Shown: positions 1 through 64,000 of the stretch, one piece after another
Position numbering within the stretch: the first letter of the stretch is position 1
How the letters are laid out: the number at the start of each line of letters is the position of its first letter
DNA from: Wocania ichthyoenteri Th78
Lineage (GTDB): Bacteria; Bacteroidota; Bacteroidia; Flavobacteriales; Flavobacteriaceae
Length of the DNA stretch: 64,000 nucleotides
Reading direction: 5' to 3'
Assembly: GCF_000789235.1 (NCBI RefSeq)
Contig: NZ_KN525716.1
Location: 2,834,100 to 2,898,099 of the forward strand
Program-made: the position numbers and the translations under genes
Notes under the pieces: model-generated
The model's database searches: none
Told to the model about the DNA's origin: nothing
What the model saw: only the letters and a program-made list of their open reading frames with translations

Positions 1-783
1 TTTGCCAATATTCTTAATACTGCCTTTAAGTAATGTATCTTGTATAAATTCTTTTTTTAGAATATCATAAACAAATAACCCATGTGTTTCAGTACCAATC
101 CAAAGTCTGTTTTTTGCATCAGCTAAAAGTTTTACACCTACAGGGTAACCTATAAAAGGGCCTGTAAGTTCATTTAACATGTGGGTTTTTAAGGAGTAAT
201 TAAATATTTTTCCTTTAGAGGTACTTAGGTAAAATTCAGTATCATTTCCTAATGCCATATCTATTATTTCATTATCTTTTTTATGGATATTAGGAATTGT
301 GAAAATTTTCTCGATTTTATTATTGAAGTAAGTGAATACCTCTCCTGTTACTGAAGCTATAAGCAACCCTTTTCTTACTGGCTTTATAGAATTTATTGGC
401 TGTTCAATAAGAGTATCTAAATATGTAAAAACTCCTTTTGTAGTGTCGTATTTTGATAGAAGGCCATTATTGCTTTTTATCCATATGTTTTTGTTTTGGT
501 CTGAATACATTCCATTTATTCTGTTTTCAGATGATTTTATCGAAAATATGTCTTCGTTTTTTATTAAAGTATAAGAGTGTCCATTATATTTTAATATGCC
601 CTTATCTGTAGACATCCATATATTCCCAATTGAATCTTGAGAAACTTCTTTAATAGAAATGGGAAGATTATTATACTGCGGTTCAATATGCTTTATAATT
701 ACAGAATTTTGAGCAACTGAATTAATAGTACAATAAATGGAGAATATAATATAAGTTAAGGCTTTAAAATGCTTTGATCTCAT
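1..783 (-). CDS. Two-component regulator propeller (HTCS-type) sensor, N-terminal part
   Basis: I translated this frame by hand. It is open for 261 codons from an ATG at 783 and runs off the left edge of the window. The first ~24 residues form a signal peptide ending around VAQ. The rest contains propeller repeats of the Reg_prop type, for example IWMSTDKGILKYNG near residue 56 and LWIGTETHGLFVYD near residue 235. In this family such periplasmic beta-propellers sense glycan fragments and are followed by a Y_Y_Y domain, histidine kinase, receiver and AraC-type HTH. Those parts would lie outside the window, so the full hybrid architecture is inferred. It is divergent from the GH109-like gene and is a likely regulator of the neighbouring locus. 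Confidence 0.8.
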   Translation of the reverse strand, partial: MRSKHFKALTYIIFSIYCTINSVAQNSVIIKHIEPQYNNLPISIKEVSQDSIGNIWMSTDKGILKYNGHSYTLIKNEDIFSIKSSENRINGMYSDQNKNIWIKSNNGLLSKYDTTKGVFTYLDTLIEQPINSIKPVRKGLLIASVTGEVFTYFNNKIEKIFTIPNIHKKDNEIIDMALGNDTEFYLSTSKGKIFNYSLKTHMLNELTGPFIGYPVGVKLLADAKNRLWIGTETHGLFVYDILKKEFIQDTLLKGSIKNIGK

Positions 784-1214
784 TATGGAATAACTTTTCT
801 TTTTTTTGTTCCAGATAAAGGTATTAATATATTTTTCAATAAGTGTTGTTATGCCCATATCAATTATGGGTATGTTTTACGCAAAAAAGGATTCTTTTTG
901 GTTAAAGATATCTTCTAATATAAAAAAAAATAATAAATTGTTTGAGCTTGATTAATAGCGAGTTGTGTTAATGTCTCAATGAGAATATTAAGTTTTTTAA
1001 AGCGCTTTTTTTTAAAAAATAAATCCTTCTAACCATCTTAATACAATGCCGTATAAAATCAAAATATGAGTTTGGTTAATGGTTTGGTATCATTCATAAA
1101 AGTATACTTTTTCGTCAAATCTTAACGAATGACTATTAAGGCTACCTTTTTTGATTAAACCTATATATCTCCATTCTAGAAGGTTTTTGCAAATTTGTTA
1201 GCAAATACTTAATT
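784..1214. promoter_or_regulatory. Divergent intergenic region between sensor and GH109-like gene
   Basis: These 431 bases hold no gene that I can see. Two dyads stand out: an imperfect one at 851-873 with core arms CCCATA/TATGGG, and a perfect 10-bp palindrome AAAGCGCTTT at 999-1008 in an A/T-rich stretch. Neither is followed by the T-run and gene end expected of a terminator, so operator sites are more plausible. No good TAnnTTTG box was found, so the promoters are not placed. Confidence 0.4.
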
Positions 1215-2585
1215 ATGAAAGGAAATTCTAGACGCAATTTTGTTAAAAAAACAGCACTAGCTGGCGCAGGCGTATCGATTATGCCAAATTTATCATTTGG
1301 TTCAAATTTTGGTTTAAGCCAAGACAAGTTAAAAATAGCTTTTATAGGAGTAGGCTTACGAGGAACAAATCATTTAAATAATGCATTACAAAGAAAAGAT
1401 TTAGAGATTACTGCAATTTGCGATGTAGATTCTAATCGTATAAAAATAGCTTTAGATAAAATTAGCAAAGCCGGATTTACAAAGCCAAAAGTTTTCGGCA
1501 ACTCAGATTACGATTATAGAAACTTATTAGATTTAAAAGATGTTGATGCCGTTATTATTTCAACACCTTGGTTATGGCATACAAGAATGGCAGTAGATGC
1601 TATGAAAGCAGGGAAGTATACAGGTTTAGAAGTATCTGCAGCAAATACACTTGAAGAATGTTGGGATTTGGTAAATACGCATGAAGAAACAGGCTCTCAT
1701 TTAATGATTTTAGAGAACGTAAATTACCGACGCGATGTACTAGCTGTATTAAATATGGTAAAACAAAATGTTTTTGGCGAGTTGTTGCATTTTACTTGTG
1801 GTTACCAACATGATTTAAGAGGTGTTAAATTTAACGATGGAAAATCAGCTTATGGCAAAGGTGTTGAGTTTGGCGAACAAGGAATTTCAGAATCAGCTTG
1901 GAGAACACAACATTCATTATTAAGAAATGCAGACGTATACCCAACACATGGTTTAGGACCAGTAGCGGTTATGGCTGATGTAAATAGAGGAAATCGGTTT
2001 GTATCTTTAACCTCACATGCTACCAAAGCTATAGGCTTAAATAAATATATTGTTGACAATGGAGGGAAAGATCATCCAAACGCAAAATTAAAATGGAAAC
2101 AAGGAGACATTATAACCTCGACCATAGAAACGTCTAACGGAGAAACTATTATTGTTACACATAATGTAAATACACCACACCCATACTCTTTAGGCTTTAA
2201 AGTTCAAGGAGTTCAAGGGCTTACCGATTTTGATTATCACACACAACGTATTCATGTTGAAGGTACAACAAAAGGCCATGGATGGGAAGCAATGGATGCT
2301 TGGTTTGAAAAATACGATCATCCACTATGGAAAAAGTATGGAGCCAGTGCCACAGAAGCAGGTCATGGAGGTATAGATTTTTTTGTTTTAAATGCTTTTG
2401 TAGAGTCTGCCAAGGAGAATATAGCACCCCCTATGGATGCCTATGATGCTGCAGCTTGGAGTGCAGTTACACCACTATCAGAATTATCTATAGAAAACAA
2501 TGGCGAGCCACAAGATTTTCCAGACTTTACCAGAGGTAACTGGATAAAGCGTAAACCTTATAACTGGATGAAAGAAACATATTAG
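1215..2585 (+). CDS. Gfo/Idh/MocA-family protein, GH109-like (alpha-N-acetylgalactosaminidase type)
   Basis: The product has 456 residues. It starts with a twin-arginine signal (R6-R7 in RRNFVKK, then a hydrophobic ALAGAGVSIM segment), so it is probably exported folded with its bound cofactor. A Rossmann NAD(H) site follows (IAFIGVGLRG, around residue 42). Segments such as TPWLWHTRMAVDAMKAGKY, LEECWDLVNTHEETG and ENVNYRRDVLAVLNMV are characteristic of the GH109 branch. That family cleaves GalNAc-type glycosides by an NAD-dependent oxidation-elimination mechanism. The exact substrate is not readable here; other Gfo/Idh members act as sugar dehydrogenases. Its position beside an HTCS sensor and a GH operon supports a glycan role. 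Confidence 0.8.
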   Translation: MKGNSRRNFVKKTALAGAGVSIMPNLSFGSNFGLSQDKLKIAFIGVGLRGTNHLNNALQRKDLEITAICDVDSNRIKIALDKISKAGFTKPKVFGNSDYDYRNLLDLKDVDAVIISTPWLWHTRMAVDAMKAGKYTGLEVSAANTLEECWDLVNTHEETGSHLMILENVNYRRDVLAVLNMVKQNVFGELLHFTCGYQHDLRGVKFNDGKSAYGKGVEFGEQGISESAWRTQHSLLRNADVYPTHGLGPVAVMADVNRGNRFVSLTSHATKAIGLNKYIVDNGGKDHPNAKLKWKQGDIITSTIETSNGETIIVTHNVNTPHPYSLGFKVQGVQGLTDFDYHTQRIHVEGTTKGHGWEAMDAWFEKYDHPLWKKYGASATEAGHGGIDFFVLNAFVESAKENIAPPMDAYDAAAWSAVTPLSELSIENNGEPQDFPDFTRGNWIKRKPYNWMKETY

Positions 2586-2707
2586 TTATATAAAATTATA
2601 ATAACAGATTTATAAAGTATAAATAAATTTTTATTTGAGTTAGTTTTTTTTGAATATGAAAGGATGGATTTGTTTAATTCATCCTTTCTATATTCAATAT
2701 CAAATAA

Positions 2708-2877
2708 AATCTTTTATTATTAGGAAACCTTTACGGATTAGAAGTTGAAATCTCTCGAAATGATGGCAGTTATGGTTCGTTACTACAGGGAATTCAAATT
2801 CGGATTTTAATTTCATTGATAATCACGAAACAAACTCATGGGTTAATGACGATGTTAAAGACCGTAGCCTTTATTAA
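2708..2877 (+). pseudogene. Decayed coding remnant, possibly carbohydrate-binding module
   Basis: Within the 380-bp gap 2586-2965 an open stretch from 2708 reads LYGLEVEISRNDGSYGS. After a shift of frame near 2790 it continues as NFIDNHETNSWVNDDVKD to a stop at 2875-2877. The two pieces together resemble the end of a CBM9-like carbohydrate-binding domain (pattern G-x-E-V-x-I-x-x-N-D-G followed by W-x-N/D). This resemblance is from memory and weak. No start codon or full domain is left, so I read it as debris of a former glycan-locus gene. Nothing else was seen in this gap. Confidence 0.35.
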
Positions 2878-2965
2878 AATAGGAAAGTATAAGGCCATTT
2901 TATTAGTGAGGAATAATGATAAGATGTCATTAATCAAAATATATTAAAAAATTAAAACATAAAAA

Positions 2966-4291
2966 ATGAGAGTAAGTTTAATAAAGAATAAAATCATTTT
3001 ATTGGCAGTTTTACTTGGGCAGACGCTTTGTCTAGCACAAAATCAAAATGATATCATAAAACCAACACGTACAGAAGTTATTGTGCCTATAAGAAAAACC
3101 TCATTTAATAATAATGGGGAATGTAAAGAACGTAAACAGGGTGGAAACCCAAGAAAAGTTGCTGGTTATTTTGCTTTTGATGGCTCTATGGATGGTAACA
3201 GGCAAGTAGATCCGCAAATAGCTGTTGGTGGCGGTTATATTTTACATGGAACAAATTCTGGGCTTATTATTTATGATAAAAAAGGAAATTTTATTGAAGG
3301 AGTTTCTCAATCGTGTTTTAATAAAGGGATAGATCCTAAATTATTTTTCGATCCTCACAACAAAGTATTTGGATTTGATTTATGGAACCCATGGGATGAT
3401 GAAAAGAAAAAACCAGTAAACATTTCAATTTCTGAAACAAGTGACCCTACTGGTGCGTGGAATACGTACCCTGTGCCAGCACCAAACGGTTATGATGGCG
3501 GAGGTAATGGTTACAGTAAAAAATGGATTGGGTACTCATTTCCTGGTGGCACCGAAAAAACATTTGTTATGAAAATGGAGGAAGTTATAACAGGAAAACC
3601 AGCTACAGTTTATCATTTTTCTGGTAGTTTAGGACATCCTGTAAATAATCAAGATAATATAGATGATTTGTACTTTTTTGAGCTAACAAACACCGAGTTT
3701 ATTATTAAACGTGTTGTGACTTCAGAAGATGGTTCTCCTGTTTGTGAATTGGTGGGTAAAAAACCACACGGATTACAACACGTTGATTGGCCACCACAAT
3801 CACCTCAAAAAAATACAGATCAATTGACTTCTTCTGGAGATAGAAACCCTAAAAATTTAGTTTTTCAAAATGGAGATATCTGGTTTTCTCAAACCGTAAA
3901 TGTTGAAGGTCGTGCTGGGGTACAATGGCATCAGGTAAAAACGGACGGAACTATTGTGCAAACGGGTTTAATTAGTAGTAAAACCTCTAACTATATTCAA
4001 ACAACAATAGCGGTTAATAAGAAAAATGATGTTCTTGTTGGTTTTCAAGAAACAAATGAAAATATGTATATTAGTCCACGTTTAGCATTTAGAAAAGCAA
4101 AAGACCCAAAGGGAACATTACGAGATATTGTAAGCTTAGGTGAAGGGAAAGGTTTTACTGATGGCGTATCATGGGGAGATTATAGTGGAACTATTATAGA
4201 TGGAGATAACCTTAAAGACTTGTGGACTATTCAAAGTATAACGGACAAAGAAGGAAAAGGAGACACAGTTATAGTTAAAGTTCCATTTTAA
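2966..4291 (+). CDS. Secreted protein of unknown function
   Basis: The product has 441 residues with a clear signal peptide (residues 1-24, ending LCLAQ). The mature protein is rich in Gly, Asp, Trp and aromatic residues. It has short strand-like segments such as VAGYFAFDGSMDGNRQVDPQIAVGGGYILHG (residues ~65-95, given in outline) and DGVSWGDYSGTIIDG near the C terminus. The look is that of a beta-propeller or sialidase-like fold, but no catalytic motif is evident. Its place between the GH109-like gene and the degraded region suggests a role in binding or processing the same glycan. I do not recognise the family and assign no function. Confidence 0.75.
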   Translation: MRVSLIKNKIILLAVLLGQTLCLAQNQNDIIKPTRTEVIVPIRKTSFNNNGECKERKQGGNPRKVAGYFAFDGSMDGNRQVDPQIAVGGGYILHGTNSGLIIYDKKGNFIEGVSQSCFNKGIDPKLFFDPHNKVFGFDLWNPWDDEKKKPVNISISETSDPTGAWNTYPVPAPNGYDGGGNGYSKKWIGYSFPGGTEKTFVMKMEEVITGKPATVYHFSGSLGHPVNNQDNIDDLYFFELTNTEFIIKRVVTSEDGSPVCELVGKKPHGLQHVDWPPQSPQKNTDQLTSSGDRNPKNLVFQNGDIWFSQTVNVEGRAGVQWHQVKTDGTIVQTGLISSKTSNYIQTTIAVNKKNDVLVGFQETNENMYISPRLAFRKAKDPKGTLRDIVSLGEGKGFTDGVSWGDYSGTIIDGDNLKDLWTIQSITDKEGKGDTVIVKVPF

Positions 4292-4495
4292 AAAATTACT
4301 ATAAAACCTTTTAGGAAGTACTAATTCTCGTTGTTAACCTCATACAATGAGAAGGCAATAAACAATTTTATTAAAGATAGGATAGTTCCAAAATAGATAA
4401 CATAGAGTTCCACAAAGAATCATAAAATAATGATATATAACTTCAGAAAATACTCATTAAATCTGCTATGCTTCTTTTAGTATTTTTATGTTTTG

Positions 4496-4845
4496 TCATG
4501 CGATAATGTCATCGGTTATTTTATCTTGTGATACGTGATATAGTAGATGTAGAAATATTAAAATCATATACTTCACGAACCTGCTCTTCTATATCCGAAT
4601 TGCTCATACCCTTTGTATATAGGCTGTGATAATGACATTCTCTTACCCATCCCATATTGGTGCGTTTAGGGACTAACATCGGGTTAAAAGAAGCATCTCT
4701 GTCTCTGGGAACTTTAATATTAATCTCTCCCATAAAGGTTTTTGCGGTTTTTGCCTTTTTTGAGGTGCAGCCATTGCGCGATCTTGAATTGCTGGAAGGT
4801 TGGTTTTTTATAATCCAAGTGGGCATCTAGCTCACCCTCAAGCAT
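4496..4845 (-). pseudogene. IS256-family transposase, frameshifted N-terminal remnant
   Basis: Reading minus from an ATG at 4845 gives MLEGELDAHLDYKKP, the typical IS256 opening. A frame change then leads into RNGCTSKKAKTAKTFMGEI and VPRDRDASFNP, followed by SLYTKGMSNSDIEEQVREVY and ISRIT. At about 4526 one extra base shifts the frame again (ITDKITDDIIA continues in the next frame). The following codon, where the family has Trp, is TGA. Only about the first third of a ~400-residue transposase remains and no DDE residues are present, so the element is dead. No terminal inverted repeats were found. The rest of the gap 4292-5189 shows only hairpins. Confidence 0.85.
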
Positions 4846-5000
4846 CTTTTTTTAATAAGTTTTGTTTTAGAATAAACAGATTTCAAAGTAAATCAACAAT
4901 CTAATAACGAAAATGGTGCAAGGAGATAAAATATGTTACAAAGAATTAATAAGTAACTAACTACTGACCTCTAAATTTAAAATTAATAAAAAAAATATCA

Positions 5001-5014
5001 AGGGTTGTAACCCT
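5001..5014. repeat. Small perfect dyad AGGGTT-GT-AACCCT
   Basis: A 6-bp-arm inverted repeat with a 2-base spacer lies 70 bp from a second hairpin that uses the same AACCCT/AGGGTT words (5083-5117). The repetition of the word suggests related sequences or a double terminator at the end of the glycan operon. Its function is not established. Confidence 0.35.
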
Positions 5015-5082
5015 CAATGTTTTTAAACTTTACACACTTGGTGAGATACTACCTAATTTCTAAATAGAGCATACAATAAATG

Positions 5083-5117
5083 AACCCTTGAATACCTAAT
5101 GATGGTGCTCAAGGGTT
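5083..5117 (-). terminator. Hairpin downstream of the GH operon
   Basis: Arms AACCCTTGA and TCAAGGGTT (9 bp, perfect) flank a 17-base loop, 72 bases past the stop of the last operon gene. The T-run on the minus strand is poor (CATTTATTG), so termination is inferred from position more than from sequence. Confidence 0.45.
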
Positions 5118-5189
5118 ATTGTTTAATTGGTTTCGAAACCTAGTTAGTGATACCTATTTTTATATTGTTGTTTTACAAATTATTAATAT

Positions 5190-8100
5190 TTACTCTTTAC
5201 TTAGGACTATTTTCGAGATCATTAAATTACCTCCTTTAGATGCGTTAGTTTTTAAAATTAATTTCCCGTCGTTACTATCTTCTCGCATCACATGAAATTT
5301 CACCCATTTCCCTTCTTTACCATCATGTTTACCCAGTTTTAATTTTCGCCCTTCAAATTCTAAGAACCCTTCTCTTTCTTTATTATTCCAATCATTGAAT
5401 TGAACATAAAAGGATCCTAAAATACCACTAGGACAACTAATCTCAATGGTCATGTTTTCACCATGCCACGCAGTTACATTATTATCTTTCCATACTCCTT
5501 CGGCTTTAACTTTGTATTTAGTTTTTTCTGATACTATAATTTCATCTAACTCATTAGACCAGGGCTTACTCGTTTCATTTTCTAGTAATTTTTCTCCTGC
5601 ATTTACATTAAGAATTGCATTTTTAAAATCACTATTAGTACTTACTTTTTCTGCTCGTGGTATAAGAGGGAATAGATTTCTTAAAAAAACGAGGTCTACT
5701 TTTTGAGTGGGAGCAAAACTATTTGTTTTCATGTATTCTGTTAAACTATATTTTAACTGTTTTGCTACTATATTTTTTTCATTATTAATATCAAATCCGC
5801 TGACTAATAATTTCCCTTTACCTACTTTGAATTCAAAAATGGCACCTTCTTTGTTGTTGCGATGAAAATCATCTACCACTTGTGCTATAGGCTTATAATT
5901 AGTGGGTAAACTATTTAAAATAAAACCTTTGGTTGTATTCTTAAAAGTTTCCCACTGCCAATCGCTGTGAAAAGAAGTCGGGAAATGATTAAAAGCAGGG
6001 TGCTTATCTTTCAATAGCATACCAATACTGGTTTTGCCTTGGCCTGGAAAAAAGGTTAAAGACCAATATAAAGGATAAAAATTAACAGTGGTACTGTTTT
6101 CATCGTTGCCTAAATTATTAGCAATTAATAATACGCTTGCTCCATTTTCTATAGCTAATAGGGTTTCATCATTTAATTCTTCAGTTACTAAAATGGTGTC
6201 ATTATCTTTTACAGGCAGGTCAGTTGGATAAACCCAAATGTTCCATTCATTCTTATAAGGTGTGCCTTTTAACTGTAGTGACACAGTTAGTTGTTCTGCT
6301 TTGTTTATATTACTTAATGGGAAAGTTATATTTCCTAGATCTTCTAATGTGCTAATAGAAATATTTTTTACTGACCATGTTTCACTTTTTAAAATATCTC
6401 CTTTAGAAGATTGAATAGTCATTGCTATTTCTCCATTTTTAATTTCTGAATTTCCATGATGTGATAATTGTGCCTTTGCTTGAAAAGTTTCATCATTAGA
6501 CCAAATAAATTTTTTCATTCGCAGTAGCGGAACAGTTTCATCAAAATGTTGTTTGAACTTTTCTGGTGTTGTAATGCCTTTGCTGTCCCAATGTGCATCT
6601 AGCCAGCCTATTAGTGCTTCTCCTTGGCCTTGATAATCTTGAATACTCAGCAATTGCACACCTGCACAACTTTTAGTTCTTAAAAAAGATTCGGTTTCAT
6701 ATTTATACATGATTTGGTTTAAAGCACCAGATGCCATTTTAAAATCTTCATCCTGATCAACAATACCATTTTTTTCGGCAACAGCTTTAAATTCTTCAAA
6801 ATTTCTAGCTTTTAAAACACCTGTGTATTTGTCTATCTCTTTCCAAGACGGGTACACTGGCCATTGACCAATTTCATGGGCGATAATTGGAATATTCATT
6901 CGACTATATACTTCCTCAAAATCCCAATCGGTATGAGGGCCGTTTAGTCCTCTCGTGCGTCCTATATTTGGAATATAATGCGTTACCATATAATCATCTA
7001 CGTCCATAATTTTTCTGGCTGTGGATGTAGCATATAATATTCTAGAATCTTTCTTTTTAAGATCTGCGATCCATTTTTGCATGACGTCAAAGTCTGCATT
7101 ACCAAGTTCGTTACCAATGCAAAACATGGTAAAAGATGGGTTGTTGCCATAAAAATCGACAACTCGATTCATTTCAGCTATAGCAAACTTATCTCTCTCT
7201 GGGTCTTTCCCTAAGCCTTTAGGATGTCCCTTAGTGTCCATTTCTGGACGTCCTCTTTTTATCATATCCTCACTCATCCACCAATCTATCCAAATTGATG
7301 CTTCTGCTTGAATATATATTCCCATTCTATTGGCAGCTTTAAAAGCAGCTTCTGGTGGACACCAAGTATGAAAACGTACATGGTTTAAACCGTAATCTTT
7401 ATATATTTTAAAAATACGCATCCAATCTTCAACTTTTGTAGAAGGGTAACCAGTTAAAGGAAAATGGACACAATCTAAATTTCCTCTTAAAAAAACAGGC
7501 TGACCATTAACAGTTACTTTAGTACCGTCGTGAGAAAATTGAACGAACCCAAATTCGGTTTGATGAGTATCCTTACTTTTTCTGGTTTTTAATGTAATGT
7601 TAAGGTTATAAACACAAGGGTTAAATTCAGACCATTTTTTTAACTTGCCATGCAAATCTAAAACAACTTCTTTAGTGTTTTTTCCATGCTCTAATTGATT
7701 AGTAACCTTGGTTTGGTAAGCTATTGAATTTGATTCTAACTCAATGATTTCTATGGAAATTTCAGCCTTTTCTTTTAAAGCAGCTTCTATTTGTAATTCA
7801 ATTTTTAACTGATCTTTATCTATTAGTGAAAATGTACGAACGGATTCTATATGGGTTGGGTCTTTGGCTTGTAATTCCATTTTCCCAACAATACCATTCC
7901 AAATACTCTGTGTATATTCACCATAAGCATGACCTTTATCACCAATATTATGAATCATATCATTATTAACACGAATGGAAAGTTTATGTTTTCCAGGTTT
8001 TAACTTTCCTAGATTATGAATATGTGGTGTTCCTAAAGCATCTTGAGTAGTCAATTTTTTGCCATCAATAAAAATTTGAGATTCCCATAAAACACGTTCT

Positions 8101-8408
8101 AAGAAAACGGTAATGTCTTTATGTTTCCATTTTTTAGGAATTTCAATGTCTCTTTCGTAATAAGCAACCCCAACATATTTGTGAGTTGGAGTTAAAACAC
8201 CAAAATCAGATCCTACAGTTTTTTCACCATAGCCAGCTTCAGTAAGTGTTCCAGGTAAATTAATTTCTAAATAATTTTGCTCTTTTATTCCTTCTTCTTT
8301 AGCATCTAATTGCACATTCCACTTGCCATTTAAAGGAATTGTTTTTTGTGCACTTAATGGAGTTATATATAGTAAAAGGATACATGCTGTTATAAAATAG
8401 TATTTCAT
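5190..8408 (-). CDS. Glycoside hydrolase family 2 enzyme (secreted, 1072 aa)
   Basis: The signal peptide covers residues 1-20 (ITPLSA). The GH2 jelly-roll sugar-binding domain lies at ~25-180, with the family segment TQSIWNGIVGKMEL. An Ig-like domain follows at ~185-300, then the TIM barrel at ~300-620, beginning FLRGNLDCVHFP. The likely acid/base is Glu434 in IGNELG and the likely nucleophile Glu512 in AHEIGQW. GH2 members are retaining beta-galactosidases, glucuronidases, mannosidases and relatives; the substrate cannot be named from sequence alone. The long C-terminal part (~650-1072) includes a VGKGKLLVSGFDI segment shared with the other GH2 of the operon. It is the last gene of the operon, 6 bases after the GH95 gene. 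Confidence 0.9.
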   Translation of the reverse strand: MKYYFITACILLLYITPLSAQKTIPLNGKWNVQLDAKEEGIKEQNYLEINLPGTLTEAGYGEKTVGSDFGVLTPTHKYVGVAYYERDIEIPKKWKHKDITVFLERVLWESQIFIDGKKLTTQDALGTPHIHNLGKLKPGKHKLSIRVNNDMIHNIGDKGHAYGEYTQSIWNGIVGKMELQAKDPTHIESVRTFSLIDKDQLKIELQIEAALKEKAEISIEIIELESNSIAYQTKVTNQLEHGKNTKEVVLDLHGKLKKWSEFNPCVYNLNITLKTRKSKDTHQTEFGFVQFSHDGTKVTVNGQPVFLRGNLDCVHFPLTGYPSTKVEDWMRIFKIYKDYGLNHVRFHTWCPPEAAFKAANRMGIYIQAEASIWIDWWMSEDMIKRGRPEMDTKGHPKGLGKDPERDKFAIAEMNRVVDFYGNNPSFTMFCIGNELGNADFDVMQKWIADLKKKDSRILYATSTARKIMDVDDYMVTHYIPNIGRTRGLNGPHTDWDFEEVYSRMNIPIIAHEIGQWPVYPSWKEIDKYTGVLKARNFEEFKAVAEKNGIVDQDEDFKMASGALNQIMYKYETESFLRTKSCAGVQLLSIQDYQGQGEALIGWLDAHWDSKGITTPEKFKQHFDETVPLLRMKKFIWSNDETFQAKAQLSHHGNSEIKNGEIAMTIQSSKGDILKSETWSVKNISISTLEDLGNITFPLSNINKAEQLTVSLQLKGTPYKNEWNIWVYPTDLPVKDNDTILVTEELNDETLLAIENGASVLLIANNLGNDENSTTVNFYPLYWSLTFFPGQGKTSIGMLLKDKHPAFNHFPTSFHSDWQWETFKNTTKGFILNSLPTNYKPIAQVVDDFHRNNKEGAIFEFKVGKGKLLVSGFDINNEKNIVAKQLKYSLTEYMKTNSFAPTQKVDLVFLRNLFPLIPRAEKVSTNSDFKNAILNVNAGEKLLENETSKPWSNELDEIIVSEKTKYKVKAEGVWKDNNVTAWHGENMTIEISCPSGILGSFYVQFNDWNNKEREGFLEFEGRKLKLGKHDGKEGKWVKFHVMREDSNDGKLILKTNASKGGNLMISKIVLSKE

Positions 8409-8414
8409 TTTCTT

Positions 8415-10823
8415 TTAAATATTAGTGTTAGGATTAAATAGGTATGTTTCCTCTGGGCTTATAGAAACTGTTTTTTTAGTTTCTTTGTATTTTATTTTTA
8501 TTTCTCCTCCCAAAGTTGTGTATATGTGTGCATTAACGAGTAGACCGTTTTTCCATTTAAGGTCTACAGTATAGCCGCCACGTGCTTTCAGTCCTTTTAT
8601 TTCTCCTGTTGGCCAGTCTTCAGGCAAGGCAGGAAGCAAATGAATAACACCAGCATGACTTTGAAGTAGCATTTCTGCAATACCAGCTGTAGCTCCAAAA
8701 TTAGCATCCATTTGAAAAGGGGGGTGTAGCCCGAATAGGTTTGGAGAGGTACTTTTAAGTAATACAGTATTTAAACTTTCCTTTGCTTTTCTTGCTTCTT
8801 GCAACCTTGCATATTGACTGATGAGCCATGCGGCGCTCCAACCAGTATGCCCGCCTCCATTTGCAATTCTATGGTCTAATGATTTTTTTGCTGCATGGGC
8901 TAATTTTGGGGTGTCTTCCATATTAATCTGCGCACCTGGATGTAAAGCAAATAAATGAGAAATATGACGATGTCCAGGTTCTATTTCTGGGAATTCTTCA
9001 GCCCATTCCATCAAACGACCATCTAATCCAATTTTTGAAAGGGCTAAGTTTCCTTTGGCTTTATTGACTTTTTCTATAAAAGGAGTTTTTAAATTCAGTT
9101 CATTTGATGCTTTAAGGAAATCGTCGAATAATTGCCATATGACTTGTTGGTCATGAGTAGGTCCCATACTAATTTGACTTCGACTTCCATCTGGAGCCAT
9201 AAATGTATTTTCTGGAGAGACAGCTGGACCCGAAACTAATTTTCCTGTTTTAGGGTTGGAAACTAACCAATCCATATAAAATAAAACGGATTCTTTTAAT
9301 ACAGGATACATTCTTTTTAAAAAAGAGGTGTCTTTGGTAAATAAATAGTGTTCGTAGATATGAGAACTAATCCATGCACCACCACCAGTATGCATTCCCC
9401 AAGAGGCAAGCTCTCCTGGTGAAGTATAGCCCCATATATTAGTTATTGGATGTACTACCCAACCGCGATTATTATATTGAACAGATGCTGTTTTTTTTCC
9501 TGGGGGAACAATGGATTCGATTAAATCGAATAGGGGCAAATGCATTTCTGATAAATTTGTAATCTCAGCTGGCCAATAATTCATTTCTACATTAACATCT
9601 GTATGGTAATCTCCGTTCCAAGGTGTTTGAATTTTATTGGCCCAAATTCCTTGTAAATTTGCAGGTAATGTGCCTGGTCTTGAAGATGAAATTAAGAGAT
9701 AACGACCATATTGGAAAATCAATTCTACCAAATGTCGATCTGACTTGGAGTGTTTAAAATCTCTTATTCGCTTATCTGTTGCTATAGTATCAACACCATT
9801 TGGTGTAATGTCAAATGCTACACGCTGAAAGTATTTTTGATATTCTTTTTTATGAGATGTAATTAGTTCGTTGAAATTTTTATCAATTGCTTTTTCAAGG
9901 TTTTTGTCTGTGATGTTTTTAAAATCTCGTCCTTTGTAATTAGGATGTTTCAATACGTAATCTGTAGAAGCTGTTAAGTAAAGCGTTACCTCATCTGCAT
10001 TTTCTACGATAAGATTTTCATTTTTATATCTAATAGTTCCATTTTTTGCTACCGCTTTTAATCTAGCCATATATTCCAATCCGTCGCCCCCTTTTCCGTT
10101 AGGAAGTGCTCCAGACATAACCAATTGGTTGTTTTTAATATAGGTGCTAAAATGTTCTGGTCGGTTCATTGTTGAAGTAAATGAAATTTTACCAGATTTA
10201 TCTGCTGTAAATCGAGCAACCATTACTTGGTCAGTATTACTGACAAAGATTTCTCGTTTGTAATTTACGCCCTCTTGTTTGTATTTGATGCGTACAACAG
10301 CATCGTCAAGATCAAGTTCTTTATGGTAATTTTCATATGGAGCGTGTTTCCCATTATCAATCCATAAATCTCCTAAAGTTTGAAAACAACCAAATGGGAC
10401 TTTTGCACCATTTCCATGACCAGAACCTACACCTTTTGCTATTTGAGTTTTATTTGTTAGTTGGGTTGCTTCTTTATACTTTCCTTCAAACAATAAATTT
10501 CTTATAGTTTCCAAATTTTTGTGTGCATCTGGATTGTCATTCTCATTAGGGCTTCCTGACCACATGCTTTCCTCATTAAGTTGTATGCGTTCAAGGTTTA
10601 CGTCACCAAAAACCATTAAGCCTAAAGAGCCATTTCCTAAAGGCAGTGCTTTGAGCCACTCAGGGTCATCTTTCCATCCATTTGGATCGTCAGCGACAGT
10701 AGCTAGTGCAGGATGATTATACCATAATTTTAAATTACTTTTTTCTATTTTATTCTCCGAATAGTTACAAGATATAATTAGTAAAATAAAAATTAAGAAA
10801 TTGACTTTTATCAAAAATTTCAT
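8415..10823 (-). CDS. GH95 family alpha-L-fucosidase/alpha-L-galactosidase (lipoprotein)
   Basis: The product has 802 residues and a lipobox (LLIISC, Cys19), so it is probably anchored in a membrane. The N-terminal domain carries the GH95 hallmark ALPLGNGSLGLMVFGDV and IQLNEESMWSG. The (alpha/alpha)6 barrel has the catalytic neighbourhood WNGDYHTDVNVEMNYWPAE. The putative general acid is Glu538 (SPENTF), and Asp706 lies in FQMDANFG. In Bifidobacterium AfcA the base is assisted by two Asn of an N-x-N motif. By my alignment the first is Asp409 here and the second Asn411, which may matter for substrate choice. It starts 1 base after the DUF5107 gene stop, so it is translationally coupled. Confidence 0.9.
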   Translation of the reverse strand: MKFLIKVNFLIFILLIISCNYSENKIEKSNLKLWYNHPALATVADDPNGWKDDPEWLKALPLGNGSLGLMVFGDVNLERIQLNEESMWSGSPNENDNPDAHKNLETIRNLLFEGKYKEATQLTNKTQIAKGVGSGHGNGAKVPFGCFQTLGDLWIDNGKHAPYENYHKELDLDDAVVRIKYKQEGVNYKREIFVSNTDQVMVARFTADKSGKISFTSTMNRPEHFSTYIKNNQLVMSGALPNGKGGDGLEYMARLKAVAKNGTIRYKNENLIVENADEVTLYLTASTDYVLKHPNYKGRDFKNITDKNLEKAIDKNFNELITSHKKEYQKYFQRVAFDITPNGVDTIATDKRIRDFKHSKSDRHLVELIFQYGRYLLISSSRPGTLPANLQGIWANKIQTPWNGDYHTDVNVEMNYWPAEITNLSEMHLPLFDLIESIVPPGKKTASVQYNNRGWVVHPITNIWGYTSPGELASWGMHTGGGAWISSHIYEHYLFTKDTSFLKRMYPVLKESVLFYMDWLVSNPKTGKLVSGPAVSPENTFMAPDGSRSQISMGPTHDQQVIWQLFDDFLKASNELNLKTPFIEKVNKAKGNLALSKIGLDGRLMEWAEEFPEIEPGHRHISHLFALHPGAQINMEDTPKLAHAAKKSLDHRIANGGGHTGWSAAWLISQYARLQEARKAKESLNTVLLKSTSPNLFGLHPPFQMDANFGATAGIAEMLLQSHAGVIHLLPALPEDWPTGEIKGLKARGGYTVDLKWKNGLLVNAHIYTTLGGEIKIKYKETKKTVSISPEETYLFNPNTNI

Positions 10824-10824
10824 T

Positions 10825-13800
10825 TTAAATAGTTTTAATTTTTTGTTTATAACTTATATTAAAGTCTGTTTCTAGTAACATTTTCTGATGAAGTAAAGCT
10901 CCTTGATGACTAGCATCTAATTTTAATAGGGTTTCAAATTCTATAGCAGCCTTTTTAGGGTTAGTTTCTGCAAAAGATCCCAAAGCTATTAAATAGCGAC
11001 AATGAATTTCGTTTCTTTTGTTTAAATCATCATTCCATATTAATAAATCGGGTAGTGATACAGCAAAATAATCGATTTTGATAGTATCTGAAAGATGAGC
11101 TTTACCATAGTTTTTTAAATTATCAAATCGGGCAATTGCTTCTTTTTCTATCCCAAGTTTTAAAAGAGCTAGACCTTGATAAAATATTTTATCTGGTTGT
11201 TGATCGTTATAAAAAATAGCTGCCGATGGTTCTGATAAACCCTCAGCGGCTTTACACCAATAAATTTCAGCATAACTTTTTTCTCCTAAACCATCATAAG
11301 CACAACCTAACCAATAATTAATGTCATTTTCTTGTGTGCCTTCCAATTTGCCTTCTCCTAGATTACTAGGATACTTTTCAGTTTTTTTAAGAATCTCTAT
11401 GGCTTTTGTGTATTCTTTTTTAGAAATAGCAATTTTTGCTAATTCTGTAAGCGCATATAAATACTGGCCTGTTACTTTTCCTTCACCGCCTTCCCAAGGA
11501 TGAAATTGTCGATTCATGAGCATTTCTATACTCTTTGAATACTCTCCAAGTTGATTGTACAGCGTGCATTTTTCTAAATATAGATCATCTCTAAAATCAA
11601 CTAAGTTTGGATACTTATTGAATAAATCGAGCCGCTTTTGTATATCGTGATTTAGCCTTTTGTATAACTGATCCAACTCCATAAATATTCTAGCGTCAGT
11701 AGTATCTAATGCAAAGGCTGTTTCTAATTCTGATAGTGCTCTTTGTTTATCATCTAGTTTATTAAAATAAGCCAGTGCTAAATTTCTGCGTACTGTTGGA
11801 AAATTAGGATTAATATCTCGAGAAGATTCCCAACACGTAATAGCTTCGGTATATTGTTTTTTATCATACCATAAATTTCCTAAATGATAATAAGCTTTGG
11901 CATCATTTGGATTTAATGCAATAGCAGATTTTAAAGCGGCAATAGCTTCAAGTCTATAAGCAAAACATCCGCTAGGGTTTCTATCTTTATGTAATTGTAA
12001 GGCGACTGATTTATTTCCTCTCTGGACTTCAAACCATGCTAGAAAATAGAATGCTATAGGGTTTTTATCATTAGAAATAAGACCTTGATTAAGTAGTAAA
12101 ATGGCTTCATCAAAAAGTCCTGCATTGGCATAGTCTAATGAAAACTCAATATAGTTATTAATGTCATTCCGCATCAAACCTTGTAATTGTTTAAGATAGG
12201 TTTGATTGTTACTAATAAGGTACTTTTCAAATAGGGCTCCAAAATTAAACTTATCGATAGCTAAACTATCTTCAATTAATTTTTCTGCTAATTCCTTTTG
12301 CTCCGTTTTTCGTAATAATGCAATTTTTAAAGCTCTAGCTTTGTGATTATGCCAGTTTCTAAGTAATGATTTCTCAATAAGTTCTAGGGCTGAAGATAAA
12401 TTGCCTTGTAATGTTGCTATTTCTGCTAAATGAAAATAGGCGGCATCTTGCCATGCGGCATTCCATGCAGATTTATAAAAAGCCTTGTAAGCGTCATCGT
12501 ATTTTTCTTGATATTTTAACGATTGTCCTAAATTGTAATAAGGCTCACCATCATAAGGATTTGGATTTCTTTCGGTTAGCGTTTCTATGGCTTTCCTAAA
12601 ATAAACTTCTGCTTGTTTAAATTGCCCTTGTCTTAATAGCAAAAGCCCCATTGCATTATTGCATCTTACATCACTAGGCTCTCTTTTTAAAGCTTCAATA
12701 TAATAATCTTTTGGATTATAGGTAGCGTGTCTGTATTGCTCAAGATGTAGACCTCTTAAAAAAAGTTGTTCTATGCTATCAATGTCTTCAGGAGATTTTG
12801 CTGCCTTTGCAGGCTCTGGCATTTGCTTATTTGATGTGCCTTTTGGTTGGTAACTAACTAATACATTTCCTGCTGAATCTTCTAATGTAAGTTTATAATT
12901 GGTTATTGGAATTGATGTGTCAATTTTAATGTTCTTTCCAAATGCTTTTTTAGGAGAAGCATCTACGATCTCTTCAAGAAATACAATACCTTTTGCTTCT
13001 AATTTAATTTTTGCGTTGGGGTATATGCCTAAGGTATAAAACTTAACTATGGCATTTTCGTTTTCAAAGTCTAAATTCAATAATGCTTCTTTAGTAGCAT
13101 TTTTAACAACTCCTAAATTGCTATATGGCATAAAATACTGCGAGAATGTTTTTTCTTCAAAAGGGTGCATCCAAGAAAAATCGGGTTGATTATCGGTATA
13201 TACACCACACATTAACTCAATATATGGGCCATCTTCGTCTGTTAAATTTTTATCCCAAGCCTTTCCGAATTCACCATTACCCCATGTCCATTGCTTTTTA
13301 CCTGGAGATACATTATTATCGGCAACATGTAGCAATCCACCTTGACTATCATTCTCAAAGCCTCCAACAAAATTATAATCACTATTAATAGCCATATATG
13401 AAGTTGGAACAGGAATGTTTTTATAACGTGAAATGTCGGTGCCAGGAGAATAATCTTTTTTGTAATAAGTTCCAGTTGCAATAGGAAAATCGGATACATC
13501 TCGTTTTCCATGATCAAAAACGGCGTGTACGTCTGGAGGAAAAACAGATTGATAATCGTCGTTAACTTTTACAGCTGGATTTGCCCACCATAAAAAGGTT
13601 TGTGGTTGAGGGGTTCGGTTAAATAATTTTACTTTAATTTCCATATAGGCCTTATCTGGATATAATGTAAACCCAGTCATACCTTTTGTTCGGAACATGC
13701 GTTCTACTTCACTACACCAAACGGTCTTACTTCCATCTGGATTTTCTTCAATATCAAAATCCACGGGGCTGTAGGTCGATGGTCTGTGGTGTTGTGGCCA

Positions 13801-14151
13801 GTTAAACTCAATACCACCTGATATCCAAGGTCCAGTTAATCCAACTAAGGCAGGTTTAATAACCTGATTATAATATACAAAATGACGTGCTTTGGTTTTG
13901 TCGTAAGCCATTTGTACGCGTCCACCCAATTCTGGTAAAATCATTATTTTAATAAAGTCATTCTCCAAATAAACGGCTTGCCATTCTTTATTTATTTTAG
14001 TATCACTAATTTTTTCAATAACAGGATGTGGATATACTTTTCCTGAGCTTCCTTGGTACACTCTGTTTTCCAGAAAAACGGGATTTTTCTCAGGTTCTCC
14101 TATTTCATAAGTTGGTATGACAACTTTTTCTTTCCAAACGTTTACTTTCAT
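10825..14151 (-). CDS. DUF5107 domain protein with C-terminal TPR array
   Basis: The product has 1108 residues and no signal peptide, so it is probably cytoplasmic. Residues ~20-345 form a DUF5107-type beta-sandwich similar to galactose-mutarotase folds; examples are LPELGGRVQMAYDKT, GGIEFNWPQHHRPS and FLWWANPAVKVNDDYQ. From ~470 to the end there are TPR-like units, such as YYNLGQSLKYQEKYDDAYKA and AYYHLGNLWYDKKQYTEAI. DUF5107 proteins often sit in glycan loci; a carbohydrate-active role is plausible, but I know of no assay to cite. Unusually for this operon, the protein appears unexported while its neighbours are lipoproteins or secreted. It lies 8 bases after the GH2 gene. Confidence 0.8.
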   Translation of the reverse strand: MKVNVWKEKVVIPTYEIGEPEKNPVFLENRVYQGSSGKVYPHPVIEKISDTKINKEWQAVYLENDFIKIMILPELGGRVQMAYDKTKARHFVYYNQVIKPALVGLTGPWISGGIEFNWPQHHRPSTYSPVDFDIEENPDGSKTVWCSEVERMFRTKGMTGFTLYPDKAYMEIKVKLFNRTPQPQTFLWWANPAVKVNDDYQSVFPPDVHAVFDHGKRDVSDFPIATGTYYKKDYSPGTDISRYKNIPVPTSYMAINSDYNFVGGFENDSQGGLLHVADNNVSPGKKQWTWGNGEFGKAWDKNLTDEDGPYIELMCGVYTDNQPDFSWMHPFEEKTFSQYFMPYSNLGVVKNATKEALLNLDFENENAIVKFYTLGIYPNAKIKLEAKGIVFLEEIVDASPKKAFGKNIKIDTSIPITNYKLTLEDSAGNVLVSYQPKGTSNKQMPEPAKAAKSPEDIDSIEQLFLRGLHLEQYRHATYNPKDYYIEALKREPSDVRCNNAMGLLLLRQGQFKQAEVYFRKAIETLTERNPNPYDGEPYYNLGQSLKYQEKYDDAYKAFYKSAWNAAWQDAAYFHLAEIATLQGNLSSALELIEKSLLRNWHNHKARALKIALLRKTEQKELAEKLIEDSLAIDKFNFGALFEKYLISNNQTYLKQLQGLMRNDINNYIEFSLDYANAGLFDEAILLLNQGLISNDKNPIAFYFLAWFEVQRGNKSVALQLHKDRNPSGCFAYRLEAIAALKSAIALNPNDAKAYYHLGNLWYDKKQYTEAITCWESSRDINPNFPTVRRNLALAYFNKLDDKQRALSELETAFALDTTDARIFMELDQLYKRLNHDIQKRLDLFNKYPNLVDFRDDLYLEKCTLYNQLGEYSKSIEMLMNRQFHPWEGGEGKVTGQYLYALTELAKIAISKKEYTKAIEILKKTEKYPSNLGEGKLEGTQENDINYWLGCAYDGLGEKSYAEIYWCKAAEGLSEPSAAIFYNDQQPDKIFYQGLALLKLGIEKEAIARFDNLKNYGKAHLSDTIKIDYFAVSLPDLLIWNDDLNKRNEIHCRYLIALGSFAETNPKKAAIEFETLLKLDASHQGALLHQKMLLETDFNISYKQKIKTI

Positions 14152-14159
14152 GTTTTTAT

Positions 14160-17021
14160 TTAATTGAAAATATTATTTATTTCATCAATTGTTAACCCTG
14201 TAGTGGGGTTAAACTGATTGCTATTTGCGTATTTTTGAAGACTATATAGCAGTTGTTTTGCTTCTGGTCTGTTTTCTTGATTATTTAATAAGTCAATGCC
14301 AGAAACAATCAATTTCCCTTTTCCTACATTAACCTCAAAAACTAAAGCCAAACGTCTATTAGTTACCCAATCGTCGATAACGCGAACTATTGGTTTTAAT
14401 TCTGGTGAAAAACTATCTAGAATTATTGCGTTCGAGTGACTCATAGCATCCCACCACTGCCAATTAGAATGGTACTCGGTTGGGAATTCTTCTAACGCTT
14501 TATGTTTGGGGTCACATAAAATACCCAAAGTATGTGGTTTTTGCCCGCCCGTCCATGCTGTATTCCAAAAAATACTAGAAAAACCTACTCCAATATTTCC
14601 TCCAAATTCTGACTTCAAGCTTCCTTTTTTTAAACTTAGAATTACCTTTCCTCCATTTTTAATAAATTTTTTGGTTTCATTATTTAATGATGAAACAAGG
14701 CGAATCTCTCCTTCTTGATGACTTATTTTGTTGGTAGAAGGGTATACCCAAAAATCCCATGTGTTTTTATATGTATTTAGTTGTACTTCAAGAGTTAGTT
14801 TCTGAGGTACACTTATTTTATTTAAACCTATATTTATTCTTCCTAGTGATTGACCATTTCCAATTTGAACGTTTGTTACAGAAAGATTCCCTTCATATAT
14901 CTGAGTTCCCTGTGTATCAATAATTCGCCATTTAGGAGTCACATTTTCAATTTCATTTTTTCCAAAATGAGCAACTTCAATATCAGCTATAAAAGATTCT
15001 GAATTTATAAAAATATGTTTTTCAAGGCGTGCCAAAGGAACTGTAGTATTACAAAACTGACTAAACTCTTCTGGACTTATATATCCTTTCTCTTCCCAAA
15101 AGGGATCAAGTACACCAACCAAAGCTGTTCCTTGTCCTGGAAAATCATGTAAATCGAGCAGTTGAAAACCACCAAATCCTTTTGTTCTAAGAGCAGCTTC
15201 AATCTCTGCTTTATAACATAGTGCCTGTAACTTGCCTGATGCCATTAAAAATTGCTCTGATAAATCACTCATGTGATTTTCACCAAGGGTCTCTTGAAAA
15301 ATTTCAAAATTTTTTGCTTTCAAAACACCTGTATATTTATCAATTTCTTTAAAGTTAGGGTACACACACCATTGACCAATTTCATGACTTACCACAGGTT
15401 TAGTATATTGATTGATTTTTTTGCCCCAATCATAATTGCTTTTTGGCGCTTCAGAATTGATAATACTTTTTAATTCTTGCCCCCAACCTTGAATTCGAGG
15501 TGAAGGTGAGTTGTGATAATCACTTTCTTCTATAAGTGGCCAACCTGCTCCACTTGTATACACACGACGTAAATCTTTTGCTTTCCAATGCTTAATGAAA
15601 TCACCAAGGTATTTGGCTTGGTTCTTTCCTGCTGGCTCATTTCCATAAGCCATTAAACAAAAAGAAGGATGGTTTCCATAGGCTTTTACTATGGCTTCAC
15701 TTTCATTATAAATCCATAGATCAATTGGGTTTCCATCTCCAATAGACGCCCCTTGATTTGCCCAACTCGAACTTTCTACTTGAAGGTATACACCTGTTCT
15801 ATCGGCAGCTATAAATGCAGCTTTAGGAGGGCACCAAGAATGAAAACGAATATGATTTAATCCATGACTTTTTATGACTTTACAGATACGAGTCCATTCA
15901 GCTATATTCATCGCAGGATAACCCGTTTTTGGAAAAATTGCAGACTCCAAAGTTCCTCTAAGAAAAATGGGACGTCCATTTATAGAGAACTGTGTTCCAT
16001 TTACCTTAAAATCGCGCATTCCGAATTGTATATTTTGACGATCTTCTCCAGTAACAGATTTCAAAGTGACTTCCATATCATAAAGGTTTGGATGAAATTC
16101 ATCCCAAAGTAATTGATCTTTTCCCATTGGATAATCAAACTCAACTTTATTATTACCAGATTTCAAGCTAAATGACTTTATTAATCTTTTAGGATTATGA
16201 GTTTGAGTTCCGTTTAAACTTTTTGCTAATAGTTCTAGACTTACATCTGAGGTCAAATTTTCTTTGTTTTTAATAGACAGTTTCACCACTACTTTTTGGC
16301 TTTTGATATTTGGAAAAACTTGAACATTCAGAAGTTGTATCTTTGGTTTTGCTTTTAGGTAAATATCTCCTACAATCCCATTCCAGTTGGATTGTGTATG
16401 GTCTGTAATACTGTGAGAATTTGGGCCTGGATTAATTTCCTTTACCCGATTATCAACAAAAATTGAAATACGATGTTTACCAGGAGTCAAATATTTAGAC
16501 AACTCATATTCATGGGCTGTTCCTAAATAATTCTGCGTTCCTGCATAATGGTCATCTATCCATACTTTTGTTTCCCAATGACAGCGCTCCAAATACAAAC
16601 TTATTTCTTGATTTTTCCAATTTTCAGGTATAATAATTTCTTTTTGATACCACGCTACACCGTAATATTTTTTTAAGGGTTGAAGCCAAAAAGGAATTTT
16701 AACATTACCTATTTTTCTATACTTTTTGTATTTATCGTCAATATACCATGCTCTATTGTGAACTTCACCTGTCCAGTGTGTTTTAACAGAAATATCTTCG
16801 CCTTTTCCATTCTCAACCATAGATCCTGGTAGTATAATAGTATCTTCAAATTTCTGATTAAACCATTTGTTTTCAACACCATGATTTAATGAATCTATTT
16901 TAAATTGCCATGTACCAGACAAATCCAGTTCATTAACTTTGTTCGTTTTACAATTTGAAACGCTAATAATAAGTATTGTTAGCATCACAAATTTAATTAC
17001 GGATTTAACTTTATTAAGCAT
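14160..17021 (-). CDS. Glycoside hydrolase family 2 enzyme (lipoprotein, 953 aa)
   Basis: A hydrophobic N terminus ends in SVSNC (Cys24), a lipoprotein signal with an unusual Asn at -1. The sugar-binding domain is at ~30-225 (TQSNWNGIVGDIYL), the Ig-like domain at ~228-345 and the barrel from FLRGTLESAIFP (~353). The predicted acid/base is Glu462 in YGNEPAG and the nucleophile Glu547 in SHEIGQW. It shares long blocks with the downstream 1072-residue GH2 (GLNH-[IV]-RFH-[ST]-WCPP, HEIGQW-x-VYP, KEIDKYTGVLKA), so the two are paralogues that probably act on related linkages. A 95-bp gap separates it from the sulfatase, the longest in the operon, so an internal promoter is possible. Confidence 0.9.
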   Translation of the reverse strand: MLNKVKSVIKFVMLTILIISVSNCKTNKVNELDLSGTWQFKIDSLNHGVENKWFNQKFEDTIILPGSMVENGKGEDISVKTHWTGEVHNRAWYIDDKYKKYRKIGNVKIPFWLQPLKKYYGVAWYQKEIIIPENWKNQEISLYLERCHWETKVWIDDHYAGTQNYLGTAHEYELSKYLTPGKHRISIFVDNRVKEINPGPNSHSITDHTQSNWNGIVGDIYLKAKPKIQLLNVQVFPNIKSQKVVVKLSIKNKENLTSDVSLELLAKSLNGTQTHNPKRLIKSFSLKSGNNKVEFDYPMGKDQLLWDEFHPNLYDMEVTLKSVTGEDRQNIQFGMRDFKVNGTQFSINGRPIFLRGTLESAIFPKTGYPAMNIAEWTRICKVIKSHGLNHIRFHSWCPPKAAFIAADRTGVYLQVESSSWANQGASIGDGNPIDLWIYNESEAIVKAYGNHPSFCLMAYGNEPAGKNQAKYLGDFIKHWKAKDLRRVYTSGAGWPLIEESDYHNSPSPRIQGWGQELKSIINSEAPKSNYDWGKKINQYTKPVVSHEIGQWCVYPNFKEIDKYTGVLKAKNFEIFQETLGENHMSDLSEQFLMASGKLQALCYKAEIEAALRTKGFGGFQLLDLHDFPGQGTALVGVLDPFWEEKGYISPEEFSQFCNTTVPLARLEKHIFINSESFIADIEVAHFGKNEIENVTPKWRIIDTQGTQIYEGNLSVTNVQIGNGQSLGRINIGLNKISVPQKLTLEVQLNTYKNTWDFWVYPSTNKISHQEGEIRLVSSLNNETKKFIKNGGKVILSLKKGSLKSEFGGNIGVGFSSIFWNTAWTGGQKPHTLGILCDPKHKALEEFPTEYHSNWQWWDAMSHSNAIILDSFSPELKPIVRVIDDWVTNRRLALVFEVNVGKGKLIVSGIDLLNNQENRPEAKQLLYSLQKYANSNQFNPTTGLTIDEINNIFN

Positions 17022-17116
17022 CTTTTTTTGTGTTTTAAATATTGTATAAATTATTGAATTAAATTCATCCTTATTTTTAGAAAGATTAAATGTTTTATTT
17101 ATATTTTTTCATTTTA

Positions 17117-18607
17117 CTAATTTATTGCATCAATGTTTGTTCTCCAGGCTTTATAAATATGAGTTAGCTCTTTGACTTTTTCTGCTTCTTGTAATGCAAG
17201 GTTATTTTTCTCTCCTGGATCCATTTCCAAATTGAAAAGATATGTACCAGCGTTTAAATCAATACTTCTAAATTTATTATCTTTTTTTACGATGTGAAGT
17301 TTCCAATTACCCTGTCTAACTGCCCATTCATTGCCAGTGTCCCAAACTAACTCTTGATGTAATTCTTGGATTGGATTTTGTATCCATGGCAATAAATTTT
17401 TACCATCAAAGGAAATAGAATCTTGAATTTTTGATCCGCTAGCAGCTAACACTGTTGGCATAATGTCCATATGTGAAATAGCTTGATGTATTACTTGGTT
17501 TTTTTTAATCTTTTCAGGCCAACTCATGGCAAAAGGTGTACGGATTCCACCTTCTGTAAGTATATATTTATGACCATTAAGCTCTCCATTATTGGCATAT
17601 GTATTTTGAGACCCTCCATTATCAGAAATAAAAATGACTAAAGTGTTTTCCCACTTTCCAGATTTTTTTAAGGCACTTATTACTTTCCCAATATTATCAT
17701 CTAAGCAAGCCAAATTAGCCAAATACCTTTTCCTTCCATCTGGGTCTGTTTCTCCCATCCAACAAGTTCTAGCATGATAATCTAAAAAACTTTCCTTTTC
17801 GGGTTCCCAATCTGGGAATTTCTCTATTCCAAATTTTTTGAGGTATTTATCAGGTGCTTGATAAATTGGATGGTGTACGGCATTAAAAGACAGTTCCATA
17901 AAAAATGGTCGTTCATCTTTTTTGTTAATTTGATTTACGGCTTCATCACCAAATATATTTGTAAGATACCCATCAAAATCTTTCTTTTCCCTATTCACCC
18001 ATAAAGGCCCATATTGTGACATTCGGTCGTCATCTGGATCTGTTGCAATACGATCACTTTTCATCAATTTGAAATAATCGTGCCTGTGGGCGCAAAACCC
18101 CATAAATTCTTCATAACCATGATTTAAAGGAAACTCTCTTAATGACAATGGCTGCTTAATTTTAATATTGTTATCAAGAATGTCTGAATAATGTGTTTTA
18201 CCTACTTTTACACACCTATAACCTTCCTCCTTAAGTAATTCTGGTATAGTCGCAATAGTTTTAGGAAAAATATTTCCCTCATAATAAAATGTTCCCCAAC
18301 GCTCTTGGTATTTACCTGTAATAATTCCAGCTCTTGAAGCATTACAAACAGGTGCAGTTGCATAGGCATTGGTAAAGCGAAGACCATTATTTGCAATTTC
18401 ATCCATGCTAGGCGTACTCACATCATCAGCTCCCCCATAAGCGCTAAAATCAGCATAGCCTTGATCATCTGTAATAATGAGTAATATATTAGGCTTTTGT
18501 TGGGGTAATATATTCGGTTTGTAGTACATTTTATTAGTACAACTTGTAACAATAAGTCCTAAAAAAAGTAACCCTATGTACTTATCCATTCTCTTTATTT
18601 TTATCAT
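17117..18607 (-). CDS. S1-family sulfatase (lipoprotein)
   Basis: The frame is open from 18634, but the ATG at 18607, one base after the transporter stop, is the better start. ATG 18589 (MDKYIGLL) is an alternative. From 18607 the lipobox Cys is residue 23 (LIVTSC). The formylglycine motif is CNASR at 88-92, a Cys-type site that needs a maturation enzyme not present in the window. Metal ligands include the Asp pair in IITDDQGYADF (47-48) and SDNGG later. It removes sulfate esters from a glycan; the subfamily and position specificity are unknown. Being co-transcribed with GH2 and GH95 genes implies a sulfated galactan- or fucan-like substrate, as an inference. Confidence 0.9.
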   Translation of the reverse strand: MIKIKRMDKYIGLLFLGLIVTSCTNKMYYKPNILPQQKPNILLIITDDQGYADFSAYGGADDVSTPSMDEIANNGLRFTNAYATAPVCNASRAGIITGKYQERWGTFYYEGNIFPKTIATIPELLKEEGYRCVKVGKTHYSDILDNNIKIKQPLSLREFPLNHGYEEFMGFCAHRHDYFKLMKSDRIATDPDDDRMSQYGPLWVNREKKDFDGYLTNIFGDEAVNQINKKDERPFFMELSFNAVHHPIYQAPDKYLKKFGIEKFPDWEPEKESFLDYHARTCWMGETDPDGRKRYLANLACLDDNIGKVISALKKSGKWENTLVIFISDNGGSQNTYANNGELNGHKYILTEGGIRTPFAMSWPEKIKKNQVIHQAISHMDIMPTVLAASGSKIQDSISFDGKNLLPWIQNPIQELHQELVWDTGNEWAVRQGNWKLHIVKKDNKFRSIDLNAGTYLFNLEMDPGEKNNLALQEAEKVKELTHIYKAWRTNIDAIN

Positions 18608-18608
18608 T

Positions 18609-20021
18609 TTATTTCTGGTAGGCGTTCTTGCCAATTATTTTTTTTTCAATATCCTCTAAGGATTTACCTTTTGTTTCTGGTAATTTTTTATAGATGAACA
18701 TAAAACCTGCAACTGATATTAGTCCATACAACCAAAATGTTCCTGATGCTCCGAAAAAGTGATTTAATATTGGAAATGTGTAGGTTAGTATAAAACATGC
18801 TAGCCATAATGCTATGGTGGCAACTGCCATGGCTGCACCTCTAATTCTATTTGGGAATATTTCTGAAAGAACTACCCAAGTAACTGGTGCTAGAGACATG
18901 GCATAACAAGCAATAGCTGAAATAACCAAGATTAATAAAGGCCATCCGTTAATTTCAAAAAAGTATGCTGTTCCCATTAAGGCATAAATACCTGCTAGTC
19001 CACCAGCGCCCATAAGCATTAAAGCACGGCGTCCCCAACGATCTACAGTAAAAATAGCCACAAACGTAAATATTAAATTTACACTACCAGTAATTACGAT
19101 ATTAAAAAGAATATCAGAAACACCGTATCCTGCCGAAGAAAAAATTTCTTCAGCATAATTAAATATTACATTTATGCCACACCATTGTTGAAATACTGCT
19201 ATAACGATTCCAATAAGTAACACCTTTTTTAAACCTGGTTTAAATAACGCGCTAAGATTAACTTTTTCAGGATTTCCTAATGTATTTTCTTGAATTTTAT
19301 CAATTTCTACTTGAGCATAATTTTGGCCTCCTATTTTTGTAAGGATAGACAATGCCTTATTTTCATTTCCATTTTTTGCGAGCCATCTTGGGCTTTCTGG
19401 AACAAAAAACATGAGCGTAAAAAAGAGTCCTGCTGGTATGATTTCTATCCAAAACATCCAACGCCATCCAGTTTGTCCATTCCATGAGTTTAATATTTCA
19501 ATATCAGTAGCATTCACAGGAACAGGTTCTGCTAATTGCCAATTTACTAACTGAGCAGCAAGTATACCTATGACTATGGTTAATTGGTTTAAAGAAACAA
19601 ATTTACCTCGAACCGAACTTGGAGAAATTTCGGCAATATACATAGGAGAGAGGTTAGATGCTAACCCTATACCAATACCTCCAATAATGCGATATAAAAT
19701 AAAAATAGTGAAACTGTTTGTGGCACCAGTGCCAATTGCAGAAAGTATAAATAGAAAAGCCGCTAAAATTAATAGTTTTTTTCTACCATATTTATCGCTA
19801 AGGAGCCCAGAAAAAATAGCACCTAATAAGCAGCCTACCAAAGCACAACTCATTGCCCAACCTTGTAAAGAAGGTGAGTTGGAAATGTCAAAAAACTTTT
19901 CGTAAAAAGGTTTCGCGCCACCTATAACTACCCAGTCATAACCAAACAAAAGACCTCCCATGGCAGTGACTAGAGAAATACTAATTAAAAAACGATAATT
20001 AAATGAGCTTGTTTTGTCCAT
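18609..20021 (-). CDS. Sugar:proton symporter, MFS sugar-porter family
   Basis: The product has 470 residues with about 12 membrane segments. Sugar-porter signatures are all present: DKYGRKKLL after the second helix, an R-x-x-x-G-[IV]-G-[IL]-[AG] motif (IIGGIGIGLASN), PESPRWL before the central loop, DRWGRRALM after helix 8, and PETKGKSLEDIE at the C terminus. It resembles XylE/GlcP-type carriers that import monosaccharides. As first gene of the operon it would take up sugars freed by the downstream enzymes across the inner membrane. Which sugar cannot be told from sequence. The promoter lies in the shared spacer with the AraC gene. Confidence 0.9.
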   Translation of the reverse strand: MDKTSSFNYRFLISISLVTAMGGLLFGYDWVVIGGAKPFYEKFFDISNSPSLQGWAMSCALVGCLLGAIFSGLLSDKYGRKKLLILAAFLFILSAIGTGATNSFTIFILYRIIGGIGIGLASNLSPMYIAEISPSSVRGKFVSLNQLTIVIGILAAQLVNWQLAEPVPVNATDIEILNSWNGQTGWRWMFWIEIIPAGLFFTLMFFVPESPRWLAKNGNENKALSILTKIGGQNYAQVEIDKIQENTLGNPEKVNLSALFKPGLKKVLLIGIVIAVFQQWCGINVIFNYAEEIFSSAGYGVSDILFNIVITGSVNLIFTFVAIFTVDRWGRRALMLMGAGGLAGIYALMGTAYFFEINGWPLLILVISAIACYAMSLAPVTWVVLSEIFPNRIRGAAMAVATIALWLACFILTYTFPILNHFFGASGTFWLYGLISVAGFMFIYKKLPETKGKSLEDIEKKIIGKNAYQK

Positions 20022-20148
20022 GCCTTTTTTAGATTATTGATTAATAAGATAATCATTGTTACAAACATAAATTTTATTCCTTTTAAAATAAATAGAGAAT
20101 AGTTTTATTAAACTGGATTATCTTATTATTTTAGTATCTTTATGAGGT
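20022..20148. promoter_or_regulatory. Divergent promoter region with perfect 13-bp inverted repeat
   Basis: The 127-bp spacer between the MFS gene and the AraC gene contains TAATAAGATAATC at 20042-20054 and its exact reverse complement at 20116-20128, centre-to-centre 74 bp. A perfect minus-strand -7 box TATGTTTG lies at 20062-20069 between them, serving the operon. On the plus strand a weaker TATCTTTA precedes the AraC start. The paired sites are good candidates for binding by the divergently encoded AraC protein, perhaps with looping. That role is inferred. Confidence 0.6.
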
Positions 20149-21024
20149 ATGAGAAAAAGAGAAGGCTTTAAAGAAGAGAAATCTATTATTTTACCTAAAG
20201 GAATTCTTAAGGAATTAAATGAGAATGCGCTTATTAATTCCTTAATGGTTACTGATATTGGTTATTATTTTAAAGCTAAAAACCACTATAGAAAGAGAAA
20301 GGGGAGCTTTCAACATATTTTAATATATTGTGTAGATGGTGAAGGGTGGGTAGAAATAGACAATAAAAATCAGATCGTTAAAAAAAATGAGTATATAATT
20401 ATATCAGCACTTACTCCTCACAAATATGGTGCTAACAATCAAAACCCATGGAGTATTTATTGGATTCATTTTACCGGTAAGAAATCACATATTTTTGTAA
20501 ATCGCCCAAATGAAAAAATTGAAATAGATTTATCGGAAAACTCTCGGTTTAGAGATAGAATTTTGCTTTTTGAAGAGATTTATAATAACCTTGAAATGGG
20601 GTATAGTAAAGATAATTTAGAATATGCCAACATTTGCTTATGGCATATGTTGGGGTCTTTGAGGTATTTATCTCAATTCAGAAAAGTTAAAGAAATAAGT
20701 TCTTCTGATAGGGTTACTAAAAGTATAGTATATATGAGAGAACATTTAAATAAGAAGCTAAGCTTAAAAATTTTGGCAGATCATGTGGAACTTTCTGTGT
20801 CTCAATATTGTTCATTATTTAAAAAGAAAACATCTAGGTCGCCCTTAGATTATTTAACACATTTAAAGATACAAAAAGCTTGTAGTCTTTTAGATTTTAG
20901 TGATTTAAAGATAAATTATATAGCCAATCAAGTAGGGTATTCAGACCCTTTTTATTTTACAAGAGTTTTTTCTAAGATTATGGGGAAATCTCCTAAAGCT
21001 TATAGGAATTTAAAGAAAGGTTAA
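20149..21024 (+). CDS. AraC-family transcriptional regulator
   Basis: The product has 291 residues. The N-terminal half (~30-140) is a cupin-type ligand-binding domain (DGEGWVEIDNKN, then NPWSIYWIHFTGK). The C-terminal ~100 residues carry the two-helix-turn-helix AraC domain (LSLKILADHVELSVSQYCSLFKKKTSRSP and INYIANQVGYSDPFYFTRVFSKIMGKSPKAYR, given in outline). NPW-x-[IVL]-YW-x-HF is typical of sugar-responsive members. It is divergent from the glycan operon and most likely activates it when bound to a released sugar. Confidence 0.88.
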   Translation: MRKREGFKEEKSIILPKGILKELNENALINSLMVTDIGYYFKAKNHYRKRKGSFQHILIYCVDGEGWVEIDNKNQIVKKNEYIIISALTPHKYGANNQNPWSIYWIHFTGKKSHIFVNRPNEKIEIDLSENSRFRDRILLFEEIYNNLEMGYSKDNLEYANICLWHMLGSLRYLSQFRKVKEISSSDRVTKSIVYMREHLNKKLSLKILADHVELSVSQYCSLFKKKTSRSPLDYLTHLKIQKACSLLDFSDLKINYIANQVGYSDPFYFTRVFSKIMGKSPKAYRNLKKG

Positions 21025-21237
21025 GGTTTATTATGTTTTTTTGATAATTTAAAATATTCAATACATGTGATACAATAATCTCATTTTCAAATTAAAAAAT
21101 ATCTATTTCTATTTATGGTATTTACAGATTATTCCAAAAATAGACATAATCAATAATTATAATACTAAAACTTTTGTGCTTTATTGCTTACAATAAGGAA
21201 GTAAAATAGAAAGCTTTATTATATCATTAATTCTGAT

Positions 21238-21882
21238 TTACAATTTCCTGCTAATTGTTAATCCGTCTCTAATTGGTAAAACCACTGTTTCAACACGTTT
21301 ATCATTTTTTAAAAGTGCATTAAATGCAATTAAAGCAGGCGTAGAAGTATCTTCTTTTTTAAAAGTAGTATCTAAAACTTTACCACTCCAAAGTACATTA
21401 TCAGATAAGATGATACCACCAGTATTTAGCTTATCAATTATAGCATTAAAGTAATTGGAGTAGTTTTCTTTATCGGCATCAATAAAAACTAAATCAAAAG
21501 TTTTATCAAGTTTCGGAATAATTTCTAAAGCATCACCTAAATGCTGAAATATTTGATTTTTATAATCAGATTTATCAAAATATTTTTGAGAAAAATCTTG
21601 TAACTCTTCATTTATATCTATAGTATGAAGTTCTCCGTTAACTTGCATGCCTTCAGCTAAACACAACGTGGAATATCCTGTATATGTCCCAATTTCTAAT
21701 ATGTTTTTTGGATTTACTAATTTAGAAATCATGCTCAACACACGACCTTGATAATGCCCACTAAGCATCCGTGGTTGTAATATTTTTTGATAGGTTTCTC
21801 TATTAAGTTGCTGTAATAATTCAGGTTCATTTTCAGAGTGAGCAACTACATAGTTATCTATGTCTTCTGGTATAAAATGCAT
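21238..21882 (-). CDS. O-methyltransferase, class I SAM-dependent (caffeoyl-CoA/catechol type)
   Basis: The product has 214 residues. The SAM site LEIGTYTGYSTLCLAE is at ~60-75, and the metal-binding region includes FIDADKENYSNYF (~130-142) and LSDNVLWSGKV. This matches the family 3 methyltransferases that act on vicinal hydroxyls of aromatic compounds. Its ATG directly follows the stop of the ACMS decarboxylase with no gap, so it is the last gene of the kynurenine operon. A hydroxylated aromatic intermediate such as 3-hydroxyanthranilate or 3-hydroxykynurenine is a conceivable substrate, but that is only suggested by context. Confidence 0.85.
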   Translation of the reverse strand: MHFIPEDIDNYVVAHSENEPELLQQLNRETYQKILQPRMLSGHYQGRVLSMISKLVNPKNILEIGTYTGYSTLCLAEGMQVNGELHTIDINEELQDFSQKYFDKSDYKNQIFQHLGDALEIIPKLDKTFDLVFIDADKENYSNYFNAIIDKLNTGGIILSDNVLWSGKVLDTTFKKEDTSTPALIAFNALLKNDKRVETVVLPIRDGLTISRKL

Positions 21883-22965
21883 TTAAGAAAGAATTTTATT
21901 AATAAGATTGGTTTTGGCAATTTCATCATCTCCAAATACCCAACGAAGTACATTATCTTCCCAAATATCATCGTATTGTTTTTGGTTAATAATGTTTCTA
22001 TCAATAGCTAAGTCTAATAATTTTCCTGGGTACGAAGATTGCGCATCGCTTTCCATTTCGCCTAACGGATAAGGGTCATCTAATCCCATAATAACTTGAT
22101 TCGAACCTTGACGATCAATCATTAATTTCAAAGAATCCGTATCGTGTACTAACGTGTCAAAATAAATATTTGGATGTCCAACAGCTTTTCTTGGATGATG
22201 CTTGCCTTCAAATAAATCGGGTCTGCCATCAAACCCTTGAATGCGTCTTCCTAAATTCATTTGAGCTAATTGACCACCATGGGCAAAACACGTTCTAATA
22301 TTTGGGAAACGTTCTTGCATACCATTTAAAGTGTAAAAATGATAGGCATCACCACATTGAGCAAGCATCCAAATAAGGTGAAAACGCCACGCCGTATTTT
22401 CTAAATTAATCATTTTATCACCATCATATGGGTGTATTTCAATCGCTAATTTATATTTATTAGCCATTTCAAAAATATCATCATTTTCTTTGTCAAAAAC
22501 AGATCGCCATTGCCCAATAGAATCCATAAAATGCGTTGGCAAACACAAAACCTTCATGTTTAATTGTTCAACACAACGCTCTATTTCCCACAATGCTCCA
22601 TGAATAAAACCAGGATGTACTACAAAACCACAGGTAAATTTATCTGGATTATCGTGTTGTATTTTTGCATTGAAATCATTTTGAAATCGTAATGCTTTTT
22701 TCATTTCCTCTAATCGTAATCCATTACCGTAAAGCTGAGAAAGATTTAAAACAACAGCATGGTCAAGTTTGTTTCTTTCCATCCATTCTAACTTTTCATC
22801 TAGAAAAAAACTAGAATGTGTAACAGGTCTTCTCCATCCTTTTTGTAACATGTGTTTGCGCTCATCATCTACCCAAAATATTTCTTTTTCCTTCATAAAT
22901 TGAGGAATCTGCTCAGGATAAGGAAGCAAATGCGAATGCCCGTTAATACGAAGTTTTCGTTTCAT
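21883..22965 (-). CDS. 2-amino-3-carboxymuconate-6-semialdehyde decarboxylase (ACMSD)
   Basis: The product has 360 residues of the amidohydrolase superfamily. Zinc ligands match the characterised Pseudomonas enzyme almost residue for residue: His10 and His12 (NGHSH), His178 (EIHP) and Asp296 (GLDDPYP), with His229 (FAHGG) as the catalytic histidine. It decarboxylates ACMS to 2-aminomuconate semialdehyde, steering 3-hydroxyanthranilate cleavage products to full oxidation instead of quinolinate. It overlaps the dioxygenase gene by one base (TAATG), so the two are translationally coupled. Confidence 0.93.
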   Translation of the reverse strand: MKRKLRINGHSHLLPYPEQIPQFMKEKEIFWVDDERKHMLQKGWRRPVTHSSFFLDEKLEWMERNKLDHAVVLNLSQLYGNGLRLEEMKKALRFQNDFNAKIQHDNPDKFTCGFVVHPGFIHGALWEIERCVEQLNMKVLCLPTHFMDSIGQWRSVFDKENDDIFEMANKYKLAIEIHPYDGDKMINLENTAWRFHLIWMLAQCGDAYHFYTLNGMQERFPNIRTCFAHGGQLAQMNLGRRIQGFDGRPDLFEGKHHPRKAVGHPNIYFDTLVHDTDSLKLMIDRQGSNQVIMGLDDPYPLGEMESDAQSSYPGKLLDLAIDRNIINQKQYDDIWEDNVLRWVFGDDEIAKTNLINKILS

Positions 22966-23501
22966 TAATCTTCTAATTTAACTTTTTTAGGTGGTTGCAT
23001 CACTTCGCCACAGTTTGGGCAAGAACGCTTGTTTTTATCACTATAATAATTATCAAAAATTTTAGGCATATCTGTTTCAATATTATCTAGCGTAAAATCT
23101 TCTTCATATAATTTAGTTGTACAATTATCGCAAAACCATAGCAATGCATCTTGCACGCCTTTTTCTCTAGGATATTCAATAACTAAACCTACGGTATTTG
23201 CTGGACGTTGTGGAGAATGAGGTACTTTTGGTGGTAGTAAAAAAATATCACCTTCTTTAATATGAATGTCCTTTGGCGTGCCTTTATCAATAATTTTTAA
23301 AACTATATCACCTTCAACTTGATAGAAAAATTCTGGGGTTTCGTTGTAATGATAATCTTTTCTGCTATTAGGCCCACCAACCACCATAACAATAAAATCG
23401 CCATCTTTCCAAACCACTTTATTACCCACAGGTGGTTTTAGTAAATGTCTGTTTTCATCAATCCAAGCTTTAAAATTTATTGGCGGATATACTTTACTCA
23501 T
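22965..23501 (-). CDS. nbaC: 3-hydroxyanthranilate 3,4-dioxygenase
   Basis: The product is a 178-residue cupin. Fe(II) ligands His51, Glu57 and His95 appear in the order H-x5-E...H, with Arg99 nearby for the substrate carboxylate. The C terminus has the second, rubredoxin-like metal site typical of the bacterial enzyme: Cys124-x-x-Cys127 and Cys161-x-x-Cys164. It opens the ring of 3-hydroxyanthranilate to ACMS. The product goes to ACMSD, encoded next. A repeat element (23518-23595) separates it from the SDR gene. Confidence 0.95.
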   Translation of the reverse strand: MSKVYPPINFKAWIDENRHLLKPPVGNKVVWKDGDFIVMVVGGPNSRKDYHYNETPEFFYQVEGDIVLKIIDKGTPKDIHIKEGDIFLLPPKVPHSPQRPANTVGLVIEYPREKGVQDALLWFCDNCTTKLYEEDFTLDNIETDMPKIFDNYYSDKNKRSCPNCGEVMQPPKKVKLED

Positions 23502-23517
23502 AATGTTTTTATGTTTT

Positions 23518-23595
23518 GGACGTGCCCTTTCAGGTCAGGCTTTCCGCTATATCCTTTGCAAAAAAGCAAAAGGATGCCACTTCAATCCTTCACGC
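23518..23595 (+). repeat. Repeat family B, copy 1
   Basis: This copy begins GGACGTGCCCTTTCAGGTC and ends TCAATCCTTCACGC. Its centre is the near-palindrome CCTTTGCAAAAAAGCAAAAGG. It matches a minus-strand copy at 49676-49754 and a diverged copy at 39946-40012. Ends of the form GG-x-CGTTACC and ATCC-x-TAACGC are partly complementary. It fills most of the 156-bp gap between the SDR and nbaC genes. Confidence 0.75.
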
Positions 23596-23657
23596 AGAAT
23601 TTACGTTAAAGTTAATAATTACTTTTCAATTAATAAGATATCAAATTAAGTTTGACG

Positions 23658-24440
23658 CTAAAGGCTTTTTGTACGTCCACCATCTACTGGAACGTTAATT
23701 CCGTTAACATAACTTGCAGCTTCACTAGCTAAAAAAGTGATAACATTTGCGGTTTCTTCAGGTTTTGCAAAACGTTTAGCAGGTGTGTAGTTTTTCATTA
23801 TTTCTGCCATGTCTTCAACACTTCTTTCTTCCTGGGTTGCTTTAATTTTAATAATTTCATTTAGACGCTCAGTTTCGGTAAACCCAGGTAATACATTGTT
23901 TACAGTAATGCCAAAAGCACCAACTTCTATAGATAATGTCTTACTCCAATTACCAACAGCACCTCTAATGGTATTGCTCACGCCCAAACCAGGGATAGGT
24001 TCTTTAACCGATGTGGAAATGATATTTACAATTCTTCCAAAACCAACTTCTTTCATAAACGGAATAGTAGCTTGTGCTAATACATGGTTACATTTTAAAT
24101 GTTGAGTAAATGCATTATCAAACTCCTCAAGAGCTGCTGTTAAAATAGGGCCACTTCGCGGGCCGCCCGTATTGTTTATAACGATGTGAAATCCATGATT
24201 TTTCTCTATAAATTTAATGACTTGTTCTTGCAAATCTCTAGGATTAGAAAAATCTGCAACGATGTAACTATGGTTTCTGTGTTCTGGTAATTCAGCTAAA
24301 ACAGCTTTTAGTTTTTCTCTGTTTCTTGCTACTAAGGTTACATTTACACCTTCGGCAGCTAAAGCCATAGCAGTTGCTTTTCCTATGCCTTGTGTGCTTC
24401 CGCAAACTAAGGCGTTTTTGTTGTTTAAGTTAAGGTTCAT
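23658..24440 (-). CDS. Atypical short-chain dehydrogenase/reductase
   Basis: The product has 260 residues with a Rossmann fold: the dinucleotide motif VCGSTQGIGKA (12-22) and NNTGG (89-93), and PVDGG near the C terminus. The usual catalytic Tyr-x-x-x-Lys is missing. The aligned positions read Ser155-N-T-I-Arg159 in GVSNTIRGAV, while Ser142/144 remain in NIISTS. This sets it in a divergent SDR branch whose chemistry is unclear. It is embedded between the semialdehyde dehydrogenase and the dioxygenase of the kynurenine cluster, so a step on an open-chain intermediate or a binding role is possible. Confidence 0.82.
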   Translation of the reverse strand: MNLNLNNKNALVCGSTQGIGKATAMALAAEGVNVTLVARNREKLKAVLAELPEHRNHSYIVADFSNPRDLQEQVIKFIEKNHGFHIVINNTGGPRSGPILTAALEEFDNAFTQHLKCNHVLAQATIPFMKEVGFGRIVNIISTSVKEPIPGLGVSNTIRGAVGNWSKTLSIEVGAFGITVNNVLPGFTETERLNEIIKIKATQEERSVEDMAEIMKNYTPAKRFAKPEETANVITFLASEAASYVNGINVPVDGGRTKSL

Positions 24441-24449
24441 ATTTTTTTA

Positions 24450-24521
24450 TTTCCGCGAAGGCGGAAATCTTTTTGATTAATAATTTCGATTCAATTTATG
24501 AGATTCCCACTTTCGAGGGAG
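24450..24521. repeat. Inverted pair of REP-like hairpins (72 bp)
   Basis: The left half has TTCCGCGAAGGCGGAA (stem CGC/GCG, loop GAAG). The right half, GATTCCCACTTTCGAGGGAG, is the same family in the opposite orientation with a looser stem. The pair occupies the space between the SDR and the dehydrogenase gene and ends exactly at the latter's stop codon. Confidence 0.65.
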
Positions 24522-25961
24522 TTAATATTTTATACAAACATTTTTGGCTTCAGTAAAAAAACGTAGCGCTTCAAATCCGCCTTCACGACCAACTCCAGAG
24601 GCTTTAATACCACCAAAAGGTGTGCGTAAATCGCGCATCATCCAAGTGTTTGCCCAAACAATTCCGACTTGTAATTGATTGCTCAAGCGCATCGTGCGTT
24701 TTAAATTGTTAGTCCACAATGTTGCCGATAAACCATACTTTACTTTATTTGCCATTTGTAAAACGTCATCTTCAGTATTAAAAGGCATAATGGTTACCAC
24801 TGGTCCAAATATTTCTTCTTGATTTATTCTGCACTCATCAGTTTTTACTTCAATAACAGTTGGTTCTAAATAGTAGCCGTTTTCAAAACCTTTAATTTTA
24901 ACTTCATTTCCACCACATAAAATAACTCCGTTTTCTTCTTTAGCGATGTTAATATAGTCTTTTACTTTTTCAAGATGTGATTTTGAAACTAAAGCACCAA
25001 TATTAGTATCACTTTCAGATGGATGTCCAACTTTGAGTTGTTTTATTTTTTCAACAAAATCGGTTTTAAATTTTTCATAAATAGAAGCTTCTACAAAAAT
25101 ACGGCTTCCACATAAACAAATCTGCCCTTGGTTAGCAAATGATGAACGCACTGTGGTTTCTAGCATATCATCATAATCACAATCTGCAAAAATGATGTTT
25201 GGGTTTTTGCCACCAAGTTCCAAGGATAATTTTTTAAACATCGGTGCGGCTACTTTTGCAATGTGCGCTCCAGTTGAAGTGCCACCAGTAAAACTAATGG
25301 CTTTAATATCTGGATGCTCAACTATGGCTTGCCCTGTGGTGTTGCCTAAACCATGAACAATATTTAGTACTCCTTTTGGGAGGCCAGCCTCATTTAGTAT
25401 TTTACCTAAAAGATACGCTGTCATTGGTGTTACTTCGCTCGGTTTTGCAACAACACAGTTGCCTGCTGCAATGGCTGGAGCAATTTTCCATGTGAATAAA
25501 TAGAGAGGGAGGTTCCATGGTGAAATACAACCAACAACACCAATGGGTTGCCTTAAGGTATAGTTTATGGCGTTTTGCCCAACGCTTTCGTGACTTTCAC
25601 TGGCAAATTGGGTGATGGCATTTCCGAAGAATCTAAAATTACTTGCTGCTCTTGGAATATCAACTGATTTTGCTAAGCTAATAGGTTTGCCATTGTCTTT
25701 GCTTTCGGCTTCTACAAATCGATCTAAATTAGCTTCTAGTAATTCTGAGATTTTTATTAAAATTCGACTACGTTCTTCTAGTGTGGTTTGAGACCACTGC
25801 CTAAAGGCAGATTTGGCAGCATTATAGGCTTTATCAATATCTACTTTGGTTGAGTTTGGTGTTTGACCATAAACTTCTCCATTTGATGGGTTGTAGTTGT
25901 CTATCCAATTATTTTGAATTGGATTGTGATAGCTACCGTTTATGTAGTTTTGGATGTTCAT
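24522..25961 (-). CDS. 2-aminomuconic semialdehyde dehydrogenase (ALDH superfamily)
   Basis: The product has 479 residues. The ALDH catalytic set is complete: Asn150 in SPWN, Glu248 in LSLELGGKNP and the nucleophile Cys282 in FANQGQICLC. The NAD-binding stretch FTGGTSTGAHIA lies at ~224-235. It would oxidise 2-aminomuconate semialdehyde, the ACMSD product, to 2-aminomuconate. Hydroxymuconic semialdehyde dehydrogenases are close relatives; the gene neighbours make the aminomuconic substrate the better call. Confidence 0.88.
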   Translation of the reverse strand: MNIQNYINGSYHNPIQNNWIDNYNPSNGEVYGQTPNSTKVDIDKAYNAAKSAFRQWSQTTLEERSRILIKISELLEANLDRFVEAESKDNGKPISLAKSVDIPRAASNFRFFGNAITQFASESHESVGQNAINYTLRQPIGVVGCISPWNLPLYLFTWKIAPAIAAGNCVVAKPSEVTPMTAYLLGKILNEAGLPKGVLNIVHGLGNTTGQAIVEHPDIKAISFTGGTSTGAHIAKVAAPMFKKLSLELGGKNPNIIFADCDYDDMLETTVRSSFANQGQICLCGSRIFVEASIYEKFKTDFVEKIKQLKVGHPSESDTNIGALVSKSHLEKVKDYINIAKEENGVILCGGNEVKIKGFENGYYLEPTVIEVKTDECRINQEEIFGPVVTIMPFNTEDDVLQMANKVKYGLSATLWTNNLKRTMRLSNQLQVGIVWANTWMMRDLRTPFGGIKASGVGREGGFEALRFFTEAKNVCIKY

Positions 25962-25964
25962 TTT

Positions 25965-26600
25965 TTATAAAGGAAAGCAAAAATAGGTTAGAAGAATTCC
26001 TTTTTTTACAAGCTCAAGTCTTTTATTTTTTGTGTATTTGCGAAAATCATTTTGATATTTTTCTATATCTTTTTCAAAAAAGCTTAATTTATTATTTATT
26101 TCTTTAGATGGTTTTGATAATATGGATTTTTCATTCCAAGTTATCAGGACTAAACTGCAATTTTTGACTATTTTTTCCTTATGTAATACTACGTAGTTTG
26201 GAGGGTGTAATTTTATAAGATTAAATTCTTCTAGAGCTAATTCTTGTATTCTATTAGTCGTTGAAACATGAGAATATTCTTTTACCCTAATTCTAATTAT
26301 TTTATCTAGTGAGATAATCTTCTTGTATTTAGATGTTGAGAAATCAATGTTAGTATTCCCTATATTCACGCTAGAAATATATGAATATAATGCTATATTA
26401 TCTTTTTTTATAAAATTTATAAAACCTCTGTCAAAATGCTTTGTTGGGATGTAATCACTATTTGAGTTATGATAGTAATAGCCATTTATTGTATCTAAAT
26501 CTTGCGAAATTAATTGTACAAAAAAACGATAACGGTTACCACTATCAGCAAAAGATATATTGCTTATGAACAATAAAATAAATACTACAAGTTTTTTCAT
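25965..26600 (-). CDS. Hypothetical secreted protein inside the kynurenine cluster
   Basis: The product has 211 residues with a signal peptide (1-18, ISFADS). The mature part is Lys/Ile/Tyr-rich, with no recognisable motif. It ends with a basic segment KNKRLELVKKGILLTYFCFPL-like in outline. It lies 3 bases from the dehydrogenase start and 3 bases from the RidA gene, so it is co-transcribed. An exported protein is out of place between two cytoplasmic pathway enzymes. The A+T content looks higher than its neighbours. It may be a recent insertion or a lineage-specific gene. Confidence 0.65.
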   Translation of the reverse strand: MKKLVVFILLFISNISFADSGNRYRFFVQLISQDLDTINGYYYHNSNSDYIPTKHFDRGFINFIKKDNIALYSYISSVNIGNTNIDFSTSKYKKIISLDKIIRIRVKEYSHVSTTNRIQELALEEFNLIKLHPPNYVVLHKEKIVKNCSLVLITWNEKSILSKPSKEINNKLSFFEKDIEKYQNDFRKYTKNKRLELVKKGILLTYFCFPL

Positions 26601-26603
26601 TTA

Positions 26604-27005
26604 TTACAATTTCTTATAAGCCATCACCTTAATCTCTACCACCAAATCTGGATGCGGTAGTTGATGTACTGCGACTGTGGTTCTTGTTGGGCCTGTTTCT
26701 ACATCAAAAAACTCTGCGTAGGCTTTATTGTAACCTGCAAAATCATTCATATTGACTAGAAAGGAGGTGACATCAATCACATCATTTAAAGTAGCGCCTT
26801 CTGTGGCTAGATTTTTTTCGATGTTTAATAAAACTTCTCGGGTTTGTATCTCTATATTTAAGTGTTTCGTTCCCATGTTGTCAATAATATCAACACCAGC
26901 TATAGTGTTATCTGCTCTTCTTGAACTAGTGCCCGATACAAATATAAAATCGCCAACACGTTTGGTATGTGGGTATGCGCCTCTAGGAGTTACTTTGTTA
27001 CTCAT
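26604..27005 (-). CDS. RidA-family protein, probable 2-aminomuconate deaminase
   Basis: The product has 133 residues of the YjgF/YER057c/UK114 fold: [38 protein letters not shown] and [22 protein letters not shown] (outline). The Arg in GPTRTTV and the terminal Glu of LVVEI are the usual ligand-binding residues. In kynurenine clusters a RidA protein of this size hydrolyses 2-aminomuconate to 4-oxalocrotonate and ammonia. The role here rests on that context. The start lies 6 bases after the monooxygenase stop. Confidence 0.85.
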
Positions 27006-27011
27006 AATTTG

Positions 27012-28412
27012 TTATTTTAATCCTGCAATTCTATCGTCTTCAAGAATAGCTTCCGTTTCTTGTTTTACTTTTTTTAAAGTCGTTTTTAAATCGTCATCCA
27101 AAGTTATTATACCATCCGTTAATAGATTTAAAATGGCCTTGTCTTGGGCACGCCCTTTAAGCATGGCTTCACGATAACCGATATCTTCATTAAATGTTAC
27201 TAAAGAATATTTTGATGAATACTGATCAGGAAATGCTTTTTCTAAAGCCATTTCCAATTTACGCTTTTCTTGGAACATAGGGTTAGCAACATGATCTTTC
27301 ATTTCATGAAAATTATCAATTGCTAAATCTGCAATAGCATCAGTATCTTTTTTACGTGTTTTTTCGTAGGCATCAAAAGTAGCTTCCCAACTTTCTAAAT
27401 TTTTGTCTAACACTTTATCAAATTCAACAACATCTTCAAATGAGGCATTCATGCCTTGTCCGTAAAACGGTACAATCGCATGAGCTGCGTCACCCATTAA
27501 AAGCGTATTGCCTTTATAATGCCAAGGAGAACATTTTACTGTGCCTAATGGTGATGTTGGATTTTCAAAAAAATCATCAATTAAATTCGGCATTAAAGCC
27601 AAAGCATCGGGGAATTCTTTTTGGAAAAATTCTAATACTTTTTCTTCAGTTGTGAGATTGTTAAAATTGTATTCACCTTCATCGTAACTTAAAAAAAGCG
27701 TCACCGTAAAACTACCATCTAAATTTGGTAAAGCAATGAGCATAAAACTACCACGAGGCCAAATATGAAGGGCGTTTTTATAGGTTTTATAATCGCCATT
27801 TTCTTTAGGAAGAATACTCAATTCTTTATAACCGTGCGTTAAATATTCCTGAGAAAAACTAAATAGAAACTTTTTACCTAAATAGTAGCTTTTTCGCATT
27901 GCGGAGCCAGCACCATCGGTAGCAATAATTATATCGGCGTCTTCTACAAATTCATCTTTTGTTTTGTAATCTTGAAATAAGGCTGTGGTTTTTTCAAAAT
28001 CGACTGATTTACATTTTTTATTGAAATAAATGGAAACGTTTTTATGTTTTTCGGCTTCGGTTAAAAGCAATCCATTAAGTTCGCCACGAGAAATGGAGTT
28101 AATATGTTCATATTCTCGTCCGCTATAATTTGATAGATACGTGTTTCCTTTTTTATCATGAATCATTCTACCATGCATAGGAATACAAAGCGCTTTTACT
28201 TTGTCTTCAATACCAACAAGTTTCATGGCTTTATTACCTCGATCTGAAAATGCTAGATTTATAGAACGACCAGCAGAAATATCTACTTTACGAAGATCTG
28301 GACGCATCTCATAAACGGTAACGTTATAACCTCTTTGCCCTAAGCGTAAGGCTAGTAGTGAACCGCAAAGACCTGCGCCGATGATTAAGATGTTTTGTTG
28401 TTTTTCTTTCAT
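27012..28412 (-). CDS. kmo: Kynurenine 3-monooxygenase
   Basis: The product is a 466-residue class A flavoprotein hydroxylase. The FAD ADP-binding motif GAGLCGSLLALRLGQRGYNV is near residue 11, RSINLAFSDRG at ~49-59 is characteristic of KMO, and the second FAD motif GDAAHAIVPFYGQGMN is at ~310. It turns L-kynurenine into 3-hydroxykynurenine with NADPH and O2. The mammalian C-terminal membrane anchor is not obvious here. A 277-bp repeat-filled gap separates it from kynureninase, so the two may be linked by read-through. Confidence 0.95.
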   Translation of the reverse strand: MKEKQQNILIIGAGLCGSLLALRLGQRGYNVTVYEMRPDLRKVDISAGRSINLAFSDRGNKAMKLVGIEDKVKALCIPMHGRMIHDKKGNTYLSNYSGREYEHINSISRGELNGLLLTEAEKHKNVSIYFNKKCKSVDFEKTTALFQDYKTKDEFVEDADIIIATDGAGSAMRKSYYLGKKFLFSFSQEYLTHGYKELSILPKENGDYKTYKNALHIWPRGSFMLIALPNLDGSFTVTLFLSYDEGEYNFNNLTTEEKVLEFFQKEFPDALALMPNLIDDFFENPTSPLGTVKCSPWHYKGNTLLMGDAAHAIVPFYGQGMNASFEDVVEFDKVLDKNLESWEATFDAYEKTRKKDTDAIADLAIDNFHEMKDHVANPMFQEKRKLEMALEKAFPDQYSSKYSLVTFNEDIGYREAMLKGRAQDKAILNLLTDGIITLDDDLKTTLKKVKQETEAILEDDRIAGLK

Positions 28413-28417
28413 TTTTT

Positions 28418-28439
28418 TATTCCTACGAAGGCAGGAATC
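28418..28439. repeat. REP-like hairpin upstream of kmo
   Basis: ATTCCTACGAAGGCAGGAAT: stem ATTCCT-x-C with loop GAAG, one mismatch in the inner stem. It lies 6 bases from the kmo start codon. The same hairpin type stands in the same relative place before trpA (49351-49375). Confidence 0.65.
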
Positions 28440-28468
28440 TTATAATTTTAGTTGTATTTTCTTTTTAT

Positions 28469-28658
28469 CTGTTCATTTTGTCTTGATACAAAACGAACCA
28501 AAAAATCAAGTCCAAGCCGAGGAATTTTTAAGTTTTCCAAACTTAAAACCGATTTGAAAACTTCGCGTCGGACTTTGCCCTCCTGTTCTCGGAGCTTTTC
28601 TTTATCTATTCTACGCCTTGGCATTCAATTCTACGAATTGATTTGGGACTTTACTTTC
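28469..28658. repeat. Structured repeat family A, copy 1 (190 bp)
   Basis: The first 61 bases are identical to 49405-49465. The following hairpin has different arms in each copy (here AAGTTT/AAACTT), and the remaining ~106 bases match with about a dozen differences. Internal stems include CTTGAT/ATCAAG (28482-28487/28505-28510), CAATT/AATTG near the end, and a long-range pairing of AAGTCC with GGACTT. It lies between kynU and kmo. Confidence 0.85.
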
Positions 28659-28689
28659 TACCAATTTGTTTTTTAATTTAAAATTTATT

Positions 28690-29985
28690 TTAGCACACAA
28701 TACTTTTCAGCTTTTCAGCCAAAATATAAATATCTTCAAACGAGTTGTAAAATGGCACAGGTGCACATCTAATAACATCGGGTTCTCTCCAATCACTTAT
28801 AACACCAGCTTCAGTTAGTTTGTTGTGCAAATTTTTATCAGCATTTTTAACTTGAATGGACAACTGGCATCCACGTTCTTTAGGATTACTAGGTGTTATA
28901 ATTTTAATGGTACCTTCTCCTAATTGCTTTAATAAAAATTCAAAATAACCTGTTAGTTTTCTAGATTTTTCGGTTAGCTTTTTAATACCCACTTCGTTAA
29001 ACATGTCTAACGATGCTTTAATGGCAGCCATAGATAAAATAGGTGGATTACTAAGTTGCCAACCTTCTGCACCTGGAAGTACATCAAATTCATCACGCAT
29101 GTTAAAACGTGTTTGTTTGTTGTGGCTCCACCAACCTGTAAATCGGTTTAGATTTTTATTGTGAGCATGACGCTCGTGTACAAAACAACCTGCTAAACTT
29201 CCAGGTCCAGAATTTAGATATTTATAAGTACACCAAACGGCAAAATCTGCTCCAGAACCGTGTAAATTTAACTCTACATTTCCTGCACCGTGAGCGCAAT
29301 CAAATCCAACTACGCAACCATATTTATGTCCGAGTTCTGTTGTTTTTTTTAAATCGAAAAATTGTCCCGTGTAATAATTAACACCCCCAATCATAATTAA
29401 GGCAATGTCTACACCTTGAGTTTTAAGAATATCTTCTAAATCTTCATATCGCAATAACTCTTCACCTTCGCGAGGTTTCCATAAAATCAATCCTTCTTTA
29501 TCATCGAATCCATGATGACGCAATTGCGACTCTACAGCATATTTATCAGAAGGAAAAGCATCACTTTCAATAAGAATTTTATAACGCGTTTTAGTGGGTT
29601 TGTAAAATGATACCATCATAAAATGAAGATTGGCAGTAAGTGTATTCATTACAATAGTTTCAATGGGTTTTGCTCCCACAACATTTGCCATGCTTTCGGT
29701 TAGAAATTCATGGTATGGTAACCATGGATTTTTAGCTTCAGTATGTCCTTCAACACCTAAATTAGCCCAATCTTCAAGTTCTTGATTAATGTATGATTTT
29801 GTAGCTTTTGGTTGTAAACCAAGCGAGTTTCCTGTCATGTAAATTAATTCATTTCCTTGTTTATCTTTAGGAATATGAAATTGATTTCTGTAATGCGATA
29901 AGTCATCATTTTGATCTTGTTCTTTAGCGTAATCAAGACCTAGTTTATAATTGGACAAAGTGAATTGGTTTTCGGTTTCTAACAA
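28690..29985 (-). CDS. kynU: Kynureninase
   Basis: The product is a 431-residue fold-type I PLP enzyme. Signatures are MTGNSLGLQPKA (50-61), the PLP-phosphate region, FDCAHGAGN (228-236) and the Schiff-base lysine Lys255 in WCTYKYLNSGPGS. It splits 3-hydroxykynurenine into 3-hydroxyanthranilate and alanine. There is no ATG in the right place: the frame opens at 29994 and the first usable codons are TTG at 29985 or TTG at 29958 (SNYKLGLDYAKEQD follows). A TTG start is therefore likely. It appears to be the first gene of the catabolic operon; tryptophan dioxygenase and kynurenine formamidase are not in the window. Confidence 0.94.
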   Translation of the reverse strand: MLETENQFTLSNYKLGLDYAKEQDQNDDLSHYRNQFHIPKDKQGNELIYMTGNSLGLQPKATKSYINQELEDWANLGVEGHTEAKNPWLPYHEFLTESMANVVGAKPIETIVMNTLTANLHFMMVSFYKPTKTRYKILIESDAFPSDKYAVESQLRHHGFDDKEGLILWKPREGEELLRYEDLEDILKTQGVDIALIMIGGVNYYTGQFFDLKKTTELGHKYGCVVGFDCAHGAGNVELNLHGSGADFAVWCTYKYLNSGPGSLAGCFVHERHAHNKNLNRFTGWWSHNKQTRFNMRDEFDVLPGAEGWQLSNPPILSMAAIKASLDMFNEVGIKKLTEKSRKLTGYFEFLLKQLGEGTIKIITPSNPKERGCQLSIQVKNADKNLHNKLTEAGVISDWREPDVIRCAPVPFYNSFEDIYILAEKLKSIVC

Positions 29986-30075
29986 AAATAAGAATTATAA
30001 ATTTAGAAATGTACCGATAAATTATACTAAATTTTAAAACAATCTTTTTTGTATATTTAGTAAAAAATTTGTGTT

Positions 30076-30498
30076 ATGGGTAGAAAAAGAGAGTATACTA
30101 ATAAAGAAGTTACCGTGGTTTGGGAAGCAAAGAAATGCATTCATTCTGCTATTTGTGCCAAGGGTTTGTCAGATGTTTTTAGGCCAAAAGTAAGACCATG
30201 GGTTAGAATTAATGCCGCTACAACTGAAGCTATAATTAATCAAGTAAAGCAATGCCCTTCTAGTGCTTTAAGTTATTATATGAATGATAAAAAAGATAAT
30301 GTTGCTGAAGAAACTATAGAAACTAAAGTTGAGGTTTTAGAAAACGGACCATTATTGGTTTATGGTACAATTAAAGTAACCCACAAGGATGGAAACGAAG
30401 AAATTAAAAATAAAACTACAGCGTTTTGTAGGTGTGGCGCATCCAACAACAAACCTTTTTGTGATGGTACGCATGTAAAAGAAGCTTTTAAAGGTTAA
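30076..30498 (+). CDS. Fer4_19 plus CDGSH iron-sulfur protein
   Basis: The product has 140 residues and two domains. Residues ~8-66 resemble the divergent mono-cluster Fer4_19 domain (WEAKKCIHSAICAKGL, KQCPSSAL). Residues ~108-136 carry the complete CDGSH signature C-x-C-x2-S-x3-P-x-C-D-G-x-H (FCRCGASNNKPFCDGTH), which binds a 2Fe-2S cluster through three Cys and one His. Such proteins are thought to serve redox or Fe-S handling; the specific role is unknown. It is monocistronic and followed by a strong terminator. Confidence 0.88.
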   Translation: MGRKREYTNKEVTVVWEAKKCIHSAICAKGLSDVFRPKVRPWVRINAATTEAIINQVKQCPSSALSYYMNDKKDNVAEETIETKVEVLENGPLLVYGTIKVTHKDGNEEIKNKTTAFCRCGASNNKPFCDGTHVKEAFKG

Positions 30499-30520
30499 AA
30501 ACAGATTATAATTAGAAAGG

Positions 30521-30553
30521 AAAAGCGCTTCAACCATTGATTGAAGCGCTTTT
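30521..30553 (+). terminator. Rho-independent terminator
   Basis: A perfect 13-bp stem AAAAGCGCTTCAA/TTGAAGCGCTTTT with a 7-base loop, 23 bases after the CDGSH gene stop. The A-run and T-run ends allow it to work on both strands, but the minus-strand neighbour ends elsewhere. Confidence 0.85.
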
Positions 30554-30648
30554 CATATATATAGGCGCAAATGCGGAAAAAACTATTTATACTTTATATA
30601 CGCATTTAGTCGTAGTTTAGGTGTTTAAATTACAAGAGAACGAAAATA

Positions 30649-31317
30649 TTATTCTAAGATGATTTTTATACTTGTGAAATGGAGATTCCAATTTTCGTCT
30701 TGTTTTTTATGTTTTAAAGCTATTTTTATACCCTTAAAATCTTGATGATTTTCAAAAGTTGTAATCATCGATGGCTCTTTTTGGTTCCCTTTTCTAAAAA
30801 TCCATTCTTTAATTAAAAAATCATCAGTATAAAATAAATCGTAGGCATCACCGGGAGTATAACCACCATCATTAGCGTATGTTAGAGTGATTTTGTTAAT
30901 TTCAGTTTTACTTATTGGTGCTTCTGCTTTTATAGGATTTGAAATGGTTGTGCCTTCATCCCAAACTAATTGAAACGGCACCAATAACCAAAATTTATCG
31001 TTTATAAATCCTTGATCGGCGCGCATTGATAAACTGTCTATAGATTTTCTGTTGTAGGTTATGGTATCTTTAGTAGTCATCATAACAACATCGTTTGTTT
31101 TTGGTTTCCAATTCCAAGTCCTTTCAAAATGGCTACTATCTCTATCCACATTAAAAGTAAATCGAATTTCGGTAACGTTTTTCCAGTTTTCAAAACCATG
31201 TGCATTTGCTATTTTATCAGCAATAGAAAGTTCTGGTTCAGCTATTTTTGTTTCAGATTTTTGTTTGCAGCTTATAAAAAGCAAAGCTATAAAAGTGATG
31301 TAAATGAAGTTTTTCAT
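30649..31317 (-). CDS. Lipoprotein of unknown function
   Basis: The open frame extends to 31392, but the ATG at 31317 gives a proper lipoprotein signal (KNFIYITFIALLFISC). The upstream part would overlap the divergent methyltransferase. The mature 200-residue protein has alternating strands (EIRFTFNVDRDSSHFERTW, TITYNRKSIDSLSM) and resembles the outer-membrane lipoprotein LolA/LolB-like folds or DUF6503-type proteins seen in flavobacteria. That link is uncertain. It is divergent from the methyltransferase gene with a 34-bp spacer. Confidence 0.7.
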   Translation of the reverse strand: MKNFIYITFIALLFISCKQKSETKIAEPELSIADKIANAHGFENWKNVTEIRFTFNVDRDSSHFERTWNWKPKTNDVVMMTTKDTITYNRKSIDSLSMRADQGFINDKFWLLVPFQLVWDEGTTISNPIKAEAPISKTEINKITLTYANDGGYTPGDAYDLFYTDDFLIKEWIFRKGNQKEPSMITTFENHQDFKGIKIALKHKKQDENWNLHFTSIKIILE

Positions 31318-31351
31318 AAATTTAGATTTTTTGTAAAGATATAATTTGAAG

Positions 31352-32158
31352 ATGACAACCAACAATAAATACTTTAAAACCAATAAAGCCACTTGGAACG
31401 AAAAAGTAAAAGTGCATGCTAAAAGCGTGATGTATAATTTGGATAATTTTAAAAAAGGAAAGTCATCATTAATGCCTTATGAATTGGAAGCTTTAGGTGA
31501 TGTAAATGGTAAATCGTTATTGCATTTGCAATGTCATTTTGGGCAAGACACCTTAAGTTGGAGCAGGTTAGGAGCTAAATGTACAGGAATAGATTTAAGT
31601 GATGAAGGCATTAGTTTAGCCCAACAACTAAACGATGAATTAAAGTTAGATGCAAACTTTGTGTGTTGTAATGTTTTTGATACTTCGGATTTTATAAAGG
31701 AAACTTTTGATGTTGTTTTTACAAGTTACGGTGTTATAGGTTGGTTGCCCAATTTAAAACCTTGGGGAAAAATGATTGCTGGACGTTTAAAAAAAGGAGG
31801 TACGTTTTATATGGTGGAATTTCATCCCATTGTTTGGATGTTCGATTATATAGAAGATAAACCTGTTATGAAATATGGGTATATGCAAGACGAGGTTATT
31901 TATGAAGAATACGAAGGTACTTACGCTAATCAAGAATCTAAAATGATTAGTAAAGAATACGGTTGGAATCATGGTTTGGGTGAAGTGGTTTCGGCTTTAA
32001 CCGAAGCGGGTTTGCATATTGAATATTTAAAAGAATACGATGAAAGTCCGTATAATGTTTTACCAGATTTAGTTGAAACAGAAACAGGAATGTTTGCTAC
32101 AAAAGATAAATTGTATCCATTGATTTTCGAGATGAAGGCTACTAAAATTTCGGATTGA
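31352..32158 (+). CDS. Class I SAM-dependent methyltransferase
   Basis: The product has 268 residues from the ATG at 31352 (a TTG two codons upstream is less likely). Motif I reads LLHLQCHFGQDTLSWSRLGA (~54-73), followed by GIDLSDEGISLAQQ and the motif IV-like FDVVFTSYGVIGWL. LQCHFGQD in place of the usual D-x-G-x-G-x-G is typical of one bacterial branch of unknown substrate. No neighbour suggests a pathway. Confidence 0.8.
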   Translation: MTTNNKYFKTNKATWNEKVKVHAKSVMYNLDNFKKGKSSLMPYELEALGDVNGKSLLHLQCHFGQDTLSWSRLGAKCTGIDLSDEGISLAQQLNDELKLDANFVCCNVFDTSDFIKETFDVVFTSYGVIGWLPNLKPWGKMIAGRLKKGGTFYMVEFHPIVWMFDYIEDKPVMKYGYMQDEVIYEEYEGTYANQESKMISKEYGWNHGLGEVVSALTEAGLHIEYLKEYDESPYNVLPDLVETETGMFATKDKLYPLIFEMKATKISD

Positions 32159-32191
32159 AAAGAGGTTTAATGGTATCTTTAAATAAAAATT

Positions 32192-33928
32192 TTAATAAGA
32201 AATTCTATAGATTGGGTATTGCAAATGTGCTTTTTCGTAATTTTTACTTTGCTTATGTATCCAATCTAATTGCGCATACCAATTATTGGCAAAAGCGTTA
32301 TCGTTTTGTTTTTTAGTTTCAAAAGCTATTTTTAATTGTTCATTATCATTTAGCAATTCAAGCGCTTTGTTTTCCCAAACATATGGAGAGAAACCTTCTT
32401 TTTGTTGTAAAATGGTATCGAAAAAATTCCAATTAAAAAAAGAATCTGGTGCTTGTGGCTCCAAAGTTTCAATAATATATCTAAATGAAGGTTGATTGGT
32501 TTTTATAAGATAATCACCTTTTCTAAACTTTATATTTTCTGTTTTTAAATTTACTAAAACATTGTAGTGCGGGTAATGTCCTTCGTAAGCCTGTTGTCTT
32601 GTTTTGTAATCTTTAATTTTATAGCTTTCAACAGTAAGTGTCGTGTCATTTTCTAAAATCTGCATGTCAACAGCATTTAATTTTAATAACTCGATAACAC
32701 GATGCCAACCTTGGGGAATAATATAAGCTGTTGGAATATTAACTTCTAAAGAAGGTTTAAAATAATTTTGATAGGCTACTTCTTTAGTAAACGGTTTAGT
32801 TCTATCGTATTTTAAACGTTCAAAACCTGTAATATCACTTTTTATATTATCAGCTTCAAAACCTTTAAAATTTAAAGTTGAAATTTTTGTGGTATCAATT
32901 TCCCAGTTTAAAGCATATGTTTTTTTAGGAGGGATATTACTATTTGCTTTTTTACGTAAATCGGTAATTTTATCACCTTCCTCTTCTGTGATTTCAATCA
33001 TGCTTTTCATCAATTCGTAAGTGCCTTCAACACGCTGTTTATATGGTTTTAGCATGTGCGTTTCAACCATCATGCCTAAAGTGTTAAACAATGTTGTATA
33101 ACCTGTTGAGTATCGTGGATAATCCATAAACTGAGAAAATCCTTTTTCTGGAACGCTATTAAAAACGTTTACATAGGGCGTAATATCCCAATCTTTTGCA
33201 GTTAATTTTTTTTCTAATTTAGGCATCATTTCAGAATGAATATAATTACCTAAATCACCACTAAGTTTATTGTGTTGCGTAAATAAATGAGTTAATGTAT
33301 ATTGATAATCGGCACCATTACTAACATGATTATCTATAAAAACATCGGGTTTTACTAAGTGGAAAATTTCAGCAAATGTTTTAGCATTTTTAGTATCACA
33401 TTTAATAAAGTCGCGATTTAAATCGTAATTTCTAGCATTGCCTCTAAAACCATAATCTTTTGGGCCGTTTTGATTGGTGCGTGTGGTTGAATTTCTATTT
33501 AAACTCCCGCCAACATTATAAATAGGTATGGTAACAATAACCGTGTTTTTTGGTGTTTCAATTTTACCGTTTACCAAATCCCTAAACAGCATCATAGTGG
33601 CATCAATCCCATCCGATTCTCCTGGATGAATACCATTATTTATTAAAAGAATACGTTTGTTTTTACGTATTTCAGAAAAATCAAATTGAGATTTATTGTT
33701 TAAAGTAACAATATGCAGTGGTTTTCCAGAATCGGTTTCTCCAATTTCTTGAATATCAATTTCAGGATGCGCATTAGCTAAATCATTATAAAACTGAATG
33801 GTTTGCTTGTAAGTAGCCGTTTCTAAACCTTCAGATTTTTCAAAATGTGTTTCAAAACCATAATAAGGTTTTTCGTTTGAAGGATTACAAGACACTACTA
33901 AAATCAATAATATTATAATTATCCTCAT
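32192..33928 (-). CDS. M14-family zinc carboxypeptidase (lipoprotein)
   Basis: The product has 578 residues with a lipobox (LILVVSC, Cys14). Zinc ligands of the M14 fold are visible as His101-x-x-Glu104 (GIHPGES) and His201 (IDNHVSNG). Arg172 in YDLNRDF is the likely carboxylate-binding arginine. The catalytic domain ends near residue 330 and a ~240-residue C-terminal part of unknown role follows. It would trim peptides in the periplasm or at the surface. The catalytic Glu expected late in the domain (possibly in GMMVETHML) is consistent with the family. Confidence 0.85.
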   Translation of the reverse strand: MRIIIILLILVVSCNPSNEKPYYGFETHFEKSEGLETATYKQTIQFYNDLANAHPEIDIQEIGETDSGKPLHIVTLNNKSQFDFSEIRKNKRILLINNGIHPGESDGIDATMMLFRDLVNGKIETPKNTVIVTIPIYNVGGSLNRNSTTRTNQNGPKDYGFRGNARNYDLNRDFIKCDTKNAKTFAEIFHLVKPDVFIDNHVSNGADYQYTLTHLFTQHNKLSGDLGNYIHSEMMPKLEKKLTAKDWDITPYVNVFNSVPEKGFSQFMDYPRYSTGYTTLFNTLGMMVETHMLKPYKQRVEGTYELMKSMIEITEEEGDKITDLRKKANSNIPPKKTYALNWEIDTTKISTLNFKGFEADNIKSDITGFERLKYDRTKPFTKEVAYQNYFKPSLEVNIPTAYIIPQGWHRVIELLKLNAVDMQILENDTTLTVESYKIKDYKTRQQAYEGHYPHYNVLVNLKTENIKFRKGDYLIKTNQPSFRYIIETLEPQAPDSFFNWNFFDTILQQKEGFSPYVWENKALELLNDNEQLKIAFETKKQNDNAFANNWYAQLDWIHKQSKNYEKAHLQYPIYRISY

Positions 33929-34136
33929 CGTTTTGAATTTTTTGCTTTAATATTTTTAATAAAAATATATTTTTTCTGAAAATATTGTAAATCTACAATT
34001 TTATTATAATTATAATTTTTCAACACAATTAAACTTTAAAAAAAATATACTAACTTACAGTAATTGTATTTTGCTATAAAGATTAACAGCAACGTGTTGT
34101 TTTTTAGTTTTATAGATCTCTCATTAAAATAGATTT

Positions 34137-34511
34137 ATGAAGATTTGTAACCTGTCTTTTGGCATAATAGTTGTTTTAAATAAAAATCTAGCCGAAGTTA
34201 TTGTTGATGAAGGCATCCTTTTTGATGAAGTCATGGTTGATGAGTATCATGATTTTTTATTAACAAATTTAACTGTTCCGTTTTCTTTACTTATTAACAA
34301 AAAGCACTCATATTCATATACTTTTGGAGCTCAAAAAAAGATTGTACATTTAGATGAGATTAAATCGATGGCTGTAGTTGTTCATACTAGCGGTGGGGTT
34401 ATGTCTACCGAAACTTTAATTAATGTTAATGGAAATGTTTTTCGTAATATTAAATTATTTCAAGAAAGAGATCAAGCCTTGGTTTGGTTAGAAGAAGATT
34501 TATCTTCTTAA
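34137..34511 (+). CDS. Small cytoplasmic protein of unknown function
   Basis: The product has 124 residues and no signal peptide. The pattern of alternating strands and helices, with a FGAQKKIVHLDEIKSMAVVVHTSGGVMSTETLINVNG core (outline), suggests a STAS/SpoIIAA-like fold. No serine phosphorylation motif is clear. It stands 102 bp ahead of the SulP transporter, whose own promoter is strong, so co-transcription is doubtful. The similarity is structural guesswork. Confidence 0.6.
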   Translation: MKICNLSFGIIVVLNKNLAEVIVDEGILFDEVMVDEYHDFLLTNLTVPFSLLINKKHSYSYTFGAQKKIVHLDEIKSMAVVVHTSGGVMSTETLINVNGNVFRNIKLFQERDQALVWLEEDLSS

Positions 34512-34561
34512 TTTACCTCAAACATTTTAGAAGTGATTTACATAAATATCCTTATTCTCAC

Positions 34562-34591
34562 TTGTACATCTCCATATTAACCGTAAATTTG
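34562..34591 (+). promoter_or_regulatory. Consensus flavobacterial promoter for SulP gene
   Basis: TTG at 34562-34564, a 19-base spacer and TAAATTTG at 34584-34591 match TTG-N17-23-TAnnTTTG exactly. Transcription should begin about 7 bases later, 15-20 bases upstream of the start codon. Confidence 0.8.
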
Positions 34592-34613
34592 CCGCTTCTT
34601 AAAACAAACCATT

Positions 34614-36227
34614 ATGACTGAGTTTTTTAGAAAGCGTGCAGCAAATGCTAAAAATGATATTTTAAGTGGAATAACAGTAGCTTTAGCACTAGTGCCAGAA
34701 GCTGTGGCATTTGCTTTTGTAGCAGGTGTAGATCCATTAGTTGGTTTGTATGCGGCTTTTATGATTGGTATAATAACCTCAATTTTTGGAGGACGACCAG
34801 GAATGATTAGTGGTGCAACTGGAGCTTTGGCTGTGGTTATGGTAAGCTTAGTAGCCGAAGGAAATGCTATGGGTGCAGAAAGCGAAAATTTAGGATTGTA
34901 TTATTTATTCGCTACCGTTATTTTAATGGGAATTATACAAATGCTTGCTGGAGTTTTTAAGCTTGGTAAGTTTGTTAGATTGATACCGCATCCAGTAATG
35001 ATGGGATTTGTAAATGGTTTAGCTATTGTGATCTTCTTGTCTCAGTTAGGGATGTTTAAAGATGCTAATGGTGATTGGTTTACAGGGAATAGCCTTTGGG
35101 TTATGTTAGGTCTTGTAGCATTAACAATGGGTATCATGTTTGGTTTACCAAAACTCACTAAAAAATTACCAGAAGCTTTGGTGGCTATTTTAGTCGTCTC
35201 TGCCATTGTAATTTTTGGAAATTTTGATGTAGCAACTGTTGGAAGTTTTATTCGTGATGGAGGAGGCGAAGGTTTAAAAGGCGGATTACCACAATTTCAA
35301 ACAGACATATTTAGTAAAGTGCCATTTAATTTTGAAACTTTAAAATTTATTTTTCCATACGCCTTAATTCTTGCAGCTATTGGATTAATTGAATCGTTAA
35401 TGACTTTAAATTTAGTTGATGAATTAACCGAAACTAGAGGAAACACCAATAAAGAATGTTTAGCACAAGGTGGTGCTAATATTGTTACCGGATTTTTTGG
35501 TGGAATGGGTGGTTGTGCCATGATTGGGCAATCGTTAATTAATATAAAAGGTGGTGGTCGTGGTAGGCTTTCGGGTATTGTTGCTGCATTAATGTTATTG
35601 GTGTTTATTTTGTTTGCATCTGGTCTTATCGAGCAAGTACCCATTGCAGCTTTAGTAGGTGTTATGTTTATGGTTGTTATTGGTACGTTTGCGTGGAGTA
35701 GTTTCAGGATTTTAAATAAAATACCTCTAAGCGATGTTATTGTTTTAGTAGCTGTTTCTGCGTTAACCGTTATTTTCGATTTGGCAATAGCTGTAATTGC
35801 AGGTGTTATTATTAGTGCGTTGGTGTTTTCTTGGGAAAATGCAAAACGTATTCGTGCTCGTAAGCGTATGCGTGAAGACGGTACGAAGATTTACGAAATT
35901 TGGGGGCCATTATTTTTTGGTTCTATCATAGCATTTAACGAAAAGTTTGATGCTAAGAACGACCCTCAAAATGTGGAAGTCGATTTTGTTGAATCTCGCA
36001 TTAGCGATCATTCAGCTATCGAAGCTATTTTCAATTTGGTTAATAAATATGAAGCCGAAGGAAAATCGATTAAACTAAAGCATTTAAGCGAAGATTGTAA
36101 AATACTACTTTATAAATCAAGCCCTAAATTTAGAGAAGTTATTGTTGAAGATATTGACGATCCTCGCTATCATTTAGCCGAAAACCCAGAAGCATTTACA
36201 AAAGGTTTAGGTGAATATAATTTGTAA
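34614..36227 (+). CDS. SulP-family inorganic anion transporter with STAS domain
   Basis: The product has 537 residues. About ten to fourteen hydrophobic segments occupy ~15-410, opening with LSGITVALALVPEAVAFAFVAG, the SulP signature region that includes the conserved Pro/Glu. A cytoplasmic STAS domain follows (~420-520), with HSAIEAIFNLVNKYEAEGK around the usual phosphorylation/regulatory site. Family members carry sulfate, bicarbonate or other anions; the ion cannot be told. Its stop codon abuts the stop of the convergent VOC gene (36227/36228). Confidence 0.9.
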   Translation: MTEFFRKRAANAKNDILSGITVALALVPEAVAFAFVAGVDPLVGLYAAFMIGIITSIFGGRPGMISGATGALAVVMVSLVAEGNAMGAESENLGLYYLFATVILMGIIQMLAGVFKLGKFVRLIPHPVMMGFVNGLAIVIFLSQLGMFKDANGDWFTGNSLWVMLGLVALTMGIMFGLPKLTKKLPEALVAILVVSAIVIFGNFDVATVGSFIRDGGGEGLKGGLPQFQTDIFSKVPFNFETLKFIFPYALILAAIGLIESLMTLNLVDELTETRGNTNKECLAQGGANIVTGFFGGMGGCAMIGQSLINIKGGGRGRLSGIVAALMLLVFILFASGLIEQVPIAALVGVMFMVVIGTFAWSSFRILNKIPLSDVIVLVAVSALTVIFDLAIAVIAGVIISALVFSWENAKRIRARKRMREDGTKIYEIWGPLFFGSIIAFNEKFDAKNDPQNVEVDFVESRISDHSAIEAIFNLVNKYEAEGKSIKLKHLSEDCKILLYKSSPKFREVIVEDIDDPRYHLAENPEAFTKGLGEYNL

Positions 36228-36635
36228 TTAATAGAAGTCCTCTTCATCAACTACTAGCGTAGTAAGTTCCACAGTATGATTATCGGGATCTTTTAGGTAA
36301 ATAGAATGAAAATAATGATGATCTTGAAATTTGAAAGGTTCATTAATACGATTAAAATATTCTTGTGCTTTTAAAAAATCTTTGTTTGAAACATTAAAAG
36401 CGAAGTGATCAATCTTAGCATTTTTTGATAATTGATTAAGTTTTTCATCATTAAGATTTGCTGGAAATATAGCTATACCTGCTTTTCTAGAAAGCATAAA
36501 TACTGGGAATTTACCCCATTTTTCAAGTTGATACTTTTTTAAACGTATAACCTTTGAATACCATTCAATTGACGCATTCATGTCTTTAACACGAATAGCA
36601 ACATGGTCTAAAAAGTTAATATTAAATGCAGACAT
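36228..36635 (-). CDS. VOC-superfamily (glyoxalase-like) protein
   Basis: The product has 135 residues and one pair of beta-alpha-beta-beta-beta units (LDHVAIRVKDMNASIEWYSKV, then DHFAFNVSNKDF and YLKDPDNHTVELTTL, in outline). His11, His in KIDHFAF and Glu in VELTT are possible metal ligands. The reaction is unknown. It overlaps the coaD stop by one base, so it is translated with coaD. Confidence 0.8.
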   Translation of the reverse strand: MSAFNINFLDHVAIRVKDMNASIEWYSKVIRLKKYQLEKWGKFPVFMLSRKAGIAIFPANLNDEKLNQLSKNAKIDHFAFNVSNKDFLKAQEYFNRINEPFKFQDHHYFHSIYLKDPDNHTVELTTLVVDEEDFY

Positions 36636-37090
36636 TATTTTACGCGTACAGTACTCGGAACTAACTTTGTGTAATCCCCATGATTTCTAATTACATCACG
36701 CACAATAGAAGATGCTATATACGATGTTTTAGCCGAGGTTAATAAAAACACAGTTTCAATAGGTGCCAAATCTCTATTGGTATGTGCAATGGCTTTTTCA
36801 AATTCAAAATCGGCAGGATTGCGGAGTCCACGTAAAATAAATTCGACATCAATTTTTTTGCAAAAATCGACAGTCAAGCCTTCATAACTCATAACTTTAA
36901 TTTTAGGTTCGTCTGCAAAAGTATCCTCAATAAATTTTTTACGTTCTTCTAACGAGAACATATATTTTTTATCTGCATTTATGCCAATAGCCACAGTTAC
37001 TTCATCAAAAAGGGTGACACCTCTTTTAATAATATCGTAGTGTCCTAATGTAATAGGATCAAAAGATCCTGGAAATATGGCTCGTTTCAT
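36635..37090 (-). CDS. coaD: Phosphopantetheine adenylyltransferase
   Basis: The product has 151 residues, the normal length. The nucleotidyltransferase motif FPGSFDPITLGHYDI (6-20, T/H-x-G-H site) and the C-terminal SYIASSIVRD block with its Ser-Ser/Arg are present. ILRGLRNPADFEFE is diagnostic for CoaD. It transfers AMP to 4'-phosphopantetheine, the fourth step to coenzyme A. It lies 19 bases from ddl and is probably in one operon with it. Confidence 0.96.
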   Translation of the reverse strand: MKRAIFPGSFDPITLGHYDIIKRGVTLFDEVTVAIGINADKKYMFSLEERKKFIEDTFADEPKIKVMSYEGLTVDFCKKIDVEFILRGLRNPADFEFEKAIAHTNRDLAPIETVFLLTSAKTSYIASSIVRDVIRNHGDYTKLVPSTVRVK

Positions 37091-37109
37091 AAATATAAAA
37101 TTACGACTT

Positions 37110-38084
37110 TTATCTTAAAGCTTCTTCAATAGCATTGTCAAATAATTTTGTTAAAGAAATGTTTGCTGCTGCTGCTTGTTGTGGTAATATACTTTCTCTA
37201 GTTAATCCAGGAATGGTGTTTACCTCTAGTAAATGAGGTTCACCGTTTTTAAAAATATATTCGCTACGGCTAAAGCCTTTCATTTTTAAAATCTCGTATA
37301 CTTTTTTAGCTACTGTATTTACTTTTTCTTTCTGCTCTTTGCTTAATCGGGCAGGTGTAATTTCTTGAGACTTACCTAAATATTTTGCTTCGTAATCAAA
37401 AAAATCATTTTCGGTTACTATCTCGGTAATAGGTAGCACTTTAGTTTCTCCTTTATAGCTAATAACGCCAACAGATACTTCGGTACCATCTAAAAACGAT
37501 TCAATAATAATCTCATCATCTTCTTTAAAAGCGATATCAATAGCGTTTTTTAAATCTTCTTTCTTGTGTACTTTAGTAATGCCAAAACTACTACCAGCTT
37601 TATTGGCTTTTACAAAACAGGGCAAGCCAACTTTTGTAATTATTGCATCTTCATTTATAATGTCTCCTAAGTTTATATAAAACGATTCGGCAGTTTTAAT
37701 ACCATAAGGTTTTAATGTGCTTAAGCAATCTCGCTTATTATAAGTTAAAGTAGCTTGATACATACCGCAACTGGTATGTGGCATATTTATTAATTCGAAA
37801 TAACCTTGCATAAAGCCATCTTCTCCTGGAGATCCGTGAATAGCATTGAAAACACAGTCGAAAGTGATTTTTTTATTTTTAACGGTAACAGAAAAATCAT
37901 TTTTATCAATAGGGAATTCAGCATCATTAACATCAACATAAACCCATTTGTCTTTAAAAATATGGATTCTGTATGCGTTATATTTTGATGCGTCTAAAGT
38001 TTCAAAAACCACGTTTCCACTTTTTAATGAGATCTTGTATTCGCTAGAATAACCTCCCATAATGATAGCAATATTTTTTTTCAT
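37110..38084 (-). CDS. ddl: D-alanine--D-alanine ligase
   Basis: The product is a 324-residue ATP-grasp enzyme. The N-terminal motif IIMGGYSSEYKISLKSG, HGSPGEDGFMQGYFEL (~85-100), the central CFVKANKAGSSFGITKV and the C-terminal EVNTIPGLTRESILPQQ are all present. It makes the D-Ala-D-Ala dipeptide for peptidoglycan. It shares a 139-bp spacer with the divergent PASTA-rluD pair, which links it to cell-wall context. Confidence 0.95.
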   Translation of the reverse strand: MKKNIAIIMGGYSSEYKISLKSGNVVFETLDASKYNAYRIHIFKDKWVYVDVNDAEFPIDKNDFSVTVKNKKITFDCVFNAIHGSPGEDGFMQGYFELINMPHTSCGMYQATLTYNKRDCLSTLKPYGIKTAESFYINLGDIINEDAIITKVGLPCFVKANKAGSSFGITKVHKKEDLKNAIDIAFKEDDEIIIESFLDGTEVSVGVISYKGETKVLPITEIVTENDFFDYEAKYLGKSQEITPARLSKEQKEKVNTVAKKVYEILKMKGFSRSEYIFKNGEPHLLEVNTIPGLTRESILPQQAAAANISLTKLFDNAIEEALR

Positions 38085-38176
38085 TGATGTATAAATAATT
38101 TGTCTGTCAGTCTAAAATCTACAATAAAACGTATCTATTAATAGTTAAGCTAAAATATCATATATATTGCAAAAGA

Positions 38177-38203
38177 AAAAACAGTTCTGTTTTTATATAT
38201 TTG
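38177..38203 (+). promoter_or_regulatory. -7 box and dyad upstream of the PASTA gene
   Basis: TATATTTG at 38196-38203 is a perfect TAnnTTTG box. Just upstream, AAAAACAG-TT-CTGTTTTT (38177-38194) is a perfect dyad with 8-bp arms, placed where a regulator would block or aid polymerase. No TTG lies at the preferred spacing; the nearest is 26 bases away. Confidence 0.5.
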
Positions 38204-38223
38204 CGTATCGAAAATTATAATAC

Positions 38224-38784
38224 ATGAGCATTATTAAATTTCTTGTAAGTAAAACATTTTTATTACAAATTGCTTTGGCAATTGTAGCATTGGTGGTTTT
38301 TTGTTTTATCATGTTATCGTGGTTAAAATCTTCTACAAATCATGGAGAATTTGAAACTGTACCAGACTTAACAGGAAAATCTATAAGTGTTGCAGAGATT
38401 GAATTAAAAGAAAATAATTTGGTGATGCAAATTCAAGATTCTGCAAATTTTAATCCTAATTACCCAAAATTTTCGGTAATAGAGCAAGATCCAGCAGTTG
38501 GAACAAAGGTTAAGAAGGACAGAAAAATTTACATCACACTAAACCCATCTGGTTACAGAAAAGTAAGAGTTCCTAATTTATTAGAAAGCACGTTACGACA
38601 AGCAAAACCAACCTTAGAAGCTTTAGAGTTTAAAGTGGGGAAACTCACTTATGTTGATAATATAGGTAAAGATATTGTGCTTAAAATGCAACATAAAGGC
38701 AAAACCATACAAGCTGGTGATATGTTGCCTAAAACAGAAAAAATTGATTTAGTTCTTGGTAATGGTAATCGACCATCAAATTAA
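38224..38784 (+). CDS. PASTA-domain membrane protein
   Basis: The product has 186 residues. A short cytoplasmic tail, one membrane helix (~12-32, LLQIALAIVALVVFCFIMLSW in outline) and two to three extracytoplasmic PASTA units (VPDLTGKSISVAEIEL, VPNLLESTLRQAKPTLEAL, YVDNIGKDIVL) can be seen. PASTA domains bind peptidoglycan or lipid II and occur on Ser/Thr kinases and PBPs; here no kinase domain is attached. It lies 39 bases before the pseudouridine synthase and opposite ddl. Confidence 0.88.
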   Translation: MSIIKFLVSKTFLLQIALAIVALVVFCFIMLSWLKSSTNHGEFETVPDLTGKSISVAEIELKENNLVMQIQDSANFNPNYPKFSVIEQDPAVGTKVKKDRKIYITLNPSGYRKVRVPNLLESTLRQAKPTLEALEFKVGKLTYVDNIGKDIVLKMQHKGKTIQAGDMLPKTEKIDLVLGNGNRPSN

Positions 38785-38823
38785 GAATTAATTACAGACT
38801 TCAATACGCATTGATTCAATAAA

Positions 38824-39861
38824 ATGGAAGATTATACACCACAATTACCCGACGAGGATAATTTATACGAGCATTATTCTTTTACGGTAGATAAAGGGCA
38901 AACGCCTTTGCGTATAGATAAATATTTAATGAATTTCGTCGAAAATGCAACGCGAAATAAAATTCAAGCGGCCGCAAAAAACGGCAGTGTTTTTGTAAAT
39001 GGCGAGCCTGTAAAATCGAATTACAAAGTAAAACCTTTTGATAAAATTCGTGTGCTTTTTGCGCATCCGCCTTTTGAAAATTTATTGGTTGGAGAAGATT
39101 TAGATATAGATGTAGTTTATGAAGATGATACCCTATTGGTAGTAAATAAACAAGCAGGAATGGTAGTGCATCCAGGCCATGGGAATTACTCCGGGACACT
39201 TATAAATGGATTAATATACAGATTCGATAATTTACCAAACAATTCTAGTGAACGACCAGGATTAGTACATAGAATTGATAAAGATACTAGCGGACTTTTA
39301 GTGGTTGCCAAGACTGAAAAAGCGATGACTCATTTGTCGCTACAATTTGCCGAAAAAACCAGCGAGCGTGAATATGTAGCGATTGTTTGGGGCAATATGG
39401 AAGACGATGAAGGTACAGTTGAAGGCAACATTGGCAGACATCCTAAAAATCGATTACAAAACACTGTTTTTCTTGATGATGAAGCCGATAAAGGCAAACC
39501 AGCCGTAACACATTACAAAGTTTTAGAGCGTTTGGGTTACGTAACTTTGGTGTCTTGTAAGTTAGAAACTGGCAGAACTCACCAAATACGTGTACACATG
39601 AAACACATTGGGCATACCTTATTTAACGATGCCCGCTACGGAGGCGAAAAAATATTAAAAGGCACCACGTTTACCAAATACAAACAGTTTGTCGATAATT
39701 GTTTTAAAGTGTTGCCACGACAAGCATTACATGCTAAAACATTAGGTTTTAAGCACCCAAAAACAAATGAGTTTATGCGTTTTGAAACCCCAATTCCAGA
39801 CGATATGCAACAGTGTATTGAAAAATGGAAAACCTATTCTAAGCATCAAGAGATAGAGTAG
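38824..39861 (+). CDS. rluD: RluA/RluD-family 23S rRNA pseudouridine synthase
   Basis: The product has 345 residues. An S4 RNA-binding domain (~26-80, LRIDKYLMNFVENATRNKIQ in outline) precedes the catalytic domain. The catalytic Asp is Asp152 in LVHRIDKDTSGLLV. GRTHQIRVHMKHIGHTLFND follows. It is closest to RluD, which modifies helix 69 of 23S rRNA, though RluC-like activity cannot be excluded. A PASTA-rluD pair next to ddl is a common flavobacterial arrangement, as I recall it. Confidence 0.9.
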   Translation: MEDYTPQLPDEDNLYEHYSFTVDKGQTPLRIDKYLMNFVENATRNKIQAAAKNGSVFVNGEPVKSNYKVKPFDKIRVLFAHPPFENLLVGEDLDIDVVYEDDTLLVVNKQAGMVVHPGHGNYSGTLINGLIYRFDNLPNNSSERPGLVHRIDKDTSGLLVVAKTEKAMTHLSLQFAEKTSEREYVAIVWGNMEDDEGTVEGNIGRHPKNRLQNTVFLDDEADKGKPAVTHYKVLERLGYVTLVSCKLETGRTHQIRVHMKHIGHTLFNDARYGGEKILKGTTFTKYKQFVDNCFKVLPRQALHAKTLGFKHPKTNEFMRFETPIPDDMQQCIEKWKTYSKHQEIE

Positions 39862-39880
39862 TTTTCTATAATCCGAAACT

Positions 39881-39906
39881 GTCACACTGAGCGAAGTTGA
39901 AGTGTT
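39881..39906. repeat. REP-like hairpin, TGAGCG-loop type
   Basis: GTCACACTGAGCGAAGTTGA then AGTGTT: arms ACACT/AGTGT around a loop TGAGCGAAGTTGA. The copy inside the UDG-like gene (43985-44013) keeps the loop but has arms AGGTT/AACCT. It lies 20 bases after the rluD stop. Confidence 0.7.
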
Positions 39907-39945
39907 GTTTCTGTATCTTATCAAATAATTTAATAATTAGTATTT

Positions 39946-40012
39946 GGACGTTACCACAAGGGTAAGCTTGAGTTTGTCTTGAGCGGAATAGAAGGGCTAC
40001 AATCCTTAACGT
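39946..40012 (+). repeat. Repeat family B, diverged copy 3
   Basis: The ends GGACGTTACCACAAGGGT and GGGCTACAATCCTTAACGT match family B. The centre is replaced by an unrelated stretch. No gene was seen in the 223-bp spacer 39862-40084. Confidence 0.55.
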
Positions 40013-40066
40013 ACTTATTTGCTAAGCAGATGTTTATAAATGAAGTTGCTTTTTTTGAGAGGTTCG

Positions 40067-40081
40067 TTTTTTTTTTTTTTT
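40067..40081. repeat. Run of 15 thymines
   Basis: A homopolymer of 15 T lies three bases beyond the stop of the minus-strand VOC lipoprotein gene. Such runs are prone to slippage and sequencing error; here it is outside coding sequence. Confidence 0.8.
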
Positions 40082-40084
40082 GGT

Positions 40085-40579
40085 TTAGTTTGGAGAGTGC
40101 AGACCAATTTTATTCCCTTCCGAATCAAGAAATATTCCGAAATATCCACTTTCATCTGCGTGAAGGGTTTTTGGAACAATGATTTTTCCTCCATTTCTCT
40201 CAACCTTATCCAGAATAATTTGAAGATTGTCTCCGCCATTTAGATATATGGTTACTCCATCAGCCGAAGGTTGGTAACCTTCCCCTTTTATAATAACACC
40301 TGTAACCATTTGTCCTTCATATGGAAATATACCCATTTGCATTTCTGGTATATCCATTTTTTCAATGTTAATGTCTAAAATTGCTTGATAAAAATCGACC
40401 GCTCGTGAGATTTCTGTAGCTGGAATTTCAAAAATGGAAATAAAACTTTTCATATGGTTTGTTGTTTGTGTTATGTTTAAATCACCCTGTTGCTTTTCGG
40501 AATCAGATTTGGTTTGACTATTGCAAGTGATAATACTAAAGGATAGTATTAAGGCAGTATATAGTATCATCTTATTCAT
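40085..40579 (-). CDS. VOC-superfamily lipoprotein
   Basis: The product has 164 residues. A lipobox (SFSIITC, Cys19) and a linker precede a complete glyoxalase/bleomycin-resistance type domain starting MKSFISIFEIPATEISRAVDFYQ (~44 onward, outline). The cytoplasmic relatives usually begin at this internal Met, so the export signal seems to have been added to a normally cytosolic fold. If translation started at the internal ATG the protein would be cytoplasmic. Substrate unknown. Confidence 0.78.
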   Translation of the reverse strand: MNKMILYTALILSFSIITCNSQTKSDSEKQQGDLNITQTTNHMKSFISIFEIPATEISRAVDFYQAILDINIEKMDIPEMQMGIFPYEGQMVTGVIIKGEGYQPSADGVTIYLNGGDNLQIILDKVERNGGKIIVPKTLHADESGYFGIFLDSEGNKIGLHSPN

Positions 40580-40654
40580 ATTGTCCTATTTAGATTGACA
40601 ATACAAATTTCGATTACCTACGAAAGCTAAAATTGTAAAAATGCGACAAGCTAT

Positions 40655-41470
40655 CTATTTGTAGAAAAGAGTAGAAAGAGCCATACTTTCATTGCCTAAA
40701 AACTCTTTTGGGTTAATTCCGGTAAACTCCTTAAAGTCTTTAGTAAAATGTGCTTGGTCGAAATATTCACTTTCATACGCAATGCTAGTTAGGTTTTCTG
40801 TTTTTTTGTTCAGCAACATTTTTAAGGCAGTTTGTAACCGGATTACTTTACCTAACTGTTTTGGGCTAACACCAATTTGTTTTATAAAATTTCTTTCGAG
40901 TTGTCTTCTTTTGGATAAGTCTTCTTTAAGGATTGTGCTTATCGAAGCACTTCCCTTTGTTAACAAAAGGGCGTCAATTGTCATTTTTACAATGTTGTCA
41001 ATAGTGGGTTTTTCATTTAGCTTACCTAAAAGAAAGTTTTCTACGATTTCAATTCGTTGTTTACTGTCTGTTGCTTGAATTATTTTTTGCTCTAATTCTT
41101 TAGCAGTGTTTTTTTCAAACAATAATTCTATTGGTGTTTCTTTATTTGCTAAATTTTTAATAGGTATTGTTACGAAGTTGGCAAACCCATAAGGGTAAAA
41201 TCTAATTGCAAATGTATTGACGTAACCTGTTGGTTTAATATAAAATGGTTCAATGGTTTGTCCTAGTACCATTGCACGAGGTTGTAGGATAAATTCATTT
41301 TGAGAAGTATATCGCTTTATATCATCTCCAAGAATAAATGCCATTTCAATACAACCATCAGGTATAATACGCTGTCTTTTTACATCCTTTTCGGCAGGAG
41401 CTTCTAAAGTCCAGTAACAACTTACAAGGGATTCTAAATCTGGATGCGGTTGGAATGTTTGATAGTTCAT
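40655..41470 (-). CDS. AraC-family regulator with DUF6597-like N-terminal domain
   Basis: The frame opens at 41503, but MNYQTFQPHPDLESLVSCYW from ATG 41470 is the usual start of this subgroup (271 residues). The N-terminal ~150 residues are the cupin-like sensor (IIPDGCIEMAFILGD, FAIRFYPYGFANF). The C-terminal HTH_18 domain is present (KQIGVSPKQLGKVIRLQ, YFDQAHFTKDFKEFTGINP). It is 75 bp upstream of the VOC lipoprotein on the same strand, and may control it. Confidence 0.83.
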   Translation of the reverse strand: MNYQTFQPHPDLESLVSCYWTLEAPAEKDVKRQRIIPDGCIEMAFILGDDIKRYTSQNEFILQPRAMVLGQTIEPFYIKPTGYVNTFAIRFYPYGFANFVTIPIKNLANKETPIELLFEKNTAKELEQKIIQATDSKQRIEIVENFLLGKLNEKPTIDNIVKMTIDALLLTKGSASISTILKEDLSKRRQLERNFIKQIGVSPKQLGKVIRLQTALKMLLNKKTENLTSIAYESEYFDQAHFTKDFKEFTGINPKEFLGNESMALSTLFYK

Positions 41471-41654
41471 TAATAGAATGGTGGTTTTTTCAGAATGACG
41501 CACAATGGAAAGATAAAGTTCCGTTTCAATGAACTTTATCGGATGTTAAACGAAGGTATCGCTTTTTTCTGGCAAAGTCAAGAATATCAATTCCATTTAT
41601 AACGACATTGTAAATAATTGTTAACTTACATTTTAAATGTAAATTAGTAATTGT

Positions 41655-41662
41655 AAATTTGA
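41655..41662 (+). promoter_or_regulatory. -7 promoter box for yaaA
   Basis: TAAATTTG is an exact TAnnTTTG box 21 bases before the ATG at 41684. No TTG lies at the preferred spacing. Confidence 0.5.
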
Positions 41663-41683
41663 TTTTATATAAATGCATTGTCA

Positions 41684-42442
41684 ATGAAGCTTGTTTTATC
41701 ACCAGCAAAATCTCTAGATTTTGAAACCCAAATACCAATACATTATGTTACCGAAGCTTGTTTTTTAAAACAAGCTGAACGTTTAAATAAATTGCTCAAA
41801 AAAAAATCGGCAAAAAGCTTATCTAAGCTTATGAAAATTTCAGATAATTTAGGGCAATTAAATTACGAGCGCAATCAAAATTGGCAACTCCCTTTTACAA
41901 AAAATAATGCGCGACAAGCTATTTATGCTTTTAGTGGCGATGTGTATAGAGGTTTGGATGCTTATAATATTCCAAAAGAAAAAATAGAAACGCTTCAAAA
42001 TACCGTGCGTATTATTTCGGGGTTGTACGGCTTGTTAAAACCAACCGATTTAATACAACCGTATCGTTTAGAAATGGGAACAAAATTCCCTGTGGGTAAA
42101 AATAAAAACCTCTATGAGTTTTGGCGAAAAACCATTACTGAGGCATTAAATGAAGAATTGCAAGACGATGAGTTGTTTTTAAATTTAGCAAGCAACGAGT
42201 ATTTTAAAGCCATAGATATTAAAGCGTTAAAAGTGCCAGTAATTACTGCTAATTTTAAAGATTTTAAAAACGGTGAGTATAAAATGATTATGACGTTTGC
42301 TAAACAAGCACGCGGTTTTATGGCACGTTATGTTATAGATACCAATGCAAAAACTATAGATGATTTAAAAGCATTTAATTACGAAGGCTATAATTTTAGC
42401 GAACCTATGAGTACAGAAACCGAACTTGTTTTTATCCGATAA
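41684..42442 (+). CDS. yaaA: YaaA (UPF0246) peroxide-stress protein
   Basis: The product has 252 residues from ATG 41684; the TTG two codons upstream is less likely. The family opening MKLVLSPAKSLDFE, YRLEMGTKFPVG, NLASNEYFKA and the C-terminal FAKQARGFMARY are all present. In E. coli YaaA limits free iron and damage under H2O2; a DNA-binding helix-hairpin-helix fold is known. It lies 4 bases before the TPR membrane gene. Confidence 0.93.
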   Translation: MKLVLSPAKSLDFETQIPIHYVTEACFLKQAERLNKLLKKKSAKSLSKLMKISDNLGQLNYERNQNWQLPFTKNNARQAIYAFSGDVYRGLDAYNIPKEKIETLQNTVRIISGLYGLLKPTDLIQPYRLEMGTKFPVGKNKNLYEFWRKTITEALNEELQDDELFLNLASNEYFKAIDIKALKVPVITANFKDFKNGEYKMIMTFAKQARGFMARYVIDTNAKTIDDLKAFNYEGYNFSEPMSTETELVFIR

Positions 42443-42446
42443 TTTG

Positions 42447-43178
42447 ATGGTTTACTATTTAATAATTGCGCTTCAAGTATTTTGTGTTTACCATCTATAT
42501 AAAAACAGAAGACCTTATTATTGGGTTTTTGTAATTATATTTTTGTCACTTATTGGTTGTATCATATACTTAATAACTCAGGTTTATAATAAACGCGATG
42601 CAGAAAAAATTACTAGTGAAATCACACATATTATAAATCCAACTAAAAAAATTAATGATTTAGAGAAACAGCTTCAGTTTTCAGAATCCTATCAAAACCG
42701 AGTTAATTTAGCCGATGCTTATTTAGAGATTAAAGATTATAATAGTGCTATTCCTCATTATTTAGAAGCTTTAGAAGGAAATATGCAAAATGATTTTTAT
42801 GTAATTATACAATTAATTAAAGCTTATTTTAATATTGAAAATTATAAAAATGTTGTTTTATATGCCGAAAAAATAAAAGAACACTCTGAGTTTAAAAAAT
42901 CGAAATCACAATTTTTATACGGTTTAGCTTTAGAAAAACTTGGAGAGTTTGAAGCTGCTGAAACCAATTTAAGAGCCATCGATATTCGCTATTCATTTTA
43001 TAACGAACGCTTAGTATTGGCTAAATTTTTAATAAGCAGACAAAAAGAAGCAGAAGCCAAAGATATTTTAGAAGAAATACAAACAGAATCTCAACACATG
43101 ACTAAACCCAATAAAAGATTATTTAAAGCAACCATACAAGACGTTGAAAAGCTGTTAACTACTATGAATAATAGTTAA
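42447..43178 (+). CDS. Membrane-anchored TPR protein
   Basis: The product has 243 residues from ATG 42447, just after the yaaA stop. Two membrane helices (~3-20 and ~28-50) are followed by a short linker and three or so TPR-like units (RVNLADAYLEIKDYNSAIPHY, FYVIIQLIKAYFNIENYKN, LYGLALEKLGEFEAAE). It resembles the PLDc_N/TPR membrane proteins of Bacteroidetes. Partner proteins are unknown. Confidence 0.8.
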   Translation: MVYYLIIALQVFCVYHLYKNRRPYYWVFVIIFLSLIGCIIYLITQVYNKRDAEKITSEITHIINPTKKINDLEKQLQFSESYQNRVNLADAYLEIKDYNSAIPHYLEALEGNMQNDFYVIIQLIKAYFNIENYKNVVLYAEKIKEHSEFKKSKSQFLYGLALEKLGEFEAAETNLRAIDIRYSFYNERLVLAKFLISRQKEAEAKDILEEIQTESQHMTKPNKRLFKATIQDVEKLLTTMNNS

Positions 43179-43181
43179 TTT

Positions 43182-43316
43182 TTATTTAGGCTGTGCTTTA
43201 TTGCCAACATTAATTTTGGTTTCAATTGATGGTTTCTTTTTAATTCTTGGTCGTCTAGCACCAAAAGTACCTCTGTTTATTTTACCCCGTTTTGTTTTTT
43301 TATCGCCTTTTCCCAT
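43182..43316 (-). CDS. 30S ribosomal protein THX
   Basis: I found this 44-residue gene by reading the minus strand from ATG 43316 to TAA 43182. It begins MGKGDKKTKRGKINRGTFGA and continues with RRPRIKKKPSIE. This is the THX (bTHX/S31) family: a very short, Lys/Arg-rich peptide that sits in the head of the 30S subunit. It is convergent with the TPR gene, with stops 3 bases apart, and a REP-like hairpin begins 5 bases upstream of its start. Confidence 0.9.
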   Translation of the reverse strand: MGKGDKKTKRGKINRGTFGARRPRIKKKPSIETKINVGNKAQPK

Positions 43317-43321
43317 AATTT

Positions 43322-43342
43322 TATTCCCACGAAAGTGGGAAA
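43322..43342. repeat. REP-like hairpin upstream of THX
   Basis: TTCCCACGAAAGTGGGAA: perfect stem TTCCCAC/GTGGGAA with loop GAAA, a stem variant of the same family as the hairpins at 24450, 28418 and 49351. Confidence 0.65.
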
Positions 43343-43405
43343 CCCATTTTATTAAACTTAATTTTGAAAATACAAAATTTTATAGTTTTGAACAAATTAT
43401 TTGTC

Positions 43406-43483
43406 TGTCATTCCTGCGTAGTCAGGAATCCATTTTTTATAATAGTTTCAATTAATAAGATTCCTGCCTTTGCAGGAATGACA
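43406..43483. repeat. Inverted REP-like pair (78 bp)
   Basis: The left hairpin TGTCATTCCTGCGTAGTCAG and the right hairpin TTCCTGCCTTTGCAGGAATG are bounded by TGTCATTCC and GGAATGACA, so the whole unit is a composite inverted repeat. It ends 2 bases before the ATG of the UDG-like gene (43486), so it forms that gene's 5' untranslated region. Confidence 0.75.
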
Positions 43484-43485
43484 AT

Positions 43486-44166
43486 ATGTTTAAACACAAA
43501 CACCCATACAAACCATTTATTCAAAAAGATACGACTAAATTAATAGTGGGTACATTGCCACCACCTCGATTTTCGACAGGCGAACTTTTAGAAAAAGACG
43601 TCGATTTTTGTTACGGAAGTTATTACAATTCACTGTGGTTATTTATTGATAAAATTCATAATTTAAAGTTGCGATACGATACCTCCAACGAAGCTATTGA
43701 AGAACGTAAACAATTCTTAATACAACACAAAATAGGTGTTTGCGATATTGTTGAAAGTGCAGAACGCAAAAAGATTGACGCTTCCGATTTAGGGATGCAA
43801 AACATTAAACTGCGCGATGTTATTGGTTACTTAAAGCAATACCCAAATATTGATACTTTATTATTTACTGGCGGAAATAGTAAAAACGGACCAGAATATT
43901 TTTTTAGAAAACATATAAAAGATTACAATATTAAATTAGAATTGGTGAATAATGAAGTGCCACGAATCCATAAATTTAAACTACCTGTCAGGTTGAGCGC
44001 AGTCGAAACCTCAATAAGAATAATCAAAACTGTGTCATTAACTTCAGGTTCGGGTGCAGCAAATATTTCTATAAGTAGATTACCACTTTACAAACAATTA
44101 AAAGCTAAAAACCCCAAATTCAATACTTTTGATTTTAGAGTGATGCAGTATCGGGATTTTCTTTAG
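43486..44166 (+). CDS. Uracil-DNA glycosylase-superfamily protein
   Basis: The product has 226 residues. The N-terminal VGTLPPPRF (21-29), followed by CYGSYYNSLW (42-51), and the later SLTSGSGAANIS (184-195) correspond to the UDG fold's motifs 1 and 2. The usual catalytic Asp/Asn is not certain, so activity is open. Residues ~167-177 (PVRLSAVETS) are encoded by a REP-like element inserted in frame between conserved blocks, giving an extra loop just ahead of the second motif. It is preceded directly by an inverted REP pair. Confidence 0.75.
   Translation: MFKHKHPYKPFIQKDTTKLIVGTLPPPRFSTGELLEKDVDFCYGSYYNSLWLFIDKIHNLKLRYDTSNEAIEERKQFLIQHKIGVCDIVESAERKKIDASDLGMQNIKLRDVIGYLKQYPNIDTLLFTGGNSKNGPEYFFRKHIKDYNIKLELVNNEVPRIHKFKLPVRLSAVETSIRIIKTVSLTSGSGAANISISRLPLYKQLKAKNPKFNTFDFRVMQYRDFL
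43985..44013. repeat. REP-like hairpin inside the UDG-like coding sequence
   Basis: CTGTCAGGTTGAGCGCAGTC then GAAACCTCA. The stem AGGTT/AACCT surrounds a TGAGCG-loop like that at 39881-39906. It keeps the reading frame and codes for part of PVRLSAVETS. Confidence 0.75.
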
Positions 44167-44175
44167 TGTTTTTTG

Positions 44176-45240
44176 CTAAAAAGCTGTTATGTCTTTAAGT
44201 TTTACAGTGTATTCTATTCTTTGATTATCGTTAATATCCCAAGTTTCCATCTTAAGATCTGTATTATTTTTATTCCAATTAATTGTGATTAACCCAAAAT
44301 GATTATCCATTATCGGACCTTCTATTCTGTTATTGTTTGGTGTTGCAAAGTGCCAAGTAGAAGAGAGCCCGCTCGATGTAAAGTCGTATATAGGATAAAA
44401 GTCTGTCTCTAATTTTGAAATTTCTGAGTAATGTACATCACCAGAAATAAATAAAACACCATTGGCTTTGGTTGACCTAATCAAATTTAACACACGCTCT
44501 TGCTCATGCGGAAAATTAGCCCAAGCTTCATAGCCATTCCATTCAATTCCAAATTGTGTTCCTGTTCCTATTATTCGTATATCTGCTGGTTTTTGTAATT
44601 CTTTTTCTAACCAAATCCATTGTTCTTCTCCTAATAGAGTGGCATCATTAGTTGTATGAGGCGTATAGTCTTTACCATAAAAACCGAATCTTCTTTCATT
44701 ATCTTTTTCACCATTATAGGACAATAAACTATCACGAAATGTTCGCCCGTCCAATAAAATAATTTGCAACTTGTTTTCACCATAATCATAGCTGTAAGAA
44801 TGATAAATGCCTTTATGTTGTCTTCTAGAAGAGGAATCAGGTTCTTCAAAAAAATCTAAAAAAATGTCTTTTGATTCTTCTTTAAAAGGATATTCTTTTC
44901 CGGCATCATTCCAACCAAAATCATGGTCATCCCAAGTGGCAAGAATGGGTGTGTTTTTCTTTAAATTTTTATAAGTTGGTTTTGTGCCTAATAAATTATA
45001 CTTATACTTAAGTGTATCCATGTTTTTTGTATCACCATAAATATTATCGCCTAAAAAAATAAATAAATCAGGATTATGATTAACGATGTTATTAAAGATG
45101 GTTAACTCGTCTGTTTGATGACCACAAGAGCCAAAAGCAATTTTTGTTGTATGGCTAGCACTAACTGCACGCTTGCTATCTGTTTTACAGGATAAAAAAA
45201 ATAACATTAATAAGAGTATTGCAAAAAAAGATCTATTCAT
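44176..45240 (-). CDS. PhoD-like metallophosphatase/phosphodiesterase (lipoprotein)
   Basis: The product has 354 residues with a lipobox (LMLFFLSC, Cys18). Metal-binding motifs of the PhoD/calcineurin-like fold are visible: FGSCG (36-40), FLGDNIYGD (~61-69), TWDDHDFGWND (~103-113) and ISGDVHYSE (~250). It probably hydrolyses phosphate esters outside the cytoplasm. No Pho-type promoter was recognised. Confidence 0.87.
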   Translation of the reverse strand: MNRSFFAILLLMLFFLSCKTDSKRAVSASHTTKIAFGSCGHQTDELTIFNNIVNHNPDLFIFLGDNIYGDTKNMDTLKYKYNLLGTKPTYKNLKKNTPILATWDDHDFGWNDAGKEYPFKEESKDIFLDFFEEPDSSSRRQHKGIYHSYSYDYGENKLQIILLDGRTFRDSLLSYNGEKDNERRFGFYGKDYTPHTTNDATLLGEEQWIWLEKELQKPADIRIIGTGTQFGIEWNGYEAWANFPHEQERVLNLIRSTKANGVLFISGDVHYSEISKLETDFYPIYDFTSSGLSSTWHFATPNNNRIEGPIMDNHFGLITINWNKNNTDLKMETWDINDNQRIEYTVKLKDITAF

Positions 45241-45337
45241 ATCTATGTTTTTAATTTTTTCTATAGATTATAGCAAACGAAGTTACCAATTTTCTATAAC
45301 AACCAAAAGTATTTATGAGCAAGCAGAAAATAAGCTG

Positions 45338-45345
45338 TACCTTTG
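45338..45345 (+). promoter_or_regulatory. -7 promoter box for DEAD-box helicase
   Basis: TACCTTTG is an exact TAnnTTTG box. Transcription starting just after it would give a leader of about 75 bases before the ATG at 45426. No clear TTG at -33. Confidence 0.5.
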
Positions 45346-45425
45346 CCGCTTAATAAAAAAGAGGTGGTATGTAATTTATAGATTGTCATCTCAATAGTCC
45401 AAAACGGACTTATCAAACACAATAT

Positions 45426-46721
45426 ATGTCATTTAACTCTTTAGGCTTATCCGAAGCCTTGCTAAAAGCTATTAGCAAAAAAGGATACACAACCCCAAGT
45501 CCAATTCAAGAAAAAGCAATTCCACCTATTTTAGAAGGGAGAGATGTTTTAGCCTCGGCGCAAACAGGAACAGGGAAAACAGCAGGTTTCACATTACCAC
45601 TTTTGCATATACTTTCTGAAAATCCAAAAGAGAAATTTAGACCCATTCGCGCTTTAATTTTAACACCAACGCGTGAATTAGCAGCTCAAGTTTATGCTAA
45701 TGTTAAAGAGTACAGCGAGTTTTTAAATTTAAGAAGTGCCGTTATTTTTGGAGGCGTAAACCAAAAACCACAAGCAGCAACCATTCGTCAAGGTATAGAT
45801 ATTTTAGTAGCGACCCCAGGACGTTTATTAGATTTGCAAAATCAAGGATTACTATCGTTAAAACGCATAGAGATTTTGGTTTTAGATGAAGCAGATAGAA
45901 TGTTAGATATGGGTTTTTTACGTGATATTGAACGTATTATGAAAATGATGCCAGAAAAACGTCAAAATTTGATGTTTTCGGCAACGTTTTCAAAAGATAT
46001 TAGAAAACTAGCGCATGGGATTTTAAATCAGCCTATACAAGTTGAAGCTACTCCAGAAAATACTACTGTTGATGCTATTAGTCAGAAAATATATCGAGTT
46101 GCCAAAGGTTTAAAAGCAGGATTGATTATTAAATTGATTTCTGATGGCAATTGGAAACAAGTTTTAGTATTTACTAGAACAAAACATGGTGCAAATAATC
46201 TTTGTAAAAAGATGGTTAGTGCAGGAATTACGGCTGCAGCAATTCACGGAAACAAAAGTCAAGGCGCAAGAACGAAAGCATTAGCAGGTTTTAAAAGTGG
46301 AAGCGTTCGCGTTTTGGTAGCAACCGATATTGCAGCTCGTGGTTTAGATATTCCGTTATTACCCCATGTAGTAAATTTTGAATTGCCAAATATCTCTGAA
46401 GATTATGTACATAGAATTGGTAGAACTGGTAGAGCAGGTGCTAGTGGAGAAGCTATTTCTTTAGTTAGTGCAGATGAAACGACTTACTTGCGAGACATTG
46501 AAAAACTTATAGATATAAAACTTCCTGTGGAAATTATGGAAGGTTTTGAGCCTGATCCAAATGCATCTACTAAACCTGAAAAAAAACAACAACGTCAAGG
46601 AGGAAATAGATCTAGAAATAATTCAAATTCAAGAAACTCAAATTCTAGCGGACAAAAAAGTAATAATTCTAGACGTCCAAAACGTAGTAACGACAGAAAC
46701 TCCAATAATAATAGACGTTAA
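45426..46721 (+). CDS. DEAD-box ATP-dependent RNA helicase (RhlE-like)
   Basis: The product has 431 residues. The Q motif (TTPSPIQ, 22-28), Walker A (AQTGTGKT, 45-52), [17 protein letters not shown] (154-157), SAT, and the C-terminal ARGLDIP and [10 protein letters not shown] motifs are all intact. After residue ~375 a basic Asn/Ser/Arg-rich tail ([15 protein letters not shown]) follows, typical of RNA-contacting extensions in cold- and ribosome-related helicases. Two small genes follow at short distances and look co-transcribed. Confidence 0.94.
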
Positions 46722-46726
46722 TTGTT

Positions 46727-46942
46727 ATGAGGAATTTTTTAAAAGAAAAAATTATTGAAGTTTGTAATCGTAAAATAGAACAAAAGGGAACAAATGTTGG
46801 TTTATCATTTTATGCTTTTTTTGCTAATAAAAATGATGACCCAGAATTGTTAATGGAAGCTGCAACGTGGTGGATTTTAACCGAAAAGTTAGACCATTTT
46901 GAAAAGGCAGTAAAGATTAAAAAATTAGTTTCAGATTTATAA
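46727..46942 (+). CDS. Small conserved protein (DUF6500-like)
   Basis: The product has 71 residues: a helical N terminus (LKEKIIEVCNRKIEQKG) and a conserved-looking core GLSFYAFFANKNDDPELLME. I believe this is the DUF6500 family, but from memory only. It begins 5 bases after the helicase stop and ends directly against the next start, so all three form one unit. Function unknown. Confidence 0.72.
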   Translation: MRNFLKEKIIEVCNRKIEQKGTNVGLSFYAFFANKNDDPELLMEAATWWILTEKLDHFEKAVKIKKLVSDL

Positions 46943-47167
46943 ATGGAAACGCAACCCAACAATCCATTACACGGTATAAAATTAGAGCAAATTATAAACG
47001 ATTTGGTTGTGCATTACGGTTGGGAATATATGGGGTATACCATTAAAATTAAATGTTTTACAGATAGTCCTTCGGTAAAATCTAGCTTAAAATTTTTACG
47101 ACGTACGCCTTGGGCAAGAACTAAAGTAGAGAATATGTACTTGAAGATGTTGAAGAATAATCAGTAA
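46943..47167 (+). CDS. VF530-family (DUF2132) small DNA-binding-like protein
   Basis: The product has 74 residues. [22 protein letters not shown] and [20 protein letters not shown] (outlines) are the family hallmarks. The VF530 fold is a small helical bundle thought to bind DNA or nucleic acid. Its start directly follows the stop of the preceding gene, so it depends on the helicase transcript. Confidence 0.9.
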
Positions 47168-47209
47168 AATTTCGAATTTTGGTTTAGCGTTATTAAGAAT
47201 GTTTTGTTT

Positions 47210-48115
47210 TTAATATGATATTCTTTTAATCATTCTTCCAGATATTATTCGTACATCATTAATTGGTTTGCCATCATCATTTGTTTTTATTCCTGCAATA
47301 CTATCAACGATATTCATTCCTTTAACTACCTCTCCAAAAATGGTGTAATTTTGATCTAAGTGTGGTGCTCCTCCAATAGTTTTATAAACTTCACGATGAG
47401 CCTCGGGAAGCTCATATTTCTTTATGGTTTCAAATTCATTATTTGCTAACGAATCAATATTGTATAAGTCAATCTTACTTTTTAGAGAATTGAGTAATAA
47501 TGTATCTTTTTCGGTATAATTTTCCTTGTTTAACAGATCTAATTTTTCTTTCAAATTTACGTATTCATCTATATCCGTACTTATTGTTGGTATATTAATT
47601 ACATTATTAAACGCTATTTGTTTATTAATTTTTTCTAAAGCAATGTTTAATGTGCTGTCAACATAAGGGCCTCTTTGTACGATATAAAATTGAAATCCAC
47701 TTGATAAACGATTCCGATTGAATATATGTCCTGTTCTCGCAGCACCTAAAGCACCACGTTTGTGAAATAGATTAGGTTTAATTTCTGCTTCAATAGTATA
47801 CGATAATTCTGGATCTCCATCCCCTTTGAATACTTCGGAAGGTTTTGTTGTTGGATTTCCTCCTTGAATAACAAAATTTTCAAGTACCCGATGAAAAGCG
47901 ATACTATCATAAAATTTTTGACTTACTAGTTTGATAAAATTATTGCGATGCATTGGTGTTTCATCAGATAAGCGCATAATAATAGTGCCATAATCGGTGA
48001 TCATTTCAACATCTTTTGTGAGGTCACTTTTCATAACACCTTCTTCAATTTGTTTGTCACATCCAAAGAGAATTAATAAAAGGCATCCAAAAATAAATGT
48101 TGTTGCTAGTTTCAT
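47210..48115 (-). CDS. Cyclophilin-type peptidyl-prolyl isomerase (lipoprotein)
   Basis: The product has 301 residues with a lipobox (LLILFGC, Cys19). The cyclophilin core is split: the first half (TDYGTIIMRLSDETPMHRNNFIK, FHRVLENFVIQGGNP) ends near residue ~150. A ~80-residue insert rich in Asn/Leu/Lys follows, and then the second half (YTIFGEVVKGMNIVDSIAG). The FHRV...QGG active-site block is intact. It would assist folding at the outer membrane or in the periplasm. It is 20 bases downstream of trmL and may be read with the trp operon. Confidence 0.88.
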   Translation of the reverse strand: MKLATTFIFGCLLLILFGCDKQIEEGVMKSDLTKDVEMITDYGTIIMRLSDETPMHRNNFIKLVSQKFYDSIAFHRVLENFVIQGGNPTTKPSEVFKGDGDPELSYTIEAEIKPNLFHKRGALGAARTGHIFNRNRLSSGFQFYIVQRGPYVDSTLNIALEKINKQIAFNNVINIPTISTDIDEYVNLKEKLDLLNKENYTEKDTLLLNSLKSKIDLYNIDSLANNEFETIKKYELPEAHREVYKTIGGAPHLDQNYTIFGEVVKGMNIVDSIAGIKTNDDGKPINDVRIISGRMIKRISY

Positions 48116-48135
48116 AGTTGTAAATCTTACTAGAG

Positions 48136-48582
48136 TTAGTGTTTCAAGCCTTCATAAACTACAATACTTACTGCATTTGCTAAATTCAAACTTCTTACAT
48201 GCTTGCTATACAGAGGTATTTTATATAATTTATCAGGATGTATTTTTGTAATAGATTTTGGTAAACCAACCGATTCTTTTCCGAAAACTAAAAACATATT
48301 ATCCCCAAATGGGATATCCCAATGGTTTTGCGTGCCATGGCTTGATAAAAACACCATGTTTTCATCTTTATTTATTTCGAGGAATTGTTCGATACTATCA
48401 TAATACGTAACAGATAAATGTTGCCAATAATCTAAACCAGCACGTTTTAACCGCGAATCATCAATTTCAAAGCCAAAAGGTTTTACTAGATGTAAATTAC
48501 ATCCAGAGCCTAAAGCTAATCGGCCAATGTTTCCTGTGTTGTTAGGGATTTCGGGTTCTATTAAAACAATGTTTAAAGCCAT
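48136..48582 (-). CDS. trmL: tRNA (cytidine(34)-2'-O)-methyltransferase
   Basis: The product is a 148-residue SPOUT-fold enzyme. PEIPNNTGNIGRLALGSG (10-27), LKRAGLDYW (~45-53) and the knot region LVFGKESVGLP and RSLNLANAVSIVVYE are diagnostic. It methylates the wobble base of tRNA-Leu isoacceptors. Its ATG overlaps the trpA stop by one base, so it rides on the trp operon. Co-regulation of a tRNA modifier with tryptophan supply is curious but may be incidental. Confidence 0.92.
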   Translation of the reverse strand: MALNIVLIEPEIPNNTGNIGRLALGSGCNLHLVKPFGFEIDDSRLKRAGLDYWQHLSVTYYDSIEQFLEINKDENMVFLSSHGTQNHWDIPFGDNMFLVFGKESVGLPKSITKIHPDKLYKIPLYSKHVRSLNLANAVSIVVYEGLKH

Positions 48583-49346
48583 TAATTTAAGATTGAATCT
48601 ACAAATTTATCAATACTATTAACACCTTCATTTGTAACATGCTTTACAAAAGCACTCCCAATAATAGCGCCTTTTGCATATTGCGTAGCTTGAGTAAAAG
48701 TTTCATTATTACTTATTCCGAAACCTATAATTTGAGGGTTGCTTAAATTCATATCTGCAATGCGTTTAAAGTACTGTGTTTGCTCATCTCCAAAACCAGA
48801 TTGAGCCCCCGTGGTGCTAGCACTACTAACCATATAAATAAATCCGTTTGAAATAGAGTCAATATATCTAATACGTTCGTCACTGGTTTGAGGTGTAATT
48901 AAGAATACATTTATTAATCCGTATTTCTCAAAAATAGCTTGATATTCATCATGATACACATCAACAGGTAAGTCAGGAATAATTAAACCATCTATACCTA
49001 TTTCTTGACATTTTTTACAAAAAGCCTCAACCCCATATTGAAACATAGGATTAAAATAGCCCATTATAATTAGCGGAATACTAACAGTTCTTCTTATATC
49101 TTTTAGTTGATTAAAAAGCACCTCGGTAGTCATACCATTTTGCAAAGCTTGAGTAGAACTCGCTTGAATAGTTGGGCCATCGGCTAATGGGTCGCTAAAT
49201 GGTAAGCCTATTTCTATCATATCGACCCCGTTTTTTTCTAAATCTTGAATGATTGAAACGGTATTGTTGATGTTTGGATAACCTGCCGTAAAGTATATGG
49301 ATAGTAATTTTTTGTTTTCTTGTAATTTTTGATTTATTCTATTCAT
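48582..49346 (-). CDS. trpA: Tryptophan synthase alpha chain
   Basis: The product is a 254-residue TIM barrel. Catalytic Glu45 (MIEIGLPFSDP) and Asp56 (PLADGPTIQ) are in place, and the phosphate site GFGISNNET is near the C terminus. It cleaves indole-3-glycerol phosphate to indole, channelled to TrpB. A 414-bp repeat-filled gap separates it from trpB, the longest in the operon. Confidence 0.96.
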   Translation of the reverse strand: MNRINQKLQENKKLLSIYFTAGYPNINNTVSIIQDLEKNGVDMIEIGLPFSDPLADGPTIQASSTQALQNGMTTEVLFNQLKDIRRTVSIPLIIMGYFNPMFQYGVEAFCKKCQEIGIDGLIIPDLPVDVYHDEYQAIFEKYGLINVFLITPQTSDERIRYIDSISNGFIYMVSSASTTGAQSGFGDEQTQYFKRIADMNLSNPQIIGFGISNNETFTQATQYAKGAIIGSAFVKHVTNEGVNSIDKFVDSILN

Positions 49347-49350
49347 TTTT

Positions 49351-49375
49351 GTTATTCCTGCGAAGGCAGGAATCT
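49351..49375. repeat. REP-like hairpin upstream of trpA
   Basis: ATTCCTGCGAAGGCAGGAAT: perfect stem ATTCCTGC/GCAGGAAT with loop GAAG, 4 bases from the trpA start codon. It mirrors the hairpin before kmo. Confidence 0.7.
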
Positions 49376-49404
49376 GTTTTTAGTTAATCTTTTTTTATTT
49401 CTTT

Positions 49405-49599
49405 CTGTTCATTTTGTCTTGATACAAAACGAACCAAAAAATCAAGTCCAAGCCGAGGAATTTTTCATCCCGATTTTGTAGGGATGAAAACCGATTTGAA
49501 AACTCCGCGTCGAACTTTGTTCTCCTGTTCTCGGAGCTTTTCTTCATCTATTCTGCACCTTGGCTTTCAATTATGCGAATTGATTTAGGACTTTTCTTT
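49405..49599. repeat. Structured repeat family A, copy 2 (195 bp)
   Basis: Bases 49405-49465 are identical to 28469-28529. At the next position there is a hairpin CATCCC/GGGATG where copy 1 has AAGTTT/AAACTT. The remaining ~106 bases match with about a dozen differences. The gap 49347-49760 also holds a REP-like hairpin on one side and a family B copy on the other; no gene is seen in it. Confidence 0.85.
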
Positions 49600-49675
49600 T
49601 GTTATTTTATTTTCTAATCTCAAATTTATAGCTTTCTTAATTCTTAATTCTTAATTTTAAACTAGTTCTGGTTTT

Positions 49676-49754
49676 GCGTTAGGGATTGATGCGGTATCCT
49701 TTTGCTTTTTTGCAAAAAAAACATAGCAGAAAGCCCGACCCTTGTGGTAACGCC
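49676..49754 (-). repeat. Repeat family B, copy 2
   Basis: Read on the minus strand it begins GGCGTTACCACAAGGGTC and ends TCAATCCCTAACGC. The centre has the near-palindrome TTTTGCAAAAAAGCAAAAGG. It is the best-preserved copy, and ends 6 bases from the trpB stop. Confidence 0.75.
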
Positions 49755-49760
49755 ATAATT

Positions 49761-50942
49761 CTAAATCTTAAAATAATCAATGTAATTCTCTAAATCTTTA
49801 TCGCCACGCCCAGATAAACTTACTACAATAACATCGTTTGGTTTAAAGGTTTTCTGCTCGAAAATAGCTAAAGCGTGCGAACTTTCAATAGCCGGAATGA
49901 TGCCTTCTAATTTGCATAATTCTAAGCCTGCTTTCATTGCATCATCATCTGTAATGGCCATGAATTCTGCACGCTCTGTTTTGCACAAATGCGCATGCAT
50001 GGGGCCAACACCCGGATAATCTAATCCTGCCGAAATGGAATACGGTTCGGTAATTTGTCCGTCGTTAGTTTGCATTAAAAGTGTTTTGCAACCGTGGATA
50101 ATACCTTCTTTCCCTAAAACAGATGTTGCTGCGCTTTCGCCAGAATCTACACCTAAACCAGCGGCTTCAACTGCTATTATTTTTACATCTTTTTCATGTA
50201 AATAATGATAATAGGTACCAGCTGCATTACTGCCACCGCCAATACAGGCTACTACATAATCTGGATTTTCTCTGCCTTCGTGCTCTTTAAGTTGCCATTT
50301 AATTTCTTCCGAAATCACAGCTTGAAAACGTGTTACCATATCTGGATAGGGATGCGGGCCAATAGCTGAACCGATAATGTAATGTGTGTTTACGGGGTTG
50401 TTAATCCAATCTCGAATAGCTTCGTTGGTGGCGTCTTTTAGGGTGCGACTTCCAGACAGCGCAGGAACTACTTTAGCTCCGAGCATTTTCATTCTGGCCA
50501 CGTTTGGCGCTTGTCGTGCAATATCAATTTCGCCCATATAAACAATGCATTCAAGTCCCATTAATGCGCAAACGGTAGCAGTTGCAACACCGTGTTGTCC
50601 TGCGCCAGTTTCGGCAATAATTCTGGTTTTGCCCAAACGTTTTGCCATAAGGATTTGCCCAATGGTATTGTTTATTTTATGTGCACCAGTATGATTTAAA
50701 TCTTCGCGTTTTAAATATATTTTGGTGTTATATTTTTCTGAAAGGCGTTTTGCAAAATAGAGTGGCGAAGGGCGACCTACATAATCTTTTAGAAGTTGGT
50801 TAAACTCCTTTTGAAAACTGGGTTCTGCCATAACCTTCAAATAGTTTTGGCGTAACTCTTCTACATTTGGATATAGCATTTCGGGGATGAATGCGCCTCC
50901 AAATTCGCCGTAATAGCCTTTTTCGTTTACGTTGTAATTCAT
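49761..50942 (-). CDS. trpB: Tryptophan synthase beta chain
   Basis: The product has 393 residues. The PLP lysine is Lys89 in [11 protein letters not shown]. The phosphate-binding GGGSNAAG, and [10 protein letters not shown], are intact. It joins indole and serine to tryptophan. The start codon is preceded by a REP-like pair (50949-51027) that also covers the end of trpF. Confidence 0.97.
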
Positions 50943-50948
50943 AATTTA

Positions 50949-51027
50949 TGTCATTCCCTCGAAGGAGGGAATCTGTTTAATTATTGTTTCTATTTATAAT
51001 GGATTCTGCATCAAGTGCGGAATGACA
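50949..51027. repeat. Inverted REP-like pair overlapping the trpF stop (79 bp)
   Basis: The left hairpin TGTCATTCCCTCGAAGGAGG and the right element GGATTCTGCATCAAGTGCGG share TGTCATTCC/GGAATGACA ends. The right half lies over the trpF stop, so it codes for the last residues LSFRT of TrpF. Confidence 0.75.
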
Positions 51028-51661
51028 AATGTTTTTTAAATTCTTTTAAATCTTCAATATTTTTTAATCCAGGTTCTATTTCAAATTTACTATTCACGTC
51101 TAAAGCGTAACAATATTTTGAAGCTTTACTTTGTTGAAATTTTTTAATGTATTCAATTTGCTTTAACCCAATACCTCCACTTAAAAAGAAAGGTTTAGTT
51201 GATGGGTAATCGTTTAAAACATTCCAATCAAATGTATAGCCGTTGCCCCCTGGTAATTTTCCTTTGGTATCGAATAAAAAATAATCGCAAACATTTTCAT
51301 ACGGTTTTAATGATTCGAAATTGAATTCGTCTTTGATTGAAAATACTTTGATTATTTCGATTTGATGTGATGCTGAAACGAGTTCAGCATGACGTAATGC
51401 ATTACAATATTCTGGTGATTCACTACCGTGTAATTGAACTGCCTGTAAATTATGGGTGTTTATTTTTTCTAATACGAAATCTAATTCTGCATCAACAAAA
51501 ACACCTGTTTTTTTTATTGATTTTGGTAATTTTGGAATATGGTTTGCATTAAAATTCCTTGCAGATTTTTCATAAAAAATAAATCCAAGATAATCGGGTT
51601 GCAATGCTGCAACTTGTTCAATGTTTTCTTGATATTTCATTCCGCAAACCTTTAATTTCAT
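51011..51661 (-). CDS. trpF: Phosphoribosylanthranilate isomerase, with repeat-derived insert
   Basis: The product has 216 residues. Catalytic Cys6 (KVCGM) and Asp131 (LFDTKG) are present, and so is the phosphate-binding SGGI. It converts phosphoribosylanthranilate to CdRP. Residues ~90-99 (RHAELVSASH) come from a REP-like element inserted in frame between QLHGSESPEYC and IIKVFS. The C-terminal LSFRT comes from a second element at 51001-51027. The enzyme looks otherwise complete. It overlaps trpC by 4 bases. Confidence 0.93.
   Translation of the reverse strand: MKLKVCGMKYQENIEQVAALQPDYLGFIFYEKSARNFNANHIPKLPKSIKKTGVFVDAELDFVLEKINTHNLQAVQLHGSESPEYCNALRHAELVSASHQIEIIKVFSIKDEFNFESLKPYENVCDYFLFDTKGKLPGGNGYTFDWNVLNDYPSTKPFFLSGGIGLKQIEYIKKFQQSKASKYCYALDVNSKFEIEPGLKNIEDLKEFKKHLSFRT
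51368..51394. repeat. REP-like hairpin inside trpF
   Basis: GATGCTGAAACGAGTTCAGCA then TGACG: stem TGCTGAA/TTCAGCA with loop ACGAG, within the trpF coding frame. A decayed relative with a similar TACTGAAACAAGTTCAGCA core is at 62045-62068. Confidence 0.8.
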
Positions 51662-52443
51662 TTTTTTAAGGTTTTAATAAACTTGGTTGCACTTGCTCCT
51701 GGATTATCTGTTTTCATAAAGTTTTCACCTATTAAAAATCCTTGGTAGCCATAAAGCTGTAATTCTTTGATAGATTCAATATTGCTAATGCCACTTTCAG
51801 ATACTTTTACAAAATCATCTGGAATAAGTTTGCTTAATGTTTTGCTAGTTTCTAAGCTAACATCAAAGGTTTTTAAGTTTCTATTGTTAACACCTAACAT
51901 GTCTAAACTTGGCATGATAGATTTATGCAATTCTTCTACGTTATGTACTTCTAAAAGTACATCGAGATTTAGGCTTTTTGCAAATTCAGAGAACTTCTTG
52001 ATTTCGTTTTTTGATAGAATTGCTGCAATTAAAAGAATAACATCTGCTCCATAAGCTTTAGCTTCTAATAATTGATATTCATCAATAATGAATTCTTTTC
52101 TTAATAAAGGTAGGTTGCAACTTGCGCGAGCCGTGAGTAAGTCATCTAAAGAGCCACCAAAATATTTGCCATCTGTTAAAACAGACATACCGCAAACACC
52201 AGCATTTTCATATCCTTTAGCTACGTCTTGAACATTTAATGTGTTATTAATAACAGATTTTGAAGGTGAGCGTCGTTTGTGTTCTGCAATAATTCCTGAG
52301 CTACTTTGTCGTAATTTTTCAGCAAGTGAAATATTTTTTCTTTCAAATAAAACAGATTGTTCTAATTGAGAAATAGGAATTAAGCCTTTTCGTAAATTAA
52401 CTTCTACGCGTTTGTCAATAACAATTTTATCTAGAATATTCAT
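51658..52443 (-). CDS. trpC: Indole-3-glycerol phosphate synthase
   Basis: The product is a 261-residue TIM barrel. IIAEHKRRSPSKSVI (outline, catalytic Lys in EHKRRSPS), LLRKEFIIDEYQ (Lys of strand 3), the LEVHN pair, NNRNLKTF and SESGI are all in order. It closes CdRP to indole glycerol phosphate. It overlaps trpD by 4 bases and trpF by 4 bases. Confidence 0.96.
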   Translation of the reverse strand: MNILDKIVIDKRVEVNLRKGLIPISQLEQSVLFERKNISLAEKLRQSSSGIIAEHKRRSPSKSVINNTLNVQDVAKGYENAGVCGMSVLTDGKYFGGSLDDLLTARASCNLPLLRKEFIIDEYQLLEAKAYGADVILLIAAILSKNEIKKFSEFAKSLNLDVLLEVHNVEELHKSIMPSLDMLGVNNRNLKTFDVSLETSKTLSKLIPDDFVKVSESGISNIESIKELQLYGYQGFLIGENFMKTDNPGASATKFIKTLKK

Positions 52444-53432
52444 TTACTCAATTCAATTAATGTGTCTAAACTCTTTTTTGCTTTACCTGAAAGCAATGAT
52501 TTTTTAGCCAATTCAAAGCCTTCTTTATGGCTAATTTGTTTTGTAGTAGCAATTGCTAAACCGGCATTGGCACAAACAACATGGTTTTGTGGTTCGGTTC
52601 CTTTTCCGCTAATGACATTTAAAAATATTTTTGCGGCATCATCAACGGTGTTACCTCCAAAAATAGATTCTTGCTTTATTTGTGAAATACCTAAATCCTC
52701 AGGTGAAAACATGATTTCAGAATGATTTGAAATCACTTTTGTTTTTCCTGTAAGAGATATTTCATCATAGCCATCTAACGCATGTACAATACTATAATTT
52801 TTATCGGTTTGTTGGTATAAATAACCATACAAACGTTGTAATTCTAGATTAAAAACACCAACCATTTGATTTTTAGGAAACGATGGATTTACCATGGGAC
52901 CTAGCATATTAAAAAATGTTTTTACACCTAATTCTCGACGGATTGGTGCTACGTTTTTCATAGCAGGATGAAATAAAGGCGCGTGTAAAACACAAATACC
53001 TGCTTTATCTATAGTACGTTTTAAAAAATCTTCGTTGTTTGAAAATTTAATTCCTAAATGTTCCATAACGTTTGACGAGCCGCAAGCAGAAGACACGCCA
53101 TAATTACCATGTTTAGCAACTTTTATGCCTGCCCCAGCAGATACAAAAGAGGATAGTGTAGATATGTTAAAAGTATCTTTTCCGTCGCCACCAGTTCCAC
53201 ATAAATCAATAGCATTGAAGTCTTTTAAATCGATGGGGACGCATAATTCTAAAAGGGCATCTCTAAAACCTTGAAGTTCTTCAAGTGTTATACTTCGCAT
53301 CATAAAAACGGTTAGAAATGAAGCAATTTGACTTTGATTATACATGCCGTTTGAGATGTTAACCAATACTTGTTTTGCTTCTTCGCTAGAGATGTTTTCG
53401 TGATTTATTAATCTGTTAAGTAATTGTTTCAT
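52440..53432 (-). CDS. trpD: Anthranilate phosphoribosyltransferase
   Basis: The product has 330 residues. DLCGTGGDGKDTFNIST (~77-93, PRPP site), KHGNYGVSSACGSSNVMEHLG, and the anthranilate-binding region HPAMKNVAPIRRELGVKTFFN (outline) are typical. It transfers the phosphoribosyl group to anthranilate. Start 3 bases after trpG. Confidence 0.96.
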   Translation of the reverse strand: MKQLLNRLINHENISSEEAKQVLVNISNGMYNQSQIASFLTVFMMRSITLEELQGFRDALLELCVPIDLKDFNAIDLCGTGGDGKDTFNISTLSSFVSAGAGIKVAKHGNYGVSSACGSSNVMEHLGIKFSNNEDFLKRTIDKAGICVLHAPLFHPAMKNVAPIRRELGVKTFFNMLGPMVNPSFPKNQMVGVFNLELQRLYGYLYQQTDKNYSIVHALDGYDEISLTGKTKVISNHSEIMFSPEDLGISQIKQESIFGGNTVDDAAKIFLNVISGKGTEPQNHVVCANAGLAIATTKQISHKEGFELAKKSLLSGKAKKSLDTLIELSK

Positions 53433-53435
53433 AGC

Positions 53436-54002
53436 CTAAGAATTGATCCAATTTTCAAGAATTTGTTTTCCATTTGGAGTTAGTACAGATTCTGGATGAT
53501 ATTGCACGCCTTTTACATCATATTCTCTATGCCGTAAAGACATGACTTGTCCGTTTTCATCAAAAGAAGTGGCTTCTAAGCAATCTGGTAAATTTGAATT
53601 AACTACCCATGAGTGGTAACGCCCTACTTTGATGTTTTTTTCTAAACCTTTAAATAATAGTTCATCATCAACGGTAATATTTACTTTAGTGGCAACACCA
53701 TGATAAACTTCATCTAAATTAATGAGTGAACCACCGAAAACTTCACCAATGGCTTGTTGCCCTAAGCAAACACCTAAAATGCTTTTTGTTGGCGCATATT
53801 TTTTTATAATTGCTTTTAGTAAACCTGCTTCGTCAGGAATACCAGGGCCTGGAGATAGTACAACTTTGCTGAAAGATTCAACGTCTTCTAATAGTAATTT
53901 ATCGTTTCTAACAACGGTAACATCGCAGTTTAAATCTTCTAAATAATGTACAAGATTGTAAGTAAAACTATCGTAATTATCTATAACTAATACTTTCGTC
54001 AT
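53436..54002 (-). CDS. trpG: Anthranilate synthase glutamine amidotransferase component
   Basis: The product is a 188-residue class I amidotransferase. The triad is Cys79 (GVCLGQQAI), His169 and Glu171 (YHPESVLT). SPGPGIP is at 50-56. It supplies ammonia to TrpE; the same type can also serve aminodeoxychorismate synthase. It starts 2 bases after trpE. Confidence 0.95.
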   Translation of the reverse strand: MTKVLVIDNYDSFTYNLVHYLEDLNCDVTVVRNDKLLLEDVESFSKVVLSPGPGIPDEAGLLKAIIKKYAPTKSILGVCLGQQAIGEVFGGSLINLDEVYHGVATKVNITVDDELLFKGLEKNIKVGRYHSWVVNSNLPDCLEATSFDENGQVMSLRHREYDVKGVQYHPESVLTPNGKQILENWINS

Positions 54003-54004
54003 CT

Positions 54005-55402
54005 TTAAATATCTTCAGCTAATTTAATAGCTTTTGTTAATGCTCCTAATTTATTATATACTTCTTGTAGCTCGTTTTCTGGATTAGATTTAGATACTAA
54101 TCCTGCGCCCGCTTGCCAATGTAGTTTATGATTTTTACTTAAAAAAGTTCGAATCATTATAGCGTGATTAAAGTTGCCTTCAAAATCCATAAACCCAATG
54201 GCACCACCATAAAAAGCACGACTTGTTTTTTCGTATTGTTCTATAAGTTGCATAGCGCGATGCTTTGGCGCACCACTTAAAGTACCGGCAGGAAAAGTGT
54301 CTGCAACTACTTGCATGGTTGAAGTTTTTTTATGTTTTTGTCCTGTAACTTTGCTTACCAAATGGATGACATGCGAAAAAAACTGAACCTCTCTATAAGT
54401 GTCTACTGTTACATTGTTCCCGTTTCGACTTAAATCATTTCTTGCTAAATCTACCAGCATTACGTGTTCTGCATTTTCTTTATCGTCTACCGCTAATTGT
54501 TTTGCTAATTCGGCATCTTTTAAATCATTTCCAGTACGTTTAAATGTACCTGCGATTGGGTGAATCTCTGCTTTTCCTTCGCTAACTATAAGTTGTGCTT
54601 CTGGCGAGCTTCCAAATATTTTAAAATTACCATAATCAAAATAGAATAAGTAAGGTGATGGATTTATACTTCGTAAAGCTCTGTATACATTAAACTCATC
54701 TCCTTTAAATTCTTGAGCAAAGTTTTTTGATAACACTAATTGAAATACATCACCTCGCGCACAATGTTTCTTTGCTAACTCAACATGGTTTTTATATTCA
54801 TCGTCTGTTAAGTTTGATGTTATTTCTCCACTAGATTCAAAATTATAAGACGCAAAATTTCTGGCTTTTATTAAATGATCTATTTCATCAATGTTGCTTT
54901 CCGTATTAAAACAATGTGCAAAAATATAAGCTTCATTTTTAAAATGATTTATAGCAATGATATTTTGATACACAGCATAATAAACATCAGGAATGTTAAT
55001 TGAGTTCTCTTTTTTTGAAATCTCAACATCTTCAAAATATCTAACAGCATCATAAGCTATGTAACCAAAAATCCCATTGTTAATAAATTTGAATTTTTCA
55101 GAAGTATCAGCTTTAAATCGTTTTGTAAATTGATGAATTTCTTCTGATACCTTAATAGTTTTGTTTATGTTTTTTGATGCCGAACTACCATCAGGAAATG
55201 TTTGAGAAATAACTTCATTTTCAACCTTAATTGACGCTATGGGGTTAAAACAGATGTATGAAAAACTATTGTCGTTAGCATGATAATCACTGCTTTCTAA
55301 TAGAATACTGTTAGGATATTTATCCCTAATTTTAAGATAAATGCTTACAGGGGTAATCGTATCTGCAAGAATTTTTTTGTAATGTGTTGTTAGTTGATAC
55401 AT
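54005..55402 (-). CDS. trpE: Anthranilate synthase component I
   Basis: The product has 465 residues. The N-terminal LLESS (34-38) is the tryptophan-binding feedback site, so the enzyme is probably allosterically inhibited as well as attenuated. The chorismate domain shows GDVFQLVLSKNF, FGSSPEAQL, HPIAGTFKR, LVDLARNDLSR, FPAGTLSGAPK and GGAIGFMDF. It makes anthranilate from chorismate. Its ATG is 9 bases past the leader terminator. Confidence 0.96.
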   Translation of the reverse strand: MYQLTTHYKKILADTITPVSIYLKIRDKYPNSILLESSDYHANDNSFSYICFNPIASIKVENEVISQTFPDGSSASKNINKTIKVSEEIHQFTKRFKADTSEKFKFINNGIFGYIAYDAVRYFEDVEISKKENSINIPDVYYAVYQNIIAINHFKNEAYIFAHCFNTESNIDEIDHLIKARNFASYNFESSGEITSNLTDDEYKNHVELAKKHCARGDVFQLVLSKNFAQEFKGDEFNVYRALRSINPSPYLFYFDYGNFKIFGSSPEAQLIVSEGKAEIHPIAGTFKRTGNDLKDAELAKQLAVDDKENAEHVMLVDLARNDLSRNGNNVTVDTYREVQFFSHVIHLVSKVTGQKHKKTSTMQVVADTFPAGTLSGAPKHRAMQLIEQYEKTSRAFYGGAIGFMDFEGNFNHAIMIRTFLSKNHKLHWQAGAGLVSKSNPENELQEVYNKLGALTKAIKLAEDI

Positions 55403-55411
55403 GTTTTTATA

Positions 55412-55446
55412 TTAAAAAAGGCTTGTCGTGAATGACAAGCCTTTTT
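55412..55446 (-). terminator. trp leader terminator (attenuator)
   Basis: Stem AAAAAGGCTTGTC/GACAAGCCTTTTT (13 bp, loop 6), with a run of T on the minus strand just before trpE. It lies 36 bases downstream of the leader-peptide stop. The leader segment AGCTTTT right after the Trp codons can pair with AAAAGGCT of the stem (one bulge), which could be an antiterminator. The terminator is seen; the pairing scheme is inferred. Confidence 0.85.
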
Positions 55447-55481
55447 GATATTTTAAGTTTTAAATATACTAGGTTTTTACT

Positions 55482-55538
55482 TCACGAACGTAAGTTTGAA
55501 AAGCTCCACCACCAAGTATTATTTAAAATTGTATTCAT
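55482..55538 (-). CDS. trpL: trp operon leader peptide, three tandem Trp codons
   Basis: A short frame from ATG 55538 to TGA 55482 codes for MNTILNNTWWWSFSNLRS. The three consecutive TGG codons at 55506-55514 lie 36 bases or more before the attenuator stem. This is the layout of ribosome-mediated attenuation: when charged tRNA-Trp is scarce the ribosome stalls at WWW and the terminator cannot form. The gene overlaps no reading frame of a real product, because the thioredoxin-like gene starts downstream of it on the other strand at 55667. Confidence 0.9.
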   Translation of the reverse strand: MNTILNNTWWWSFSNLRS

Positions 55539-55606
55539 TTATTTTGTTTTTAACTTGGTCAAATATAGAAATGAAAAAAGTATTACACAAAACTTTAGTT
55601 CATTTT

Positions 55607-55638
55607 TTGCATAAAAGTTTGTTAAACTATAATATTTG
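55607..55638 (+). promoter_or_regulatory. Promoter for TlpA-like gene
   Basis: TTG at 55607-55609, a 21-base spacer and AATATTTG at 55631-55638 (one mismatch to TAnnTTTG). It is 29 bases ahead of ATG 55667, in the trp leader's divergent spacer. Confidence 0.5.
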
Positions 55639-55666
55639 CAAGAAACTATTAATTAATTTTATAGGT

Positions 55667-56212
55667 ATGAAATTTAATGTAATATTTATTGCAATACTAA
55701 TAATATTTAGTTGCGCCAATAAAAGTAAGAAAACTGAAATTGTTATTAAAACTAGTAAAGAGGAAGTTGTTAGTAATAATAATGTTGAAAATTTTGATTT
55801 AGAAATTTACGATTATTCAGGTTTTGAAAAATTTTTAAATAAAAAAGACGACAAAGTTTATGTTATTAATTTTTGGGCAACTTGGTGTGCACCTTGTGTA
55901 AAAGAGTTGCCACATTTTGAAAAATTAAATGAGTATTATAAAAACAAAAATGTAGAAGTTATATTGGTAAGTTTAGATTTTCCGCATTTGTACGAAAAAA
56001 AATTAAAACCATTTATAAAAGAGAAGCAATTAAAATCTAAAGTGATTGCTTTAGATGATGCCGATATGAATTCTTGGATACCTAAAGTAGATAAAAGTTG
56101 GTCTGGGTCAATACCAGCAACAATAGTTTATAAAAATAATAAACGCAAATTTTTTGAGCAATCGTTTACTTATGAAGAACTAGAAAAGGAAATAACCCCA
56201 TTTTTAAAATAA
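55667..56212 (+). CDS. TlpA-like thioredoxin-fold lipoprotein
   Basis: The frame is open from 55496, but the ATG at 55667 yields a lipoprotein signal (FIAILIIFSC) and a 181-residue protein. The active site is FWATWCAPCVKE, of the W-C-x-P-C type used for thiol-disulfide exchange in the periplasm. SGSIPATIVYK carries the conserved cis-Pro. It is followed 6 bases later by the redoxin gene, so they probably act together on protein or peroxide thiols. Confidence 0.9.
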   Translation: MKFNVIFIAILIIFSCANKSKKTEIVIKTSKEEVVSNNNVENFDLEIYDYSGFEKFLNKKDDKVYVINFWATWCAPCVKELPHFEKLNEYYKNKNVEVILVSLDFPHLYEKKLKPFIKEKQLKSKVIALDDADMNSWIPKVDKSWSGSIPATIVYKNNKRKFFEQSFTYEELEKEITPFLK

Positions 56213-56218
56213 AAACAT

Positions 56219-56839
56219 ATGAAAAAAACAATTAAATTAATTTCAGCATTAGTAATTGTGCTAAGCGTAAGTGCTTTTACAATTGCCAGTACAAATATTG
56301 ATGAGGGCTATAAAATTGGTGATGTGGCTGAAGATTTTTCGCTAAAAAACATCGATGGAAAGATGGTGTCATTAGCAAATTATAAAGACGCAAAAGGCTT
56401 TATCGTCATATTTACTTGTAATACTTGTCCTTATGCTGTTATGTACGAAGACAGAATTATAGCCTTAAACAATAAATATGCTAGTAAAGGTTACCCAGTA
56501 ATTGCTATTATGCCAAATAATACAGTTAAAAAACCAGGTGATAATTTTGATGCCATGAAACAACGTGCAAAAGAGAAAGGATTTACTTTTCCATACTTAA
56601 TTGATGAAGCACAAAGTGTTTACCCAAAATTTGGAGCCACTAAAACACCTCATGTATTTATTTTACAAAAAGGAGATGGTTTAAACATAGTTGAATATAT
56701 TGGAGCCATTGATGATAACTACAAAGATGCTTCGGCAGTAAACACTAAGTATGTTGAAGATGCTGTAGATGCAATGCTAAATGGCGAAGAGGTTTCGCCA
56801 ACCGAAACCAAAGCTATTGGTTGCTCTATTAAAGCTTAA
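56219..56839 (+). CDS. Redoxin/peroxiredoxin-like secreted protein
   Basis: The product has 206 residues with a signal peptide (1-24). The AhpC/TSA-type domain includes VAEDFSLKNIDGKMV and a reactive stretch FTCNTCPYAVMYEDRI with a C-x-x-C pair; cis-Pro lies in TKTPHVF. The pair sits where thioredoxins, rather than peroxiredoxins, have theirs, so a thiol reductase role is as likely as peroxidase. Probably operonic with the TlpA-like gene. Confidence 0.85.
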   Translation: MKKTIKLISALVIVLSVSAFTIASTNIDEGYKIGDVAEDFSLKNIDGKMVSLANYKDAKGFIVIFTCNTCPYAVMYEDRIIALNNKYASKGYPVIAIMPNNTVKKPGDNFDAMKQRAKEKGFTFPYLIDEAQSVYPKFGATKTPHVFILQKGDGLNIVEYIGAIDDNYKDASAVNTKYVEDAVDAMLNGEEVSPTETKAIGCSIKA

Positions 56840-56854
56840 AAAAAATGAAATTGA

Positions 56855-56876
56855 TATTTTCGCTTTCGCGGAAATC
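56855..56876. repeat. REP-like hairpin
   Basis: TTTTCGCTTTCGCGGAAATC, a CGC/GCG-stem variant of the TTCC-type hairpin family on the minus strand, in the gap before the rhodanese gene. Confidence 0.5.
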
Positions 56877-56944
56877 TAAAAGAATATTAAAATTCGAAGT
56901 TTTTATACTTCGGATTTTTTTAGCCTTTATTTAAACAGATGTAT

Positions 56945-56952
56945 TAAATTTG
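56945..56952 (+). promoter_or_regulatory. -7 promoter box for rhodanese genes
   Basis: TAAATTTG is an exact TAnnTTTG box 36 bases before ATG 56989. A possible TTG start codon at 56950 lies inside this box, which argues against using it. Confidence 0.55.
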
Positions 56953-56988
56953 CAATACCAAAAAAGGATTAATTTCAAATTAAAAAAA

Positions 56989-57306
56989 ATGGAACATTTA
57001 AGTCAAGAAGAATGGGTGTCGCAATTAGAAAGTGATGATAATGCGGTTATTATTGATGTAAGAACAGTTGATGAGGTAGCCGATGGAATTATTGCTAATG
57101 CCATCCATATAGATATTTACAAAGGACAAGAATTTATTAATGAAGTAGAAGCACTTGACAAAGATAAAAACTATTATGTGTACTGTAGATCAGGTAACAG
57201 AAGCGGACAAGCTTGTGGTATTATGAATCAACTAGGTTTTGAAAATGCTTATAATCTTGAAGGAGGTATTTTAGAATGGGAAGGCGATCTTGTAGATTTA
57301 GATTAA
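56989..57306 (+). CDS. Cytoplasmic rhodanese-like protein
   Basis: The product has 105 residues. The true start is ATG 56989 (MEHLSQEEWVSQLESDDNAV in outline). The catalytic loop is YCRSGNRSGQAC, with the active cysteine intact, so it can move sulfane sulfur. It begins the two-gene unit whose second member is a lipid-anchored rhodanese 9 bases downstream. Confidence 0.9.
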   Translation: MEHLSQEEWVSQLESDDNAVIIDVRTVDEVADGIIANAIHIDIYKGQEFINEVEALDKDKNYYVYCRSGNRSGQACGIMNQLGFENAYNLEGGILEWEGDLVDLD

Positions 57307-57315
57307 AATAATTAA

Positions 57316-57717
57316 ATGAAACAGTTATTTATTTTAGTAGCATTTTTAGTTGTAACAACAATTATTGTTAGTTGTAATAAAAAATTAAAAAGCGATGCTA
57401 AAGTTGTATCGGCAGAAGATATTCAAACCCTTTTGCAAATAGATAATGTACAATTAATTGATGTTAGAACACCAAAAGAATTTAAAGAAGGATATATAGC
57501 CAACGCTCAAAATATAGATTTTTTATCATCTAATTTTGCAGAAAATATTAAAAAATTAGACAAAAATAAACCTTTAATTGTGTACTGCCGATCAGGGAAA
57601 AGAAGCACAAAAAGCATTAAAAAATTACTTGAGGCTGGTTTTACCGAAATATACAATTTAGAAGGCGGAATAATTAAATGGAAACACAAAGGATTTAAAG
57701 TAAATAGAAACCTTTAA
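57316..57717 (+). CDS. Rhodanese-like lipoprotein
   Basis: The product has 133 residues with a lipobox (TTIIVSC, Cys20). The single rhodanese domain holds the active loop YCRSGKRSTKS. Two rhodaneses, one cytoplasmic and one periplasmic, encoded in tandem suggest sulfur handling on both sides of the membrane, as an inference. Confidence 0.88.
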   Translation: MKQLFILVAFLVVTTIIVSCNKKLKSDAKVVSAEDIQTLLQIDNVQLIDVRTPKEFKEGYIANAQNIDFLSSNFAENIKKLDKNKPLIVYCRSGKRSTKSIKKLLEAGFTEIYNLEGGIIKWKHKGFKVNRNL

Positions 57718-57744
57718 AAGCTCTCAATTTTGAGGGCTTTTTTT
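57716..57744 (+). terminator. Terminator after the rhodanese pair
   Basis: Stem AAAAGCTCTCA/TGAGGGCTTTT with a 4-base loop and a following T-run; it overlaps the stop of the lipoprotein gene by two bases. Confidence 0.8.
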
Positions 57745-57912
57745 ATAAAGCTTTTTCATAACCAAATATTTAGTATATTTGGTTAACTCCAAATTGTGAG
57801 CCTTCATCTTAAATGATATATTTCATTTATTATAAAGTAAAACTCTCCTAAATCATTTTTAATAGTACACTATATAATAGTTATATAGTTAACCAACCAA
57901 ATAATTTTGATT

Positions 57913-58683
57913 ATGATTAAAAAAACAATTTCAGTAATGGCTGTTATTGCTATGGTTTTTAGTGCCACAGTAACAGTAAACGCCCAAGAAGACAAATCTT
58001 ATACTATGTGGGAAAACATTTTGTTAACTCCAGATAATACTAAATTAAAAGTATTATCAGAAAATATGAGAAAGCATAATGCTGAATACCATAAAAAAGC
58101 TCCTCATACAGCAACCGTTTATAATATAGTTTCTGGACCCAATTCAGGTAAAATTATATGGCAAATGGGGCCTATGCATTATAAACATAATGATACACGA
58201 CCAGGCGAAGGAGGACACGACGAAGATTGGAGAGATAACGTTATGCCATACATAAAAAAAATAAATACCATAGAGTATTGGACGCAAGACGATAAATTGT
58301 CTAATACCAGCATGTTAAAAGGAGAAAGTATTAAGTATCCGCTTTTATTTGTGAGAGTTGGTGAGATTGAAAAGGATCAAGTCTCATCCGTAAATCAATT
58401 TTATAAATATGTAAGTGAAACTATTAAAGCTATGGAAGGTGTTAATCCTTGGGGTTTGTATTTCAATGAATTTAGACAGGGTAATTTAGGACGTCATGTG
58501 GCTTCGGTAGGTTTTTATAAAAATTGGACAGCATTTGACGAAGAAGAAAATAATTTTAAGAAAACTTTTGAAAAAGTACACGGAGAAGAAAATTGGCAAA
58601 TGTTTATAGATATGGCTAATAGAACTTTCTCAAATTCTTGGGATGAAATATGGTCATATAATAAACATATGAGCGGTCATTAA
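57913..58683 (+). CDS. Hypothetical secreted protein
   Basis: The product has 256 residues from ATG 57913, with a signal peptide ending VNAQ. The mature part is rich in Trp, His and Asn (YTMWENILLTPDNTKLK, IIWQMGPMHYKHND, WQMFIDMANRTFSNSWDEIW in outline). It looks like two related halves, each with a ferredoxin-like stress-response (antibiotic biosynthesis monooxygenase-like) pattern, but I do not recognise the family. It stands alone between two terminators. Confidence 0.72.
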   Translation: MIKKTISVMAVIAMVFSATVTVNAQEDKSYTMWENILLTPDNTKLKVLSENMRKHNAEYHKKAPHTATVYNIVSGPNSGKIIWQMGPMHYKHNDTRPGEGGHDEDWRDNVMPYIKKINTIEYWTQDDKLSNTSMLKGESIKYPLLFVRVGEIEKDQVSSVNQFYKYVSETIKAMEGVNPWGLYFNEFRQGNLGRHVASVGFYKNWTAFDEEENNFKKTFEKVHGEENWQMFIDMANRTFSNSWDEIWSYNKHMSGH

Positions 58684-58720
58684 TATAAATTTATAAGAAG
58701 GCTATAATCTACTTTAAAAA

Positions 58721-58760
58721 AAAACCTTTGATGCTTTTACGCATTTCAAAGGTTTTTTTT
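58721..58760 (+). terminator. Terminator
   Basis: AAAACCTTTGATGC and GCATTTCAAAGGTTTTTTTT form a long, slightly bulged stem, 37 bases after the hypothetical gene's stop. Confidence 0.75.
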
Positions 58761-58890
58761 GCTTAATAATTCTTTCAACTACTTTTTGAGTACTTTAGCT
58801 TTTTTATTTTTAAGCATAGTTCTTTTTTTATATTTTTATTCAAAATAAGCTGAATATTAGCATTTAATAAACAACCTAAGAGAACAAGTT

Positions 58891-59202
58891 ATGGAAAACG
58901 GCTTTGTAATATTATCAATAATAGCATTATTGTTTTTAAGTATATATGGATATACTTATGGTTCTGTTGCTTTAGCAAAAATTAAGCAAAAGAAAGCTGA
59001 AAAGAAAGAAATGATGCTTGAAGAAATTAAGCTTGAAGAAAGAAAAAGAAAGCAAGCCTTAAGAGATGAAAAGTTAAGAAAGCAAAATAAAAGACGCGAA
59101 GAAATTAAGCATGAACTTAAATTGCTTGAAGAAATTAAGCTTAATAATGATAAGTTGAATAAACTTCGAGTTGAAAAAATGAAGCAGAAAAAAGTAAGTT
59201 AA
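58891..59202 (+). CDS. Single-pass membrane protein with charged coiled coil
   Basis: The product has 103 residues. One membrane helix (~5-30, ILSIIALLFLSIYGYTYGS) is followed by a ~70-residue Lys/Glu/Arg-rich helix with a repeated LEEIKL word, visible in DNA as three copies of GAAGAAATTAAGC. No family recognised. It resembles small ATP synthase-b- or YkyA-like anchored rods only in general shape. Confidence 0.7.
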   Translation: MENGFVILSIIALLFLSIYGYTYGSVALAKIKQKKAEKKEMMLEEIKLEERKRKQALRDEKLRKQNKRREEIKHELKLLEEIKLNNDKLNKLRVEKMKQKKVS

Positions 59203-59222
59203 AATTCTACTATAAAGTTGAA

Positions 59223-59258
59223 AACGCGATGTTTTAATTTAAACATCGCGTTTTTTTA
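59223..59258 (+). terminator. Terminator
   Basis: Perfect stem AACGCGATGTTT/AAACATCGCGTT (loop 6) with a T-run, just after the coiled-coil gene and before the IS element. Confidence 0.85.
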
Positions 59259-59275
59259 TTTTGATTCTATCTATA

Positions 59276-60286
59276 AACCTGAGTTCGATTAATATTTAGG
59301 CATTTTTTATTAGTGAAAAAGATAGATTTTCAGTAAATTAAAGTTCTGATTTTCAATTTATTAATCTAAAAATCTATCTATGATAATCTACTCTAAAATT
59401 ACTGAAATTTTCTGTCTTGTTGATGAATTTTGTAAAGAATATGACCAAATAGTCGATAAACATCTTTTGGGAAATCCTCCAAAACGTCCATCTGTTATGT
59501 CAAATAGCGAGGTGATCACTATTACCATTTTGTTTCAGCTCAGTGGTTTTAGAACCTTTAAGCACTTCTACATTTATTACCTGCAAAAGCATATGCGAGA
59601 TGATTTTCCAGCTACAGTTTCATACAATAGATTTACAGAACTCATGCAGCAAAATCTCATGCCAATGACTTTGTTTTTAAAGACGTGCTGTTTAGGCGAT
59701 TCTACTGGTATTTCTTTTGTGGATTCTACGCCTGTTAGAGTTTGTAAACCTAAACGAATCAAGAACAACAAAGTATTCAAAGGCATTGCAACTACCGGGA
59801 AATCCACTATGGGATGGTTCCATGGCTTTAAATTGCACATCGTTATAAATGATAAAGGCGAGATTCTAAACTTTACAATAACCCAAGCTAATGTTGATGA
59901 TAGAACGCCACTAAAAAAGAAGTCTTTTTTAGATAAAATTTATGGTAAATTATACGCAGACAAAGGTTATGTCGGAAAAGATTTAATGCAATTGCTTTTT
60001 GCCGATGGATTGCATTTAATTACGCATATCAAAAACAATATGAAAAATTATTTAATGACAATGAGTGATAAAATTTTACTCAGAAAACGTTCTGTTATTG
60101 AAACGGTAAATGATGAACTCAAAAATATTTGTCAAATTGAACACTCTAGACATAGAAGCTTTACTAATTTCTTATCAAATATAGTTGCAGGCCTTATCGC
60201 ATATAGCTTTTTGCCTAAGAAACCTTCTATAAAATATCAGACTGTAAAGTCTAATCAGTTGACTCTTTATTAATCGAACTCAGGTT
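59276..60286 (+). mobile_element. Intact IS982-family insertion sequence (1011 bp)
   Basis: Perfect 19-bp terminal inverted repeats, AACCTGAGTTCGATTAATA at 59276-59294 and its complement at 60268-60286, flank a full transposase gene. The bases ATA directly outside both ends may be a 3-bp target duplication. The right repeat contains the transposase stop codon. The element seems complete and possibly active. Confidence 0.88.
59380..60273 (+). CDS. IS982-family transposase
   Basis: The product has 297 residues, the usual length. DDE residues are readable: Asp in [11 protein letters not shown] (~114), Asp in LYADKGYVG (~194) and Glu in [18 protein letters not shown] (~246). [18 protein letters not shown] at the N terminus is family-typical. 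No internal stop or frameshift. Confidence 0.93.
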
Positions 60287-60304
60287 ATAAAACATATTTC
60301 ATCG

Positions 60305-61141
60305 TTATTTTTCTCTTTTCTGAATTTTTGATGTGTCGGTAAATTTATCAATAATTATTTTAGGATTATTATATAAATAAAGTCCACTCGAACCCGATAA
60401 TGAAATCTTTATATTATCTGTGACCTCCAGAGTAGCATTACTTGAAATCTCAGAAGTAAGCGTACAGTTTTTTACCGTAAAGTTCTTGGCATTAAACTGC
60501 GAGTTGTTATCCGTTCTCAACAATAAATTATCACTATTACCTTCAATTGATGCATTGGACCGCTGATATAAATCTGCTTTAAAGAACGGAGAATAAATTA
60601 AAGCCTCTAGTTTGCTATAACCATTTAAAACCATTTTGGTGCTATCTGCAGTTAAATTAAGTTTAACTTTTGATTTATCCAGACTTTCAATATTAAAGTT
60701 GTTTGATTGTATTGTTAATGAAGCTTTAGAATTCCCCGTTGTTTTAAGGCTAGCATTCGTTAAATCCATTGTAGCTAAAGAAAGAATTTCACCATTATCT
60801 CTGGTTTCAATATGGGTTAGTAAAGCATCATAGCTTACTTTTATATTCAATCGTTTTTTTGAAGTAATTCTTTTAGTCTTATTAAAAGTAAGCACATTAT
60901 CACGTACACTAAAAGTTATAAATTCATGTAGATTTTCATCAGCTTCAACTTCAATTGATGGTACTTTATTGTATATAATTTCAATTTCAAAATCTTCATC
61001 AACAATTATGGTGTGGAATGAATTTATAGGCGTTTGTAATATGGTTACATTTCTGTTGCCTTTAATTTTTTCTGTGTTTTGTGATAGAGTTATAAAACAA
61101 ATACTGAATATTAAGATAAGTGAGAGCAGTTTTTTATTCAT
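60305..61141 (-). CDS. GIN-domain (DUF2807) exported protein
   Basis: The product has 278 residues with a signal peptide (~1-20, ICFITLSQ). The head segment VDEDFEIEIIYNKVPSIEVEADENLHEFI (outline) is the DUF2807 hallmark, followed by short repeated strands that build a right-handed beta-helix. Function in the family is unknown; surface or periplasmic scaffolding is assumed. It lies 272 bp from a second DUF2807 gene on the same strand. Confidence 0.85.
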   Translation of the reverse strand: MNKKLLSLILIFSICFITLSQNTEKIKGNRNVTILQTPINSFHTIIVDEDFEIEIIYNKVPSIEVEADENLHEFITFSVRDNVLTFNKTKRITSKKRLNIKVSYDALLTHIETRDNGEILSLATMDLTNASLKTTGNSKASLTIQSNNFNIESLDKSKVKLNLTADSTKMVLNGYSKLEALIYSPFFKADLYQRSNASIEGNSDNLLLRTDNNSQFNAKNFTVKNCTLTSEISSNATLEVTDNIKISLSGSSGLYLYNNPKIIIDKFTDTSKIQKREK

Positions 61142-61227
61142 TTTATTTATGAATTAATTATTAAACAGGTTGTGTTACTAATTAGACACATTTAAAGACG
61201 TATTGGTCACTAACAAATATAAAGCAA

Positions 61228-61265
61228 AAACCATCCCAAACTAGAATTTTAGTTTGGAATGGTTT
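61228..61265 (-). terminator. Terminator after the DUF2807 lipoprotein gene
   Basis: Arms AAACCATCCCAAACTA and TAGTTTGGAATGGTTT (one mismatch) with loop GAATTT; the minus strand continues GGTTTTTGC. Confidence 0.75.
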
Positions 61266-61300
61266 GTAAATTAGTTGGTTATAAAGTTTGTTTTTTAATT

Positions 61301-62029
61301 TTATTGCTTTCTAACACTGCCAGATGAACTCTTATTTTTATTTACTTTTTCTGGGTTACCATAATATCTTATATCGCCACCACTGGTTGCTTTTGCAGTA
61401 AGTTCCTTTACTGTGTTTACGCTAATATCTGCGCCACTTGTGGCTTTAACTTGACTAGATTCAGCAATTAAATTTGATGCTTTAATATCGCTACCACTTG
61501 TAGCTTCGGCAATTAGTTTTTCAGTTTTACCAGACAACCTTAAATCGCTCCCACTAGTAGATTTACATTCTAATATAGATGTGTTTACTTCTAGTTTCAT
61601 ATCACTTCCGCTAGTAGAATTTAGTTTTAAGTGATTCGTTGTAATAGTATTTGTTGAATATACATCGCTCCCACTTGTTGAGGTAATTGCAGAAATGTTT
61701 TTAAAACTTACCATGACTTTCTTTGAAGTAGATTTACCAATATTTTCACTAGTATGAATTTTTAAAACGCCATCAACTACTTCAGTTATAATAAGATCGT
61801 GTAAATTCTCGTCTGCTTCAACAGTTATGCTTTCGCTGTTACTCTGTGTTAAATACACATTTAAACCTTCGGTGGCTTTAATGGCAGAAAATGGTTCATT
61901 AATTGTTCTTTCCTGAGTTTCCACATTACCATTACCACGAACACCAGAGTTCATATTTATATCAAAGTTGCATGAAAATAATGTTAAGCTTAATAGTGTA
62001 GCTACTATAATTTTTGTTAGTGTTGTCAT
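61301..62029 (-). CDS. GIN-domain (DUF2807) lipoprotein with TSGSD repeats
   Basis: The product has 242 residues with a lipobox (LTLFSC, Cys20). After the DUF2807 head (PFSAIKATEGLNVYLTQSNSE) come six or seven units of the form (A/S)TSG(S/A/G)D spaced ~18-22 residues, as expected for turns of a beta-helix. The tail is Lys/Ser-rich. Role unknown; grouped with the PspC gene upstream. Confidence 0.85.
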   Translation of the reverse strand: MTTLTKIIVATLLSLTLFSCNFDINMNSGVRGNGNVETQERTINEPFSAIKATEGLNVYLTQSNSESITVEADENLHDLIITEVVDGVLKIHTSENIGKSTSKKVMVSFKNISAITSTSGSDVYSTNTITTNHLKLNSTSGSDMKLEVNTSILECKSTSGSDLRLSGKTEKLIAEATSGSDIKASNLIAESSQVKATSGADISVNTVKELTAKATSGGDIRYYGNPEKVNKNKSSSGSVRKQ

Positions 62030-62044
62030 AATTATTCGTTTTTT

Positions 62045-62068
62045 GATACTGAAACAAGTTCAGCACAG
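62045..62068. repeat. Decayed REP-like element
   Basis: TGATACTGAAACAAGTTCAG then CACA: same core as the trpF insert, stem partly lost. Confidence 0.5.
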
Positions 62069-62159
62069 GTTGATGATTTTTATCTATTCAAATATCTGCA
62101 TTGTATAAAACAATTTTAAATTTAAATATCTGAGTTGTTGTTTTTTAATGATGAATTGT

Positions 62160-64000
62160 TTAGTTTTCTTTAGATTTTATTGAAATGCCAGCACTATCTA
62201 TATTTACATTAACGGCATCACCTTTGGCTTTTATTCCGTTTTTATTAATTTTTAAACTCGCACTATCAACCGTTACTTTTACGCCTTTTTCATTTATTTT
62301 TAGGCTGGAGCTTTCATCTTTTAAATCCACCTCTACTTTGTAATCTTCTTCTTTTTCTTCAATCGGGCAGTCTAAACATTCAATATCATCTTCTAAAATT
62401 TTCAAATAATGATTGGTGTCATTATGAGTAACAATAGTTCCGTGGTAATTTCTGTAATAGAAAAACGAGCTTGAATTTTTATCACATTTTAATACTGAAC
62501 CCTCAGGCAAGTATAAAGTAAGCCTTACTTCTTGATCACTATATTTATTTTTGGTGTCTGTTGTAAAATAAGAATCCATAAGCAGCACATTATCTTTAAG
62601 AGCATAATTATAATTGATGTTTTTAGCACGTTCTATGGCTTTTTCATAATCTCTACCATCGGCACTTTTAGTAATACTTATAGTTGCTAACGAATCGGTT
62701 GTCGATTTAACAATAATAGCAACATCCGATGAATAAATGGTTTTTTCACCATTTTCATTGTGCGCTACTTTAAAATTATTACTGTGTCTATTAATATAAT
62801 CTGTGTAAAGATCGTTTCCAACCATTTTTAAATTAATAGTGTCGTTTGCAGTAATATTTAGTTCCTTTTTTTCAACTACAGCCTCATCAAAAGCATGTTC
62901 GCTGGCTTGTCTAACACCTATAACTACCAATCCAATAATAGATATTAACCAGACGCCTAGGAGTGTAAATTTTGCAATATTGCCAATCGATTTTAAATTA
63001 TTTATCAGAATTTTCAATCCTAAATAGAATAGGAAAAAGAATGGAATTCCTACAGTGAAAAATGTTAATAATGATACCAACCAAATAGGAGTGTTTCCAG
63101 CATTTACAATTTCTACAAGATCAAGACCTGGTATATGAATAACATCAACAACACCTAAAGAAAGCAATGTTACAATTAAAGCTATAAGCGTTACAGCACC
63201 AATAAAAATTAAAAGAATACCTATAAATTTTGCAAATACTTTAAAGAAAAACATAATGATTTCTCCAATGGTATCGAAAAATGTTCTTGACGATGATTTT
63301 ATTTTACTGCCCTGTTTGGTAAAATCTACTTTTTTTGCGGCATCCGAAACCGAATTACTCACATTTTTAGCAGCGCCAGAAACAGAATCTGTTACATTTT
63401 TTGCGACATCGGTTACAGTTTCAGAAACGTTATCAAACCCATCTTTTATTTTTTTTTCAATGTTGCTAATGTTAACAGGCTCTCCAGTCATCATTATTTT
63501 TTCTGAAGTTGTTTTGGCTTCCGGTACTAAAATCCAAAGTAAAATGTATAAAAGAATTCCAGTTCCAGCTCCAAATATTAAAACAATCCAAGCTAAACGT
63601 ACCCAAAGCACATCAATACCAAAGTAGTGCCCTAATCCAGATGATACACCTCCAATATAAGAGTTGTCGGTATCTCTAAATAATTTTTTAGAAGGCGCCG
63701 ATTTTCTTTTATATGTAGGTTGCGGCTCATCCTCAAAAATTTCATCATCGACTAAATAATCTTCAGGTTGGCCCATTATGGTAATTACTTCGTCTACCTC
63801 TTTAATTCTAATAACTTGTTTGTCGTTTTGTACGCGCTCGCTAAAAAGTTCAGCAATACGTGCTTCAATGTCCGATATAATTTCAGAACGACCTTGAGAG
63901 TCAGTAAATGAACGTTTTATAGCCTCAAGATAGCGTTGCAATTTTAAGTATGCATCCTCATCTATATGAAAAAATATACCTGCTAAATTTATGTTGACTG
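62160..64000 (-). CDS. PspC-domain membrane protein, cut by the right edge
   Basis: The frame continues to the window end. At its start, VNINLAGIFFHIDEDAYLKL is in frame ahead of QRYLEAIKRSF, so the TTG at 63941 is not the start and the real ATG is outside. About 613 residues are visible: an N-terminal helical region with ARIAELFSERV, then PspC (RDTDNSYIGGVSSGLGHYFG). An amphipathic segment repeats the words VAKNV/AAKNV (NVSETVTDVAKNVTDSVSG). Three or more membrane helices follow, and a C-terminal DUF2807-like beta region. PspC proteins answer membrane stress. The DUF2807 genes below it probably belong to one unit. Confidence 0.88.
   Translation of the reverse strand, partial: VNINLAGIFFHIDEDAYLKLQRYLEAIKRSFTDSQGRSEIISDIEARIAELFSERVQNDKQVIRIKEVDEVITIMGQPEDYLVDDEIFEDEPQPTYKRKSAPSKKLFRDTDNSYIGGVSSGLGHYFGIDVLWVRLAWIVLIFGAGTGILLYILLWILVPEAKTTSEKIMMTGEPVNISNIEKKIKDGFDNVSETVTDVAKNVTDSVSGAAKNVSNSVSDAAKKVDFTKQGSKIKSSSRTFFDTIGEIIMFFFKVFAKFIGILLIFIGAVTLIALIVTLLSLGVVDVIHIPGLDLVEIVNAGNTPIWLVSLLTFFTVGIPFFFLFYLGLKILINNLKSIGNIAKFTLLGVWLISIIGLVVIGVRQASEHAFDEAVVEKKELNITANDTINLKMVGNDLYTDYINRHSNNFKVAHNENGEKTIYSSDVAIIVKSTTDSLATISITKSADGRDYEKAIERAKNINYNYALKDNVLLMDSYFTTDTKNKYSDQEVRLTLYLPEGSVLKCDKNSSSFFYYRNYHGTIVTHNDTNHYLKILEDDIECLDCPIEEKEEDYKVEVDLKDESSSLKINEKGVKVTVDSASLKINKNGIKAKGDAVNVNIDSAGISIKSKEN

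Follow-up and report, generated by a model that had tools for sequence, protein, structure and literature searches.

A Bacteroid-trp leader RNA that very probably attenuates the tryptophan operon of Wocania ichthyoenteri, with a candidate antiterminator suggested by comparison with relatives

The RNA leader that precedes trpE in Wocania ichthyoenteri Th78 is very probably a switch that turns the trp genes off when tryptophan is plentiful, and comparison with related leaders points to the part of the RNA that would act as the on-switch. The element is a further member of Bacteroid-trp (Rfam RF01692), a catalogued family published in 2010, and is ordinary in kind. As a whole, sequence comparison and folding models make us confident that it functions as a ribosome-mediated transcription attenuator of the trp operon in which the switch would be a pairing of UCGUGAA, at the end of the leader peptide frame, with UUCACGA, at the top of the terminator. 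All positions given below are those of the window, the entire stretch of 64,000 nucleotides that was analysed.

Results

The leader and terminator upstream of trpE

Read from the sequence, the minus strand of 55402-55600 carries in order TTTG, TATATTTG, the leader frame, a spacer, a hairpin followed by a T-run and the trpE start (Table 1). An earlier reading of this DNA from its letters alone (the sequence-only reading) had described an 18-codon frame with three consecutive Trp codons and a perfect 13-bp stem with a T-run just ahead of trpE, and direct reading of the minus strand confirmed both. The terminator is composed of the stem AAAAAGGCTTGTC (55446-55434), the loop ATTCAC (55433-55428) and the arm GACAAGCCTTTTT (55427-55415). 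It was the one terminator-like site found by a terminator scan of 54800-56200 (shuffle mean 0.2), which reports it on the plus strand because the stem is near-palindromic. The terminator letters are present at a single place in the organism's own genome, and a common terminator reused across that genome was thereby rejected.

The sequence-only reading had called the element unannotated, which is wrong insofar as RF01692 describes it: the match runs over the full length of the model, its score exceeds the gathering score, and it lies upstream of tryptophan biosynthesis genes (trpE being the first) in a Bacteroidete, as do the known members. Throughout the genome this was the only RF01692 match over the cut-off; four others (22.8-26.7 bits, E 1.5-7.9), considered as further leader copies, were taken as chance. 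The T-box model was absent among the ten Rfam matches obtained up to E 5 in 48000-60000. Weinberg et al. 2010 (PMC2864571) list Bacteroid-trp in their Table 1 as an RNA from Bacteroidetes with a probable cis-regulatory role. It is given as conserved upstream of the Flavobacterium psychrophilum trp operon in PMC6414381, and is also named in PMC4977773. In the covered parts of this literature it figures only as a candidate cis-regulatory RNA or is compared with the Escherichia coli leader. No description of a Bacteroid-trp antiterminator was found in the covered parts of sources that included PMC2864571, PMC6414381, PMC4833913, PMC2965389, PMC7298713, PMC9723704, PMC7366714 and PMC7160235, and one may be drawn in the additional files of PMC2864571.

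Table 1 Features of the trp leader region (window positions)
Feature	Position	Strand	Details and basis
TTTG, candidate -33 element (weak)	55588..55591	-	sequence
TATATTTG, candidate -7 element	55560..55567	-	predicted transcription start near 55555
RF01692 Bacteroid-trp match	55434..55558	-	69.2 bits, gathering score 49; model positions 1-131 of 131
Leader peptide ORF MNTILNNTWWWSFSNLRS, stop included	55482..55538	-	18 codons; ATG 55538-55536, stop TGA 55484-55482; sequence
Long ribosome-free helix, 5' strand (predicted)	55511..55528	-	pairs with 55458-55474; window fold
Three tandem Trp codons (TGGTGGTGG; TGG x3)	55506..55514	-	sequence and relatives
GCUUU, predicted partner of GAAGU 55483-55479	55500..55504	-	ribosome-free fold of window
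UCGUGAA, candidate antiterminator strand, overlaps leader stop codon	55481..55487	-	relatives, duplexes, alignment, fold
AAACCU, leader side of predicted inner antiterminator helix, with AGGCUU 55442-55437	55471..55476	-	fold with ribosome on Trp codons
Long ribosome-free helix, 3' strand (predicted)	55458..55474	-	window fold and alignment
Predicted apical hairpin of antiterminator (AUAUUU/AAAUAU)	55448..55467	-	fold with ribosome on Trp codons; alifold
Intrinsic terminator hairpin, perfect 13 bp, then T-run to 55414	55415..55446	-	sequence, terminator scan, relatives
UUCACGA, candidate partner in terminator loop and top of 3' arm	55426..55432	-	relatives, duplexes, alignment, fold
trpE, anthranilate synthase component I	54005..55402	-	ATG at 55402; first gene of trpE-G-D-C-F-B-A (48582-55402)

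Trp codons and terminator are conserved

At E <= 0.001 RF01692 matched 208 of the 299 genomes of the window's family (f1), 184 of these over the cut-off, and 42 of 395 genomes (38 over the cut-off) in a phylum-wide sample. The counts for the other families were 62/118 (54 over the cut-off) in f12, 35/121 (22) in f11, 21/100 (14) in f2 and 12/101 (4) in f3. A TrpE match was present at every one of the 130 loci initially retrieved with the RNA model. A parsing script, in which an ATG frame containing TGGTGG or TGGTGT and a terminator were mandatory, accepted 125 of them, with WWW in 124 and WWCC in one; the remaining five, read by eye, also have WWW and this terminator and begin with GTG or TTG. 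As these loci had been selected by the RNA model, two controls matter, namely loci chosen through TrpE and genomes in which the model finds nothing. At loci chosen by TrpE similarity alone a Trp-codon leader and terminator were parsed in 78 of 80 cases, and the two others (L134 and L186) have their upstream sequence cut by a contig end. The sequence-only reading had staked itself on conservation of the Trp codons and terminator in close relatives, and this is what the TrpE-chosen loci gave. With L134, L186 and L234 left out, 234 of the 237 loci with a TrpE match were parsed, and 231 of these have WWW.

For the second control the first 20 listed of 91 RF01692-negative genomes of the family were probed. 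TrpE was obtained from 14, of which one (L332) was cut upstream. Twelve of the 13 genomes with upstream sequence (L331 and L333-L343) have a trp leader and terminator where RF01692 gave no match, with WW in six and WWW in six; L344 has no such leader and terminator. Thus, the Rfam model undercounts.

For alignment the 216 distinct leaders were reduced to 155 representatives below 90% identity and, upon removal of L211 and L216 (from other families), to 153, of which 43 came from the TrpE search and 110 from Rfam-model searches. In these 153 relatives the terminator stem is paired in 1863 of 1924 cells (96.8%) with two-sided changes in seven of the 13 pairs, and its letters are conserved beyond what a hairpin requires.

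A candidate antiterminator overlaps the leader stop codon

In the window UCGUGAA and UUCACGA are complementary over seven pairs. In a MAFFT alignment of the 153 representatives the six core pairs are intact in 906 of 918 cells, and an eight-pair helix is kept in 1048 of 1215 cells (86.3%), versus 18.3-48.0% when the partner is slid by one or two columns. UCGUGA is present in 145 of the 153 representatives, where it starts 17-19 nt after the Trp codons, and in the family UCACGA sits in the terminator loop and the top of the 3' arm. As the motif is nearly invariant, most of its pairs give no covariation; two-sided changes occur in eight cells of four pairs of the eight-pair helix, and of the six core pairs two show such change, both in L101. 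Part of the constancy of UCGUGA is selection, because most representatives were found with an Rfam model that contains it. In the RF01692 consensus the Trp codons and the motif are shown within a helix, and the consensus stops inside the terminator 5' arm; it includes neither the loop nor the 3' arm and is without both the whole terminator and the antiterminator proposed here. The UGA of UCGUGA is the leader stop codon in 89 leaders, with the stop located downstream in 39 and upstream in 17. Given this varying position of the stop, the motif is not kept for coding.

Duplex energies were computed for each leader with its own terminator. In f1 the value was -10.5 kcal/mol (n = 197) versus -5.2 kcal/mol for shuffled leaders, and f1 leaders paired with terminators of other families gave -5.5 to -7.9 kcal/mol. 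Own pairs of f2 averaged -10.2 kcal/mol versus -6.2 to -8.7 kcal/mol with terminators of other families. For f3 leaders the duplexes are stronger with f12 terminators (-9.8) than with f3 terminators (-8.0), and duplex energy does not separate f11 from f12. Upon 100 shuffles each, p <= 0.05 was found for 193 of 283 distinct leader-terminator pairs (f1 160/197, f2 11/19, f11 14/27, f12 6/28 and f3 2/12, the last two weak); L252, L298 and L234 were left out of the parsed cross-family leaders. The comparison supports the Trp codons, the terminator, the UCGUGAA/UUCACGA pairing and the spacing of that pairing from the Trp codons.

Diverged leaders carry rewritten letters

In L101 the two strands are UUGUCGCAAU and AUUGCGACAA, which form ten pairs. 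The usual f12 form is UCGUAAG with CUURCGR (L285, L286 and L290 deviate), f2 has GUUGGUUC with GAACCGAC in L312 and GUUGAUUC with GAAUCGAC in L319, and f3 has GUGGCAA with UUGCCAU in L299 and L302. Among the RF01692-negative leaders, L341, whose terminator is quite different, combines GGAUUCAG with CUGAAUCC, L339 has UCGCGA with UCGCGA, L338 GCGAUGA with UCAUCGC, and L342 GCGAG with CUCGC. In all 12 RF01692-negative leaders the start of the best pairing with the terminator top lies 16-22 nt downstream of the Trp codons. When each was compared with 300 shuffles, p <= 0.05 was obtained for seven (L331, L334, L335, L339, L340, L341 and L342) and values of 0.053-0.093, above 0.05, for L333, L336, L337, L338 and L343. 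The pairing is interrupted or shortened in L116, L141, L178, L194 and L336, and is kept in a shifted register in L208.

These comparisons make it probable that RF01692 is part of a wider Bacteroidota attenuator in which the working rule is conserved and its letters change: a strand that starts 16-22 nt downstream of the Trp codons and lies around the leader stop would pair with the terminator loop, leaders too diverged for the Rfam model (e.g., L341) would obey, and some lineages would use leaderless translation. By eye, four f2 loci (L321, L323, L324 and L328) have in the leader a AAAGUCUU identical to part of the terminator 3' arm; it could perhaps pair with the 5' arm AAGACUUU, which would be a different style of antiterminator.

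Folding with and without a ribosome

The folding set consisted of the 140 of 153 representatives that have both motifs. In the folding a ribosome was taken to cover 15 nt past the first base of the P-site codon. With the first Trp codon occupying the A site the motif starts 13-15 nt beyond the ribosome edge, and when the ribosome is at the stop codon the motif is fully covered in 143 of 145 leaders. For RNA extending to the top of the terminator 3' arm, the probability of the core pairs was 0.96-0.97 with the ribosome on any Trp codon (n = 140); the value of 0 at the stop codon arises because the assumed footprint covers the strand, rather than from folding. In the window the antiterminator rarely forms without a ribosome (0.003). 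From the folds we infer a switch between mutually exclusive structures.

Hiding of the motif in ribosome-free RNA is uneven across the family (mean probability of the core pairs 0.32, median 0.09). With shuffled flanks, a test done on the first 80 representatives (75 with both motifs), the ribosome-free value was 0.31 for the own flanks versus 0.46 for the shuffled and was lower for the own in 51 of 75. In local ribosome-free folds the motif was unpaired at 0.19 versus 0.42 in shuffles, lower in 136 of 145. In the ribosome-free window fold the leader forms a long helix (Table 1), the core of which is paired in 887 of 1307 cells (67.9%) in the 153 relatives. RNAalifold did not recover this long helix and gave for the ribosome-free leader only a four-pair hairpin (z -2.7). 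In the same window fold GCUUU pairs with GAAGU and hence would help to hide UCGUGAA.

With the ribosome on the Trp codons, pairing of the spacer with GGCUU of the terminator 5' arm was 0.72 versus 0.52 in shuffles and was higher in 118 of the 134 representatives used, those also having GGCUUGUC. Alifold analysis of the antiterminator state gave z -4.6 (140 of 153 sequences, all with UCGUGA and UCACGA). The outer helix is there invariant by selection because the input required both motifs, and thus only the inner and apical pairs are informative; two-sided changes are seen in the apical hairpin. With the whole terminator in the fold, the antiterminator was never preferred at equilibrium in any state (mean probability <= 0.03) and therefore would have to act kinetically, by forming first. 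The full window fold also paired ACCAAGU of the 5' end with ACUUGGU at the first Trp codon. By eye this pairing is absent in L044, of the same genus, and interrupted by a bulge in L072, and was therefore taken as chance.

Promoter and leaderless leaders

In 149 of 152 representatives the 60 nt ahead of the leader start contain a TAnnTTTG box, versus seven of 152 after one shuffle each. The text of PMC9723704 places this box at -12 to -5, and transcription is therefore predicted to begin near 55555, upstream of the leader frame rather than downstream of 55538, giving the window's leader a 5' end of 17 nt. The evidence for the candidate -33 element is weak, since PMC7366714 reports a TTTG near -33 from Bacteroides fragilis and none from Flavobacterium johnsoniae. 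The gap between box and start codon is 4-6 nt in 30 of the 149 f1 leaders with the box and in 14 of 20 f2 leaders, which are predicted to be leaderless or nearly so. No such gap was found among the 26 f11 and 28 f12 leaders with the box, and only one of 12 f3 leaders has the box. At the f2 loci (L311-L330) the 14 leaders start 5-6 nt behind it. Leaderless mRNAs are put at 5.5% in F. psychrophilum (PMC9723704).

Discussion

The window has a short leader ORF with tandem Trp codons and an intrinsic terminator before the first gene of the operon, the layout of a ribosome-mediated trp attenuator, and comparison and folding point to the third component, a mutually exclusive antiterminator that a ribosome on the Trp codons would free. 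Ribosome-mediated trp attenuation, as put forward in the sequence-only reading, is thus well supported by conservation, the Rfam match and the folding model. We propose that RNA polymerase starts near 55555 and transcribes the leader. Given enough Trp-tRNA, the ribosome would reach the stop codon and cover UCGUGAA, the terminator would fold, and transcription would stop before trpE. With too little Trp-tRNA the ribosome would pause on the Trp codons and break the long helix, making UCGUGAA available to UUCACGA as the terminator emerges; the spacer would meanwhile pair with the terminator 5' arm. The terminator would thereby be delayed, polymerase would pass, and the operon would be expressed. 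In RNA without a ribosome the long helix would hide UCGUGAA and the terminator would win.

The sequence-only reading had guessed at another antiterminator for such an attenuator, AGCUUUU (55505-55499) pairing with AAAAGGCU in the terminator 5' arm. The two strands are indeed complementary in the window with one bulged G, but only 555 of 1055 cells (52.6%) are paired in the 153 relatives, on which count we rejected the pairing. Moreover, AGCUUUU directly follows the Trp codons and would be overlapped in part by a ribosome whose A site holds the first Trp codon, and completely by one that has reached the second or third, and in the window fold this strand pairs elsewhere (GCUUU with GAAGU). We consider such an antiterminator highly improbable and UCGUGAA/UUCACGA the better candidate. 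If the latter pairing were real and instead joined the terminator loop to upstream RNA so as to stabilise the terminator, it would promote termination. In principle the lower terminator stem could persist alongside it, and the terminator does always win at equilibrium. However, the sign would be wrong, since the strand is free with the ribosome on the Trp codons and covered at the end of the leader, and the spacer pairing with GGCUU of the 5' arm, which exceeds that of shuffles, competes with the terminator. This role for the pairing is very unlikely.

It is unlikely that, besides the cis control, the terminated leader RNA or the peptide acts in trans in the manner of Sinorhizobium meliloti trpL. 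The terminator stem letters kept beyond hairpin need, their occurrence at one place in the genome and the predicted leaderless or nearly leaderless leaders of f1 and f2 would fit such a role, but the constancy of the stem is explained partly by the antiterminator pairing and partly by selection with the Rfam model, and a 5' end of 17 nt is predicted for the leader in the window. That the locus is non-regulatory, an ordinary intergenic terminator beside a chance Trp-rich frame, has the shortness of the frame as its sole point in favour and carries negligible probability: Trp codons and terminator recur jointly at the TrpE-chosen loci, and this conservation already contradicts it. Moreover, the neighbouring gene is transcribed divergently, and hence there is no known transcript from upstream that would have to be terminated there in the direction of trpE.

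The trpL attenuator of E. coli has two tandem Trp codons in a short leader ORF, exclusive structures and a terminator before trpE. The window resembles it in having tandem Trp codons, predicted mutually exclusive structures and a terminator ahead of trpE, and differs in having three Trp codons rather than two and in that the antiterminator strand, located at the stop codon, would pair with the terminator loop and the top of the 3' arm, and an inner helix would engage the 5' arm. S. meliloti trpL (rnTrpL) is described in PMC7298713 as leaderless, as functioning in attenuation upstream of trpE(G), and as acting in trans. It too is a short attenuation leader and is leaderless as predicted for some relatives here; in contrast, the window's own leader is predicted not to be leaderless and is not known to act in trans. 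Strong clues for leader-peptide attenuation at amino-acid operons are presented for F. psychrophilum (PMC9723704). Those attenuators are in related bacteria, and the covered text of PMC9723704 and PMC6414381 gives no antiterminator or switching model.

The element itself was to be expected from the published family. What the comparison contributes is a definite candidate for the antiterminator and evidence against the AGCUUUU pairing, and its possible value lies in a specific switching model for RF01692 and in the indication that diverged leaders escape the Rfam model. As Flavobacteria are described as having no Shine-Dalgarno sequences (PMC9723704), the leader could also serve to probe how closely the leading ribosome follows RNA polymerase.

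The trp operon and its neighbours

The functions of trpE, trpG and trpF were named by their best equivalog models, below the cut-offs of those models; trpG is over the cut-off of the trpG/papA subfamily model, and trpD, trpC, trpB and trpA are over the cut-offs of their own models. The nearest named TrpE is that of Flavivirga rizhaonensis (90% identity), which places the window in the Flavobacteriaceae. The divergent gene, which the sequence-only reading had called TlpA-like, does resemble ResA/TlpA-type thiol-disulfide oxidoreductases, with scores below the model cut-offs. The 414-base gap between trpA and trpB contains a Flavo-1-like RNA match at 49671-49744 (plus strand; 35.5 bits, below the gathering score of 42), Flavo-1 being a widespread Flavobacteriaceae motif the role of which is called unclear in PMC9723704. 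A transposase gene of the IS982 family, over the NCBIfam cut-off, is located at 59380-60273 on the plus strand. TrpF carries RHAELVSASH, a peptide known from a palindromic repeat in Bacteroidetes genomes, apparently as an in-frame insertion (51366-51391, minus strand; single copy in the window).
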